Source: Chloroflexota bacterium
GTDB lineage: Bacteria > Chloroflexota > UBA11872
Direction of reading: 5' to 3'
NCBI GenBank assembly: GCA_011523785.1
Contig: WTFW01000164.1
Location: 1-52,096, forward strand
Length of the DNA stretch: 52,096 nt
Within the stretch, counting starts at the first letter, position 1. The number at the start of each line of letters is the position of its first letter. Below are positions 1 through 52,096 of this stretch, in pieces. A program made the translations under genes and the position numbers. The notes beneath the pieces were generated by a model that saw nothing but the letters and a program-made list of their open reading frames with translations, was not told the origin of the DNA and made no database searches.

Positions 1-289
1 CGGCCGAAGACGCCCGAACCCCGGATCGAGTCCGGGGCAGGTTCTGCCTCTCCCCTCGGAGAGGGTGAAGAGCGGCGGCCGTGGCGGACGGTGCTCGACT
101 TTGGCCTGGCTGCTTCAGCGAAGCAGCCACCCTCGCCCCAGACCTCTCCCTCAAGGAGACCTTTGCGTAACCCGGAGTGGTTGCCCGGAAGACCCTCACC
201 CCGACCCTCTCCCAGAGGGAGAGGGATTAAGAGGGGCCGCTGGCGAGGTCGGGGCGGGGTTTTGCAACGGTCTCTCCTAAGCGGGACGC
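1..289. other. Intergenic region with hairpin-forming dispersed repeats
   Basis: No convincing gene. Three related hairpin-prone segments lie here: CCCCGGA-TCGAG-TCCGGGG at 19-37, CCTCTCC-CCTC-GGAGAGG at 47-64, and a perfect 9-bp stem CCCTCTCCC-AGA-GGGAGAGGG at 205-225. A degenerate relative (CTCTCCCTCAAGGAGA) is near 148-163. The short ORFs across this stretch are simple translations of the repeats. The region lies downstream of the rpsF operon, so a terminator or mRNA-stabilising role is possible but not shown. Confidence 0.6.
205..225. repeat. Perfect palindromic REP-like hairpin
   Basis: A perfect inverted repeat with 9-bp arms (CCCTCTCCC / GGGAGAGGG) around a 3-base loop, preceded by CCCTCACCCCGA. 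Purine/pyrimidine palindromes of this kind are common as dispersed intergenic repeats in high-GC genomes. A shorter version with the same GGAGAGGGTGAAGAG flank occurs at 47-71. Confidence 0.6.
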
Positions 290-1396
290 CTAGGGCCGGG
301 TGGCCCAGTCGATGATTTCGGGCGTGAGCAGGAACTGGACGTCGGCGGCGGAGCGGAGGGTCTGGAGCCAGTTGTCGTAGGTGACCTGGCGACGGCGTTC
401 GGCGGCCGCCGGATCGAGCGGGCGGGAGTCGGACTGCTCGTGGACGAGGATGACGTGCCAGCCCTGCGGGGTGGAGATGGGTTGGCTGCGGGCGCCCGGC
501 CGCAGGGCGAAGGCGGCTTCGTCCCAGGCGTCGGGCATGAGGCCGCGGGGCAGCCAGCCGAGGTTGCCGCCATCGGGGGCGCTGGCGGTATCGGTGGACG
601 CTTGTTCAGCGACGAGGTCGAAGGGCTGATGGGCGTCCAGTTGTGCGAGCACGGTTTCAGCGGCTTCCTCGGTGGGAACAACGATCTGGGAGGCGTGAAT
701 CTGGGGGGGCGCGGGGTCGAGGTTGGCGGCCAGATGGTCGGCCACGGCGTCGGCCAGGGCGCGGTCGGCGATGAAGGCGCGGATGGTATCGGAATCCAGC
801 TGGGTACGTTCGCGGATGTCGGAAAAGGCGGCAGCGAAGTCAAAGTCGGCGGCGGCCTCGCCGGGACCGCGAACAAATTCGGACAAGGCCGCACTGATCG
901 CTGCGTCGTCAACGGCAACGCCCAGGGCGGATGCGGCGGTACGCATCAGTTCCGCGTTGGTGAGCTCGGTGACGGCGCTGATGGTCACTGTTGAAAGCTG
1001 GGCCTGCGGGTGGCTGGGGTCTCGGGTGTCGGTTGTGCGAGGCGTGTCGGCTAGCTCACGACTCAGTTCGAATTGACGTAGGGTCAGGAAGTCGGCGTAA
1101 CGGGAGGCTGGAATTGGATCGCCGTTGACCGTGGCGACCGGTTCCGCGGGCCGCACGACGAGTTCGCCGTAGAGCGCCACGCCAACGAGGGCACTGACGA
1201 CTGTGAGGATGAGGGTGGCGGCAACGGCGACGAACTTGGCCGCGGCCGCGGTGCGCTGGGCGCGAGTTAGCTCGCTCCAGTCGCGGACCGCGTTAGGGAC
1301 ATCCCGCCAGCGGACGTGGGCCTGGGCAGGCTTGCGCGCCGCACGACGCCGGTCACGCTGGGCGCGACGGCGCTGGGCCCTGGTGCGCGGGGACAT
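290..1396 (-). CDS. Membrane-anchored parvulin-type peptidyl-prolyl isomerase (PpiC/SurA-like)
   Basis: A 368-residue protein. It has a very basic N-terminus (Arg-rich to about residue 22), one transmembrane helix at about 54-76, and then an extracytoplasmic SurA_N-like helical region opening with VNGDPIPASRY. The parvulin domain is at about 231-322, with the typical GGNLGW and GWHVILV motifs. The family catalyses cis/trans isomerisation of prolyl bonds in exported proteins. It starts 18 bases after the rpsR stop, so it is probably the last gene of the rpsF-ssb-rpsR transcript. The N-in, C-out topology is inferred from the basic N-terminus. It could act as a general foldase or a chaperone for one secretion route. 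Confidence 0.85.
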   Translation of the reverse strand: MSPRTRAQRRRAQRDRRRAARKPAQAHVRWRDVPNAVRDWSELTRAQRTAAAAKFVAVAATLILTVVSALVGVALYGELVVRPAEPVATVNGDPIPASRYADFLTLRQFELSRELADTPRTTDTRDPSHPQAQLSTVTISAVTELTNAELMRTAASALGVAVDDAAISAALSEFVRGPGEAAADFDFAAAFSDIRERTQLDSDTIRAFIADRALADAVADHLAANLDPAPPQIHASQIVVPTEEAAETVLAQLDAHQPFDLVAEQASTDTASAPDGGNLGWLPRGLMPDAWDEAAFALRPGARSQPISTPQGWHVILVHEQSDSRPLDPAAAERRRQVTYDNWLQTLRSAADVQFLLTPEIIDWATRP

Positions 1397-1414
1397 CCGC
1401 GCGGCGGCCTGGAG

Positions 1415-1801
1415 CTAGCCGCGGAGGCGGCGCCGCACGATGTAGGGCAGCAGCCCCAGGTAGCGGGCGCGCTTGATGGCGATGGCCAGCTTGCGCTGGT
1501 TCTTGGCCGTGATACCGGTCTTGCGGCGAGACTCGATGCGGCCGCTGTCGGCGATGAAGCGCCGCAGCAGTTGGGAGTTCTTGTAGTCGATGGGTTCGCC
1601 GGTCTGCTTGAAGTAGTCGCCGCGACGTCGGAAGCCGCGCCCGCGGCCGCGGCCTCGACCGCGTCCGCCACCGCCGCGCGGGCCACCGCCGCCACGGGGA
1701 CCGCCGCCACCGCGGGGGCCACCGCCGCGCGGACCTTCACTCGACCCGCTGCGGGGTTCCTGGGAGGTGGATTCTTCTGTCGCCTGGCCGTCCTGGGTCA
1801 T
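1415..1801 (-). CDS. rpsR: 30S ribosomal protein S18 with long Gly/Arg-rich N-terminal extension
   Basis: The C-terminal ~70 residues are a canonical S18 core ([39 protein letters not shown]). About 50 extra N-terminal residues form a low-complexity Gly/Arg tract of GGPRGGGG and RGRGRG units. Bacterial S18 is usually about 75-90 residues; this one is 128. The ATG at 1801 is chosen because AGGAA lies 7 bases upstream; a TTG at 1804 would add one residue. It follows ssb by 26 bases in the conserved rpsF-ssb-rpsR order; rplI is not adjacent. S18 pairs with S6 on the 30S platform. The extension looks disordered and RNA-binding in composition. Confidence 0.95.
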
Positions 1802-1827
1802 CAAACTGGTTCCTGTGTCACGCGCCG

Positions 1828-2310
1828 TCAGAACGGCAGGTCGTCGGGGCTGATTTCGTCGTCTTGAGCCGCTGAGCGTCCAGCGCCTTGTCCGCCAGCA
1901 TAGCCGCTGCGCTGGCCGTCGTAGTCGTCGCGCTGCGAGGCTTCCTCACGCCCACCCAACATGATCATCTCCTGGGCGACGAGTTCGGTCGTCGTGCGGT
2001 CATTACCTTCGCGATCCTGCCATGTGCGAGTGGCCAAGCGGCCTTCGACGTAGACCTTGGATCCACGGCGCAGGTACTCGTTGGCAATCTCGGCCAGGCG
2101 AGTCCAGGCGACAACACGGAACCATTCTGTTTCCTCACGCAACTCGCCGTCGCGCGATTGCCAACTGCGGCTGACAGCGACGGAAAAGTTGGTGACGGGC
2201 GTGCCACCCTGGGTAAAGCGCATCTCCGGATCGCGCCCCAGGTTGCCGATGATCTGCACGCGATTGAGTCCTCGCGAGCGACCGCGGCGCTGGCCGCTCT
2301 GGTCCGTCAC
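1828..2310 (-). CDS. ssb: Single-stranded DNA-binding protein
   Basis: A 160-residue SSB. The N-terminal OB fold spans about 13-118 ([48 protein letters not shown]). A Gly/Gln/Asp linker follows, ending in the acidic tip DDLPF that recruits SSB partner proteins. It is tetrameric in most bacteria and protects single-stranded DNA in replication, repair and recombination. The GTG start at 2310 overlaps the rpsF TGA stop as GTGA, indicating translational coupling. Confidence 0.97.
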
Positions 2311-2639
2311 CGATGAAGCTCGGCCAGTTGCTTGGCCTCGTAGGCGGCCACGTCAGGGTCTTCGGCGACGATGAGGAAACGGGTGACGTCTTCGACGAGG
2401 CGCAGAGAGCCTTCGAGTTCGCCGACATTCGCGGGATCGATGGTGAACTTGAGAAGTACGTAGTGACCCTCACGCTGTTTCTTGATGGGGTAGGCGAACT
2501 TGCGGCGGCCCCAGGTGTTGGCGGTGTCGACCTCGCCGCCGTGCGCGCTGATGCGCTCGGTTACGGCGTCAATGTGGGCGGCGGTGAGTTCGGGAACCTG
2601 ATCGACGCCATAGATCACCACAAGCTCGTAAGTGCGCAC
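2307..2639 (-). CDS. rpsF: 30S ribosomal protein S6
   Basis: A 110-residue S6 with the typical opening RTYELVVIYG and the core motif WGRRKFAYPIKKQREGHYVLL. The open frame runs upstream to 2831, but those residues are not S6-like and are antisense to the divergent hydrolase gene. The GTG at 2639 gives the standard S6 N-terminus, with a weak GAGA SD about 10 bases upstream. S6 binds S18 on the small-subunit platform. First gene of the rpsF-ssb-rpsR operon; the promoter must lie in the roughly 115-base divergent gap to 2755. Confidence 0.95.
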   Translation of the reverse strand: MRTYELVVIYGVDQVPELTAAHIDAVTERISAHGGEVDTANTWGRRKFAYPIKKQREGHYVLLKFTIDPANVGELEGSLRLVEDVTRFLIVAEDPDVAAYEAKQLAELHR

Positions 2640-2754
2640 AGGCGGACAGTTCTCAATGGGTGGTTTGCGTCGCGCAACGGCAGGCCCGTGGCGACGGGCT
2701 GTGAAGCTGAAGCCTAGCATAGGGAGAGGAATCTGCGACCTACGGAGACATTGC

Positions 2755-3684
2755 GTGAGAAAGCTGGCGCTGGCCGCGGCACTCGGGGCGGCGTGGTTGG
2801 CCTTTCGCGGCCGTCCGGAGCCGTATGACATTACGGATCACCTGGCGGATGGGCGACGCACGCCGTTGCGCGAGGGCCGCTGGTACAGCCGAACGTTTGG
2901 TGAAGGCTTTGACCTGGTGCTGCTGCCGGGCTTCGCCGGGAACAGCCGTACCTGGGAGTTTGTGACGCCGGACCTGGCCAGCGAATACCGGGTGCACTGG
3001 CTGGATCCGCTGGGTCATGGCCTGTCCGACAAGCCGGCGGATGCGCAGTACGACGGGGCCGCGCAGGCGGCACGGTTGGTGGAGTGGCTGGACGCGAACC
3101 ACCTCTCGCGGGTTGTCGTGTTTGCAAGTTCGGCCGGAGCCCAGCCCGCGGTTTCCCTGGCGGCCGCGTACCCCGAGCGGGTTCTGGGGCTTGTGCTGGT
3201 TGATCCGTTCCTGGTGGCGGGTCGGTATATCACCTGGTCGATCAAGCTCGGAAAGCGGATTCCGGCGCAGTCGGCGTGGATGGGGCGCCTGCTCTACTCG
3301 CAGCGTTGGTACGTGCGCATTGGCCAGATGCTGGGGCGGTACGACCCGTGGGGCGTCACGGAAGCCGACGTGGATCGGCAGTATCTGCCGTACGGAAGCC
3401 CGGGGTTCATGGAGGCGCTGCCGGCGATGTTCCAGGGCGTGGATCCGGCGAACTATGCGAACGCCATCGCCGCCACGCGTTGCCCCGTGTTGCTGGTGTG
3501 GGGCGAAGCGGATCGGACAGCGGCGGCGACCCAGGCGGAGGCTCTGGCGGGGCAGTTTCGGGACGCCGAAATCCGTATCGTCAAGAAGGCCGGCCACCTG
3601 GTGCAGGAAGAGCAGCCGGAGGAGCTGCTGGCGCTGGCGCGGCCGTTCCTGGAGCGGGTGACGAGGTCGGCTGCCGCAGCGTGA
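2755..3684 (+). CDS. Alpha/beta-fold hydrolase, N-terminally anchored
   Basis: GTG start at 2755 with GGAGA 6-7 bases upstream; the longer open frame from 2632 is antisense to rpsF. The 309-residue product opens with a short hydrophobic helix (RKLALAAALGAAWLAF), likely an uncleaved anchor. It then has the fold's markers: DLVLLPGF strand and oxyanion region, WLDPLGHGLSDKP, the nucleophile elbow VFASSAGAQ (Ser in S-A-G, a weak form of G-x-S-x-G), the acid in WGEADRTA, and the catalytic His in KAGHLVQEEQPEE. The substrate cannot be told; esterase, haloalkane or epoxide-type activities are all possible. Its stop overlaps the next start as GTGA. Confidence 0.8.
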   Translation: MRKLALAAALGAAWLAFRGRPEPYDITDHLADGRRTPLREGRWYSRTFGEGFDLVLLPGFAGNSRTWEFVTPDLASEYRVHWLDPLGHGLSDKPADAQYDGAAQAARLVEWLDANHLSRVVVFASSAGAQPAVSLAAAYPERVLGLVLVDPFLVAGRYITWSIKLGKRIPAQSAWMGRLLYSQRWYVRIGQMLGRYDPWGVTEADVDRQYLPYGSPGFMEALPAMFQGVDPANYANAIAATRCPVLLVWGEADRTAAATQAEALAGQFRDAEIRIVKKAGHLVQEEQPEELLALARPFLERVTRSAAAA

Positions 3685-4367
3685 AGGACCTGGCGGCGCT
3701 GGCGGAGCAGATTCATGCCTGTGGCCGCTGTCCGCGGCTGGTGGCCTGGCGGGAAGAGGCGGCGCGGACGAAGCGGGCCGCGTACCGCGACGAGACGTAT
3801 TGGGGCCGGCCGGTTGCCGGGTTTGGCGATCCGGAGGCGCGGGTGCTGCTGGTTGGGCTGGCGCCGGCGGCGCATGGCGGGAACCGGACCGGGCGGGTGT
3901 TTACGGGGGATCGGTCGGGCGACTTCCTGTTTGGGGCGCTGCATCGGGCCGGCTTTGCAAATCAAGCGGAGAGCCGGCAGCGCGGCGACGGGCTGGAGCT
4001 GCGCCGTGCGTTTGTGACCGCGATCGTGCGCTGCGCGCCGCCGGCGAACCGGCCGACGGCGGAGGAGCGCGCGGAGTGCCAGGGCTGGCTGGAGGCGGAG
4101 CTTGATCTGTTGCCGCGGGCGCGAGTGGCGGTGGCGCTGGGTGGGGAGGCGTGGCGGCAGTTGTTGCGGGTGTTTCGGGAGCGCGGGCTGGCGGTGCCGC
4201 GGCCGGCGCCGAGGTTTGGCCACGGGGTGGAAGCGGCGGTGGGTGCGTGGACGCTGCTGGGGGCGTATCACCCGAGCCAGCAGAACACGTTTACGGGGCG
4301 GCTGACGCCGGCGATGTTGGACGCGGTATTGGCGCGGGCGCGGGAATTGGCTTCCGACTCAGCTTGA
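3681..4367 (+). CDS. Family 5 (UdgB-type) iron-sulfur uracil-DNA glycosylase
   Basis: The 228-residue product starts at GTG 3681, overlapping the hydrolase stop. It carries the family signature GLAPAAHGGNRTGRVFTGD near 59-77 and the C-terminal YHPSQQNTFTG motif. Cys14, Cys17, Cys118 and Cys133 match the four 4Fe-4S ligands of family 4/5 enzymes. In family 5 the polar Asp/Asn of motif 1 is replaced by Ala, as seen in GLAPAAH. It removes uracil and some other deaminated bases from DNA. The longer open frame from 3276 is a shadow of the hydrolase. Its 3' end overlaps the convergent ABC permease gene by 9 bases. Confidence 0.9.
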   Translation: MKDLAALAEQIHACGRCPRLVAWREEAARTKRAAYRDETYWGRPVAGFGDPEARVLLVGLAPAAHGGNRTGRVFTGDRSGDFLFGALHRAGFANQAESRQRGDGLELRRAFVTAIVRCAPPANRPTAEERAECQGWLEAELDLLPRARVAVALGGEAWRQLLRVFRERGLAVPRPAPRFGHGVEAAVGAWTLLGAYHPSQQNTFTGRLTPAMLDAVLARARELASDSA

Positions 4368-5144
4368 GGCGCTGGTGTAGCGGCTGAGGCCGATGCGCCA
4401 GAAGCGGGCGGCGGCGAGCAGCGCCAGGACGCCGATGAGGGGCGCCAGCCAGATGGCGACCAGCGGTTCCCGGCCGGTGATGGTCTGGGCGGGGACGGTG
4501 GTGATGAAGGCGACGGGGAAGACGAAGGTCAGGAGCTGGCGGAGCCAGAAGGGGTAGATCTCGACGGGGTAGCGGCCGGTGTCGAAGAAGAGCTGGAAGA
4601 TCATGGTGATGTTCTCGACGCGGACGAACCAGAAGACGAGGGTGGTGAGGGCCAGCCAGATCGAGAAGACGATGGCTACGCCGCCGACCATGACGCCGAC
4701 GAAAACAGCGGCAACGCCAAAGGTGATCTGGGCTTCCAGGCGGATGAGCCCAATGGCGATGATGCTTCCGCCGAGTGCGACGTCGGCCAGGTGCCAGACG
4801 ACGAAGCGTCGGGTGCTGGAGAGCAGCAGCGAGGGGACGGGCTTGAGCAGGACGTAGTCGAAGGTGCCCTTGCGTACCTCGGAGACGACCTCGTTGAGGC
4901 TGGGGCTGAGGGCGGTCTGGACGATGCCCTGCACCAAGTAGTAGACGCCCAGCAGGACCATGGCTTGCTCCAGGCGCCAGCCGCTGAGGTCGCTGGTGTG
5001 GGAAAAGACGACCGCCAGGCCGCCGACGGCCACCCCGATGTTGATGACGCTGCGGAGGAGGTTGCCCGCAAGCTCGGCGCGGTAGGCGGTTTCCTTGAGG
5101 ATGGCGGCCCGCAGGAAGGCGGAAACGATGCGAACGATGCGCAC
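4359..5144 (-). CDS. ABC-2 type exporter permease, second subunit (DUF990-like)
   Basis: A 261-residue integral membrane protein with about six hydrophobic segments. Family-typical stretches include EVRKGTFDYVLLKPV and FDTGRYPVEIYPFWL, as in ABC2_membrane_6/DUF990 permeases. GTG start at 5144, two bases after the upstream permease stop. The open frame continues upstream to 6128 but that part is antisense to the neighbouring genes. It probably forms a heterodimeric pore with the next gene product, powered by the ATPase encoded upstream. The substrate is unknown; relatives have been linked to lipid or drug export. Confidence 0.85.
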   Translation of the reverse strand: MRIVRIVSAFLRAAILKETAYRAELAGNLLRSVINIGVAVGGLAVVFSHTSDLSGWRLEQAMVLLGVYYLVQGIVQTALSPSLNEVVSEVRKGTFDYVLLKPVPSLLLSSTRRFVVWHLADVALGGSIIAIGLIRLEAQITFGVAAVFVGVMVGGVAIVFSIWLALTTLVFWFVRVENITMIFQLFFDTGRYPVEIYPFWLRQLLTFVFPVAFITTVPAQTITGREPLVAIWLAPLIGVLALLAAARFWRIGLSRYTSASS

Positions 5145-5146
5145 GG

Positions 5147-5953
5147 TCAGGCGCCCACGGCGGAGTACTGGCGGATGCCGGCCCGCCAGACGGCGCGCAC
5201 GACCAACGCGGCGCCGATGAGCCAGGCGAACTGGAGGGCGAAGCCGAGGGCCAACTCGCCGGAGTCCAGGCGGTTGAGCAGGACCTCGATGGGAAAGCCG
5301 AGCGTGTAGCGCATGGGCAGGGCCGTGGCCAGGTTCTGGACGAAGCCGGGCAAGAGTTCGACCGGCGCGACCTGGCCGCCCAGCAGGAAGGTGAGGCCGA
5401 TCCAGATCTCCCAGAAGGAGAACGAGCGGGTGGTCCAAAAGGCCAGGAGGGCGAACGTGGTGCCGACGAGGAAGGAGAGGAGGGCGGCCACGACGAGCGC
5501 CACCAGGAACAGGGGCACGCTGGCGGCCGTGATTGTGAATGAGGGCCGCAGGATGATGACGAGGCCGATCCAGACGGGGATGAGCAGCAACATGCTGACG
5601 CTCTTGTAGGAGATGTTGCGGGCGGCGGCGACCCAGACGGGGTTCATGGGGCGCAGCAGGTGGGGCGAGAGTTCGCCCTGCTGGATCATCGGGCCGAAGG
5701 TGTAGATCTCGATGGCGGCGGTGACGTGGGACACGAGCATGAAGGTGAGGTAGTAGGCCGCGAAGTCGCTGAGGCGCAGACCGCCCACGTCGCCGTCGCC
5801 GGCGATCGCGCCCCAGACGGCCAGGTAGACGATCGGGTGCACGACTTCCCAGAGGGAGTACAGGAACAGCACGACCCGGTACTGGAACATGTCGGCGACT
5901 TCGGCGCGGGTCAGAGCCAGCGCGCCGGCCAACGTGGCGCGGCGGACGATCAC
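5147..5953 (-). CDS. ABC-2 type exporter permease, first subunit
   Basis: A 268-residue, six-segment membrane protein. It contains the conserved TFGPMIQQGELSPHLLRP motif (permease/ATPase coupling region in this family) and FLLGGQVAPVELLPGF. GTG start at 5953, overlapping the ATPase stop as GTGA. With the downstream permease and the upstream ATPase it makes a complete three-gene exporter. No substrate-binding protein is present, consistent with export. Confidence 0.85.
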   Translation of the reverse strand: MIVRRATLAGALALTRAEVADMFQYRVVLFLYSLWEVVHPIVYLAVWGAIAGDGDVGGLRLSDFAAYYLTFMLVSHVTAAIEIYTFGPMIQQGELSPHLLRPMNPVWVAAARNISYKSVSMLLLIPVWIGLVIILRPSFTITAASVPLFLVALVVAALLSFLVGTTFALLAFWTTRSFSFWEIWIGLTFLLGGQVAPVELLPGFVQNLATALPMRYTLGFPIEVLLNRLDSGELALGFALQFAWLIGAALVVRAVWRAGIRQYSAVGA

Positions 5954-6933
5954 GGGCCTTCCCCGCGGAAGACCTGGTCGATGACTTCCTCCAGGGGCGG
6001 GTCTTCGACGCTGAGGTCGGCAACAGGGAGCTGAGCCAGCATGCGCCCGGTGATCTCGGCGGCATCGTCCTTGCCGGCGCGGACGCTGACCTGGAGACCC
6101 TCGACGCTGAGAATCTTGGCCTGGCCATTGAGGTCAGGGAGGTCGGCCTCGCGCTCGAGATGGACGGTGATGGTCTTGTGGGGGGCGTAGCGTCGGACGA
6201 GGCCGTCCAGGGCGCCGTCGTACAGCAGCTTGCCCTGATCGATGACGATGACGCGGCGGGCGAGGGCCTTGACGTCGGCCATGTAGTGGCTGGTCAGCAG
6301 GACGGTGGCGCCGGTTTCGGCGTTGTAGGCGGTGACGAATTCGCGGATGCGCTGCTGCATGGTGACGTCCAGGCCGATGGTGGGTTCGTCCAGGAAGAGC
6401 ACGCGGGGCCTATGCAGCAGGCCGGCGGCGAGTTCGACCTTCATGCGCTCGCCGAGCGAAAGCTGGCGGACGGGCTTGGTGAGGAGGTCGCCGAGGTCGA
6501 GCAGCGTGGTCAGCAGGTCGACGGTGCGTTTGTACTGGGCGTCGTCGATGCCGAAGACGGCCTTGTTGACAAGGAAAGAGTCAGCGGCGGGGAGGTCCCA
6601 GAAGAGCTGCTGGCGCTGGCCCATGATGAGGGTGATGCGGGAGAGGTACTCGGCACGGCGGTCCCAGGGGGTGAAGCCAAGGACATCGACCTGGCCGTCG
6701 GTGGGGTGGAGCAGACCGCTGAGGACCTTGAGGGCGGTGGTCTTGCCGGCGCCGTTGGGACCCAGGAAACCGACGACTTCGCCGCGGTCGACCTCGAACG
6801 AGATGCCGTCGACGGCGCGAACAAGCCGGTGCTTGCGACGCAGCACACTGCGGAACGAGGCGCGCAGACCGCCGGCGCGCTCGGGGACGACGTAGTGCTT
6901 GACGAGGTCGCGGACGGAGACGTCGGGGGGCAT
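5950..6933 (-). CDS. ABC-2 type exporter ATP-binding protein
   Basis: A 327-residue nucleotide-binding subunit with Walker A GPNGAGKTT (58-66), signature LSLGE (158-162), Walker B VLFLDEP (178-184), and the switch His in LLTSHYM. The C-terminal ~75 residues form the accessory domain common in this exporter class. First gene of the operon. A 7-bp inverted repeat GCATTGC/GCAATGC lies 18-37 bases upstream of the ATG and may mark a regulatory site. The LSLGE variant of the LSGGQ signature is normal for the group. Confidence 0.92.
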   Translation of the reverse strand: MPPDVSVRDLVKHYVVPERAGGLRASFRSVLRRKHRLVRAVDGISFEVDRGEVVGFLGPNGAGKTTALKVLSGLLHPTDGQVDVLGFTPWDRRAEYLSRITLIMGQRQQLFWDLPAADSFLVNKAVFGIDDAQYKRTVDLLTTLLDLGDLLTKPVRQLSLGERMKVELAAGLLHRPRVLFLDEPTIGLDVTMQQRIREFVTAYNAETGATVLLTSHYMADVKALARRVIVIDQGKLLYDGALDGLVRRYAPHKTITVHLEREADLPDLNGQAKILSVEGLQVSVRAGKDDAAEITGRMLAQLPVADLSVEDPPLEEVIDQVFRGEGP

Positions 6934-6950
6934 AGGTTCAGCCTAGCGGG

Positions 6951-6970
6951 GCATTGCGGCCTGGCAATGC
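6951..6970. promoter_or_regulatory. Inverted repeat upstream of the ABC exporter operon
   Basis: Perfect 7-bp arms GCATTGC / GCAATGC separated by GGCCTG, centred about 28 bases upstream of the ATPase start codon. Position and symmetry suit a repressor site or a 5'-UTR hairpin; no regulator gene is adjacent. Confidence 0.35.
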
Positions 6971-7144
6971 GCGGAACCGCCCGGACTCCGTAGCAAGTGT
7001 AGAGCCTGCGCGCCAGTGTGCAGGTGCACGACGTGTGCGGATTGTCGCAATCCCGACTGACGAAGCCGATGGGCGGGACGACAGTAGAAGCGAGGGCTGG
7101 ACGCGGGTCCGGCCCTAACGGGTTTGTTTACATAAGGAGGCAGC

Positions 7145-7243
7145 ATGAAGCGGTATGCCTGGATTGTGCTGGTTGGTTTGGCGGTGGCGACGATTCCGTT
7201 CGCCTTGTGGTGGTGCCGGACGGATCGAGAAGCGGAGGCCTGA
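7145..7243 (+). CDS. Small single-pass membrane peptide (32 aa)
   Basis: An ATG at 7145 is preceded 4 bases upstream by a full-strength SD, AAGGAGG, at 7134-7140. The 32-residue product (MKRYAWIVLVGLAVATIPFA...) has a basic N-terminus, one hydrophobic helix at about 5-23, and a charged tail ending CRTDREAEA. The stop at 7241-7243 is followed 24 bases later by a 13-bp stem hairpin. SD, start, helix, stop and hairpin together make a complete small transcription unit. No family is recognised; a subunit-stabilising or envelope-regulatory membrane peptide would fit. Confidence 0.6.
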   Translation: MKRYAWIVLVGLAVATIPFALWWCRTDREAEA

Positions 7244-7267
7244 GACCGCAGATTGATTTGAGGCCGG

Positions 7268-7297
7268 GGGCCGCGTGACCGATTGGTCGCGCGGCCC
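7268..7297 (+). terminator. Strong hairpin after the small membrane peptide gene
   Basis: GGGCCGCGTGACC (7268-7280), loop GATT, GGTCGCGCGGCCC (7285-7297): a 13-bp stem with one G-T wobble. It is followed by TGTTGG rather than a full T-tract, so termination would be imperfect or factor-aided. Confidence 0.5.
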
Positions 7298-7551
7298 TGT
7301 TGGCTGTGGGTGTCGACCCCGGCAGGCAAAACAGAGGGCAGTGCGGAGTGCTTGCCCGAGCGGCAGGTAGCGAAGACCACTCACCGATTGCCGACGACGA
7401 CGAATGGAACCCGGGTCGTTACCAGGCAGGGCTTTGCCGCTCCCCCGGACGACAGCGAGCAGCCGACAATTCGCTTCCGAGGCCGGGAAGCTGACGTACA
7501 GAAGCCAGTTCCCGACTTGAGGATGGCGTTAGCTTCGGCTGAGGTTGCGCT
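7298..7551. other. Intergenic, no recognisable gene
   Basis: About 250 bases between the hairpin and the stop of the minus-strand hydrolase gene. ORFs crossing it have no recognisable features and no SD. Nothing further seen. Confidence 0.5.
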
Positions 7552-8430
7552 TCAGGCGGTGACGGGGATTTCCAGGAAGTCGTTGCCGAGGATGACGTCG
7601 CCGGGGAAGTTGGCGCGGGCTTCGGTGAGCATGGCGGATTGGCGTCTGGGATCGTCGGCGGTGGTGTCGAGGTGGACGAGGACGAGGCGCCTGGCGTTGG
7701 CCTGGGCGGCGATGCGGGCGGCGCCGGCGGCGCCGGTGCAGCTGGTGGCGATTTCGGGCCAGCGGTCGATGTCGTCCTGAAGATCCATGGCCATGTGGAC
7801 GAGGACGTCGGCGTCGCGGGCGAAGTCGACGAGCGCCGGAAGGGGCCGGGTGTCGCCGGAGATGACCACGGAGGCGGACGGTGTTTCAAGACGATATGAC
7901 AGTGAGTTGAGGTAGGGCTGGACGTGGCGGGCGGGGCCGGTGGTGACGGTCCAGCGGTCGCCGGCGACAACTTCGTCCTCGTCCAGTTCGTGGACGACCA
8001 ACGTCGGGAGCGTGCGGGGCATGGGGCCGCCGCGAAGCTGGTGGATGCGCTGGCTGAGGGGGTGGCGGGTGCGGGCCTGGAGATCGGGGCCGTAGACACC
8101 CTGGGGACCGAAGAGTTGATTGGTGATGCGGAGAAGCGGCGGGGGGCCGTATACGGTGAGGTCATCACCGGCGCCGGCACCCTGGTCCCAGCGGGCCATG
8201 ACGAAGTGGCCGAAGTCGGCCATGTGGTCGAAGTGGTGGTGGGTGAAGAAGAGCTGGTCGATTTGCAGCGGATCGACTGACGACGTGAAGAGATTCATGG
8301 CGGAGCCGGGGCCGAGGTCGAAGATGGCGCCGGCGCCGTCGGTGAGGACGGCGATGGATTGGCCGGCGCGGTGGGCGCGGGGGGCTGGGTTGCCGGTGCC
8401 GAGGAGGACGAGGCGCAGGTCGGTGGTCAT
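7552..8430 (-). CDS. Metallo-beta-lactamase-fold hydrolase (RNase Z-like subgroup), coupled to soxG
   Basis: A 292-residue MBL-fold protein with the metal motif THHHFDH (H64, H66, D68, H69), a further ligand His in GPARHVQP (169), the bridging Asp in SGDTRP (193), and a last His in LVLVHLD (253). The opening LRLVLLGTGNPAP is typical of RNase Z/arylsulfatase-type members. Its ATG overlaps the soxG TGA as ATGA, so it is probably translated from the sox mRNA. The usual companions of Sox operons are folate enzymes, so this partner is unexpected. It might hydrolyse a metabolite upstream or downstream of sarcosine; the substrate is unknown. Confidence 0.8.
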   Translation of the reverse strand: MTTDLRLVLLGTGNPAPRAHRAGQSIAVLTDGAGAIFDLGPGSAMNLFTSSVDPLQIDQLFFTHHHFDHMADFGHFVMARWDQGAGAGDDLTVYGPPPLLRITNQLFGPQGVYGPDLQARTRHPLSQRIHQLRGGPMPRTLPTLVVHELDEDEVVAGDRWTVTTGPARHVQPYLNSLSYRLETPSASVVISGDTRPLPALVDFARDADVLVHMAMDLQDDIDRWPEIATSCTGAAGAARIAAQANARRLVLVHLDTTADDPRRQSAMLTEARANFPGDVILGNDFLEIPVTA

Positions 8431-9032
8431 GCGGTGTTCGACTCGGGGAAGCTGAGGCCGAAGGGGTGGGCGGAGTCTTGGAGCCAGGCGGCGACGTAGG
8501 GGGCGAAGCTGCGGCGGACGATGATGTCGAAGGTGGGGGTGCCGTCGACGGCGATGAGCAGGGCCTGGGCGCGGGCGAGGAGGGTTTGGGCGCAGGCGCC
8601 GGGCGGGAAGTCGGTCGGGTGGAGGTCGAGGGCGCAGCTGCGGGCGAGGACGTCGAGTGCTGAGGGGCCTGACAGGCGAATGACCGTCTGGCCGGCACTT
8701 ATGTCAATCACGGAGGCGAAGTGGCCGGCCAGGGCAGTTTGCAACTCCCCCGCCAGCGAGCCGGAGGCGTCGGGTTCGGCGAGCAGGAGCCACTCGTCGG
8801 GTCCGAGCCAGATGGCCGTCAGGTCGTCTCCGGCGGTGGTGGTGTTGGGGGTGAGTGGGAGTTGGACGCCGAGGACTCGATGGACCGCTGACCTTGCTTC
8901 GGTATCGCCGGGGTCAAGACGCAGGTTGACGTGGGTGAGGAAGGGGCGCTCGACGAGTTGGCCGTCCGGCGGGGGCGTGTCCGCAGATTGGATTGCGCCG
9001 AGGGGTGAGCGGCGGGAGATGGGACTAGACAT
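8427..9032 (-). CDS. soxG: Sarcosine oxidase, gamma subunit
   Basis: A 201-residue protein with the gamma-subunit pattern: SPLG near the N-terminus, WLGPDEWLLLA, VIDISAGQTVIRLSGPSALDVLA, CALDLHP, and FDIIVRRSFAPYVAAWL near the end. The fold resembles part of the GcvT family. It is one of four subunits of the heterotetrameric enzyme that oxidises sarcosine to glycine, passing the methyl carbon to tetrahydrofolate and electrons to O2. Its start overlaps the end of soxA by 8 bases. Confidence 0.92.
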   Translation of the reverse strand: MSSPISRRSPLGAIQSADTPPPDGQLVERPFLTHVNLRLDPGDTEARSAVHRVLGVQLPLTPNTTTAGDDLTAIWLGPDEWLLLAEPDASGSLAGELQTALAGHFASVIDISAGQTVIRLSGPSALDVLARSCALDLHPTDFPPGACAQTLLARAQALLIAVDGTPTFDIIVRRSFAPYVAAWLQDSAHPFGLSFPESNTA

Positions 9033-12006
9033 GCTGGCGAGCGCCTTCGGGGTCGTAGAAGACGGGGTTGCAGCTGCGGGCGGGGAGCCAGCGGTCGTCG
9101 TCGAGGGTCGCTACGTAAAAGCGCTCGCCGTGGCCAGCGCCGCCGGAGACCATGGCCAGGGCGATTGAGCGGCCGAGCGTGGGGCTGCAGTAGCTGGACG
9201 TGACGTGGCCGCGCATGGGCAGAGGACGCTCGAATCCCGGGATATCGACCACGGCGCCGCCTTCGGGCAAGACTTGCGCCGGGTCGTCGCTAAGCAATCC
9301 AATGAGCTTCTTACGGTCGAGTCGCCGGGTGTCCGGACGGCTGAGGGAGCGCTTGCCGAGGAAGTCCTTGCGGCGGGAAAGCAGGCGGCCGAGGCCGACG
9401 TCATCCGGTGTGACGGAGCCGTCGGTTTCCTGGCCGACGATGATGAAGCCCTTTTCGGCTCGGAGGACGTGCATAGTCTCGGTGCCGTAGGGGGTGATGC
9501 CGAAGGGGCGGCCGGCGTCGACGAGCGCTTCCCAGACGTGGCGGGCGCGGTCGGCGGGGACGTTGATTTCGTAGGAGAGTTCGCCGCTGAAGCTGATGCG
9601 GAAGACGCGGGCGAGGACGCCGGCGACATGGCCTTCGCGGAAGGTCATGAAGGGGAAGGCCCGGCGGGCGAGCGGGATGTCGGTGCCGGCGGCGGCGAGT
9701 ACTTCGCGGCTGCGGGGTCCGGCGAGGGCGATGTTGGACCAGTGCTCGGAGACGGAGGTGAGGTAGACGCGGAGGTCGGGCCACTCGGTCTGCAGCCACT
9801 GTTCGAGCCAGGCCAGCACGGGGGCCGCGTTGGAGGTGCTGGTGAACATGAGGTAGCGCTGATCATCGAGGCGGGCGGTGACGCCGTCGTCGAAGATCAT
9901 GCCGTCCTCGCCGAGCATGAGGCCGTAGCGGCAGCGGCCGGGTCGAAGGCGCTTCCAGGCGTTGGTGTACACGCGGTCGAGGAACTCGCCGGCGTCGGGG
10001 CCGGTGATCTCGATCTTGCCGAGGGTTGAGTAGTCGAGGATGCCGACGCGGTGGCGGACGGCGAGGCACTCGCGGGCGACGGCGTCGTGCATGGATTCGC
10101 CGGGCTGGGGGTAGTACCAGGCGCGGCGCCACTGGCCGACGTTTTCGAAACGGGCGCCGGCGGCTTCGTGCCATTCCTGCATGGGGGTGACGCGGACGGG
10201 ATCGGCGAGCGGGCCGATGTGGCGCCCGGCGATGGCGCCGAGGGATACCGGGGAGTAGGCGGGGCGATGGCGGGGGGTACCGACGGAGGCCGGGTCGCGA
10301 CCGAGCAGCTCGGCGATGACACCGGTGGCTAGGGGATTGGCGAGCTTGCCCTGGTCGGGTCCCATGCCGAGGGTGGTGTAGCGCTTGACGTGCTCGATGG
10401 ATTCGAAGCCTTCGCGGAGGGAGAGGCGGAGGTCGTCGAGGGTGACGTCTTCGTGGAGGTCGACGAACTGGGGTTTGGCGCGGGCGAGGTTGCCGGGGGG
10501 GAGCCAGTAGGGCTGAATTGGAGCCTGGGCGGAATCGTTGGCCCGGGGAGCTTCGGGTTCGCTGCCGTTCGAGCGGCCAGCGGCCGCGGCTGCGGCGGAA
10601 CCGGCCTGCGTGCCCTGGCGGAGCGTGGCGGCTAGCTCCAGTTCACCCGCAACAGCGCCTGCCGGGTGGATGCCGTTGCCTGGCCTGGGCGCGAAGGCAG
10701 CGAGCGTTGGGTCCCACTCCGTTGGGCCACTGGCCTGGGCGTGGAGGTGGAGGGCGGGGGCGAAGCCGCCGGAGACGCCGAGAAGGTCGCATTCGATAGC
10801 GCCGAGGGGGGCGCCGTCCAGGGAGCAAAGCTCGGCGGCGGCGACGCGGCGACCGCCGTGGGCATGGCGGACGACCGCGCCCGGGTGGACCGGGATGCCC
10901 TGCGCTCGGGCTTCGGATGGAAGATCGCCGTCGGGATCGGTACGCACGTCGGCGATGGCGGCGACGGGGACTCCGGCATCGGTTAGATCGAGGGCGGTGC
11001 GGTAGGCGGCGTCGTTGTTGGTGAAGAGGACGGCGCGCGAGCCGGGGGCGACGGCGTAGCGGTGGACGTAGGTGGAGATGGCGCCGGCGAGCATGACGCC
11101 GGGGCGGTCGTTGTTGGCGAAGAGCAGGGGGCGTTCGTGGGCGCCGGTGGCGAGAACGATCTGTTTGGGCAGTACGCGCCAGACGCGGGCACCGCTTTCG
11201 GAACCGGCGTCGTCCGGCTGGTCGGCGAGTAGACGCTCGGCCAGGAGGACGAGGTTGCTCTCGTAGAGGCCGAAGGCGGTGGTGTTGGGGAGGAGGGTGA
11301 CACCGGGGGCCGCGGTGAGTTCGGCGGTAACGGCGTCGGCCCAATCGGGTCCGGGGAGGTCATCGACTCGCTCGCGACTGGCGAGGAGGCTTCCGCCTGG
11401 CTCTGCCTGCTCGTCGACAAGGATCACGCGCGCTCCGGTGTGTGCGGCTGCGCGGGCAGCGGCGAGGCCGGCGGGGCCGGCGCCGACGACCAGCACGTCG
11501 CAATGAGCGTGGACGTGGTCGTAGCGGTCGGGATCGGGGGCATCCGGCGCGTGGCCGAGGCCGGCGGCGTGGCGCAGGAAGTGCTCGTAGAGCGGCCAGA
11601 ACCGGCGGGGCCACATGAGGGTCTTGTAGTAGAAGCCGGCGGGAATGAAGGGGGCCACGAGGCCGAAGGCGGACATGACGTCGTATTCGAGGGTTGGCCA
11701 GGCGTTGACGTGGCGAACCTTCAGGCCGGGGGTGGCCGCGGTGACGGTGGCCAGCCGGTTGGGCAACGTGCGAGCGCCGTGGCCGAGCTGGACGAAGGCG
11801 TTGGGATCCTCGGCACCGGCGGAGACGATGCCGCGGGGTCGGTGGTACTTGAAGCTGCGGCCGACCAGGGTGACGCCGCTGGCGAGGAGGGCGGAGGCGA
11901 CGGTGTCGCCGCGGTAGGCGTCGATGGGGCGTCCGTCGAAGGTGAACTGAATGGGCGTGTCGCGGTCGATGCGGCCGCCGCGGTCGAGGCGGAAGGGCTG
12001 GCTCAC
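9025..12006 (-). CDS. soxA: Sarcosine oxidase, alpha subunit
   Basis: A 993-residue protein starting at GTG 12006, which overlaps the soxD TGA as GTGA; the open frame further upstream is antisense noise. Domains in order: an N-terminal ferredoxin-like (Fer2_4) region with FTFDGRPIDAYRGDTVASAL, an FAD/NAD Rossmann domain with DVLVVGAGPAGLAAA (170-184), and a C-terminal GcvT-like tetrahydrofolate domain (about 620-990) with VGILDYSTLGKIEITGPDAG. The alpha subunit holds NAD and the folate-binding chamber that receives formaldehyde. Length and layout match known tetrameric sarcosine oxidases. Confidence 0.95.
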   Translation of the reverse strand: MSQPFRLDRGGRIDRDTPIQFTFDGRPIDAYRGDTVASALLASGVTLVGRSFKYHRPRGIVSAGAEDPNAFVQLGHGARTLPNRLATVTAATPGLKVRHVNAWPTLEYDVMSAFGLVAPFIPAGFYYKTLMWPRRFWPLYEHFLRHAAGLGHAPDAPDPDRYDHVHAHCDVLVVGAGPAGLAAARAAAHTGARVILVDEQAEPGGSLLASRERVDDLPGPDWADAVTAELTAAPGVTLLPNTTAFGLYESNLVLLAERLLADQPDDAGSESGARVWRVLPKQIVLATGAHERPLLFANNDRPGVMLAGAISTYVHRYAVAPGSRAVLFTNNDAAYRTALDLTDAGVPVAAIADVRTDPDGDLPSEARAQGIPVHPGAVVRHAHGGRRVAAAELCSLDGAPLGAIECDLLGVSGGFAPALHLHAQASGPTEWDPTLAAFAPRPGNGIHPAGAVAGELELAATLRQGTQAGSAAAAAAGRSNGSEPEAPRANDSAQAPIQPYWLPPGNLARAKPQFVDLHEDVTLDDLRLSLREGFESIEHVKRYTTLGMGPDQGKLANPLATGVIAELLGRDPASVGTPRHRPAYSPVSLGAIAGRHIGPLADPVRVTPMQEWHEAAGARFENVGQWRRAWYYPQPGESMHDAVARECLAVRHRVGILDYSTLGKIEITGPDAGEFLDRVYTNAWKRLRPGRCRYGLMLGEDGMIFDDGVTARLDDQRYLMFTSTSNAAPVLAWLEQWLQTEWPDLRVYLTSVSEHWSNIALAGPRSREVLAAAGTDIPLARRAFPFMTFREGHVAGVLARVFRISFSGELSYEINVPADRARHVWEALVDAGRPFGITPYGTETMHVLRAEKGFIIVGQETDGSVTPDDVGLGRLLSRRKDFLGKRSLSRPDTRRLDRKKLIGLLSDDPAQVLPEGGAVVDIPGFERPLPMRGHVTSSYCSPTLGRSIALAMVSGGAGHGERFYVATLDDDRWLPARSCNPVFYDPEGARQHV

Positions 12007-12269
12007 GTCGAGCCGCCGTAGGTGCCGGCGCCGAGGATCTCGTTGGTGACGGTGTCGCGTTCGACGATGAACCAGCGGCGGCAGCCGGCGGTGTGGCACC
12101 ACTGCTCGCGGTGGCGGCCGCGACGGTTGTCCCGCATGAACAGGTAGTCGGCCCACTGCTCGTCGGTGAGCGCGTCGGGGTCGGCGGGGCGGGGGATGTC
12201 GGCTTCGCCGCCGAAGGTGAACTCGTCGTCCTCGCGGGGTCCGCACCAGGGGCAGGGGATCAGGAGCAT
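12003..12269 (-). CDS. soxD: Sarcosine oxidase, delta subunit
   Basis: An 88-residue zinc-binding subunit. The opening LIPCPWCGPRE and later QWCHTAGCRRWF carry the Cys/His ligands; EFTFGGEA and EQWADYLFMRDN are also typical of the family. It sits between soxB (4-base gap) and soxA (4-base overlap). Its role in the complex is structural. Confidence 0.95.
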   Translation of the reverse strand: MLLIPCPWCGPREDDEFTFGGEADIPRPADPDALTDEQWADYLFMRDNRRGRHREQWCHTAGCRRWFIVERDTVTNEILGAGTYGGST

Positions 12270-12273
12270 GGGA

Positions 12274-13524
12274 TCAGTGGGCGACGGCGGCGGCGCCGTG
12301 CTCGTCGATCAGGGCGCCGGTGGTGAAACGATCGAGGGCGAACGGCTCGTTGAGGGGGTGCGGTTCCTGGTGGGCGAGGGTGTGGGCGAAGACCCAGCCG
12401 GAGCCGGGGGTGGCCTTGAAGCCGCCGGTGCCCCAGCCGCAGTTCATGTAGAGGCCCTTGATCGGGGTGCCGGAGATGATGGGGCTGGCGTCGGGGCAAA
12501 CATCCACGGTGCCGGCCCACTGCCGCAGCATGCGGACGCGGCTGAAGATGGGGAATAGCTCGCAGACGGCTGCGAGGACGTGCTCGATGATGCGGAAGTT
12601 GCCGTTGAGGTCGTAGCTGACGGGGGCGTCGATGCCGGCGCCGAGGACCAGTTCACCGCGGTCGGTCTGGTGGACGTAGACGTGGACGGCGGCGGACATG
12701 ACGACGGGGTCGAAGACCGGCTTGAGGGGCTCGGTGACAAGGGCCTGGAGCGGGTGGGACTGGATGGGGAGGCGGATGCCGGCCATGGAGGCGAGGACGC
12801 TGGCGTTGCCGGCGACGACGAGGCCTACGGCGCCGGCGCGGATCTCGCCGCGGGTGGTTTCGAGCGAGGTGACGCGGCCGTTGGCGGTGCGGATACCGGT
12901 GACTTCGCAGTTCTCGATGATGTCGACACCGAGCGCGTCGGCGGCGCGGGCGTAGCCCCAGGCGACGGCGTCGTGGCGGGCCACGCCGCCGCGGCGCTGC
13001 AGGGTTCCGCCGAGGACGGGGTAGCGGGTATCGGGTGAAGTATTGAGGATGGGGACGAGTCTGCTTATCTCATCGGTGGACAGCAGTTCAGCGTCGATGC
13101 CGTTGAGCTGGTTGGCGCCGACGCGGCGGGCGAGGTCGCGCACTTCCTGCTCGGAGTGCGCGATGTTGAGCAAGCCACGCTGGCTGAACATGACGTTGTA
13201 GTTGAGTTCCTGGCTGAGGCCTTCCCAGAGCTTGAGGGAGAACTCGTAGATGTGGGCACTGGCGTCCCAGAGGTAGTTGGAGCGAACGATGGCGGTGTTG
13301 CGGCCGATGTTTCCGCCGCCCAGCCAGCCGCGCTCGAGCACGGCGACGTTGGTGACGCCGTGGAGCTTCGCGAGGTAGTAGGCGGTGGCCAAGCCGTGGC
13401 CGCCAGCGCCGACGATGATGACGTCGTAAGCCGGCTTTGGCTCAGCCTTGCGCCAGGCGGGAGTCCAGTCGCGGTGGCCGCGCAGGCCGCGACGGATGAG
13501 GTTGGGGAGCGAGTAGAACTGCAT
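12274..13524 (-). CDS. soxB: Sarcosine oxidase, beta subunit
   Basis: A 416-residue flavoprotein. ATG 13524 gives [20 protein letters not shown], close to known beta subunits; the frame extends to 13614 without SoxB-like sequence. The FAD site is [19 protein letters not shown] (about 36-54), followed by [20 protein letters not shown]. His184 in [12 protein letters not shown] matches the residue that covalently binds FMN in characterised enzymes. The beta subunit carries the sarcosine-oxidising active site. First gene of soxBDAG; no SD is obvious. Confidence 0.95.
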
Positions 13525-13618
13525 GCGCGGCCCGGGGTGTTGGGGGTGAGGAAAGCGTAGCGCGGTTGGGACGGCTTGCGTACGGGGATGGAGGCGCGGC
13601 GTTCTACGGGACATGGAG

Positions 13619-13635
13619 CCTCGCCAGCGGCGAGG
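13619..13635. other. Short perfect hairpin between the sox operon and the coiled-coil array
   Basis: CCTCGCC-AGC-GGCGAGG, a 7-bp stem with a 3-base loop, about 100 bases downstream of the last coiled-coil gene and about 95 bases upstream of soxB. It lacks a T-tract on either strand; it could be a weak terminator for the minus-strand array. Confidence 0.3.
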
Positions 13636-13736
13636 TTGGCTACGTCACCTTAGCCGGGTGGGTTGCCGTGAGTGCCGGGAATATTTGAGGGACGCGGAGC
13701 GTCGTGCTCTGCGGCCCCGTGTCACAGGGACTTGCG

Positions 13737-13976
13737 CTAGCCGGCCAAACGATCCACGGCGATCACCACGCCAGCGGCCGCAGCGGCCGCTGCAAGAACG
13801 AGCCCGGCGAGCCAACGGGTCTGTGAAGCCATGGCGGCGGTCAGTTCGGCCATGGCGGCAGTGAGACGGGTTTCGAGGGCGGCCAAGTCGGCCTTGGTGG
13901 CGTAGTGACGCAAAGTGCGGTCCAGTTCCTCGCGCAATTCAGAGCGAGTGAGCGGGGGTTCTTCGATGGCCGTCAA
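13737..13976 (-). CDS. Coiled-coil tail-anchored membrane protein, paralogue 1
   Basis: A 79-residue protein reading from TTG 13976, preceded by GGAGGAGG; an ATG at 13997 is possible but lies before that SD. Layout: an acidic/basic helix PLTRSELREELDRTLRHYATKADLAALETR (written in parts: PLTRSELREELDR, TLRHYATKADLAALETR), a short stalk LTAAMAELTAAMASQ, then a hydrophobic helix at about 55-73 and the tail VDRLAG. The C-terminal helix predicts tail anchoring with the coiled coil in the cytoplasm. Two close paralogues lie immediately upstream; compared with paralogue 2 the stalk holds one extra 7-residue unit. The family resembles DUF1640/CCDC90-type proteins only in general design. Function unknown. 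Confidence 0.75.
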   Translation of the reverse strand: MTAIEEPPLTRSELREELDRTLRHYATKADLAALETRLTAAMAELTAAMASQTRWLAGLVLAAAAAAAGVVIAVDRLAG

Positions 13977-14019
13977 GCCAATGCCTCCTCCGCCCATGAA
14001 TGGAACCGATGTCCTGAAT

Positions 14020-14030
14020 TGATCGTTGCA
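14020..14030 (-). promoter_or_regulatory. Conserved upstream box, paralogue 1 copy
   Basis: TGCAACGATCA on the minus strand, 44 bases upstream of the paralogue 1 start. The same box, with at most one change, occurs at the equivalent place before paralogues 2 and 3. Conservation in otherwise diverged spacers suggests a promoter element or operator. Confidence 0.45.
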
Positions 14031-14104
14031 TGCCGATGGTTCTCCGGCAAGCAGCCACTAGCTCGAGCGAATCCGGGCTGCCCGGGTCGGGCCGCCCGGC
14101 GCCG

Positions 14105-14320
14105 TCAGACTGCCAGGCGATCGACCGCGATCACGACGCCGGCGGCGGCCGCTGCCGCCGCAAGAACCAGCCCGGCGAGCCAGCGGGTCTGCGAGGCCAT
14201 GGCGGCGGTGATGCGGGTTTCGAGGGCAGCCAAATCTGCCTTGGTCGCGTAGTGGCGCAAGGTGCGGTCAAGCTCCTCACGCAGTTCAGAGCGGGTGAGC
14301 GGGGCTTCTTCAATGGCCAT
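14105..14320 (-). CDS. Coiled-coil tail-anchored membrane protein, paralogue 2
   Basis: A 71-residue protein from ATG 14320, with GGTGGAAGG ending 9 bases upstream. It is nearly identical to paralogue 1 through the N-terminal helix (SELREELDRTLRHYATKADL) and the membrane helix (WLAGLVLAAAAAAAGVVIAV). Its stalk is the shortest of the three (ITAAMASQ). It ends VDRLAV rather than VDRLAG. A separate promoter is likely, given the conserved box at 14367-14377. Confidence 0.75.
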   Translation of the reverse strand: MAIEEAPLTRSELREELDRTLRHYATKADLAALETRITAAMASQTRWLAGLVLAAAAAAAGVVIAVDRLAV

Positions 14321-14366
14321 CAGGCCTATCCTTCCACCGCCCATGGATAAATACGACAACCTGCAC

Positions 14367-14377
14367 TGATCGTTGCA
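14367..14377 (-). promoter_or_regulatory. Conserved upstream box, paralogue 2 copy
   Basis: TGCAACGATCA on the minus strand, identical to the paralogue 1 copy, 47 bases upstream of the paralogue 2 ATG. Confidence 0.45.
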
Positions 14378-14451
14378 CTTCGACGCAACTCAAGCAAGGT
14401 GAAACGAGGTCCCGCCGGTTCACTCGACGAGTAGAGGGCCGTGCCGGGTGT

Positions 14452-14844
14452 CTAGCCGGCCAGACGGTCGACGGCGATTACGACACTGGTGGCCGCAGCC
14501 GCAGCCGCCAGCACAAGTCCGGCCAGCCAGCGGGTCTGCGCGGCCATGGCGGACGAGTGTGCGGCTGCCTGGGCGGCCATGGTGGACGTCAGCGCGTCCG
14601 ACTGGGCGGCCATGGCGGACGTCAGTGCGTCCGACTGCGCGGCCATGGCGGACGAGTGCGCGGCTGCCTGGGCGGCCATGGCGGAGGTCAGCGCTTCGGA
14701 CTGGGCGGCCATGGCCTTCGTGATGCGAGTTTCGAGGGCAGCCACGTCAGCCCTGGTTGCATAGTGGCGAAGGTTGCGATCCAACTCCTCACGCAATTCG
14801 GTACGCAATTCAGCGCGGGTGAGCGGGGTCATCTCGACTGCCAT
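14452..14844 (-). CDS. Coiled-coil tail-anchored membrane protein, paralogue 3 with five 11-residue repeats
   Basis: A 130-residue protein from ATG 14844, preceded by GGTGGAAGG. The N-terminal helix (TPLTRAELRTELREELDR) and the C-terminal membrane helix match paralogues 1 and 2. Residues 44-98 are five tandem 11-residue units alternating between AMAAQSDALTS and AMAAQAAAHSS types. Eleven-residue periodicity is typical of hendecad (nearly straight or right-handed) coiled coils. Only the stalk length differs between the three paralogues, as in a molecular spacer. The open frame continues upstream to 15402, but that part is antisense to the permease gene. Function unknown. Confidence 0.75.
   Translation of the reverse strand: MAVEMTPLTRAELRTELREELDRNLRHYATRADVAALETRITKAMAAQSEALTSAMAAQAAAHSSAMAAQSDALTSAMAAQSDALTSTMAAQAAAHSSAMAAQTRWLAGLVLAAAAAATSVVIAVDRLAG
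14551..14715 (-). repeat. Five tandem 33-bp coding repeats
   Basis: Five in-frame 33-bp units encode the hendecad stalk of paralogue 3. On the plus strand each unit contains GGCGGCCATGGC or a one-base variant. Units fall into two sequence types, pointing to expansion by unequal exchange or slippage. Confidence 0.8.
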
Positions 14845-14891
14845 CGTGGCTAGACCTTCCACCGCCCAAGTTTGGATCCGATATCCAAGTT

Positions 14892-14902
14892 TGATTGTTG
14901 CA
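14892..14902 (-). promoter_or_regulatory. Conserved upstream box, paralogue 3 copy
   Basis: TGCAACAATCA on the minus strand (one change from the other two copies), 48 bases upstream of the paralogue 3 ATG. Confidence 0.4.
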
Positions 14903-14966
14903 CCGCACCTGCGTTGCGGCAATGCGCGATTCGGCCAAACCTGCGCGGGCCGTGGAGGTGCTGGGG

Positions 14967-16751
14967 CTAGAGCGGCCAGACGATGGGAACGACGATGAGG
15001 GAGACCATTAGGACGATAAGGGTGAGCGGACCGCCTACCCGGATGAAGTCGATGAACCGAAAGGCGCCGGTGTTGTAGATGAGCACGTTGGACTGATGCC
15101 CAATGGGCGTCATGAAGGCGGTGGACCCGGAGATGGCGACCATCATCACTACCGGGTGCGGGGCGATGCCAAAGCTGGCGGCGATGCCGAGAGCGATCGG
15201 CGCGACGAGGACAACGGCCGCCGCGTTGGACATGAGCTGGGTGAGCAGGGAGGTGAGGATGAAGATTCCGGCCAGGACGGCGTAAGGGCCCAGCGCCCGC
15301 AGGGGCTCCGTTACAGCCTGGGCAAGGTCTTCGGCGAGTCCCGTCGACTGCATAGCGGTTCCAAGCGGGAGGAGGGCGGCGATGAGAACGAGCGTGCGCC
15401 ACTCGACGGCGGCGTAAATCCGTTCATAGGGCAGCACGCGGGTCACCACCATCAGCACCGCGCCCAGGATGCCCGCGACGGCGATGTGGGCGATGTTGGC
15501 GGCGGCAAGACCGACTGTAAGGACCAGAATCGCTATCGGCACCAGCATGCGGGGTCGCGGGATGACCGCCCGCGCCCGTTGCGACAGGACAATAAAGTCG
15601 GTGGACTGTTCCAGGTCTGCCACACGTCCGCGGGGCATGCGGACCATGAGCACATCGCCGGCCTCGATCCGCTGATCGCGAAGCCGCGTGCGCAGGTGGC
15701 TGCCCTGGCGCCAGACACCGAGCACGAGGCCGCCGAAGCGGTTGCGAAAGCGCATGGCCCCGATGGAGCGGCCAAGGCCCGAGAACCTCGGCCCGGCGAT
15801 GAGTTCGAGCACTTCCGCTTCTTCATCGTCGGCCTGCAGGCGACCCGGGACCCAGGCCTGTTCGGAGGCAAACTCCACGCCTTCAACCTGGGTGAGACGG
15901 AGCACGTCATCGGGCTCGCCCTCGACTAAGACGACATCGCCGACGTAGAGGGCCTCCTCGGCGTTAGGGAAACGAAGGCGACGACCGTCTCGAAAAATCT
16001 CCATAACTGACACGTCGAAGCGGGGTCGCCAGCGAAGTTCCCGAAGGGACTTGCCGGCCAGGCGAGCACCGCCCGGAACGCGGACTTCGGCCGTGTAGTC
16101 GCGGGTTTGGGCAATGTTCTGCTCAAGATCCGGGCCCTGGCGATCGGGCATAAGCCGTCGCCCGACCGTCACGAGGTAGATCAGGCCAGCTACGAGAATC
16201 GCCGCGCCGGTGGGCGCAAAGTCGAACATGCCGAACGGTCGCTCCCCGGCGGCGGCCAGGGCGTCGCTGACCAGCAGGTTGGGCGGGGTGCCGATCAGCG
16301 TCATCAAGCCGCCAAGCATCGAACCGAAGGCCAAGGGCATAAGCAGGCGGGAGGACGACGCGTCCGCCGCCCGCGCGAGCGTGACCGCGGCCGGCATGAG
16401 GATGACCGTGGCGGCGATGTTGTTGATGAAGGCGGACATGCCACCCACCACCACGACCAGCAGTACCGTCAGGACGGCGACTCGAGTTCCGCCATAGCGA
16501 ACGATGGCGGAGGCGAGGGCCGCCGGGGCGCCGGCTTCGACCAGCCCGGCGCTGAGAATGAACATGGCGGCGACGGTGATGACGGCGGGGCTGGCGAATC
16601 CGGCGAGGGCGGTCGGGGCGTCGACAACGCCGGTCAGACCGAGGACCAGAAGGACGAGCACGCCAACGCCCTCGGGCGGCAGGCGCTCGCTGGCGAAGAG
16701 GACCAGGGCGCCGAGGACGCATCCGACGACTATCCAGGCTTCAGGTGTCAC
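14967..16751 (-). CDS. SLC13/DASS-type permease with central RCK_C (TrkA-C) domains
   Basis: A 594-residue transporter. The two membrane halves carry the repeated family motifs NNIAATVILMP with GTPPNLLVS, and SNAAAVVLV with TPIGHQSNVL. Between them (about 210-390) lie two soluble TrkA-C/RCK_C domains, with EVRVPGGARLAGKSLRELRW and a second copy beginning near LELIAGPRFSG. This is the long prokaryotic form of the divalent-anion:sodium symporter family; members carry sulfate, dicarboxylates or other anions. GTG start at 16751, divergent from the dehydrogenase gene with about 89 bases between. The substrate is not decidable from sequence. Confidence 0.88.
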   Translation of the reverse strand: MTPEAWIVVGCVLGALVLFASERLPPEGVGVLVLLVLGLTGVVDAPTALAGFASPAVITVAAMFILSAGLVEAGAPAALASAIVRYGGTRVAVLTVLLVVVVGGMSAFINNIAATVILMPAAVTLARAADASSSRLLMPLAFGSMLGGLMTLIGTPPNLLVSDALAAAGERPFGMFDFAPTGAAILVAGLIYLVTVGRRLMPDRQGPDLEQNIAQTRDYTAEVRVPGGARLAGKSLRELRWRPRFDVSVMEIFRDGRRLRFPNAEEALYVGDVVLVEGEPDDVLRLTQVEGVEFASEQAWVPGRLQADDEEAEVLELIAGPRFSGLGRSIGAMRFRNRFGGLVLGVWRQGSHLRTRLRDQRIEAGDVLMVRMPRGRVADLEQSTDFIVLSQRARAVIPRPRMLVPIAILVLTVGLAAANIAHIAVAGILGAVLMVVTRVLPYERIYAAVEWRTLVLIAALLPLGTAMQSTGLAEDLAQAVTEPLRALGPYAVLAGIFILTSLLTQLMSNAAAVVLVAPIALGIAASFGIAPHPVVMMVAISGSTAFMTPIGHQSNVLIYNTGAFRFIDFIRVGGPLTLIVLMVSLIVVPIVWPL

Positions 16752-16840
16752 TGGGCGTTAGGGGCGTCCCGGACGTACACGCCTTAGGATACGCTTCGGT
16801 CAGCTTCCGCAGCGTGACCGAGCCGATCGGAGCGAATCCC

Positions 16841-17956
16841 ATGGCTGAGACCGGCATAGCCGCCACGTATCACGGAACCAACATCCCGTTCGACCTGCGG
16901 GAATACCCGGTGCCCGACCCAGAGCCAGGGGCGGCGGTGCTGGCGATGACGATGGCCAACGTCTGCGGCTCGGACCTGCATTACTGGCGGGGCGATATTG
17001 ACGTGGTGAAGATGGGTCGGCCGACGCCGATGGCGCTGGGGCACGAGGGCACCGGCACGATCCACAAGCTGGGCGACGGTGTGACGACGGACACCCTGGG
17101 CGAGCCGCTGCGCGAGGGCGACCGGGTGGTGTTTCAGTACTTCTACCCGTGCATGCAGTGCCCGACCTGCCTGAAGGGTCACACCTACGCCTGCCCGACA
17201 CGGCAGTTCGACCGGACGCAGAGCGCGGACGTGTGGCCGCACTTCCGGGGGACGTTTGCGGAGTATTACTACCTGCACCCGAAGCACGCGATGTTCAAGG
17301 TGCCGGACTCGCTGTCGGACCTGGAGATTGCCGGAATCAACTGTGCGCTGGCGCAAGTGGTTTCCGGTCTGGACCGTGCAGGGTTGTCATTCGGCGAAAC
17401 CGTGGCGATCCAGGGGGCTGGCGGGTTGGGCGTGTATGCGGCGGGCATTGCGAAGGCGCGCGGGGCGGCGAAGGTGATTGCCATTGACGGCGTGGACGAA
17501 CGGCTGGACCTGATCCGGGAGTTCGGCGCGACGGACGTTGTCGACATTCGAGAGTACGAGACTCCGGAGGAACGGGCCGACGCGGTGCGCGAACTGACCG
17601 GCGGCCTGGGCACGGACGTGACGCTGGAGTTGGTGGGCCATCCGGGGGTGGTGCGCGAAGGGCTGGACATGACAGCCCACGGCGGGCGCTACCTGGAGAT
17701 CGGGAACATCAATGTGGGGTGGGACACGGAGTTCGACCCATCGGTGATCGTGTTCAAGAGCATCTCGGTCATCGGGGTCGCCCATTACAAGGCCGAGGAT
17801 CTGCGGAACGCGCTGAACTTCCTGGTGGACTACAAGGAGCGGCTGCCGTTCGACCAGATTCTGTCGCACACGTTTCCGCTGTCGCAGATCGACCACGCGA
17901 TGGAGCAGCAGGACAAGGGGTACATCACGCGGTCGGCGTTGATTCCGGGGAGCTAG
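16841..17956 (+). CDS. Zinc-dependent medium-chain alcohol/polyol dehydrogenase
   Basis: A 371-residue MDR-superfamily enzyme. Catalytic zinc ligands: Cys42 in NVCGSDLH and His68-Glu69 in GHEG. Structural zinc ligands: Cys104, 107, 110 and 118 in CMQCPTCLKGHTYAC. The nucleotide-binding motif is QGAGGLGVYA (191-200), followed by an acidic residue in IAIDGVDE, which favours NAD over NADP. ATG 16841 is chosen because GGAG lies about 9 bases upstream; the frame is open back to 16745. Relatives oxidise sugar alcohols, threonine or short alcohols; the exact substrate is unknown. Confidence 0.88.
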   Translation: MAETGIAATYHGTNIPFDLREYPVPDPEPGAAVLAMTMANVCGSDLHYWRGDIDVVKMGRPTPMALGHEGTGTIHKLGDGVTTDTLGEPLREGDRVVFQYFYPCMQCPTCLKGHTYACPTRQFDRTQSADVWPHFRGTFAEYYYLHPKHAMFKVPDSLSDLEIAGINCALAQVVSGLDRAGLSFGETVAIQGAGGLGVYAAGIAKARGAAKVIAIDGVDERLDLIREFGATDVVDIREYETPEERADAVRELTGGLGTDVTLELVGHPGVVREGLDMTAHGGRYLEIGNINVGWDTEFDPSVIVFKSISVIGVAHYKAEDLRNALNFLVDYKERLPFDQILSHTFPLSQIDHAMEQQDKGYITRSALIPGS

Positions 17957-17995
17957 GGGTTAGGTGCAGGTCTGGTGAGTGCGGGCAAGGATCTG

Positions 17996-18022
17996 TTGAC
18001 ATTGGTGGCTAGGTTGCATTTT
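17996..18022 (+). promoter_or_regulatory. Possible promoter for the MscS gene
   Basis: A perfect -35 hexamer TTGACA at 17996-18001 lies about 55 bases upstream of the MscS start. The best -10 candidate, CATTTT at 18017-18022, is weak and the spacing (15) is short. Confidence 0.3.
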
Positions 18023-18054
18023 CGAGGCGGCGAACTCCGCAAGCGAGACGGCTG

Positions 18055-18942
18055 ATGGAGATCTGGACGGCGGTGTGGGACGCGTTCAACGCGCCGCTAT
18101 TCAGCCTGGGCGCCGACCCGGTGACGCCACTGAGCCTGATCGTCCTGATCCTGATTTTCGGGATGACCTGGTTCGTGGCCGGGCGCGTGCGCTGGCTGCT
18201 GGAAGATCAGATCGCCAACCGCGTGGAGGAGATTCCCGAGGGACTCCTGCACGTTATCGGCAACCTGGCCCGCTACACCATCATCTTTATGGGATGGTTC
18301 ATCGGCCTGCGGTCGGTGGGATTCCAGCTGGACGCCGTGCTGGTGGTGTTCGGCGCGCTGGGCGTGGGCATGGGCTTCGGCCTGCAGAACATTGCCAACA
18401 ATTTCGTGTCTGGCGTGATTTTGCTGGTGGAGCGTCCGATCAAGGTCGGGGACGTCGTGAGCGTGGCGGGCGAGCTGGGAACGATTGAGCGGATTGGGAT
18501 TCGGGCCACGACGCTGCGCAAGTTCGACCAGACGCAGGCGATCGTGCCAAACGGCGAGTTGATTTCCACGGTGGTGAACAACTGGACGCTGGACGACCGG
18601 CGGGTGCGGGTGGACTTTGTGGTGGGCGTGGCCTACGGCTCGGACACGCGGCTGGTGGAGCGACTGATTCGTGAAGCCGTGACGGAGCATGAACTGGTGC
18701 TGGACGACCCCGAGCCGCGAATATTCTTCTTCGAGTTTGGGGACTCGTCGTTGAATTTCCGGGTGTTGGCGTACGTGGCGGATATCAGCGAGCGGTTTTC
18801 GACGCTGAGCGATCTGCACTTCACGATCGACGAGAGCTTCCGTGAGCACGACGTGGAGATACCGTTCCCGCAGCGGGACTTGCACGTACGGTCGATCGAC
18901 TCGGACGTGTCGCTGCGGCACACGCCGACGGATCCAAGCTAG
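18055..18942 (+). CDS. Small-conductance mechanosensitive channel (MscS family)
   Basis: A 295-residue channel with three predicted membrane helices. The pore-lining helix and following beta domain carry the MscS hallmark LGVGMGFGLQNIANNFVSG, then VERPIKVGDVVSV and the GTIERIGIRATTLR segment. The C-terminal alpha/beta vestibule follows. It opens under membrane tension and releases small solutes on hypo-osmotic shock. ATG at 18055 with GCGAGA a short way upstream; it appears to be a single-gene unit. Confidence 0.92.
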   Translation: MEIWTAVWDAFNAPLFSLGADPVTPLSLIVLILIFGMTWFVAGRVRWLLEDQIANRVEEIPEGLLHVIGNLARYTIIFMGWFIGLRSVGFQLDAVLVVFGALGVGMGFGLQNIANNFVSGVILLVERPIKVGDVVSVAGELGTIERIGIRATTLRKFDQTQAIVPNGELISTVVNNWTLDDRRVRVDFVVGVAYGSDTRLVERLIREAVTEHELVLDDPEPRIFFFEFGDSSLNFRVLAYVADISERFSTLSDLHFTIDESFREHDVEIPFPQRDLHVRSIDSDVSLRHTPTDPS

Positions 18943-19006
18943 CGGTTGGACGGGCCTGCCGTGGGCTGACCGGGCAGGCAGCCCGCGTTAGGCTATGCGA
19001 ATACCC

Positions 19007-19026
19007 GGGTTAGCATGGGCTAATCC
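19007..19026. promoter_or_regulatory. Candidate DtxR/MntR-type operator
   Basis: A 20-bp dyad, GGGTTAGC-ATGG-GCTAATCC, with 8-bp arms matching at 7 of 8 positions. It lies 70-90 bases upstream of the ABC ATPase start, in the gap before an ATPase gene that is followed by a DtxR/MntR-family regulator. The TTAGC/GCTAA halves resemble the core of DtxR-family boxes (GGTTAG/CTAACC), though the central spacing is wider. A further TTAGGCTA half-site lies at about 18988-18995. Confidence 0.5.
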
Positions 19027-19096
19027 TTTCGTGACTCGCCCATACCTTTCGTGAGTTGGCTGTGATGGACGCTGTCAAGGGCGCGGACGTTTGCGC

Positions 19097-20125
19097 ATGA
19101 GCCCGGCGCTGCGCTGCAGCCACCTGACCAAGCGCTTCGCCGGTGTGACGGCCGTGAACGAGGCCTCGCTCGAGGTCGAGACGGGCACACTGCTGGCCCT
19201 GCTGGGTCCGAGCGGCTGCGGCAAGACGACCTTGCTGCGGCTGATCGCGGGCCTGGAGCGTGCGCACCACGGCACGATTGAGGTGGCCGGGCGTACCGTG
19301 GAGTCGGACGCGGTGCATCTGCCGCCGGAGCGGCGGCAGGTTGGGTTGGTGTTCCAGGAATACGCGCTGTTCCCCCACCTGAGTGTTGTGGACAACGTGG
19401 CGTTCGGTTTGCCGCGGGAGCCGGATCAAGCAGCGCGTGTGGAGGACATGCTTGGCCAGGTGGGGCTGGACGGCCTTGGTTGCCGCATGCCGCACGAGCT
19501 GTCGGGCGGCCAGCAGCAGCGGGTGGCGCTGGCGCGGGCATTGGCGCCGGGTCCGAGCCTGATCATGCTGGATGAGCCCTTCTCGAACCTGGATCCGGCG
19601 CTGCGCGACGGCGTGCGCCGCGAAGTGCGGCGGGTGCTGCGAGCCGCGAACGCCACGGCGATTATCGTGACGCACGACCAGGAAGAGGCGCTGAGCCTGG
19701 CGGACGAGGTGGCCGTGATGATGGACGGGCGGATTCTGCAGCAGGCTCGGCCGGCCGAGCTATACCGCCGCCCGGCATCACGGCGCGTGGCGGAGTTTGT
19801 TGGCGACATCAACGTGATCGATGGCCGCGCCATTGGGCGGGCGGTGGTGTGCGACCTGGGCACGATTTCGGTGTTGGACGATCTGTACGGGCCGGCCGAC
19901 GTGTTGATTCGGCCGGAAGCGCTGCAGTTGACCGAGGACCCGGGCGGGCAGGCGGTTGCGGTCAGCCGACGTTTCTTTGGGCACGACCAGATGATCAATC
20001 TGCGGTTCGACTCAGGGCTGCGGCTCTCGTCGCGGGTGGGTCCGACCTTTACATTCCGGCGCGGCGCGCGGGTGCGGGTGCAGTTGAGCGGCGATGTGTT
20101 GGCCTTTCCCAAGGCGGGCGACTAA
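19097..20125 (+). CDS. ABC transporter ATP-binding protein, Fe(III)/spermidine-type (FbpC/PotA-like)
   Basis: A 342-residue ATPase: Walker A GPSGCGKTT (37-45), Q-loop Gln87, signature LSGGQQQR (135-142), Walker B IMLDEP (156-161), H-loop in IIVTHDQEE. A C-terminal TOBE-like domain (about 240-342) is typical of importers for metals, polyamines or sulfate. ATG 19097 is used; an in-frame TTG is 6 bases earlier. No permease or binding-protein gene is adjacent, so it is an orphan here. It is followed after about 50 bases by a metalloregulator, and preceded by a candidate operator, which favours a metal role. Confidence 0.88.
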   Translation: MSPALRCSHLTKRFAGVTAVNEASLEVETGTLLALLGPSGCGKTTLLRLIAGLERAHHGTIEVAGRTVESDAVHLPPERRQVGLVFQEYALFPHLSVVDNVAFGLPREPDQAARVEDMLGQVGLDGLGCRMPHELSGGQQQRVALARALAPGPSLIMLDEPFSNLDPALRDGVRREVRRVLRAANATAIIVTHDQEEALSLADEVAVMMDGRILQQARPAELYRRPASRRVAEFVGDINVIDGRAIGRAVVCDLGTISVLDDLYGPADVLIRPEALQLTEDPGGQAVAVSRRFFGHDQMINLRFDSGLRLSSRVGPTFTFRRGARVRVQLSGDVLAFPKAGD

Positions 20126-20176
20126 CCGCAAGGCGACGTATCGGGAGGTTTGCGGCTCGTGGCAGAATTGCGTCCA

Positions 20177-20839
20177 ATGCCGCTGACCAGTACAACCGAA
20201 GACTATCTGCTGGCGATTTACGGAATGCGGGCCGAGGCGGAACCGGTGATCAACGCCCGGCTTGCCGAGCGGCTGCACGTGGCGGCGCCAACGGTGTCGG
20301 CAACGCTGGACCGCATGGCGCGAGATGGCCACATCTGGATTGACGAGAGTCGCCAGATTTACCTGACGCTGGGCGGGGAGCGAGTGGCGGAGCGGCTGGC
20401 GCGGCGACACCGACTGATCGAGCACTGGCTGATTCGAACGCTGGGCATGGGCTGGGCCGAGGTTCACGAGGAGGCCGACCGGCTGGAGCACTCGGTTTCC
20501 GAGGAACTGACGGAACGGATTTCAGCTTCGCTGGGCCACCCGGCCACGTGTCCGCACGGCCTACCAATTCCCGGAAATTACCCGGAGACCGACGTGGCGC
20601 AGTTCTTCAGCCTGAGCCAGGCCGAGCCGGGCCAAGAGGTGCGGATCGTGCGCCTGTCCGAGCCGGCCGAGGACGATGGGGAGTTGCTGCGGTATTTCGA
20701 AGAGAAGCAGCTGGTTCCCGGGCACACGATGACCGTGCGGGAGATTACGCCCTCCGGCAGCATGGTGCTGGTCCTCGATGGCGAGACGGTGGTGGTTGAT
20801 GAGCGCGTGGCGACCAACCTGTGGGTGATGGCGGTCTAG
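20177..20839 (+). CDS. DtxR/MntR-family metal-dependent transcriptional regulator
   Basis: A 220-residue regulator: N-terminal winged helix (TEDYLLAIYGM, ERLHVAAPTVSATLDRM), a dimerisation/metal domain with HRLIEHWL and EEADRLEHSVSEEL, the family motif CPHGLPIPG, and a C-terminal FeoA/SH3-like domain. Candidate metal ligands are Asp9, His78, Glu82, Asp101, Glu104 and His105. In DtxR/IdeR the residues equivalent to 9 and 101 are Met and Cys; in MntR they are Asp and Glu. The carboxylates here suggest manganese-type sensing. It probably controls the adjacent ABC gene and itself. ATG 20177 is chosen by fit to the family N-terminus. Confidence 0.9.
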   Translation: MPLTSTTEDYLLAIYGMRAEAEPVINARLAERLHVAAPTVSATLDRMARDGHIWIDESRQIYLTLGGERVAERLARRHRLIEHWLIRTLGMGWAEVHEEADRLEHSVSEELTERISASLGHPATCPHGLPIPGNYPETDVAQFFSLSQAEPGQEVRIVRLSEPAEDDGELLRYFEEKQLVPGHTMTVREITPSGSMVLVLDGETVVVDERVATNLWVMAV

Positions 20840-20883
20840 GACGCCATACGCAGAGATCGAATCAGCGGGATCGAACAGCAGTC

Positions 20884-23466
20884 ATGACGCAGGTGCAGCC
20901 GAATCACGTCATAACCGTGCGTCCGGCGATTCCGCATGAACTGCGCACGCTGCGCGAGCTGGCGTATGACTTGTGGTGGGCCTGGAATCCCAGCGCCCAG
21001 GACATCTTTCGGCGCATCGATCCCGACGCCTGGCAGGCGACGCAGCACAATCCGGTGGCGCTGCTGGGTCATGTGACGCCAGAGCAGTTGGCGGCGCGGG
21101 CGGCCGATTCGGCCTTCGTGCACGACCTGAACCAAGTGGTGGAACGCCGGCGGCGGTACCTGGATACGCGGTCGTGGTTCTCGGCGAGGTGCGCGGAGGC
21201 GGACGACCTTACGGTGGCGTATTTCTCGATGGAATACGGGATAACCGAGTCGGTGCCGCTGTACTCGGGCGGGCTGGGCGTGCTGGCGGGCGATCATGTG
21301 AAGGCCGCCAGCGACCTGGGCGTGCCGCTGGTGGCCGTGGGGATGCTGTATCGCCAGGGGTACTTCCGACAGACGATCGATCCTTCGGGCAGCCAGCAGG
21401 AGCTCCACCCGGAGACCGACTTTTACAGCCAGCCCGTCACCATGCTGACGACGCCCGACGGGGCGCCGCTGACCGTGGGGGTGCCAATCACCGACCGATG
21501 GGTGGAGGCCCGGCTCTGGCGGATGAATGTCGGACGGTGTCCGGTCCTGCTGCTGGATGCCAATGTTCCAAGTAACGCACGGGAGGATCGCGAGCTCACG
21601 GCCAAGCTCTACCAAGGCGACTCCGACGTACGAATACGGCAAGAAATCCTGCTGGGCGTTGGGGGAATGCGCGCGCTGCGGGCGGTGGGGGTGAACCCCA
21701 GCGTGCTGCATCTGAATGAGGGCCATAGCGCTTTTGCGCTGGTCGAGCGTCTGCGGGAGTTGCGAGAGGGGACGGACTTATCGCTCGAGGCGGCGCTGGA
21801 GACGGTGCGCGCCGGGGCGGTGTTCACGACACATACGCCGGTGCCGGCCGGGCACGACGAGTTTCACCCTCACCAGGTTGCGCATCACCTGGGCGCGTAC
21901 CTGCGTGAGTCCGGGATCGAAACGGACCGGATTACCGAGATTGGTCAGTATCCGGAGGGAGGAGCGTCGTCACCGTTTTGCATGACGATCCTGGCGCTGC
22001 GCGGGGCCGCGTGGCGGAACGGCGTGTCGCAACTGCACGGCGAAGTTACGCGGCGCATGTGGCAATCGCTGTGGCGCGGCGTTCCATGGCCGGAGGTTCC
22101 GATTCAGCACGTGACCAATGGGGTGCATCTGCCCACCTGGGTATCGCGGGAGCTCGCGGACCTGCTGAGCCGGTACCTGGGGCCGGAGTGGTCGCTGATG
22201 TCGGATCGGGACGCCATTCAGGAGGGTTTGGACGCGATTCCGGACGATGAGCTTTGGCGGGTACACACGCGGCGGCGCGAGCGCCTGGTGGCCAACGTCC
22301 GGCGGAGACTGCGGGCCGTGGTGGAGCGCCGCTGGGGATCGGGCGCGGAACTGGCGGACGCCAGCGCGGCGCTGCAACCCAATGCCCTAACCGTGGGTTT
22401 TGCCCGACGGATTGCCCTGTATAAGCGGCCAACGCTGCTGCTGCACGATCTTGAGCGGCTTCGCGCACTCGTGACCAACGTACGGCGACCGGTGCAGGTC
22501 ATATTTGCGGGCAAGGCGCATCCGGACGACGCGATGGCCAAGGACCTGGTACGCGAAATCCACGAGTTGAGCCGCGACCCGAGTTTCGTGGGCCGCATCG
22601 TGTTCGTGGAGGACTACGACATGGACCTGGCCCGCGACCTCGTACAGGGGTGCGACGTCTGGCTGAATCAGCCTGTGCGGCCACAGGAAGCCAGCGGGAC
22701 GAGCGGCATGAAGGCGGCAGCCAACGGCGTGCTGAACGTGAGTGTGCTGGATGGCTGGTGGGCCGAGGCGTACACCCCCAACATCGGCTGGGCCATTGGC
22801 CGAGCGGATGACGACGTCGACGATCCACAGCGTGACGAACACGATGCCGCCGCGGTATATCGGCTGCTGGAACGATCGGTCGTCCCGATGTTCTACGACC
22901 TGGGCCTGGACGGGACGCCGAGACGGTGGATCGAGCGCGCCAAGGCGTCGATAGTGATGGCGCTGACTGATTTTGGGGCGCACCGCATGATGCGCCAATA
23001 CGCGAAACAGTTTTATGTGCCCGCCGACGAACTGCAGCGCACGCTGGCGAGCGATGGCGGGTCGCCCGCTCACGCGCTGGCCGACTGGCTGGCGAGAGTC
23101 CGCGCACAGTGGGACTCGGTGCAGATTCTGGACGTGGACCTGAGCGGCGGACCGGAATTGGACATGGGCTCCTCGCTCCCGGTACGGGCGCGGGTCGTGC
23201 TGAACGGCCTGCAGGCCGACGAGCTTTCGGTGCAGGTCTACGTGGGGCGGGTTGGCAACGACGGAGCGGTTGACGGCGGCGTGGCGTTTGACGCTCGTCC
23301 GATGGAGCCCGATGGAGACGGCGCGCGTTGGTTTCAGTCGACGGTGCCGTTGCGCCAAAGTGGCCGCATGGGGTTGGCCGTACGCGTGGTGCCGAAGCAT
23401 CCGCATCTGACCGACCCGGTGGAGCACGGGCTGGTGCGCTGGAGTCTGCCCCGGGCCAACGCGTAA
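20884..23466 (+). CDS. glgP: Alpha-glucan (glycogen/maltodextrin) phosphorylase, GT35
   Basis: An 860-residue enzyme of the shorter GT35 branch, with the N-terminal domain of unknown function seen in those members (ELAYDLWWAWNP near 26-37). Conserved motifs: AYFSMEYGI, LYSGGLGVLAGDH, HLNEGHSAF, FTTHTPVPAGHDEF, and the pyridoxal-phosphate lysine in EASGTSGMKAAANG (Lys610). It releases glucose-1-phosphate from alpha-1,4-glucans. ATG 20884 is used; the frame is open back to 20821. It is a single-gene unit closed by a hairpin directly at its stop codon. Confidence 0.95.
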   Translation: MTQVQPNHVITVRPAIPHELRTLRELAYDLWWAWNPSAQDIFRRIDPDAWQATQHNPVALLGHVTPEQLAARAADSAFVHDLNQVVERRRRYLDTRSWFSARCAEADDLTVAYFSMEYGITESVPLYSGGLGVLAGDHVKAASDLGVPLVAVGMLYRQGYFRQTIDPSGSQQELHPETDFYSQPVTMLTTPDGAPLTVGVPITDRWVEARLWRMNVGRCPVLLLDANVPSNAREDRELTAKLYQGDSDVRIRQEILLGVGGMRALRAVGVNPSVLHLNEGHSAFALVERLRELREGTDLSLEAALETVRAGAVFTTHTPVPAGHDEFHPHQVAHHLGAYLRESGIETDRITEIGQYPEGGASSPFCMTILALRGAAWRNGVSQLHGEVTRRMWQSLWRGVPWPEVPIQHVTNGVHLPTWVSRELADLLSRYLGPEWSLMSDRDAIQEGLDAIPDDELWRVHTRRRERLVANVRRRLRAVVERRWGSGAELADASAALQPNALTVGFARRIALYKRPTLLLHDLERLRALVTNVRRPVQVIFAGKAHPDDAMAKDLVREIHELSRDPSFVGRIVFVEDYDMDLARDLVQGCDVWLNQPVRPQEASGTSGMKAAANGVLNVSVLDGWWAEAYTPNIGWAIGRADDDVDDPQRDEHDAAAVYRLLERSVVPMFYDLGLDGTPRRWIERAKASIVMALTDFGAHRMMRQYAKQFYVPADELQRTLASDGGSPAHALADWLARVRAQWDSVQILDVDLSGGPELDMGSSLPVRARVVLNGLQADELSVQVYVGRVGNDGAVDGGVAFDARPMEPDGDGARWFQSTVPLRQSGRMGLAVRVVPKHPHLTDPVEHGLVRWSLPRANA

Positions 23467-23483
23467 AGCGACACGTTCGCTTT
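23465..23483 (+). terminator. Hairpin at the glgP stop codon
   Basis: AAAGCGA-CACGT-TCGCTTT, a perfect 7-bp stem that begins inside the TAA stop and ends in TTT. A plausible intrinsic terminator, though the T-tract is short. Confidence 0.45.
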
Positions 23484-23584
23484 GCCGGGTCTGGCAGACG
23501 CGATAGGATTTGGCAGTCGTAGCGAACTGCCGCTTCGGCACATTTCCGCTTGCGTTACCGTCCTATCAAGGGGAGCCTCCGTCG

Positions 23585-23824
23585 ATGACGTATGTGATCT
23601 GTGAGCCGTGCATTGGCACCAAGGACGCCTCGTGCGTTGACGTGTGCCCGGTGGACTGTATCCATACCACCGACGAAGCCGAGATTTACTACATCGATCC
23701 CGAGGAGTGCATCGACTGCGGCGCCTGCGAGCCGGTGTGCCCGGTGACGGCCATCTTCCCGGACTTTGACGTGCCGGACGAATGGGAAGAGTGGACGCAG
23801 ATCAACGCGGACTTCTTCCAATAG
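23585..23824 (+). CDS. fdxA: 7Fe ferredoxin ([3Fe-4S][4Fe-4S])
   Basis: A 79-residue ferredoxin from ATG 23585, with AAGGGGAG upstream. The N-terminal motif CIGTKDASCVDVCPVDCI has the wider C-x7-C spacing of 7Fe ferredoxins; the second motif CIDCGACEPVCP is a regular 4Fe-4S site. The C-terminal tail (VPDEWEEWTQINADFF) is typical of FdxA. It is a cytoplasmic low-potential electron carrier, common in Actinobacteria and Chloroflexota. Confidence 0.95.
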   Translation: MTYVICEPCIGTKDASCVDVCPVDCIHTTDEAEIYYIDPEECIDCGACEPVCPVTAIFPDFDVPDEWEEWTQINADFFQ

Positions 23825-23884
23825 GGCGAGCGTCGCGCTGACGCGCGCCGCTACGGTCCAACGATCGGCAGCGGCTTCGGATAG

Positions 23885-25195
23885 CTACGCCAGGGTTGGG
23901 CGGGTTGGCGCGCCCTTAGTCATTTCCTTAAGAGCGGTGTAGGCCGGACGGGGCGAGCCGTCGGGGCGGAGGATGCCGAACGCGAACTTCTCATCCTGCG
24001 GGCCGACGACGGACTGAAAGTTCAGGTTCCACACAAACGCATGAGTGATATAGGGCGCGTCCTCGCGGGCAATTCGGAAGGCATCGACCAGAAACTGTGC
24101 CTGGTCTGCCTCCGAGTTGTCGGCGCCGAATCCGTAGGCCGGGTCGGCGTTTGCCGTCGACCAGCCCATCTCGGTGAGCCAGATGGGTTTGTCGGCGTCG
24201 CCGTTGGCCTCCATGACGGCGCGGTGCTGGGTGAAACGCTGGAAGTAGAAACTGCCGTGGCCGTTCCAGCCGGATCCTCGCTCGCTGCCGATCTCTTGCG
24301 TGGGTGCGTTATTGAATCCACCCGGATGTACACCCCAGGCATCGAAGGCGTCGCGTGCGATGCCGTCGCGGTAGGCGTAGATCTGCTCGAGAAAGCGGAC
24401 GTCGTCGACGGCCTGCACCTGTTGATCCGGGATGTCCACGTCGCCGGCAGGGGTGAGGGCGCCGCCCACGGTCGTGGCCTCGGGATCGCCGGCTTTGACG
24501 CCTTGGTGGCCGGCCAGCATGAGTTCGACGAACTCACCGGCGTCGATTCGTCCATAGCCCCACTCACGTGCGAGGTTGGCTTCGTTCCACAGCTCGTAGG
24601 CTTGGACATGGCCGCGGTAGCGACCCGCCAAGGCCTGCATGAAGTCCCGAAAGTCCAGCGGGTCGCCCGGCGGTCCGTGTGGCCGGTCGCCCAGGGCCCA
24701 GTCGGGCGCGCGCACGACGCTGAGCAGCACGTTGATGCCGGCACTGCTGACCGCGGCGACCACCTTGTCGAGTTCGCGCCAGTCGAAGCCGCCTTTCTCG
24801 ATTGGTTCCGTTTGACTCCACTCGACCTGCTGCTTGAGCCAGTCGAAGCCGGCTTCAATGGTCCTGTCAACGATGAGGCGACGGTCCTGGTTGTAGAGGT
24901 GGGCCTGGAACCCATAGCCGTGCAACCGTGGAAGCCCGTCGTCAACCTGCGGTGGCGGAGTCGCGGCGTCCGGCGGCGGCGAGGCGGTGGCCGGCGGGGA
25001 CGGGGGCGCGGCGGTCTCGGCGGTGGCCGGCGATCGAGGCGCAGCCACGACGGTAGCCGCGGTGGCGGTTGGCGCGTCGGCCTGCACCGTGGGCGTCGGC
25101 GGCGGCGCCTCGGACTCGCCGCACGCGGCCAGCGTTGCGGCAACTCCGGCAAGCGCCAGCAGTCGTCGGCGCGAAAGCGAGCGTCGGGTTGTCAA
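23885..25195 (-). CDS. Secreted lipoprotein with a clan-A glycoside hydrolase-like barrel
   Basis: A 436-residue protein from TTG 25195, preceded 7 bases upstream by GGAGA; the frame stays open to 25375. The signal sequence SLSRRRLLALAGVAATLAAC has a twin-arginine-like start and a lipobox Cys at 25. A Pro/Ala/Thr-rich linker runs to about 85. The barrel has an acid/base candidate Glu205 in ELWNEANL and a nucleophile candidate Glu342 in WLTEMGWST, the clan GH-A pattern (GH5/GH39-like). It is likely a surface-anchored glycosidase of unknown specificity. It converges on fdxA with a 60-base gap. Confidence 0.8.
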   Translation of the reverse strand: MTTRRSLSRRRLLALAGVAATLAACGESEAPPPTPTVQADAPTATAATVVAAPRSPATAETAAPPSPPATASPPPDAATPPPQVDDGLPRLHGYGFQAHLYNQDRRLIVDRTIEAGFDWLKQQVEWSQTEPIEKGGFDWRELDKVVAAVSSAGINVLLSVVRAPDWALGDRPHGPPGDPLDFRDFMQALAGRYRGHVQAYELWNEANLAREWGYGRIDAGEFVELMLAGHQGVKAGDPEATTVGGALTPAGDVDIPDQQVQAVDDVRFLEQIYAYRDGIARDAFDAWGVHPGGFNNAPTQEIGSERGSGWNGHGSFYFQRFTQHRAVMEANGDADKPIWLTEMGWSTANADPAYGFGADNSEADQAQFLVDAFRIAREDAPYITHAFVWNLNFQSVVGPQDEKFAFGILRPDGSPRPAYTALKEMTKGAPTRPTLA

Positions 25196-25365
25196 GCTGC
25201 AATCTCCGTTCCCAGCGCGGCTGCAGGGAGCCGGTGGATAGGAAACCTCCTTGTATCCGCGCGGCATGGATGGTATCAACGGAGTAAGAGATTTGTCGGA
25301 ATCACCGACCCGGTTTGGGCGCGCAGCCGCGCAGCGGCGCCCCGAGCCAGAGGGGACCACTGTTG

Positions 25366-26244
25366 ATGGGCACAAATAGATACGGGAACACAGCCGTCGG
25401 CACGATTGTGATCGTGATCGCGGCGGTCATCGTGCTGGGGCTGTTCAGCGTGCGATTCGTGAACGTCGGTGAGGTCGGCGTGCTGCACACGTTTGGCGTG
25501 GTGGACCCAACACCGCGGCCCGAGGGATTGCTGGTCAAGGCGCCATGGGCGAGCCTGGAGACGCTGAGCGTTCGAACGCAGCAACTCACCATGAGTTCGC
25601 GAGCGGAAGACGCCAGCCCGAGCGCAACGGATCAGACGGTACGCACGCTGACTTCCGAGGGCCTGTCGGTTGGACTGGACATCACGACGCTGTACCGGCT
25701 GGAGTTCGCCAGCGCGCCTGATGTGTTCCAGAGAATCGGGCCGAATTACGTGGAGATCGTGGTTCGGCCGGCAATCCGCGACGCCATCCGCGACGTGGTA
25801 GGTGAGTTCCAGGCGGAGGCCTTGTACACGACCGCACGCACCGAGGTTGCCAACAGGATTGAGTTGCAGCTTCAGAACATTCTTTCGGACCGTGGCGTGC
25901 TGGTGGAGAACGTGCTGCTGCGCGACGTGTCACTGCCACAGCAGATCACCTCGGCGATCGAGCGCAAGCTGGCGGCCGAGCAGGCGATTGAAGAGCGACG
26001 CTTCCGAGTTCAGGAAGCGGAGCAGGAGGCTCAGCGACGCGTCGAGGAAGCCACGGGTATCGCCGAGGCCAATAACCTGATCAACGAGTCACTGACGGCG
26101 GCTGTGCTCCAGGACAAGTACATTACGGCGCTGCGTGAGATCGATTCGGGCAGCGTGGTGTATGTCCCAACCAACCCGGACACCGGGTTGCCCGTGATCC
26201 TGGGGACGCCCGCGATCGGTTCGGGCGGAGGCGGATCGCCGTAG
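25366..26244 (+). CDS. SPFH/prohibitin-family membrane protein
   Basis: A 292-residue protein from ATG 25366, with GAGGGG about 12 bases upstream. It has an N-terminal membrane helix (TIVIVIAAVIVLGLF, about 11-25), an SPFH domain at about 30-210 (VNVGEVGVLHTFGVV, YVEIVVRPAIRDAIRDVVG), then a charged coiled coil rich in Glu/Arg/Gln (ERRFRVQEAEQEAQRRVEEA). The tail is Gly/Ser-rich. Such proteins form ring scaffolds in membranes and often regulate proteases. It diverges from the lipoprotein gene with about 170 bases between. Confidence 0.9.
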   Translation: MGTNRYGNTAVGTIVIVIAAVIVLGLFSVRFVNVGEVGVLHTFGVVDPTPRPEGLLVKAPWASLETLSVRTQQLTMSSRAEDASPSATDQTVRTLTSEGLSVGLDITTLYRLEFASAPDVFQRIGPNYVEIVVRPAIRDAIRDVVGEFQAEALYTTARTEVANRIELQLQNILSDRGVLVENVLLRDVSLPQQITSAIERKLAAEQAIEERRFRVQEAEQEAQRRVEEATGIAEANNLINESLTAAVLQDKYITALREIDSGSVVYVPTNPDTGLPVILGTPAIGSGGGGSP

Positions 26245-26331
26245 CCCGAGGGAGCGAGCGTGGGCCCGGCGCCTTCGGAGCGCATCCGTTGGGGTAGGAT
26301 GCGCCGCGCGCGGGTCGCGGGGCCTGCCGAC

Positions 26332-26404
26332 GGGCGGTTAGCTCAGCTGGCAGAGCGCTACGTTTACACCGTAGAGGTCGCAGGTTCGAGCCCTGCACCG
26401 CCCA
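26332..26404 (+). tRNA. tRNA-Val (anticodon TAC)
   Basis: Full cloverleaf: acceptor GGGCGGT/ACCGCCC, D arm GCTC...GAGC, anticodon stem CTACG/CGTAG around loop TTTACAC (anticodon TAC), T arm GCAGG-TTCGAGC-CCTGC. The 3' end reads ACC-T, so CCA is not encoded. Followed 25 bases later by tRNA-Phe. Confidence 0.97.
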
Positions 26405-26429
26405 CCTGGCCCGGATTGAAGCAGGCCCC

Positions 26430-26505
26430 GGCGAGGTAGCTCAGTCGGTAGAGCAGTGGACTGAAAATCCATGTGTCGGCGGTTCGATTCCGCCCCTCGC
26501 CACCA
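26430..26505 (+). tRNA. tRNA-Phe (anticodon GAA), CCA encoded
   Basis: Acceptor GGCGAGG/CCTCGCC, D arm GCTC...GAGC, anticodon stem GTGGA/TCCAT (one wobble) around loop CTGAAAA (anticodon GAA), T arm GGCGG-TTCGATT-CCGCC. Discriminator A at 26502, then an encoded CCA at 26503-26505. Likely cotranscribed with tRNA-Val. Confidence 0.97.
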
Positions 26506-26743
26506 GACGTCCGGAGAGGAGCCGTGCCGGACGTGGCGCCATGCGGCCGGTGTGCTGGAATGTCCCGGTGAAACTGCGGCTGATAGCCGGAATCGCGCGG
26601 GAACAGGCCCTGGGGGGTCAGGCGGCGCGCTTCACGACGACCGTAGGCTCGTGCGAATCCGGGCAGGCGCTCTTCTTGACGCCGCTGGAATCGAGACGAA
26701 GGCTTCGCCAGCGCGGCATGCGCGTGTGCATGCCGCCTGACCA

Positions 26744-29700
26744 ATGTTCCTGAATCCGGCTGAACCCGTCTGGCCGGGCCTGGTCAAGGCTGGACTGGTT
26801 CTCACGCTCGCTGTAGCGAGCGGTGTTCCGCTGGCCAAGGCGGTGTTTGGCGATCGGCCGCGGCCGGTGTGGATTGGCTACGCGCCGATCATGGGCCTTG
26901 GACTGCACTTGCTCACAGCCAATCTGTGTGCCTGGCTCGCGCCGGGTGCGGTGGGAAGCTGGCTGGGGCTGGTAACGGCACTGGCCGCGGCGGCGCTGGT
27001 TGCCGCTCGCGTCCGGCCAATCCTGCGCCGGCCGACGTGGACGGGGACGAGCTGGGTCTGGCCAGGCGCCGGCGTGTTGCTTACCGCCAGCCTGGCGTAC
27101 CTGGCGCTTGCCAACCGGACGCACGTGCTGTTCACCGACGAGCAGTGGCATCTGCCACTGGCGGCCAGCATGGCCCGCGGATTCTTTCCGCCCATTTCGC
27201 CGGTATCGCCGGCGTTTGGCGCGGCCTATCACTACGGCTCGGATCTCTTGGCGGTTTCACTGATCAACGTGGCCGGGATTGCCCCGTGGACCGCCTTCTT
27301 CCTCGTGACTCCGCTGGTCGCGCTGGTCTTTTCGCTGACGGCGGCGAGCGCGGCGCTGGACTTTGGCGCATCGCGCGTGGCGTCGCTATGCGTTGGTGTC
27401 ATTGCGGCCTTCGCCGACTCAACCATCGTTGCCGGTTTGCCAACGGTTCTTGGCGACCTGACAAGCGCCAGCGGTTTGGGCGACCTGCTTTTCGGGTTTG
27501 GGGTTCCAGTCGATGCCCCGCTGTTCAAGCGCATGGGACCGACGCTGCTCAACTTGCCGCACTTTGCGCTGGGCATGACGATCCTGATCCTCATGGCGGC
27601 CGCCGTTCAGGCTGGCCGCCGGCGGCGGAACGCCGTGGTGGTGGGTGTTTCCCTTGGGCTATTGCCGCTTGCGGAGACCGCCGCTTTCCTGATTGGCGCC
27701 GTCGGAACCGTCGGGTTCCTGGTCATTGCCAGCTGGCCATGGACAAGACGGGAGCGCGGGACGTTCGCGGCGGCGGTAGCCGGAGGGTTGCTGCTGGCCG
27801 CCCTGGGTGGAGGCACGCTCACCGATACGCTGTTCCGAAACCCTGGCGGCGCCGGTACCCGGCTGGGGCTTTCACCCGACACCAGCGTGCTGGTCCCCGG
27901 CGATCTCTCGCCGGACGGGGGCCTGAACCTGGGGCTGGGGGTACTTCCGCTTGTGGCGGGACTGACCGTTATGGCTCTGGCATTAAGGTCGCGCGGCCTC
28001 GGTTTCCTGGCTATCGCCGCCATTGGCGGCCTGGCCGTACGCCAGGTGCTGCATTTTGAGGTGACGGGAGTCGACACCCGCCTGCTAGGGATCCCGTACA
28101 CGCTGGCCGCACTTGGCACTGTGGCAGCCCTGGGGACGCTGGCACGCCGGGTGCGAATTCCCGCAGCCACGGCAGTTGGGAGCGTTGCGCTGGCGGCGCT
28201 CGTAACCGTACCGACGGTGGCGCCACGGCTGATCGGCGGCGTGGATATTGCGACCCAGGGCGTCTATCTCGGCTATCCAGTTGTACAGGACCCAGAGGTG
28301 CAATACGCCAATCAGACCAGCTTCGCTGCCTCGCTGCGCGACGAGTGGCGGACGCTGGACTGGATGCGACGCGAATTGCCCGCCGATGCGCGAGTGCTGG
28401 CGGCGAATGCCCCGTTGGTCTCGACTGCAAGCGGTCTGGCTTCACCGCAATCGGGCCGGCACCTGGCGCTCTTTAACCCGTTACCGACGCCAGTGCACCT
28501 GGATGCGCTCAGGTTCCTATCGCGGATAGACCTGGAGACGCTGGACGCTACCCACGTCTATGTGACCCCGTCCCTCCTTGAAGAGCTGGATGAGCGGGCC
28601 CGTGCCGACCTGGACGACCCGAAGCAGTTTCGTCTGCTGGCCAGCCAAGTAAGCGCCAGCGGCGAGCCGTTGCTGGTTTACGAGGCTCAGCCGGGCGCGG
28701 GGCGCGACACGCCAAGTCCGGCAAGTTTTCGACAGCTTGCGGCGCTGGGCCGCCAGGCGCCGGCCCGGGCGGTCTCGGGGTTTCCATCGTTTCCGCAGCG
28801 TCAAACCGTGCTTCTGACTTTCGCTCCCGAGTACGACGTTGTGGGTCCCGATACGTACATGCCCCGTACCAACATTCGGGCACAGTATCTGTTGCCTGGA
28901 CCGAGTATTGAGCCCGGGCTGGTGATCCTGCATGAGACGCATGTGCCGCTGGCCCTAGGCCAGAGCCTGGATGACGCCGTATGGCAGGGACATGGACTGC
29001 GAGCGTACTCGACGGGGAATAGCGCCTGGAGCCGGACATGGCGCCCGGGGACCGAACTCCAGCCCCCTCCGGGCGAGATTGCCGAGCGCTACAGCCTCGG
29101 CGACGCAGGCTGTGAACTTCAGGTGGTCGGCGAGCCAGGTGATTCCCTGCTGGCTGGAGACCGCGAGCTGCGACTTAGCGGCCTGCCGCAGACCCTGCTG
29201 CTTTCCTCCACGAGTTGCGACACCTTGCCGGTGGCCTGGCGAGGGAGTGACGTGCCGCCGTTCGTGCAGGTTCGAGCGCGCCGATCCGATACCCGACTTC
29301 CAGTGCCGGCTTCAGCAGGGTTGGCATTCGACGGCGGCGTGAGCGATGGGATTGGCGTCTTCCACGTGTGGTACCGGAACCCAAGCGAAACCCCTGTGCC
29401 GGGTGGCTCTGAATTGCGGCTGTATCGGGCGCGCAAGGATGGGCTGATCGACGCCACGTCACCGACCCAATCGGTTGCGTGGTGGCTGGGGCCCATTGAA
29501 CTGTCGAAGGCGCTGTTTACCGACCGATTTGAATTTGATGCCGCGAAGCTGCAGCTCAATGGGGAGCCTCCATTGGAGCCGCACGGACCGCTGGATGACG
29601 GCGGCTATGTGCTGACGCTGAACGTTTCGCAGCGTTCCGACGACACGCAGCACCTGAGTTTTCGACGAGTCATTCCCGTACTGCAGGTCACTCTGCAACA

Positions 29701-29749
29701 CGGACGGCCTACCTACCGACCGCTGAGCGGCATCGTGAGCGTGAGCTAG
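26744..29749 (+). CDS. Large polytopic membrane protein, GT-C glycosyltransferase-like
   Basis: A 1001-residue protein. Residues 1 to about 500 hold many hydrophobic helices; the remainder is a soluble, mostly beta-rich, probably extracytoplasmic region. The first large loop has FTDEQWHLPLAASMARGF and then GAAYHYGSDLLAVSL. An acidic pair in the first loop and a Tyr-His-Tyr-Gly motif are typical of GT-C-fold lipid-linked-sugar transferases. No close family is recognised, and the long C-terminal domain is not typical of PMT or ArnT. It may transfer sugars to an envelope polymer. No SD is evident before ATG 26744. Confidence 0.65.
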   Translation: MFLNPAEPVWPGLVKAGLVLTLAVASGVPLAKAVFGDRPRPVWIGYAPIMGLGLHLLTANLCAWLAPGAVGSWLGLVTALAAAALVAARVRPILRRPTWTGTSWVWPGAGVLLTASLAYLALANRTHVLFTDEQWHLPLAASMARGFFPPISPVSPAFGAAYHYGSDLLAVSLINVAGIAPWTAFFLVTPLVALVFSLTAASAALDFGASRVASLCVGVIAAFADSTIVAGLPTVLGDLTSASGLGDLLFGFGVPVDAPLFKRMGPTLLNLPHFALGMTILILMAAAVQAGRRRRNAVVVGVSLGLLPLAETAAFLIGAVGTVGFLVIASWPWTRRERGTFAAAVAGGLLLAALGGGTLTDTLFRNPGGAGTRLGLSPDTSVLVPGDLSPDGGLNLGLGVLPLVAGLTVMALALRSRGLGFLAIAAIGGLAVRQVLHFEVTGVDTRLLGIPYTLAALGTVAALGTLARRVRIPAATAVGSVALAALVTVPTVAPRLIGGVDIATQGVYLGYPVVQDPEVQYANQTSFAASLRDEWRTLDWMRRELPADARVLAANAPLVSTASGLASPQSGRHLALFNPLPTPVHLDALRFLSRIDLETLDATHVYVTPSLLEELDERARADLDDPKQFRLLASQVSASGEPLLVYEAQPGAGRDTPSPASFRQLAALGRQAPARAVSGFPSFPQRQTVLLTFAPEYDVVGPDTYMPRTNIRAQYLLPGPSIEPGLVILHETHVPLALGQSLDDAVWQGHGLRAYSTGNSAWSRTWRPGTELQPPPGEIAERYSLGDAGCELQVVGEPGDSLLAGDRELRLSGLPQTLLLSSTSCDTLPVAWRGSDVPPFVQVRARRSDTRLPVPASAGLAFDGGVSDGIGVFHVWYRNPSETPVPGGSELRLYRARKDGLIDATSPTQSVAWWLGPIELSKALFTDRFEFDAAKLQLNGEPPLEPHGPLDDGGYVLTLNVSQRSDDTQHLSFRRVIPVLQVTLQHGRPTYRPLSGIVSVS

Positions 29750-29773
29750 CCACTTCAGTTTTTCAGCCCGTGA

Positions 29774-30100
29774 CTAAGCCAGCGAATCGTGGGACACGGG
29801 TACGAGGTCAAGTTGACGGCGCTCGTCGGTGGTCAGTTGTCATGACAGGGCGTTGAGACTTGCATTCACCTCGTCGGGTGTCGACGCCGACGAAAGTCAC
29901 CGAGACCTTCGGATGGGCGGGGCCCAGTTCAGGGTCATGTGAGCCGGAGACCAGAGGAGCGGACTGAGGGGCTGCGCTCACCGGCTGCCAGGACCCGGCA
30001 TGCTCGATCTCGGAACGTCCGGTCGTCCTGAGCTCGCATGGACTGCCGGGCGAAGGGCAAGCCAGGGGGGCGGGCCCGGCATGGAGAAGCTGGCGAGCAG
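29774..30100 (-). pseudogene. Decayed aldo/keto reductase, C-terminal part
   Basis: Reading the minus strand in shifting frames recovers the C-terminal third of an aldo/keto reductase related to the intact gene at 32004-32981. Recovered pieces are RGLLASFSMPGPPP, DDRTFRDRACRVLAAGER, PAHMTLNWA, HPKVSVTFVGVD and TPDEVNASLNALS-stop-QLTTDERRQLDL. At least two frameshifts are needed (near 29910 and 29875), and a TGA at 29840-29842 replaces the Trp of the intact copy (ALSWSM). The N-terminal two thirds, including the catalytic residues, are missing. Confidence 0.75.
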
Positions 30101-30394
30101 TCCCCTGGCTCGCGGCGATTACCACGGGTTCCGGTGACGAATATGTGCAGCGGCACCGAACGATCCAGCGCCGTGTGGCGCCAGCGTTGCCTATCGCTGA
30201 GGAGCTTGTCGGCAGAGTTTTAAGGCAGGCCGAGCGAGCAGGGCAGAGAGGCTGTAGGCCCGCTCCAGGATCAGGATCTTGACTATTCGCGCGGCTTTCA
30301 CGCTGGCCGTCGTGCGCGGGACTCCGTTTGCGGCGCGTCGTGAATTCGCTGACCCTGAGGCGGCGGCCGCGCCGATCGAAAAGCAGGCTTGCCC
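30101..30394. other. Intergenic, no recognisable gene
   Basis: About 290 bases between the aldo/keto reductase remnant and the sulfatase-like gene. Minus-strand reading gives fragments such as SVKAARIVKILILERAYSL that look protein-like but match nothing I recognise; they may be further gene debris. The promoter for the sulfatase-like gene should lie here. Confidence 0.4.
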
Positions 30395-31930
30395 GTGAAC
30401 CGTCTGAATATCGTTGTTATCTGCCTGGACACATTTCGAGCCGACATTGTCGGGCCCGGTCGGAAGCTGAGCAGCATCGCGACGCCAGCGCTGGACGGGC
30501 TGGCGGCCGAGTCGGTGCGCTTCAATCGCTGCTTTACCGAGCCCGGGCAAACGATCCAGGTGCGCAACGGATGCTTCACGGGCCGGCGCGGATTCCCTTA
30601 TGCGCACGGGTACTACGGCTGGCATGAGATTCCCGACGAGTACCCGACGATCGCCGAGATCCTGCTGGAGCAGGGCTACGCGACGGGCCTGATCGCCGAC
30701 ACGCCGCACTTGTTCAAACCCAACATGAACCAGCACCGGGGGTTCATGGCCTGGGAGCACATTCGCGGCGCCGGGGGCGACGGCTGGAGGACCGGCTCAT
30801 GGGACCTGATTCGCGAGCTGTTCAAGGACTATTTCGGCGCGTACGAACCGGCCGTGCCGGAGGCCTCGGCCCAATCGCTGAGCGGTGAGAGCGCGTTTCT
30901 CCAGCACTTGCACAATATCCGCGGCCGGCGCGAGGAGGCCGACTGGCCGGGCGCGCAGGTCTTTACGTCGGCGCGCCGTTGGCTGCGCGACAATGCGCGA
31001 AACGCGCCGTTCTTCCTGTGGATCGACTGCTTTGAGCCACACGAGGTGTTCGACCCGCCGCTGGCCTACATCCGGCGCTACAACAGCACCTGGGATGGGC
31101 CGATCTATCAGCAGCCCAGGCACATCCTGCACCCGTCGTTCTCGTCGGACATGCAGGGCGCGGACCTCGACGTGAGGTCGGCGGAATTCATCGATTACTA
31201 CACGTCCTGCTACAAGGGCGAGGTGACGTTCACGGATGCGCAGATTGCGGGGCTGGTAGACGAATTGGGACGCCTGCGGATGCTGGACGACACCGCCGTG
31301 ATCTTCTTTACCGACCATGGGACCGAGCTGGCAGATCACACCGGCTGGGGAAAGCGCAATACCGAGCTGCACCCATTCAATACGCAGCAGAACCTGACGA
31401 TTCGTCATCCCGATGCCCGCTACCGGGACCTGGACGTGGATGCCTGGGTTCAGAACTATGACCTTGGGCCGACCATCCTCGACCTTGCCGGCATGTCTGA
31501 AGCGCCCCCGACCATGAATGGCCAGAGCGTCTGGTCGCTGGCGACCGGGGAGCGAGAGTCCCTGCGTCCCTACGTGACGACGGCGTGGGCCGGGCGGGTG
31601 TCAGTTCGTGACGAGCGCTGGGTATATGCCACGGGCTGGGACTTTGACGATCCGAATCCCGAACTGTATGACCGGTCCGCGGACCCCGACGAACGACTCA
31701 ACGTCCACGACGAGCATCCGGACATCGTGGGCGACCGGCGGTCGCGAATCGAAGAACTCCTGGGAACGCCCATCCCACAGCCGTACAGCCAGGACCGTTT
31801 CGGTCCAACGGTCGGCGGCCTGCGCAAACCGCTTTATGCGACCTCGTACGCACCAGTTTTCTACGGTGCGCGTCAATCCTGGAACAACCCGCGAGCCTTG
31901 CCGGGGAACGGTGGGCCAGGCGCGCAATAG
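30395..31930 (+). CDS. Sulfatase-like hydrolase (alkaline phosphatase superfamily) with Thr at the nucleophile position
   Basis: A 511-residue protein from GTG 30395 (AGCAGG 7 bases upstream); a TTG two codons earlier is possible. Superfamily markers: metal-binding VICLDTFRAD (Asp12), FFTDHGTELADH (Asp307, His308, His315) and the Lys in GWGKRN. The normal sulfatase C/S-x-P-x-R motif is here T-I-Q-V-R (Thr53), followed by NGCFTGRRGFPYAHG. So neither Cys nor Ser is available for formylglycine. Thr is the nucleophile in NPP phosphodiesterases and in phosphopentomutase, so phosphoester or phosphonate hydrolysis should be considered. There is no signal peptide, suggesting a cytoplasmic enzyme. Confidence 0.8.
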   Translation: MNRLNIVVICLDTFRADIVGPGRKLSSIATPALDGLAAESVRFNRCFTEPGQTIQVRNGCFTGRRGFPYAHGYYGWHEIPDEYPTIAEILLEQGYATGLIADTPHLFKPNMNQHRGFMAWEHIRGAGGDGWRTGSWDLIRELFKDYFGAYEPAVPEASAQSLSGESAFLQHLHNIRGRREEADWPGAQVFTSARRWLRDNARNAPFFLWIDCFEPHEVFDPPLAYIRRYNSTWDGPIYQQPRHILHPSFSSDMQGADLDVRSAEFIDYYTSCYKGEVTFTDAQIAGLVDELGRLRMLDDTAVIFFTDHGTELADHTGWGKRNTELHPFNTQQNLTIRHPDARYRDLDVDAWVQNYDLGPTILDLAGMSEAPPTMNGQSVWSLATGERESLRPYVTTAWAGRVSVRDERWVYATGWDFDDPNPELYDRSADPDERLNVHDEHPDIVGDRRSRIEELLGTPIPQPYSQDRFGPTVGGLRKPLYATSYAPVFYGARQSWNNPRALPGNGGPGAQ

Positions 31931-32003
31931 TCAAGGGGTCAGGCGGCGGCGTGTGTAGCTCCCGACGCCGAGGCCGTGCCGCTGCGGCGAGCGTTCGGCA
32001 CGC

Positions 32004-32981
32004 CTAGTCGGGAGAACCCGGACTCTGCGAAAGCAGATCAAGTTCGCGGCGCTCTTCGTCGCTCATGCTCCAGGAAAGGGCGTTGAGGTTGGCGTCGACC
32101 TGGTCGGGCGTGTCGACGCCCATGAGGGTGACGGAGACATCGGGATTGGACCGGACCCAATTGAGGGCCACGTGGGCCGGGGCGCAGGCGCGGTGGGCGG
32201 CGATGCGTTCGACGGCGGCAAGGACCTGGATGGCGCGGCCGCGAAAGGCCTGGTCGTACTCGGCGCGCCTGCGGGGCGCTGCCATCACTGAGCCGGGCGG
32301 CGGCGGACGACCGGGTCGGTAGAAGCCAGTCAAGAGGCCGACGGCCAGGGGGCTATAGGCGAAGAAGCCGACCCGTTCCTGGCGGCAGAAGGGGAGCACC
32401 TCAAGCTCGGGCGCGCGGTCGAACAGGTTATAGGGGTGCATGACCATGGCCGGGCGTGGGCCGCCCAGGCGTTCGGCGATCATGAGCGCCTTGCAGGACT
32501 CCCAGGCGCTAAAGGTGGACATGCCCCAGGCGCGGGCCTTGCCCTGACGGATTACGTCGAGCATGGCGCTGACGGTCTCTTCGAGGGCGGTGTCAGGGTC
32601 TCGCCAGTGAATGATGTAGATATCGACATGATCGGTCTGCAGGCGCCGCAGGCTGCGGTCGATCTCACGCATGACGTGCATGCGGGATCCCCCCAGATCG
32701 TTGGGGCGGGGTCCGATTGGCTCGCCGACTTTGGAGGTGATGACCACGTCGTCGCGGCAGCCGGCGATGGCGCGTCCCAGGGCGATTTCGGATGCGCCGC
32801 CGTAGGGGGTGTCGGACGTCTTGCCGTAGAAGTTGGAGCAATCGAGGAGCGTGACGCCGCGGTCGATGGCGCATCTGATGGCGTCTTCCATCAGCTTCAG
32901 GTCGGTTTGGTTGCGGAATCCGCAACCGAGGCCTACGCGCGAGACCCGAATGCCGCTGGAGCCGAGCAGCCCAAATTCCAT
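32004..32981 (-). CDS. Aldo/keto reductase
   Basis: A 325-residue TIM-barrel NADP-dependent reductase. The catalytic tetrad is visible: Asp47 in LLDCSNFYG, Tyr52, Lys84 in VITSKVG and His125 in IIHWRDPD. The C-terminal cofactor region includes NPDVSVTLMGVDTPDQVDANL. ATG 32981 is chosen from fit to the family; the frame is open to 33119. It lies 19 bases downstream of the dioxygenase gene on the same strand, so they are likely cotranscribed. A decayed relative lies on the other side of the sulfatase-like gene. Confidence 0.9.
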   Translation of the reverse strand: MEFGLLGSSGIRVSRVGLGCGFRNQTDLKLMEDAIRCAIDRGVTLLDCSNFYGKTSDTPYGGASEIALGRAIAGCRDDVVITSKVGEPIGPRPNDLGGSRMHVMREIDRSLRRLQTDHVDIYIIHWRDPDTALEETVSAMLDVIRQGKARAWGMSTFSAWESCKALMIAERLGGPRPAMVMHPYNLFDRAPELEVLPFCRQERVGFFAYSPLAVGLLTGFYRPGRPPPPGSVMAAPRRRAEYDQAFRGRAIQVLAAVERIAAHRACAPAHVALNWVRSNPDVSVTLMGVDTPDQVDANLNALSWSMSDEERRELDLLSQSPGSPD

Positions 32982-33000
32982 CTCTGTGCTCGTTTCGGCG

Positions 33001-33795
33001 CTAGACGCAGCCCGGGAAGGACTGACCGCGTACCTGGATGAAGGGAGGAACCTTGGGTGCGTCGGTGACCGTCTCGTCCTGGATGGTGGCGGCGCGCATG
33101 TAGTGGACGGCGGATCCACGCCGACGGTGGGGCGTGGTGTTGGGGCGGCTGGAGTGGAAGACGAGGCTGTGATGGAAGCTGACGCCGCCGGCCGGAATTT
33201 CCACGGGGACCGGTTCGAACTGGCCGACGAAGGAGTTTTGAAGATCGGACTGAAGGTGCCTTGGAATCATGCCCCAGCGGTGGGTGCCCGGGGCCATCCA
33301 GAGGCAGCCATTGGCGATGGTGGCGTCGTCCAGCGCGCACCAGGCGGTGACGAGGTCCATGGGAAACATGTCGCGCCAAGAGCCGGAGTCCTGATGCCAG
33401 GCCTGCGCCGATCCGTGAAACGCGGGTTTCATGAGGATCTGGTCAAGATAGAGCTTGATGTCGTCGCTGCCCAGCAGGTCGGCGATGACATCCACGAGCC
33501 TGGGATTGCGCACGTGCGCGAGCATGACGTCGTCGTAGTGGGCCACCTTGTAGATCTTGCGGACGGCGAGGGCGCGGTCTTCGGGTAGCGGGCCGTCGCG
33601 CAAGCCGGGTTCGACCTGCACGCAGTCGTCGGGGACGTGGGGTGCGCGGCCACCGGCGATGAGGTCGGCGCGGTCACGCACGGCGGCCATGTCGTCCTCG
33701 GACAGCAAGTTTTCTACAACCAGGAATCCATCGCGCCTGAATTGCTCGACTTGCGCGCGGGACAGGGTGTGCAGGCCGTTGGCCTGGGTGCTCAT
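33001..33795 (-). CDS. Phytanoyl-CoA dioxygenase (PhyH)-family Fe(II)/2-oxoglutarate oxygenase
   Basis: A 264-residue protein with the family opening LSRAQVEQFRRDGFLVVENLL. The iron ligands are His134 and Asp136 in AWHQDSGSW and His214 in LVFHSSRPN; the segment NGCLWMAPGTHRWG is also typical. ATG 33795 has GGGAG about 11 bases upstream; the open frame further upstream is antisense to the divergent rtcB-like gene. Members hydroxylate a wide range of small molecules, not only phytanoyl-CoA. It shares a probable operon with the aldo/keto reductase, suggesting hydroxylation followed by reduction, or the reverse. Confidence 0.9.
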   Translation of the reverse strand: MSTQANGLHTLSRAQVEQFRRDGFLVVENLLSEDDMAAVRDRADLIAGGRAPHVPDDCVQVEPGLRDGPLPEDRALAVRKIYKVAHYDDVMLAHVRNPRLVDVIADLLGSDDIKLYLDQILMKPAFHGSAQAWHQDSGSWRDMFPMDLVTAWCALDDATIANGCLWMAPGTHRWGMIPRHLQSDLQNSFVGQFEPVPVEIPAGGVSFHHSLVFHSSRPNTTPHRRRGSAVHYMRAATIQDETVTDAPKVPPFIQVRGQSFPGCV

Positions 33796-33864
33796 AGGCG
33801 CTCTCCCGATTCGTGCGGGGTGTTCGCGCTGCGGCCTCAGCATATCCCGGCGTAGGTTTAAGGG

Positions 33865-35067
33865 ATGAGCAAGCCGCGCGTTCACTTTTTTGGCCAGGGC
33901 GACCCTCGGGCCGTGGCGCAACTGAACCGTTGCCTGCGGCAGGCGACGTATGGGGTGCTGTGCGCCGACCATCACGTGGGGTATTCGGCACCAATCGGGG
34001 CGGCGATCGCCTATCCGCGGCACGTGTCGCCGTCGGGCGTGGGGTGCGACATCGGTTGCGGCAACCTGGCGGTGCGGACGCCGCTGCGGGCCTCGACGCT
34101 TGACACCGCGGGGGTGATGGACGAGATCGTGCAGACGATCAGTTTTGGGCTGGGGCGCAAGAACCGTGAACGGGTGGACGACCCGGTGCTGGAACAAATC
34201 CGAAAGGCCGCCTTCGCACCGCAGAGGAGGCTGCTGAAGCTGGCTGAGGGGCAATTGGGCACGGTTGGCGCCGGGAACCACTACGTGGACCTGTTTTCCG
34301 ATCAGCAGGACCGGCTGTGGATCGGGGTGCACTTCGGCAGCCGGGGGTTCGGCCACCGGACGGCCACCGGGTTCCTGGCGATGGGCGAGGGACGGAAGTT
34401 CACGGACCGACCACGGAACACGAGCATGGATGCGCCGCCGGTGCTGTTTGACGTGAGGACCGAGCTTGGACAGGCGTATATCTCGGCGATGCGGCTGGCG
34501 GGGACGTACGCGCAGGCGGGGCGACGCTGGGTGGTGGAACGGATTCTGAAGCTGCTAGGAACGAGCGCGGACCTGACGGTGCACAACCACCACAATTTCG
34601 CCTGGGAGGAGAAGCACTTCGGGCGGACGTTCTGGGTCGTGCGCAAGGGGGCGACGCCGGCGTTTCCGGGTCAGCAGGGATTCGTGGGCGCAACGATGGG
34701 CGGGATGTCCGTGATCCTGGAGGGCCTGGACTCGCCCGCTTCGAAGCAAGCGCTGTACAGCACGGTGCACGGGGCCGGGCGGGTGATGTCGCGACGCCAG
34801 GCGGCCGGCCGCCGGCGCTACAACCGGAAGCGCAAGCGCTGGGTGCAGACGGCGCCCGGCGTAGTGGACTGGCCGAAGGTACGAGAGTCAATCCGCGGGC
34901 AGGGCATCGTGCTGCGCGGCGGCGGGGCCGACGAGGCGCCGGAGGCGTACAAGAACCTGGATCAGGTGCTGGCCGAGCACGCCGGAACGGTTCGGGTTAC
35001 CCACCGGCTGCGACCGATAGGGGTGGCCATGGCGGGCGCGGATACGTTTGATCCTTTCCGGGACTAG
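33865..35067 (+). CDS. rtcB: RtcB-family RNA ligase
   Basis: A 400-residue RtcB homologue. Metal- and GMP-binding motifs: SGVGCDIGCG (Cys61, Asp62), GTVGAGNHYVD, GVHFGSRGFGH, VHNHHNFAWEE, RKGATPA. The guanylated His is His302 in STVHGAGRVMSR. RtcB joins 2',3'-cyclic phosphate or 3'-phosphate ends to 5'-OH RNA ends. No archease or rtcA lies next to it. It diverges from the PhyH gene with 69 bases between, and converges on the Gfo/Idh gene. Confidence 0.92.
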   Translation: MSKPRVHFFGQGDPRAVAQLNRCLRQATYGVLCADHHVGYSAPIGAAIAYPRHVSPSGVGCDIGCGNLAVRTPLRASTLDTAGVMDEIVQTISFGLGRKNRERVDDPVLEQIRKAAFAPQRRLLKLAEGQLGTVGAGNHYVDLFSDQQDRLWIGVHFGSRGFGHRTATGFLAMGEGRKFTDRPRNTSMDAPPVLFDVRTELGQAYISAMRLAGTYAQAGRRWVVERILKLLGTSADLTVHNHHNFAWEEKHFGRTFWVVRKGATPAFPGQQGFVGATMGGMSVILEGLDSPASKQALYSTVHGAGRVMSRRQAAGRRRYNRKRKRWVQTAPGVVDWPKVRESIRGQGIVLRGGGADEAPEAYKNLDQVLAEHAGTVRVTHRLRPIGVAMAGADTFDPFRD

Positions 35068-35107
35068 CGGACGCGCTCGGGCCTACGGCCACAACCGTGA
35101 CTTGCGA

Positions 35108-36211
35108 TCAGTCTCTGGAGCGCAGTGGCTGGTCGACCGCGTAGCGGGTGTCGTACCTGCCGGGGAACTCGACGGGAAACTCGCCGGTTCCGATGGACTC
35201 AATGAGTGGCGATCCCATGGTCTGGAGGGGAAGTCGGACGAGGGTGTGGGTGCGGGCGGATTCGAATATGGCCATCAGGATTTCCTGGGTCTTGATGGCG
35301 AGATGGGCGTCGTTGCGGTTTTCCGAGATTTCGCCGCGGGCCCATTGGGCCAGGCCGTTCAGTTCGCATCGAAACACGTCATCCAGCGTCTGTGTTGGCG
35401 CGGGAGTCTCGGTTATTCCCCTGCCCCGCCGCACGATGCGGACCGCATAGTCCGTTGCCAGAAATTCGCTCGGCCACATAAGGACGCCGTCAGTTCCGGT
35501 GACGGTCTGGAGCTTCCAGTCGTATTGAGGGTCGGGGGGAATGTCGCCCTCGAACGACACGCGCATGCCGCCGGCGAACGAAATCAGAGCACCTGAAAGT
35601 TCTTCGGTGGGCCAGCCGCGCTCGTAGCTATCGGACTTTCGCTGCACGTTAGCGATGACCCATTCGGGATCGGGGTCGCCCAGCACGAACTGCGTATAGC
35701 TCAGCGTGTGGGTGCCGTTGTTCATCAGCCCGCCCGATTCCATGCTGGCGGTTGCGGTGAGGGGCGTACCGATGGCGCCGTCAGCAATCAGTGCCCGCGC
35801 CTGCTCGTGCACGGTGTACCAGCGCATCATGTGGCCGATGGCCAGTTTGACGGCATTCCGCTCGCAGGCCGCCAGCATGGCGCGCGCCTCGCCCAGGCTG
35901 AGGGCCATTGGCTTCTCGCAGAGGATGGCGCGCGGCGGATAGCGCGTGGCGGCCAGGATGGTCTGGGGGGCGTGCCAGCGGGCCGGGGTGGCGATGCTGA
36001 GCAGGTCGGGCTGCTGTTCGGCGAGCATGCGCTCGAAGTCACGGTAGCTGTGCAGGTCCGGGAACCAACGGCCAACCCGGTCAAGCGCCGAGGAGTCGAC
36101 ATCGCAGACGGCGGTGAGCTCTACGCCTTCAAGCTGCGCGTAGATCTGGGCGTGCTGGCGGCCGGCCCAGTTGAGGCCGACGACGGCGGCGCGCAGAGTC
36201 TCGCCGGGCAC
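35108..36211 (-). CDS. Gfo/Idh/MocA-family NAD(P)-dependent oxidoreductase
   Basis: A 367-residue protein with an N-terminal Rossmann fold (AAVVGLNWAGRQHAQIY, where the usual G-x-G-x-x-G is altered to G-L-N-W-A-G), the family EKP motif in ILCEKPMALS, and a C-terminal alpha/beta domain with a conserved His in GGLMNNGTHTLS. Relatives oxidise or epimerise sugars, inositols and related compounds. GTG start at 36211, with AAAGAGAGAT upstream. Single-gene unit, 40 bases from the convergent rtcB end. Confidence 0.88.
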   Translation of the reverse strand: MPGETLRAAVVGLNWAGRQHAQIYAQLEGVELTAVCDVDSSALDRVGRWFPDLHSYRDFERMLAEQQPDLLSIATPARWHAPQTILAATRYPPRAILCEKPMALSLGEARAMLAACERNAVKLAIGHMMRWYTVHEQARALIADGAIGTPLTATASMESGGLMNNGTHTLSYTQFVLGDPDPEWVIANVQRKSDSYERGWPTEELSGALISFAGGMRVSFEGDIPPDPQYDWKLQTVTGTDGVLMWPSEFLATDYAVRIVRRGRGITETPAPTQTLDDVFRCELNGLAQWARGEISENRNDAHLAIKTQEILMAIFESARTHTLVRLPLQTMGSPLIESIGTGEFPVEFPGRYDTRYAVDQPLRSRD

Positions 36212-36493
36212 CGGTATCTCTCTTTGCCTTGCAGCGAATGCGATGGCAACGGTTTGATCACTATGGCGCGTTAGCCAATGCCGCGCCAGTCAGCGGGGTC
36301 GTTCTAGTGGCGCCAAAGCTGCGATCTGAAAATTCCGGTCCGGTCGCACCGGATGATCCAGCGCTCAGTTCGGCCGTCCGCGGATACGAAATCGGTCGAG
36401 TTGACTCGGGCAGCAACACACTTGCTTCGGCCTAGCGTCTGAACCGACCATGGGACAGCGCGGCGGGCGACGGGGCACAGCGGCAGGCTTTCA
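36212..36493. other. Divergent intergenic region
   Basis: About 280 bases between the Gfo/Idh gene (minus) and the exported hydrolase (plus). No gene, tRNA or clear hairpin seen; it must hold both promoters. Confidence 0.5.
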
Positions 36494-38032
36494 ATGAGGC
36501 TTCGACCCAGAACCTGGGGACTACGCATGGCCTGGTTGGCGCATGTTGGCCTGGGGCTGGCCCTTGGGTTATTCGGTAGCGGGCTGGCCGCGTTGGTTGC
36601 GCTGACGCTCTTCGTTGACCGTGTCACTGTTCCGGCTTGCGAGAAGGCGACGCCAGCGGCGTCAGACCGTGAGGCGGCGCCATTTGCGTTTGACCCGGAG
36701 GAGCGCGCACGCACCTTCGTACGGGCTATGGCGGACGACGACTATGAAACGGCCTACGGGATGTTGGCACTCGAGCAGCTGGGACGGAGCGGGCTGTGCG
36801 AGGTTGGTCTGGAGGGGTTCTGGCGCGTGGTTGCGGCGGAACACCCCGACCTGATTGCCATCGAGACGTTTTCGCCGTTGGCGTACGACGCGGCGTCCGA
36901 CCATCTGCGTGTGGTGCTGCGCCTATCGATGAGAGGAAACGGGCAATCCCAGGAGTCCAGGCGCGACGCGTACACCGCAATAAACCTCACGCCTGACGGT
37001 CGAATCGGATGGTTCAGCTACCTATCGATTCTGACGGACCTGGGGCCGGCACCCGAGTCGCCGCCACCGCCATACGCGCCGCCGGGAACTTTCGACGCGT
37101 ATCGGGTGACGTTTGGCCGGGCGCCCTGGGAGCTTGACGGCACGCTCACCGTGCCGAAGGGGCAAGGACCGTTTCCGGCCGTGGTGATCATCGGCCCAGG
37201 CGGTGGCTTTGCGGGGGAGAGTCCGAACCGCTGGGATCGCGATGTGGCCCAAGGACTCGCCACGCATGGGGTGGCCTCCCTGCGATTCGCCGAGCGATCC
37301 GTAACTCACGCGCTGGCGGCCGCGCGACGACCAACGTTCACTCTCGCGGAGGAGTACGTGGATGATGCGTTGGCGGCAATCGGGCGGCTGCGACTGACGC
37401 CTCGTGTCGATCCAACCCGCGTCTATCTGCTCGGGATCAGCGTCGCTAGCTTCGCGATGCCGCGCATCGCCAGCCTGGATCCCGATCTGGCGGGTCTGGT
37501 GCTCATTTCGCCTTCCAGCGGATACGTCTGGGACTCCGCATGGCGCATGCAACAGGAGCACGCCAAGGTCGACAGGACGGTCTCTGAGAGCGAGCAACAC
37601 AGCATTGAGGTGCTGAAAGCACGTGCCGCCGCAATCGAAGCTGCCGCCAGAGGCGACGGTGATCCGAAGGAACACGGTGTGCGGATCGCCTACCACCTCG
37701 ACCTGGCTACGTATCGACCGGAAAACGTAGCGCGCTATCTCCCGATTCCCATGTTCGTGATATTCGGCGACCGGGTGGGGGTTACGCCCATTGAGGACCA
37801 CGAAGCGTGGCTCACGAGCTTGCGCCGGCGCGGGGATGCCGCGTTTCGCGCGTACAAGGGTCATGTCCATGGCCTGTTTGACGTTTCGAAGGCCAGGCCT
37901 CCCGCGCTCCGCTCCGTGGGTCATGTCGACGAAGAGGTGATGATTGACGTTGCGGCATGGATCGATGGCGACTGGCCCGAGTTGTCCTGCGACGAGGTCG
38001 AACATTGGTATGCCGGCTGCAACGGCGGATAG
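36494..38032 (+). CDS. Membrane-anchored alpha/beta hydrolase with atypical triad
   Basis: A 512-residue protein with an N-terminal membrane anchor (about 13-41), a DUF3887-like helical domain (about 65-170), then an alpha/beta hydrolase domain (FPAVVIIGPGGGFAGE and onward). The nucleophile elbow reads GISVAS (Ser316), where G-H-S-x-G is usual. The acid-turn region reads FVIFGDRVGVTP; comparison with G-E-R-D loops puts Val where the catalytic Asp is expected. The His is present in YKGHVHGLF. Activity may be lost or carried by another acid. ATG 36494 is used; ATG 36527 has a better SD (GGGGA). Confidence 0.7.
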   Translation: MRLRPRTWGLRMAWLAHVGLGLALGLFGSGLAALVALTLFVDRVTVPACEKATPAASDREAAPFAFDPEERARTFVRAMADDDYETAYGMLALEQLGRSGLCEVGLEGFWRVVAAEHPDLIAIETFSPLAYDAASDHLRVVLRLSMRGNGQSQESRRDAYTAINLTPDGRIGWFSYLSILTDLGPAPESPPPPYAPPGTFDAYRVTFGRAPWELDGTLTVPKGQGPFPAVVIIGPGGGFAGESPNRWDRDVAQGLATHGVASLRFAERSVTHALAAARRPTFTLAEEYVDDALAAIGRLRLTPRVDPTRVYLLGISVASFAMPRIASLDPDLAGLVLISPSSGYVWDSAWRMQQEHAKVDRTVSESEQHSIEVLKARAAAIEAAARGDGDPKEHGVRIAYHLDLATYRPENVARYLPIPMFVIFGDRVGVTPIEDHEAWLTSLRRRGDAAFRAYKGHVHGLFDVSKARPPALRSVGHVDEEVMIDVAAWIDGDWPELSCDEVEHWYAGCNGG

Positions 38033-38283
38033 CAAGGACCAACTTGGCGAGTGCAATGGGCGTGTCGGACGCAGTTGAGAGTCGCGGCAGGTCGCCGAAC
38101 GAATCAGGTCGACGGAAGCGTGCGCCAGACAACCTCAGCTGGTCTGACAGCGGCGATCACTGAAGCGCGAGTCTCACAGCGCAGGATCCAGGGACTGCCC
38201 AGCCCCCGCTGGCTGCGCTGGAGTGGAGAACGTGACACACTCGCCTCGCTGGTCGCGGCGGCCAGGGGCACGGAGCGGACGCA

Positions 38284-39291
38284 GTGAACTACCGCAATTT
38301 GGGTCGTACCGGAGTCAAGGTGAGCCCGCTGTGCGTGGGCTGTTGGAACTTTGGGAACGCGACCAGCCGGGAAGAATCGCTGGCGATCATCGATCACGCG
38401 TTGGACGCCGGGGTCAACTTCATCGACACGGCCAATATGTACGGTCGCGGGACGAGCGAAACGATCGTCGGCGAGGCGCTAGCGGAACCGAGCCGGCGTG
38501 GGCGGGTGGTTCTGGCGACGAAGGTCCACTTTGCGATGGACGACGCGGATCCGAACGCGCAGGGCAACAGCCGACGACACATCGTGGAGCAGTGCGAGGC
38601 GTCGCTGCGGCGGCTGCAGACGGACTACATCGACCTGTACCAGATTCACCGTCCGTCGCCGGACACTCCACCCGACGAGACACTGCGCGCGCTGGACGAC
38701 CTGGTTCGCAGCGGCAAGGTGCGCTATATCGGCACGAGCACGTGGCCGGCCTGGCAGGTGGTGGAGTCGCTGTGGGTGGCCGAGAAACTGAGTCTCAACC
38801 GGCCGATCTGTGAGCAGCCGCCGTATCACCTGCTGGACCGCCGGATCGAGCGTGAACTGGTACCGATGGCGCAGACGTATGGGATCGGGATCATTCCGTG
38901 GGCGCCGCTGGCCAGCGGGTTTCTGACCGGGATCTACCAGCGCAACACGGCCGCACCACCCGGGACACGGTTCGAGAAGAGTCCGGAGACGCAAGAGCAG
39001 CGGAACCTGCACAGTGAAGCGGCGTTCGCCGTGCTGGACGAGGTCGCGGCCATCGCCTGCGAAAAGGGCTGCAGCCCCGGCCAGCTGGCCCTGGCCTGGA
39101 ACATGACACAGCCCGGGATCACCGCGCCGATCGTGGGCCCGCGCACCCTTGACCACTGGAAGGGCAACCTGGGAGCGCTGCAAGTTGCGGTCACTGACGC
39201 CGACCGGAAACGGCTGGATGCCGTCGCGCCGCCGGGACGCATGATTGCGCCGTACTACGAGGCCCAATGGGGACCTCGCACGTACCGGTAG
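38284..39291 (+). CDS. Aldo/keto reductase
   Basis: A 335-residue reductase with the tetrad Asp48 and Tyr53 (FIDTANMYG), Lys80 (LATKVHF) and His122 (LYQIHRPSPD). The opening YRNLGRTGVKVSPLCVGCWNFG and the end PGITAPIVGPRTLDHW are typical of the AKR/Tas-like branch. GTG start at 38284 with GGAGCGGA upstream. It leads a three-gene set: M24 protein 19 bases later, then the racemase-like gene. Related to, but clearly distinct from, the reductase at 32004-32981. Confidence 0.9.
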   Translation: MNYRNLGRTGVKVSPLCVGCWNFGNATSREESLAIIDHALDAGVNFIDTANMYGRGTSETIVGEALAEPSRRGRVVLATKVHFAMDDADPNAQGNSRRHIVEQCEASLRRLQTDYIDLYQIHRPSPDTPPDETLRALDDLVRSGKVRYIGTSTWPAWQVVESLWVAEKLSLNRPICEQPPYHLLDRRIERELVPMAQTYGIGIIPWAPLASGFLTGIYQRNTAAPPGTRFEKSPETQEQRNLHSEAAFAVLDEVAAIACEKGCSPGQLALAWNMTQPGITAPIVGPRTLDHWKGNLGALQVAVTDADRKRLDAVAPPGRMIAPYYEAQWGPRTYR

Positions 39292-39310
39292 CCCGAGAGA
39301 GGACGAAGCC

Positions 39311-40516
39311 ATGCGGGTGCATGCCAGCCTGAGCGGGGGGAGGTTCCCTGAAGCCAAGTTGGGGGACCTGAAGCCGGAACCTGCGTTTTCCAAGGCGGAG
39401 TACGAGGAGCGGCTGGCGCGGGCGCGGGCGGCGATGGACGCGCAGGGGCTCGACGCGCTGGTGGTGATGAACCCGGCAAGCGTGTTTTACCTGTCCGGTT
39501 ACCAGACGTTCGCGGTTGACGGCGGGGCCTGCCTGGTCGTGCCGAGCGACGGCGAACCGGCGCTCGCGATGGACCCGCCGGAGTTTGGCGGGGCGCTGCT
39601 GGGGGTGTGGTTCGACGACCTTCACGGATATCCGCCGGAGAGCGATCGACCGGAGTACGCGGCCGCGATGCTTGCCGAGCACGGCGCGACACGTGGGCGC
39701 ATTGGGCTTGACGGCGCAGCGTGGGGCGCCACGACCGCCTTCTCCGCCGGCCTGGCGCACGCGCTACCCCTGGCGGAGCTTGTCGACGCGACTGAACTGC
39801 TGATCGAGTTGAAGCGGCGCAAGTCGGCCGCTGAAATCGAGCACATCCGCAGCGCCGCGTTCGCTACCCAGGCGGCGGTGGAAGCCGCCACCGCGACCGC
39901 GGCGGCTGGCGTATCTGATGGTGATATCGCTGGAGCAGCCTTCGCAGCCATGGCGCGAGCGGGCAGCGAGTACCCGTGCCTGTCGCCGATCGTCACCAGC
40001 GGTGCCCGCTCGGGGATGCTGCACACGACGCACAAGCGCCACACCATTCAGTCGGGCGACAACGTGCTGCTGGAGATCGGCGGGTGCGTGCAGCGCTATA
40101 CCGCGCCGCAGATGCGGACGTTGACAATCGGCCCGCCGTCCGCCGAGGTGCGGGCGGCTGCCGATGCTTGTCTTGCCGCCCTCCACGCCGTTCTCAACGC
40201 CATGGGACCGGGAGTCGCGGCGCGTGACGCGGCGGAGGCGGGCTGGCGGGAACTGGCGGCCGCGGGCGACGACCTGGTGTTTCACGGGACGTTCGGCTAC
40301 GGCATTGGGGCCGGCTTTCCACCAAACTGGGCGGACGGTTCGGGGTTCATCCGGAGCGATCAGGACAGCGTGCTGGAACCCGGCATCGTGTTTCACCACC
40401 CGGTGGCTGTGCGGCGGCTGGGGGAGTTTGGGGTCGCGTTCAGCGAGACCAGCGTGATTACTAAGGACGGCTGCGAGGTGCTGACGCGCGGGCCGCGGGA
40501 ACTGGTTGAACGGTAG
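39311..40516 (+). CDS. M24-family creatinase-like hydrolase, metal site lost
   Basis: A 401-residue pita-bread-fold protein: N-terminal creatinase domain (VVMNPASVFYLSGYQTFAVDG) and C-terminal M24 domain. The metal ligands of true Xaa-Pro/Met aminopeptidases are mostly missing: the first Asp is Glu255 (LLEIGG), the second is Pro266 (TAPQMRT), the His is Tyr (FGYGIG), one Glu is His (VFHHPVAV). The GYGIGAGFPPNW motif recalls metal-independent relatives such as creatinase and ectoine hydrolase (DoeA). It probably opens or cleaves a C-N bond of a small metabolite. ATG 39311, with GAGAGGA upstream. Confidence 0.82.
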   Translation: MRVHASLSGGRFPEAKLGDLKPEPAFSKAEYEERLARARAAMDAQGLDALVVMNPASVFYLSGYQTFAVDGGACLVVPSDGEPALAMDPPEFGGALLGVWFDDLHGYPPESDRPEYAAAMLAEHGATRGRIGLDGAAWGATTAFSAGLAHALPLAELVDATELLIELKRRKSAAEIEHIRSAAFATQAAVEAATATAAAGVSDGDIAGAAFAAMARAGSEYPCLSPIVTSGARSGMLHTTHKRHTIQSGDNVLLEIGGCVQRYTAPQMRTLTIGPPSAEVRAAADACLAALHAVLNAMGPGVAARDAAEAGWRELAAAGDDLVFHGTFGYGIGAGFPPNWADGSGFIRSDQDSVLEPGIVFHHPVAVRRLGEFGVAFSETSVITKDGCEVLTRGPRELVER

Positions 40517-40521
40517 CCGCC

Positions 40522-41256
40522 ATGGAATGCCGCCAGATCGGGATCGTGTGGCCCGAGCCGGTGCAGGAGCGGCACCGGACTGAACTTCAGGCATTCGTCG
40601 GGCCTGACCTCGTGCTTGACATCGAACCCGTCAGAACCGACCCGGATCCGGAACCGAACATCACGCTGGCGTTGGTGGAGGGACTGGCGCGGGATCCGCA
40701 GAACGGACACGCGGCAAGGCGGCTGGCTGAGCGTGGGGCCCAGGCCCTGGCGTACGGCTGTACGTCAGCCAGCTATGTGCTGGGTCCCGAAGGTGACGCA
40801 GCCATCATCAAGGAGATGCAGGCTGCCTCCGGCTTGCCCGCGACGACGACCTCCTCGGCTGTCGTTGAGGCCTTGCGAGTGCTGGGGGTTCAGACCGTGG
40901 CGGTGCTGTCGCCGCACATCGATGATCTGAACGCAAGACTGCGCGTCTACCTGGAGTCCTCGGGATTCACCGTGGCGGCCATGGTGGGGCTGAACCTGCG
41001 ATGCGATATCGAGGACGTGGAGCCGGCGGAGACGCGGAGGATCGTGGAGTCGCAGGTGGACAGGCCGGACGCCGACGCCGTGTTCATCAGCTGCACCGGC
41101 ATGCGCACGGCGGGGATCATCGACGACATTGAAGCGTCCCTGGGCAAGCCAGTGGTAACGGCCAATCAGGCAACGCTTTGGCACGCCGGTCGGCTTACAG
41201 GAGTCGGGATGGCCAGGCCCGAGCGTGGACTCTTGCTGGCAACGTCACCTGTCTGA
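40522..41256 (+). CDS. Asp/Glu racemase-superfamily protein (maleate isomerase/arylmalonate decarboxylase-like)
   Basis: A 244-residue protein with the two Cys regions of this superfamily: first AYGCTSASYV, second FISCTGMRT. The pattern fits maleate cis-trans isomerase or arylmalonate decarboxylase relatives better than amino-acid racemases. ATG 40522 lies 5 bases after the M24 stop, so the two are coexpressed. A joint pathway with a creatinase-like amidohydrolase suggests degradation of an N-containing organic acid. Confidence 0.85.
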   Translation: MECRQIGIVWPEPVQERHRTELQAFVGPDLVLDIEPVRTDPDPEPNITLALVEGLARDPQNGHAARRLAERGAQALAYGCTSASYVLGPEGDAAIIKEMQAASGLPATTTSSAVVEALRVLGVQTVAVLSPHIDDLNARLRVYLESSGFTVAAMVGLNLRCDIEDVEPAETRRIVESQVDRPDADAVFISCTGMRTAGIIDDIEASLGKPVVTANQATLWHAGRLTGVGMARPERGLLLATSPV

Positions 41257-41393
41257 CCTTGCTTATCTCCGCCGGCGGCCCTTGACGCGCTTTGAGAAGT
41301 CGGGTGTCGAAGGGGTGTCCCCAGACTGGGCTCCGATGCAAGACATGACGTCAGGCACACAGCCAAGTCGCCAAATCCGAAGTTGAACAATCG

Positions 41394-42566
41394 CTATTCC
41401 GCGATCTCGTGGACGCGGTCCCAGGGGACGAGTCGTCCGACGGCTCGATTCTGGGATTCCTCGCCACCGTATGTCACTGCTATTTCAATAGGCGGCGAAA
41501 GCGCGGCGAGGTGGCCCTGAACGCGAAGCGCCCCGCCGAAGAGACTCGAGGATGAGGTCTGCGACGACTTGGCCTCGACGAGTGTCAGGCGAGACGGATG
41601 CTCGATGACCAGGTCAACCTCGGCGCCGTCTCGATTCCGATAGAAGTAGAGGCCGCGCGTTTCGCCCCGGTTCAGCCGATGCTTGACGACTTCCGAGACG
41701 ACCCAGGTCTCAAAAATGGCGCCGCGCAAGGGGTGGGTGCGCAACTGGTGCGGGGCTCGGATGCCGATCAGCCAGCAGGCAAGGCCGGTGTCGTAGAAGT
41801 GCAGCTTCGGTGTCTTGACGAGCCGTTTGCCGAGGTTCCGGTGAAACGGCGGGAGTCGGAAGACGATGAAGCTTGCCTCCAGAATGCTCAGCCAGGCCTT
41901 CGCGGTCGGCTGGGACACGCCGCAGTCGCTCGCCAGCGAGAGATAGTTGATCAGCTGCCCGGTTCGCCCCGCGCACAGCTCGAGGAATCGCTGGAAGGTT
42001 GCGAGATCGCCCACCTGGCTGATCGTCCGCACGTCGCGTTCCACGTAGGTAGCCACGTATGACCGGAGCCACTCCGATGGGTCGGGCCTGTTATCGAAGA
42101 TGCGGGGATAACCGCCGGCAGACAGGGTTTCTTCCAATGTCCGAGGATGCTCGTCAAAGCGCACGACTTCGCGCCGTGCGAGCGGAAGAAGGTGATGAAC
42201 CGAGGTTCGCCCGGCCAGGGACTGGCTGACCGACGCGACCAGCGCGAGATTCTGCGAGCCGGTGAGAATCCAACGGCCTGGTCGTGGATCGGCGTCGATG
42301 ATTCCCTGCAGGTAGGCAGGGAGGTCCGGGGCGCGCTGTACTTCGTCGATGATGGCGCCATCGGGATACCGGGCCAGAAAACCGCGGGGATCCTCAGTTG
42401 CGAAGGATCGAGTATCCGGCGCCTCTAAGCTGACGTAGGTATGTTCGGGGAATTCGGTCCGGACGAGGGTGGTCTTGCCACTCTGGCGAGGTCCCGTCAG
42501 CGTGATGGACGGCGACGTCTGTGCCGCTTGCAGCAGTCGCGGAGCGAGGTCACGCGGGATGGTCAT
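41394..42566 (-). CDS. AAA+ ATPase with C-terminal DUF4143 domain
   Basis: A 390-residue protein of the AAA_14-DUF4143 family: Walker A GPRQSGKTTLV (25-35), Walker B AIIDEVQRAP (71-80), sensor ILTGSQN, then a DUF4143 region ending in a nuclease-like core (LYFYRNRDGAEVDLVIE, LTLVEAKSS). The E-D-x-K-like arrangement resembles restriction-endonuclease folds. These proteins are widespread, often horizontally transferred and of uncertain function. The start codon lies 23 bases from a perfect 14-bp palindrome. A single-gene unit. Confidence 0.88.
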   Translation of the reverse strand: MTIPRDLAPRLLQAAQTSPSITLTGPRQSGKTTLVRTEFPEHTYVSLEAPDTRSFATEDPRGFLARYPDGAIIDEVQRAPDLPAYLQGIIDADPRPGRWILTGSQNLALVASVSQSLAGRTSVHHLLPLARREVVRFDEHPRTLEETLSAGGYPRIFDNRPDPSEWLRSYVATYVERDVRTISQVGDLATFQRFLELCAGRTGQLINYLSLASDCGVSQPTAKAWLSILEASFIVFRLPPFHRNLGKRLVKTPKLHFYDTGLACWLIGIRAPHQLRTHPLRGAIFETWVVSEVVKHRLNRGETRGLYFYRNRDGAEVDLVIEHPSRLTLVEAKSSQTSSSSLFGGALRVQGHLAALSPPIEIAVTYGGEESQNRAVGRLVPWDRVHEIAE

Positions 42567-42588
42567 TTGACGATACTAGTGCCAAAGA

Positions 42589-42623
42589 TCGGCTAATTCA
42601 AAGTATGATTTTGAATTAGCCGA
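42589..42623. promoter_or_regulatory. Perfect 14-bp inverted repeat upstream of the DUF4143 ATPase gene
   Basis: TCGGCTAATTCAAA / TTTGAATTAGCCGA with a 7-base spacer GTATGAT. The AT-rich arms stand out from the GC-rich surroundings. It sits 23-57 bases upstream of the ATPase start, where an autoregulatory operator would lie; it could equally be a hairpin in the 5' leader. Confidence 0.6.
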
Positions 42624-42681
42624 CACTTTCCGGCCTGCAGCAACTGCCAGGCAACCGTCCGGGCTGGATGCGGTAGGCGAG

Positions 42682-44328
42682 TCAGCTCCTCCGATCGGCG
42701 TCCGCTATTGCGAACTGGAACGAATAAAGCTCGGCGTTGCGAAGGCTGAAGCGCAGGCGGCGGTATGGGGCGCCCGGACGGCGAGGGTCGGGCTCGCCGC
42801 CGTCGCCGTGCGGGATCGCGGGACTGCCGGCCCATGTGACGGTGTGGTCCAGTGCATCGCCGGTGAAGACGTCGCAGTCGGCTTCGGTGGCGCCGGGCAG
42901 CGGGCGGTCCTGGGCGTCGGTGACTTCGACGCGGACGTAGCCGCCGGGGCGGCAGCGGGCGTTGATGCGCAGGCGGTCGCCGGGGGCGACCATTGGCTCG
43001 GTGACGATCAGGCCCTCCCGCTCGCGGCCGGCATCCAGCGACACGAAGCCGTCGGGCCGCATCCGGGCCAGTCCAAGGGCATAGCCCACGTGGCGCATGT
43101 CGTCGACCTCGGGCACGTGGTCCCAGGCGGTGGATCCGGCGTACTTCTCGGGCGGGCCGGCAAACCACCAGTCGTGATGGTTACGCGAGCCGCCGTAGTA
43201 GACGCGCAACTCACCATTTTCCGTAACGGGCGCGCTCGAAACGTTGACCATGAATTGGTCCCAGGCGCCGGCGGGACCGGGCTCCAACCAGGGACGACCC
43301 GGCCACACACGTCGCCAACTGCGCCCGTCGCGGCTATGGGTCAACTCCACGTGCATGGTGTTGCTGACCATGTTGAACACGCCCATGAAACCGAGCCATT
43401 GGGCGCCGACCCGGTACATCGACATGCCGTAGAACGACGTGTCGAGATTGTCGATGTCGGGGTCCGGGGCCAGCACGAGCCGGGGCCGGGTCCAGTGGTG
43501 AAAGTCGGCGCTTTCCATCATGAAGACGCGGCGGCGGTTGCGGCCGCCGGGCTGGTCCGTGGCTACGTCAAAGGTGGGCGTGCCGCCGGTTGGTCCCAGG
43601 GGCGGAAGGCGGAGCGGGTCGGGCGCACCGACCATGAAGGGATGGCGGGTGATGGCGAGATAGGCGCGGGACTCGGGATCGACGGCGACGATGGCCGTGT
43701 CGTCCAGGCGCGCACGCTCGGCACCGACTACCGGGGGCTCCTCCAGCGGCGTCCAGTGAATGCCATCGGGCGAGACGCCGTGGCGAACGACGCCTCCGCC
43801 GACTTCCTCTTCGGTGGGCGGCACATGAAAATAAAGGGCCTTGAATCGACGTGCCTCGTCGGTTTCCCACGGGTCTCGGAGCAGCCCCATGGAGTGCGGC
43901 GAGCCGTCGACTTCGGAGCCCATGACGACGTTGGTGTCCCCGCCATCGTGCGCAAACACGCCCATGGGCGGCTTTGTGAATGTCACGCCGTCGTCGGACC
44001 GGGCGTAGAGGTAGCGCATGCGGGCGTTGGCCCACGCGTGAATGGTGCCGCCTTCGCCGCGGGCCAGCTTGTCGCGATCCAGCCACCAGTCCTCGTACAT
44101 GCAATGGGTGCGCCCGGAATCCGCGTCGTGCCAGGTCTGCCAGCCGTTGAAGGAGAAGTAGGTGATGTTCTCCCAGGGCCGGTCGGCCTGGATGACGGGG
44201 TTGGCCGGCGATTTGCTGGGCCTGTGCACCGTCCGCGTGACGTTGGCGACGGCGCTCACCACGCCGTTGTCGAAGAAGTATTGCGGCGCATCGCCGATGA
44301 CGAGTTCCGTCGGGTCCAGGCGGGGCAT
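42682..44328 (-). CDS. Beta-propeller glycosidase-like protein (GH32/GH43-type fold)
   Basis: A 548-residue protein from ATG 44328; ATG 44373 would add 15 residues. Repeated propeller-blade motifs include YARSDDGVTFTKP, HGVSPDGIHWTPLEEP, ESADFHHWTRP and THSRDGRSWRRV, as in the five-bladed propellers of GH32/43/68 and related families. A C-terminal beta-sandwich domain (about 440-548) follows, with YVRVEVTDAQDRPLPGA. There is no signal peptide. Acidic active-site residues cannot be assigned with certainty. It is divergent from the pdxA-like gene, about 200 bases apart. Confidence 0.7.
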   Translation of the reverse strand: MPRLDPTELVIGDAPQYFFDNGVVSAVANVTRTVHRPSKSPANPVIQADRPWENITYFSFNGWQTWHDADSGRTHCMYEDWWLDRDKLARGEGGTIHAWANARMRYLYARSDDGVTFTKPPMGVFAHDGGDTNVVMGSEVDGSPHSMGLLRDPWETDEARRFKALYFHVPPTEEEVGGGVVRHGVSPDGIHWTPLEEPPVVGAERARLDDTAIVAVDPESRAYLAITRHPFMVGAPDPLRLPPLGPTGGTPTFDVATDQPGGRNRRRVFMMESADFHHWTRPRLVLAPDPDIDNLDTSFYGMSMYRVGAQWLGFMGVFNMVSNTMHVELTHSRDGRSWRRVWPGRPWLEPGPAGAWDQFMVNVSSAPVTENGELRVYYGGSRNHHDWWFAGPPEKYAGSTAWDHVPEVDDMRHVGYALGLARMRPDGFVSLDAGREREGLIVTEPMVAPGDRLRINARCRPGGYVRVEVTDAQDRPLPGATEADCDVFTGDALDHTVTWAGSPAIPHGDGGEPDPRRPGAPYRRLRFSLRNAELYSFQFAIADADRRS

Positions 44329-44526
44329 GGGCTGGATCTCAGTTATGAGGGGCGAACCGGCAGGCGCCACCATAGCGGGCGGGAGCGGGTTCGGGAGTGG
44401 CGGTGCCGTGAGCCGGGAAAACGAGATGCGCCAGAGACGGATAGGCTGATCGAACTTTGTCAGGACACCGAACGGCGTGGTGATTCCGGTGACATCGCAT
44501 CCGCCTGCAAGGCAAGGGGAACCTGC

Positions 44527-45543
44527 GTGACCGCTGACGGCCTGCCGCTCATCGGCCTCATGCTCGGCGACGCCTGTGGCATCGGGCCTGAAGTCGCCGT
44601 CAAGGCCATGGCCTCCGGCGCTGTCGACGATAGTGCTCGCGTTGTGATTGTTGGTGACGTGCGCGTCCTTGAGCAGGGCATGCGGGACGCCGGACTGAGA
44701 TTCGACTACGACGTCTACGAGACGCTTGATGAGGTGACCTGGCCTCGCCGCAGTGTGCCTGTCGTCGACCTCGGCAACGTCAATCCAGGTCAGGTCGAGC
44801 GAGGCAAAGTTACGCCCGAGTCCGGCCGAGCCTGTGGCGAGACGCTGAAGCACATGATCGATCTCGCATTGGCGGGAGCCCTCGACATCATCTGCTATGC
44901 CTCGCTGAACAAAGCCGCCCTGCACCGAGGCGGCTGGCAGTTTCCGGACGAGGCCCACATGTTCGCCGACTTCGCCGGGCATGACGGCCTCTTCGGAGAG
45001 ATGAATGTGATCCCTGAGTTCAGCACGTTCAGGGTTACTTCACACGTTGCGCTGCGCGACGCCGTTGACATGATCACGCCCGATCGTCTGACGGCCGTGG
45101 TGCGGCTGGCGGATCGGACGCTGCGAAGTATGGGGAAGTGTCCCGCTCGTCTCGGCGTGGCCGCGCTGAATCCTCACGCGGGCGAACAGGGGCTATTCGG
45201 CGACGAGGAGATTCGCATCATTCGTCCCGCCGTCGAGCGACTTCAGGCTGAGGGGATACAGGTGGTCGGCCCAATCCCGTCGGACTCGGTCTTCCTGCAA
45301 GCGAAGCAGGGCGAATTCGATGGGGTAGTGATGATGTATCACGACCAGGGGCAGATCGCGACCAAGCTCCTCGGCTTCGGTAAGGGTGTCACGGTCCACG
45401 TCGGTCTGCCCGTCACGCTTACGACGCCCGCGCACGGCACGGCTTTCGACATCATCGGACGGGGCGTCGCCGATCCCGGCGGGATGGCGTACGCCCTCCG
45501 ACTTGGGGCCCGGCTCGCAGGTCGAGACACGCCGCGCGCTTGA
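44527..45543 (+). CDS. PdxA-family NAD-dependent dehydrogenase, divergent
   Basis: A 338-residue PdxA-like protein from GTG 44527, with AAGGGGA 7 bases upstream; the open frame back to 42808 is antisense to the glycosidase-like gene. The metal His residues are His173 (TSHVALRD), His217 (LNPHAGE) and His272 (MYHDQGQIATK). Two signature sites differ from biosynthetic PdxA: GDACGIGPEV instead of GDPAGIGPE, and LNKAALHRGGWQFPDEAHMF where PdxA has the GHTE motif. It is therefore likely a catabolic paralogue (as in threonate-phosphate or dihydrodiol dehydrogenases) rather than the pyridoxal enzyme. Confidence 0.82.
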   Translation: MTADGLPLIGLMLGDACGIGPEVAVKAMASGAVDDSARVVIVGDVRVLEQGMRDAGLRFDYDVYETLDEVTWPRRSVPVVDLGNVNPGQVERGKVTPESGRACGETLKHMIDLALAGALDIICYASLNKAALHRGGWQFPDEAHMFADFAGHDGLFGEMNVIPEFSTFRVTSHVALRDAVDMITPDRLTAVVRLADRTLRSMGKCPARLGVAALNPHAGEQGLFGDEEIRIIRPAVERLQAEGIQVVGPIPSDSVFLQAKQGEFDGVVMMYHDQGQIATKLLGFGKGVTVHVGLPVTLTTPAHGTAFDIIGRGVADPGGMAYALRLGARLAGRDTPRA

Positions 45544-45852
45544 TCACCTGTGTGGACGCCATCCGGCGCGAAGCGAGCGGCGGCGCCGCCGTCGGGCTTG
45601 AGCTACGACACGATGTCGGGCGGTACGCATGACCAGGTCCAGATTTGGCCCGTCTCTGGCCTCCGCCAGCAACGCGAACACCCGGTCCATTGCGGCCAGA
45701 TCGTTGGCATCGAGTGGATGCTCGGCCGCCCACATGCGAATGGAGTTGAGGACTGCGAGGCGCGGATGGATGACAAGCTCGCGGGCGGTTGCATGCGTGT
45801 CGGACTTCTGGTTCCGACTCCGAGGTACCGCAGGCTCCATGATTCTGATCAA
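45544..45852 (-). CDS. Hypothetical protein, 102 aa
   Basis: TTG start at 45852 with AAGGAG 8 bases upstream; an in-frame ATG at 45840 is too far from that SD. The product has a helical core (LAVLNSIRMWAAEHPLDAND, LAAMDRVFALLAEARDG) and an extremely basic tail (QARRRRRRSLRAGW). No family is recognised. Its stop is directly adjacent to that of the convergent pdxA-like gene. It diverges from the HTH gene across about 75 bases, so the two may be linked in regulation. Confidence 0.55.
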   Translation of the reverse strand: MIRIMEPAVPRSRNQKSDTHATARELVIHPRLAVLNSIRMWAAEHPLDANDLAAMDRVFALLAEARDGPNLDLVMRTARHRVVAQARRRRRRSLRAGWRPHR

Positions 45853-45878
45853 GGGCGTGACTCCTTACTGAAAGAAGA

Positions 45879-45915
45879 TTGACTGAACCTCCGCCCTTTG
45901 GGCCATATTCTCATT
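45879..45915 (+). promoter_or_regulatory. Possible promoter for the HTH gene
   Basis: TTGACT at 45879-45884 as -35, with CATATT/TATTCT at about 45904-45912 as -10 (spacing 19-21, longer than ideal). The -10 region is AT-rich against a GC-rich background and lies about 20 bases before ATG 45927. Confidence 0.3.
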
Positions 45916-45926
45916 CGTGGGATGCT

Positions 45927-46484
45927 ATGTCAATATTGAAAGGTCACGTCACATATGACACACTCCAATGTGCGATTGCAGCCTGTGATCCGACGATGAC
46001 CGGGCGAAATCCTGACGGACGCGATGAGTTTGCACGCCGGCTGCGCGTGTACATGGGCTACGCGGACCGGACGCTGGAGGAAGTGGCCCAGAGCCTGCAG
46101 TCGCTCGGAGTCAGTGTCAGCGCAAGCACGATCAACCGCTGGACGCGCGGACTTTCGGTACCCGACATTATGGCGGCGCAAGCGCTGGGCCAGCTAGCGG
46201 AGGACGCGGGACTGGCAGGTCCTGGCGAAGGCGTAACGTGGCTACTCGGCAAGCGACCGGCTGGTCCCCTTTCGTATGCAACCGAGGCATCGCCAGACCT
46301 TGACCGCGCGGTCGGAAGCTGGCAGTTCCACTCGGCCAGCCCGGCGCTGTCGCGGGCGCTCGCCGAACGGGGCGTTCCCGCTGCCTATCGACGGCCGCTG
46401 GCCGACCTGCTGGCACAACTGCTGGCCGAGGTCGAAGCCGATGGCGTTGAGCAGCCGTTAGCCGATGGCGACGCCACTAGCTAG
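45927..46484 (+). CDS. Helix-turn-helix DNA-binding protein (XRE-like)
   Basis: A 185-residue protein. Residues about 33-88 form a lambda-repressor-like HTH: FARRLRVYMGYADRTLEEVA, then SASTINRWTRGLSVPD with the recognition helix around STINRW. The C-terminal half is helical with no recognised domain. ATG 45927 is chosen because the promoter-like elements lie upstream; a TTG at 45879 would add 16 residues. Its place beside a small divergent gene suggests local autoregulation. Confidence 0.7.
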   Translation: MSILKGHVTYDTLQCAIAACDPTMTGRNPDGRDEFARRLRVYMGYADRTLEEVAQSLQSLGVSVSASTINRWTRGLSVPDIMAAQALGQLAEDAGLAGPGEGVTWLLGKRPAGPLSYATEASPDLDRAVGSWQFHSASPALSRALAERGVPAAYRRPLADLLAQLLAEVEADGVEQPLADGDATS

Positions 46485-46513
46485 AATGACAGAAGCTACC
46501 GCGTGGTGGCCTG

Positions 46514-46588
46514 GCGGAAGTGGCTCAGTGGTAGAGCATCTCCTTGCCAAGGAGAGGGTCACGGGTTCGAATCCCGTCTTCCGCTCCA
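46514..46588 (+). tRNA. tRNA-Gly (anticodon GCC), CCA encoded
   Basis: Acceptor GCGGAAG/CTTCCGC, D arm GCTC...GAGC, anticodon stem TCTCC/GGAGA around loop TTGCCAA (anticodon GCC), T arm ACGGG-TTCGAAT-CCCGT. Discriminator T at 46585 and an encoded CCA at 46586-46588. Confidence 0.97.
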
Positions 46589-46675
46589 CGCAGACACCGA
46601 GCGAAGTGCCGCTTCTGGCTGTGTCGCTAGCGCGCCGGGTGCGGAGACTTCGGGTCCAGCCGGGCCTGGCCGACG

Positions 46676-47566
46676 CTAGTTCCGTCCGGGGAATGTCAAC
46701 TCAGCAACGCCGGACTTGTCCAGTTCCCCCTTGCCGACCTCGATCATCCGGTCGTACTGCGCCTTGGTGGCCCTAGCCAGTGGCAGATTGAGCCCAGCGT
46801 CTTCGGCCAGCGAGAGGGCAATGCCCGAGTCCTTGGAGGCATGGGCTGAGGAGAAGTAGCACTCGTGGTCGCGGATGACCATGTCTTCGCCGTCGGTTTC
46901 AAGCACCCGCGAGTTCGCGCCGGTCTGCGAGAACACCGTCTGCAGCATCTCCAGGTCCAGGCCCAACGCGGCGCCAAGTCCAAGGCCCTCGGCCAGACCG
47001 GCGGTGTTGATGTTCATCACCATGTTGACTAGGGCCTTCACCTGGGCGGCAGTGCCTGCGGGCCCGATGTACATGCGAGAGATGCTGAGGCTCTCGAGGA
47101 TTGGTTCCACGGCCTGGTAGACATCCTCGCGGCCGCCGCACATCAGGTACAGGGTGCCGTCGCGGGCCTGGGTAATGCTGCTGGCCATACAACCTTCCAG
47201 GCTGTTCGCGCCGGCGGCTTCGGCCAGCCCTTCCACGTCGACATGAACCTGGGGCGTAATGGTGGCGCAGTTGATGAAGGTCGTTCCGGCCGCGTCGTTC
47301 AGCAGGCTGTCGCCGCTCTCGCTGAACACGTCTCGCATCGAGGAGTCATCGGTGACGACCGTGATCACGACGTCGGACGCCGCGGTGACCGCCGCCAGCG
47401 AATCCGGAGCTTGGCAGTCCAGTTCACTCGCCAGCGATTCAGCAATGTCACGCTGCGCGTCGTACACGGCGGAGACCGTATAGCCCTCGTCGTTCAGGTG
47501 ACGAGCCATGTTGGCGCCCATGCGTCCGACGCCGACGAACCCGATCCGTTGTGTCGTAGCCGCCAT
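46676..47566 (-). CDS. Beta-hydroxyacid dehydrogenase (3-hydroxyisobutyrate dehydrogenase family)
   Basis: A 296-residue NAD(P)-dependent enzyme: Rossmann motif IGFVGVGRMGANMARHL (8-24), catalytic Lys177 and Asn181 in VKALVNMVMN. The substrate motif normally reading DAPVSGG is here EGCMASSITQARDG, and the D-x-S/T loop reads INCATITP, so substrate preference is probably unusual. ATG 47566 has AAGGAGG 8 bases upstream. It follows the DUF5069-like gene on the same strand, separated by 82 bases that contain a strong hairpin. Confidence 0.88.
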   Translation of the reverse strand: MAATTQRIGFVGVGRMGANMARHLNDEGYTVSAVYDAQRDIAESLASELDCQAPDSLAAVTAASDVVITVVTDDSSMRDVFSESGDSLLNDAAGTTFINCATITPQVHVDVEGLAEAAGANSLEGCMASSITQARDGTLYLMCGGREDVYQAVEPILESLSISRMYIGPAGTAAQVKALVNMVMNINTAGLAEGLGLGAALGLDLEMLQTVFSQTGANSRVLETDGEDMVIRDHECYFSSAHASKDSGIALSLAEDAGLNLPLARATKAQYDRMIEVGKGELDKSGVAELTFPGRN

Positions 47567-47587
47567 CAGTCATTCCTCCTTAAGCGG

Positions 47588-47628
47588 TGCGGGGCGCGGA
47601 GGGCCTCATATGGCCGTCCGCACCCCGT
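47588..47628 (-). other. Long imperfect hairpin in the leader of the dehydrogenase gene
   Basis: On the plus strand GCGGGGCGCGGAGGGCC (47589-47605), loop TCATAT, GGCCGTCCGCACCCCGT (47612-47628): a stem of about 16 bp with a few mismatches. It ends just before the SD of the dehydrogenase gene and just after the DUF5069-like gene, so it could act as terminator, attenuator or mRNA-processing site. There is no T-tract. Confidence 0.5.
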
Positions 47629-47648
47629 AAGTCCGTCGTGTCCTGGCG

Positions 47649-48089
47649 TTAGCCGGTCACTTCCCCGTGAATCTCGTTCCAGTCCTCAAGCGCGTTGAGC
47701 GTCACGGCGTCCGTGATGGCGCCATCCGCGTTCGTGCCGGCGGCCGACGAGATGGCGGAGACGATGTCGTCACCATGGTTGTAGCCGGCAATGGCCGCGT
47801 TGGACGCGTCGATCACGGACTGATCGATGCTGCCGCCGTTCTGGTCGAGCACCCACTGCTCGAACTGCGGGTAGGTCGGCTTTTCGTTTGTCAGGTACGC
47901 GACGGCCGCGTCGCGGTCGACGCCGAGGCCGTCCAGCACCATCTGGTCGAAACCTGCGCCACACGCGTCGTATTCGTCATTCAGCGCGCCAGCGGCCGAA
48001 AGGGTCACCTTGAGCCAGAGCCTGGGCAGGTGCTTGGCCCCCAGCGGACCGGCTTCACTGGAACCAATGAGCGGGATCATCTTGGCCAT
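47649..48089 (-). CDS. DUF5069-like protein
   Basis: A 146-residue soluble protein. KHLPRLWLKVTLSAAGAL, then a Tyr-rich segment and FDQMVLDGLGVDRDAAVAYL, fit the DUF5069 pattern (LPR...K...AG...L..GLD). ATG 48089 with GGAAGGA upstream. No catalytic motif is visible. It is paired with the beta-hydroxyacid dehydrogenase gene, which suggests a shared pathway or shared regulation. Confidence 0.7.
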   Translation of the reverse strand: MAKMIPLIGSSEAGPLGAKHLPRLWLKVTLSAAGALNDEYDACGAGFDQMVLDGLGVDRDAAVAYLTNEKPTYPQFEQWVLDQNGGSIDQSVIDASNAAIAGYNHGDDIVSAISSAAGTNADGAITDAVTLNALEDWNEIHGEVTG

Positions 48090-48184
48090 CTTCTTTTCCT
48101 TCCGACACGTAACAATCCTGGAGCCCGTTCATGCTAGCAAAGCGCTGTTTCGGGGACTAACGGACTGGCCCGCTAGACTTGGGT

Positions 48185-48442
48185 ATGCCCCAGTCGATAT
48201 CGCCTTCAGTTCCGTCTGGCCGCCGACCCTGGCGGCCGCTGTGGGGCCGCCGGATTGATCCGCTGCTGGAAGAAGTGCTGGCGGCCAGCGCCGCCATGAC
48301 GACGCTGGCCGTCGTAGTCGCGGTTCTGTACTGGCTGATCACCGGGCTCTCGCCTTGGCCGGGGCTCGTGCTGGGCGAGTTGGCGGGTTTCGGGTTCGGT
48401 ATCGCGCTGCTGTCGCTTTCCTCGCCTCGCCGCAGACGCTAG
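48185..48442 (+). CDS. Small two-helix membrane protein
   Basis: An 85-residue ORF from ATG 48185, with a Pro/Arg-rich N-terminus, two hydrophobic helices (TTLAVVVAVLYWLITG and LVLGELAGFGFGIALLSL) and a basic end. It resembles AtpI/AtpZ-like small membrane proteins in shape only. There is no SD, so it is a tentative gene call, supported by the membrane pattern and the lack of a competing gene. Confidence 0.45.
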   Translation: MPQSISPSVPSGRRPWRPLWGRRIDPLLEEVLAASAAMTTLAVVVAVLYWLITGLSPWPGLVLGELAGFGFGIALLSLSSPRRRR

Positions 48443-48523
48443 CGAATAGAGCTCGCGCATAGTCCGCAGCGGCACTGACCAAGGCCGACAGCGACTGGCG
48501 CCGGCGGCCGGGGCTCGCTGGAT

Positions 48524-49825
48524 CTATTCGTAGCGCAGCGCTTCAATTGGCGCCAGACGGGAGGCGCGGGCCGCGGGGTAGATGCCGAACACCAAGCCGA
48601 TCACCACGGACACGACGAGGGCCAAGATGATCGGCTCCAGGGTCAACGTGGTGGTAAATCCGCCGGCGAAAGGGTTGCCGCGCGGACCGCCGGCCTGCGG
48701 CGCCTGCTCGGCGGCGGCGGCCAACTCGTTGATTCCAAGCGATACCGCAACGCCGATCAGGACGCCGGCTATTCCGCCGCCGATGCTGACGGCCACGGCC
48801 TCAATCATGAATTGCGACATGATGTCGCGTCGCTTGGCGCCGATGGCCTTGCGGATCCCAATCTCGCGGGTCCGTTCGGTCACCGAGACCAGCATGATAT
48901 TCATGATGCCGATGCCTCCAACCAGCAGCGAGATGCCGGCCACGGCGCCCAGGAACAGCGTTATGGTGTCGGTGACCTCCGAGATCGTCTCGATCTGATC
49001 GGCCTGGCTGCCGACCGAAAAGTCCTGCTCTTCCGAGTCATGGCGGCTCAGCAGCAGGTTCTCGATTGCTTGCTTGACGCCCGCCACGGTGGCGTCGCTC
49101 TCATCGACCAGCTGCACCACGATTGAGGACACCACGTCGTCGCCAGCTGAAGTCTTGGAGGGGTTCAGGCGACTCGTCAGCGTGGGTAGGGGCACAAAGG
49201 CGGAGTCGTCGTTACTTTGAAACGAACTGCCGCCATCCGAGGCCAGGACACCGACGATTGTGAACGGCTGGGTATTGAGCCGTACCGTCTCGCCTACGGC
49301 GTTGCCGTTGGGGAAGAGGTCGGTGGCCAGGGTGTCTCCGATGACAACCACGCGCGACGCCCGTTCGACGTCGTCGGCCGAAAAGAAGGAGCCTGTGCCG
49401 ATCTCGGCATTGCGCACAGCCGGATAGACCTCGTTGACGCCCTGCACGGACGCCTCCACGGCGCCATCGGCCGATACGAACGACCCGTTGAATGAGCGTG
49501 ACGCATAGATCGCCGTGATCCCGGGGATACTGGCTTCAGCGATTGCGTCGGCATCTTGAGCGGTCAGCGTTCGAACCCCGCCGCCGCCGCCGCGAGTACG
49601 GAATCCTCCGAACCGGTTACTGCTGGCGCCGGGGCTGACGGACAACAGGTTCGTTCCGGCCTGTCGGATCCTCTCTTCAATTGACGTCTGTACGCCGGCG
49701 CCGATCGACATGAGGGTGATTACGGCGGCCACGCCGATGACCATGCCCAACAGGGTGAGGGCCGTGCGCAGCTTGTTGGCCGCCAACGCGCGGAAAGCAA
49801 CTCGCAAACCATCGGCCGCGGTCAT
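48524..49825 (-). CDS. MacB-type ABC transporter permease
   Basis: A 433-residue permease with N-terminal helix ([21 protein letters not shown]), a large extracytoplasmic MacB_PCD domain (about 45-280), then three helices of the FtsX domain ([30 protein letters not shown] is the conserved coupling region, here written in parts: [34 protein letters not shown]). A Gly-rich patch follows residue 75. ATPase and permease are separate genes, overlapping by ATGA, as in the Gram-positive/Chloroflexota style of MacAB systems. It probably powers export of peptides, lipids or drugs. Confidence 0.9.
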
Positions 49826-50526
49826 GTCATCACCTCGTCCTTTTCAACCAGACCATCGCGAAAGCGGATGACGCGGCGTGCGCGCACGGCGACTTCCATC
49901 TCGTGCGTCACCAGAATGGTCGTGATGCCCTGCTCGGTGTTCAATTGCTCAATCGCATCCATGATTTCGTCCGCGGAGGCGGTGTCCAGGTTGCCGGTCG
50001 GTTCGTCGGCCAGAAGCAGTCGTGGACGGGTGACCAGGGCACGGGCGATGGCCACCCGCTGCTGCTGGCCGCCGGAGAGTTCAACAGGGGTGTGGTCGAC
50101 CCGGTCGGCTAGCCCGACAGTGGCCAGCGCCTCCAACGCCCGATCCCGGCGCTTGCGCGCGCCGGCGTACATGAGCGGTAGTTCCACCTGCTCACGCGCC
50201 GTCATGCGGGGGAGAAGATTGAATGACTGGAATACGAAGCCGATCTTGCGTAGGCGGATGTCAGCCAGCGCGTCCTCGCTGAGGCCTTCCACGTCCTCGC
50301 CGTCCAGCCGGTAGCTACCGTCTGTTGGACTATCCAGGCAGCCCAGCAGGTTCATGGCCGTGGACTTACCCGAGCCCGAAGGTCCCATGATGGCCACCAT
50401 CTCGCCGGGTTCAATGGTGAACGTGACGCCACGCAAAGCTTCCACTTTTACGTCACCCATCTGATACGTCTTGGTGATGCCGACGGCTTCGATCGTCGGC
50501 GGGGGACGGTCGGCGGTCATTGACAT
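49822..50526 (-). CDS. MacB/LolD-type ABC transporter ATP-binding protein
   Basis: A 234-residue ATPase with Walker [10 protein letters not shown] (48-56), Q-loop [10 protein letters not shown], signature [16 protein letters not shown] (149-164), Walker [13 protein letters not shown] (170-181) and H-loop ILVTHE. The DEPTGNLD form is characteristic of the MacB/LolD branch. It lies 2 bases after the adaptor gene and overlaps the permease gene by 4 bases. Confidence 0.93.
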
Positions 50527-50528
50527 TG

Positions 50529-52096
50529 CTATCCGCCCCCACCTCCGCCGGTTCCGCCGCCTGCCCTGCCAGCGCCGGCCTGCTGGCCGCCCTGCCCTCT
50601 TTGGCCGCCTTGGCCGCGCTGACCCTGGAATTGCCCGGGCTGGACGCCGGGTGGCGGCGTGCGGCCCTGGAAGCCCGCAGGCGGCCCGCCCTGGCCCGCT
50701 TGACCGCCGCCCGCGCCACCCTGGCTTCCCTGGAGGTTTGGCGCGGCTTGGCCGGCTTCGGGTTGAACTGCGCCCTCGGCCGGCTGAGCACCGCCAGACG
50801 CCGATTGCCCGCTACCTGCGCCCGCCCCGGCGCCAGCCTGGCCGCCGACTTGGCCGCCCTGGCCGCCTTGTCCACCGGGTTGCGCGCTCTGGCCCTCCGC
50901 GCCTCCAGCCGCCGCGCGAGCGGCCTGGGCGGCGGCTCGCTCTTCCGCAAGAGCCTGCGCCGCATTTGGCATGACGAGTTCGCCCGCTTCCAGACCGGAG
51001 ACGACTTCGACCAGCAGTCGTCCGCTCAGACCCGTCTGCACGACGCGGCGGCTCGACGATCCGTCAGCGGCGGCCACGAATACCAGGCCCCCTCGCGGCG
51101 TCGTCTGCACGGCGGCCTTGGGGACGACGATCACGTTGCGCGCTTCAGCGACCAGGATCTCGACATCCGCAGTAAGCCCGGCTCGCAACTGCTCGTCTGG
51201 CGCGTCCAGCGCAATGTCGAGCGGGAAGGTCACCAGACCCTGATCAACTTCTCCCTGCGACGCGATCCAGGCCACCTTGCCCGTGTACTCGCGATCATCC
51301 AAGGCCGTAAAGGTCAAGCCGGCAGGTTGACCGACCTCCAGCATCCCAATGTCGTTCTCGTCGATGTTGATGCGAACCCGAAGGCTGTCGGCGACACCGA
51401 CCGTGAGGAAGGCAGCGGAGACCCGCTCGCCAACGTCGGCGTCCACCGTGAGAACGATTCCCGTCGTAGGTGAAATGAGCGTTGCGTCGGCCAGGGCCGT
51501 GCGTGCGGTTTCGAGCGCGCGTCTGGCGTCCGACAATGCCAGTTCCAGGCGCTCGACCCCGAGCGGATCGAGCTCGGGCTCGGCGTCCTCCCGCAAGTCG
51601 GCCAGGTCGATCTCAGCTCGGGCAATTGCCAGTTCGGCCTGGCGCAGCTGCGATGCGTCGGCCCCGGCCAGCAAATCGGCCAGCCTAGCCTCGGCGTCGG
51701 CTAGCCCGGCGAGCGCCGAGGCTACGTTCTGTTCCGCAACGACAACGTCTTCTTCAGCCAGGCGCACGTCCTGTTCGGCCAGCTGCACGTCTTCTTCTGC
51801 CTTCCGAACATCGGCAGGGTCGGCGTCCGCGGTGAGGTCGGCCAGCCTGGCGCGCGCCACGTTCAGGGCGCTCTCGGCCGAGGCGACGTTGGCGCGCCGC
51901 GTGGCCAGATCGGTGGCGCTTGCACCGGCCAGCAGGTCTTCCAATTCGGCCGCAGCGGCGGCCTCATTGCGCTGGGCGGTCGTGATCGCGTCGTTCAGCG
52001 CGACAAGGTCCGGACCGGTGGCCAGGTCGTCTCGCGCGGTCTGCGCGACGGCCAGGTTGGCTTCGGCAGCAGCAAGGCTGGCCTCAGCTTCAGCCA
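50529..52096 (-). CDS. Membrane-fusion adaptor (MacA/HlyD-type), N-terminus beyond the window
   Basis: The frame is open to the right edge, so the start is missing; at least 521 residues are visible. First comes a long Ala/Glu/Asp-rich coiled-coil hairpin with repeated units (such as [18 protein letters not shown]), then the lipoyl/barrel region ([55 protein letters not shown]). The last ~130 residues are a low-complexity Gly/Gln/Ala tail. It links the MacB-like permease to the cell exterior. A tail of this kind is unusual for the family. Confidence 0.88.

Follow-up and report, generated by a model that had tools for sequence, protein, structure and literature searches.

Tandem tail-anchored paralogues of unequal stalk length in Chloroflexota, apparent short-headed relatives of DUF1640/CCDC90 proteins

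A stretch of 52,096 nucleotides from a Chloroflexota bacterium (contig WTFW01000164.1, hereafter referred to as the window) carries three tandem genes, P1, P2 and P3, encoding tail-anchored helical proteins with stalks of unequal length. In our preferred reading, to which we give an even chance of being right, P1-P3 are tandem members of a lineage-expanded, short-headed family of the DUF1640/CCDC90 kind, whose proteins would form bundles held by a beta-layer and would act as scaffolds or spacers in the form of cytoplasmic rods of graded reach. The bundle half of this picture, the likeliest one, draws on the fold and on kinship, and the graded-height half on the arrays; “graded membrane spacers” is a plausible description of the set.

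The three genes share one layout: a short N-terminal helix is followed by an ATKAD or ATRAD break and a helical stalk, and a single membrane helix lies at the C-terminus. P3 (14452-14844, minus strand) specifies 130 aa comprising a head, the ATRAD break, a 70-residue stalk with five 11-residue units and the membrane helix, P2 (14105-14320, minus strand), the shortest paralogue, specifies 71 aa from an ATG with a stalk of 15, and P1 (13737-13976, minus strand) specifies 79 aa from a TTG, or 86 aa from an ATG at 13997, with a stalk of 22, stalk length being counted in residues from the end of ATK/RAD to TRW. The initial annotation had placed three tandem paralogues with unequal stalks here, with one 7-residue unit added in P1 and five 11-residue units in P3; the three minus-strand ORFs and their residue counts bear this out, the P1 stalk being that of P2 plus one heptad and the P3 stalk that of P2 plus 5 x 11 residues. 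Tandem Repeats Finder (TRF) delimits a 33-bp repeat of 5.5 copies which encodes the P3 hendecad stalk (14536-14715, minus strand), as well as a gene-scale tandem of 347 bp. The N-terminal and membrane helices had also been described as nearly identical in all three genes, which is correct overall, but the P3 helix carries four additional residues (RTELREEL) and its anchor contains ATS where P1 and P2 contain AAG. The neck motif is YATKAD in P1 and P2, YATRAD in P3 and LATKAD in other family members. Because the ATG start of the P1 orthologue in genome G010 is replaced by ACG in the present genome, the start of P1 is uncertain (window 13737-13997), with the in-frame TTG and the ATG further upstream as the remaining options.

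P1, P2 and P3 are real genes under strong purifying selection. Among the P2 orthologues of six species, omega ranges from 0.00 to 0.15 at dS values of up to 0.79, while the other arrays mostly give 0.00-0.32, with single close pairs reaching 0.50. The P3 stalk compared with its orthologue in G009 yields an omega of 0.07, and the order of the unit types is preserved. Considering that omega is far below 1 for both the P2 orthologues and the P3 stalk, these ORFs are not due to chance. A high-GC genome does contain many spurious frames, and repeats or antisense frames might have been misread as ORFs; this explanation retains virtually no weight and is already refuted, since several sites give omega values far below 1 and synteny is conserved. 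The initial annotation had staked its proposal on homologues not always being single-copy with random stalk lengths and on the ORFs being under purifying selection, and it survives on both counts.

The AlphaFold2 (AF2) model of P3, a monomer prediction based on an alignment of 57 family sequences that comprises paralogues and close relatives only, consists of a helix at residues 10-26, a break at 27-30 (HYAT of HYATRAD) and a single unbroken helix at 31-129, with a mean pLDDT of 87. In 89 of the 134 distinct family ORFs, the best hydrophobic segment stops five residues short of the C-terminus, and the missing N-terminal signal together with a basic residue beside the anchor suggests that the rod lies on the cytoplasmic side. 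The helix rise predicts stalk heights above the membrane of 2.2 (P2), 3.3 (P1) and 10.5 nm (P3). The stability of the P3 coiled coil is uncertain, since its stalk is rich in Ala and contains few large hydrophobic residues. Of the membrane-attached helical rods that had been proposed, the tail-anchored, helical and conserved character is upheld, whereas the notion of their lengths as selected spacers is not supported. Foldseek returned no PDB match for the P3 model, and the top hits of a PDB profile search, among them 6h9l and 5apz, were non-significant; a head-bearing relative matches 6h9l, a structure of three chains, at 1.5e-10.

Searches of the window proteins against Pfam, NCBIfam, PADLOC and PDB sequences gave nothing above cut-off, and the curated cut-off of PF07798 (33.5 bits) was reached by none of them, the best wider-family member in the scan (L155) scoring 32.8 bits. 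Members of array IV match the stalk-anchor end of PF07798 (E of 1.4e-5 and 1e-4), and hhalign aligned neck, stalk and anchor of the window family with those of head-bearing DUF1640-like proteins from the same class (probability 92%, E about 8e-7, two of the ten A3 rows having been entered without some internal repeats). The motif [aliphatic]-A-T-K-[polar]-[DE] has been described as a beta-layer at the start of the DUF1640 C-terminal stalk in prokaryotes and mitochondria (PMC4786415). P1, P2 and P3 carry such a neck at the position of the helix break in the AF2 model, followed by the stalk and a single C-terminal membrane helix; their neck deviates from the strict consensus by Y as first and A as fifth residue, and DUF1640-like members of sister lineages likewise have LATKAD. 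These head-bearing sister proteins are composed of a head, the LATKAD neck, extended tracts of 11-residue repeats, an anchor and a short tail, and one of them (L216, 2586-3215) contains approximately ten near-identical ATKADMQELAQ units. The DUF1640 head (DTHKAxxxLTxAGFSExQAEALI type) is present in sister-lineage proteins among loci L213-L232 and absent from the window proteins. Given this absence, and as no Pfam cut-off was passed, P1-P3 are called relatives rather than members; by sequence they appear to be short-headed relatives of the DUF1640/CCDC90 kind. The earlier remark that no described system of this type was known is not supported, as the neck-stalk-anchor plan has its precedent in DUF1640/CCDC90 proteins.

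The source lineage consists of sponge-associated Chloroflexota metagenome-assembled genomes (MAGs), and the named relatives, such as RHO1_bin_32, COS2_bin_4 and SB0662_bin_61, are Chloroflexota MAGs. RHO and COS in these bin names probably stand for the sponges Rhopaloeides and Coscinoderma, both of which are mentioned in PMC8163846. When the 13 genomes of the genus were searched with a profile built from ten paralogues, 11 yielded 14-37 family matches each, one yielded two and another, which is incomplete, yielded none; elsewhere in the class, genera have 0-6 matches each at a stricter limit. The loci analysed, from MAGs or draft assemblies in which some arrays end at contig ends, contain 126 ORFs at 82 places, a count that includes a few broken members and one opposite-strand pair; 33 of the places hold clusters of two or more ORFs and 49 hold single genes. 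A family relative was also observed in the Gammaproteobacteria MAG SB0665_bin_27 (L150, 5866-6162).

The search for other arrays proposed by the initial annotation was productive, as arrays of unequal-length paralogues were found at five or more sites, and at least five syntenic tandem sites (I-V) recur across species with the same flanks. Site I, that of the window, is flanked by genes for a CitMHS/SLC13-type permease and a DAO-family oxidoreductase; site II (stalks of 9 and 16) by a cluster resembling secE, nusG and ribosomal protein genes and by a Rieske protein gene; site III (15, 22 and 29) adjoins an adenosine deaminase gene; site IV (19 and 30) lies near a large aminoacyl-tRNA-synthetase-like gene; and site V often has a short gene next to a long one (23-48). 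Intact same-strand neighbours are nearly always unequal in stalk length, the exception seen being a pair 1.2 kb apart on contig C7 of G007. Three tandem ATKAD-stalk genes with unequal stalks occur in another family of the class (L223, 2375-3855), and unequal arrays are therefore not confined to the genus of the window. At another locus (L125, 5950-8665), short genes with an RLEGAYDHL head alternate in tandem with long genes with an LTAIEAALPTF head, as if the pair had been duplicated as a unit. A sarcosine-oxidase-type cluster (DAO oxidoreductase, GCV_T and SO_alpha_A3 domains) lies downstream of the window array at 8427-13614; since other arrays adjoin unrelated genes, a link to sarcosine oxidase as general function was rejected, and the neighbour genes, with flanks that vary between sites, offer no functional cue. 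Phage origin is likewise unsupported: tblastn with one family member found no match in phage records, an IMG/VR search returned two distant loci, and PHROG matches were partial and coiled-coil-like. Rfam hits on the array were at chance level.

Each window gene is preceded by a related 5’ leader on the minus strand, the extents being approximate: 14845-14905 for P3, with TGCAACAATCA and GGGCGG, 14321-14381 for P2, with TGCAACGATCA and GGGCGG, and 13977-14036 for P1, with TGCAACGATCA and a GGGCGG core within 13984-13999. GGGCGG occurs no more than 90 nt before the start in 74 of 113 family genes (65%), as against 32 of 302 control intergenic upstreams (11%), for which a simple rule served to predict the start codons; counted once per distinct C-terminus, it is present in 38 of 67. 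Its reverse complement was found in none of the 113 family genes and in 33 of the 302 controls. A -10-like hexamer precedes GGGCGG in 26 of 51 representatives (shuffle expectation 12.2, maximum 21 in 200 shuffles), often at a distance of 7 or 17 nt, which probably places the leader close to the 5’ end of the transcripts. Matches in the genus to the longer leader pattern of sites I and III are mostly family genes. The leader suggests that dispersed copies are regulated in common or that the entire gene unit is of common descent. A stronger proposal holds that the 14-37 matches per genome, mostly with GGGCGG leaders, constitute genus-wide, commonly regulated, membrane-anchored molecular rulers in which each site is a height ladder for the same head; this we regard as unlikely.

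Whether stalk lengths are kept or vary differs between sites. All 27 stalks at site I fit 15+11n or 22+11n, and the coiled-coil register is thus kept. The P3-like clade has stalks of 70, 59, 70 and 37, the 70 of G011 being sister to that clade, whereas P2 retains its 15 residues in every relative species that holds the gene. When site-I lengths were shuffled among arrays with the 15-residue gene set aside, 51% of the trials contained no equal pair (P = 0.51), so that the distinct long lengths need no selection; with that gene included, P falls to 0.018, reflecting its orthology. Shuffling gave no sign of selection for distinct lengths at the window’s site: distinctness beyond the invariant gene is at shuffle level, and the P3 orthologues vary. 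Comparing stalk lengths within arrays, as had been advised, gave a divided answer: the long member of the window varies, but at site III the heptad ladder of 15, 22 and 29 is identical in every species where each copy is present. The stronger argument for a length ladder that is kept comes from site III, although its five species still amount to one inherited arrangement.

The main rival explanation is length drift, in which genes duplicate in tandem and gain or lose 33-bp units through slippage or unequal recombination, while selection keeps the register and not the length. The register-keeping lengths of array I, P3 orthologues that differ by 11 or 33 residues and long copies without an excess of distinct lengths are what such drift predicts, and a broken copy in G012, frameshifted after the head (L069, 5436-5774), fits as well. 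The anchors of three array copies in G011 are 0.95-0.98 identical, which suggests gene conversion in some arrays and again favours drift. Against it, sites II, III and IV keep their lengths across species, the P2 stalk does not change, and the P3 stalk is itself under purifying selection; on balance we hold drift to be a serious possibility, though a doubtful one. Alternatively, short and long paralogues may be subunits of mixed bundles, with the length difference arising incidentally as the subunits specialised. A precedent comes from yeast, where the MCUR1 homologues Put6 and Put7 belong to one hetero-oligomeric complex (PMC7519068); adjacent genes with near-identical neck and anchor have unequal stalks, and short-plus-long pairing recurs at site V and the window’s site; yet many members are single genes (49 of the 82 places), and most of the long stalk would go unpaired if chains that differ by 55 residues shared a parallel bundle, which makes mixed bundles decidedly improbable to us. 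It is more improbable still, to the point of being far-fetched, that the rod tethers a conflict or signalling adaptor to the membrane with the head as a domain of the effector-associated type: the head of two members from another site weakly matches EAD10 (E 0.0028 and 0.0054), but this is below the Pfam cut-off, effector neighbours do not recur, and each PADLOC family with a match is hit by a single member, as expected of a coiled coil.

Under the preferred reading of scaffolds or spacers with graded reach, the helix break at ATK/RAD would form a beta-layer that ties the chains into parallel bundles, probably trimers by comparison with solved beta-layer proteins. The rod would extend into the cytoplasm from a C-terminal anchor seated in the cytoplasmic membrane. 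The stalk itself grows and shrinks in register-keeping steps, mostly of 11 and 7 residues. Arrays could in this way supply each cell with rods that reach about 2, 3 and 10 nm from the membrane and carry a common short head at these different heights. If stalk length distinguishes the copies, the family would offer a natural length series of one protein within one cell, which is rare material on the purpose of membrane-bound coiled coils. Proteins of the DUF1640/MCUR1 type occur widely in bacteria and mitochondria, and there is dispute over their basic function; a head-poor form multiplied in one lineage provides paralogue sets for studying the neck-stalk-anchor part alone.

Among known systems, XhlA proteins have a membrane helix at the C-terminus, preceded by a short coiled coil, and the XhlA type of phage and Bacillus (PF10779, phrog_1193) is weakly matched by a few family members; the window proteins do not match PF10779, their neighbours are the permease and sarcosine oxidase genes rather than lysis genes, and the family differs in its tandem arrays and ATKAD neck. 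Trimeric autotransporter stalks share long coiled coils, beta-layers and variable repeat number (PMC4786415), but are exported outer-membrane fibres, whereas no signal peptide or beta-barrel anchor was seen in the window family. The beta-layer coiled coils of Tcar0761 (5apz) and DUF3782 stalks share the consensus motif and a repeat-built stalk (PMC4786415); the window family usually has one motif rather than many, possesses a membrane anchor and is devoid of the endonuclease domain. The closest likeness is to DUF1640/CCDC90-like proteins (PF07798; MCUR1, CCDC90B, yeast Put6/Put7 and bacterial homologues), with which it has in common the ATKxD neck, a register-keeping repeat stalk and one C-terminal membrane helix, and from which it differs by a short LTRxELREELDRTL or RLEGAYEHL helix and by tandem arrays of unequal length. 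New relative to these systems are the expansion of the family in this lineage, the recurrence of arrays with unequal stalk lengths and the strand-specific GGGCGG leader.
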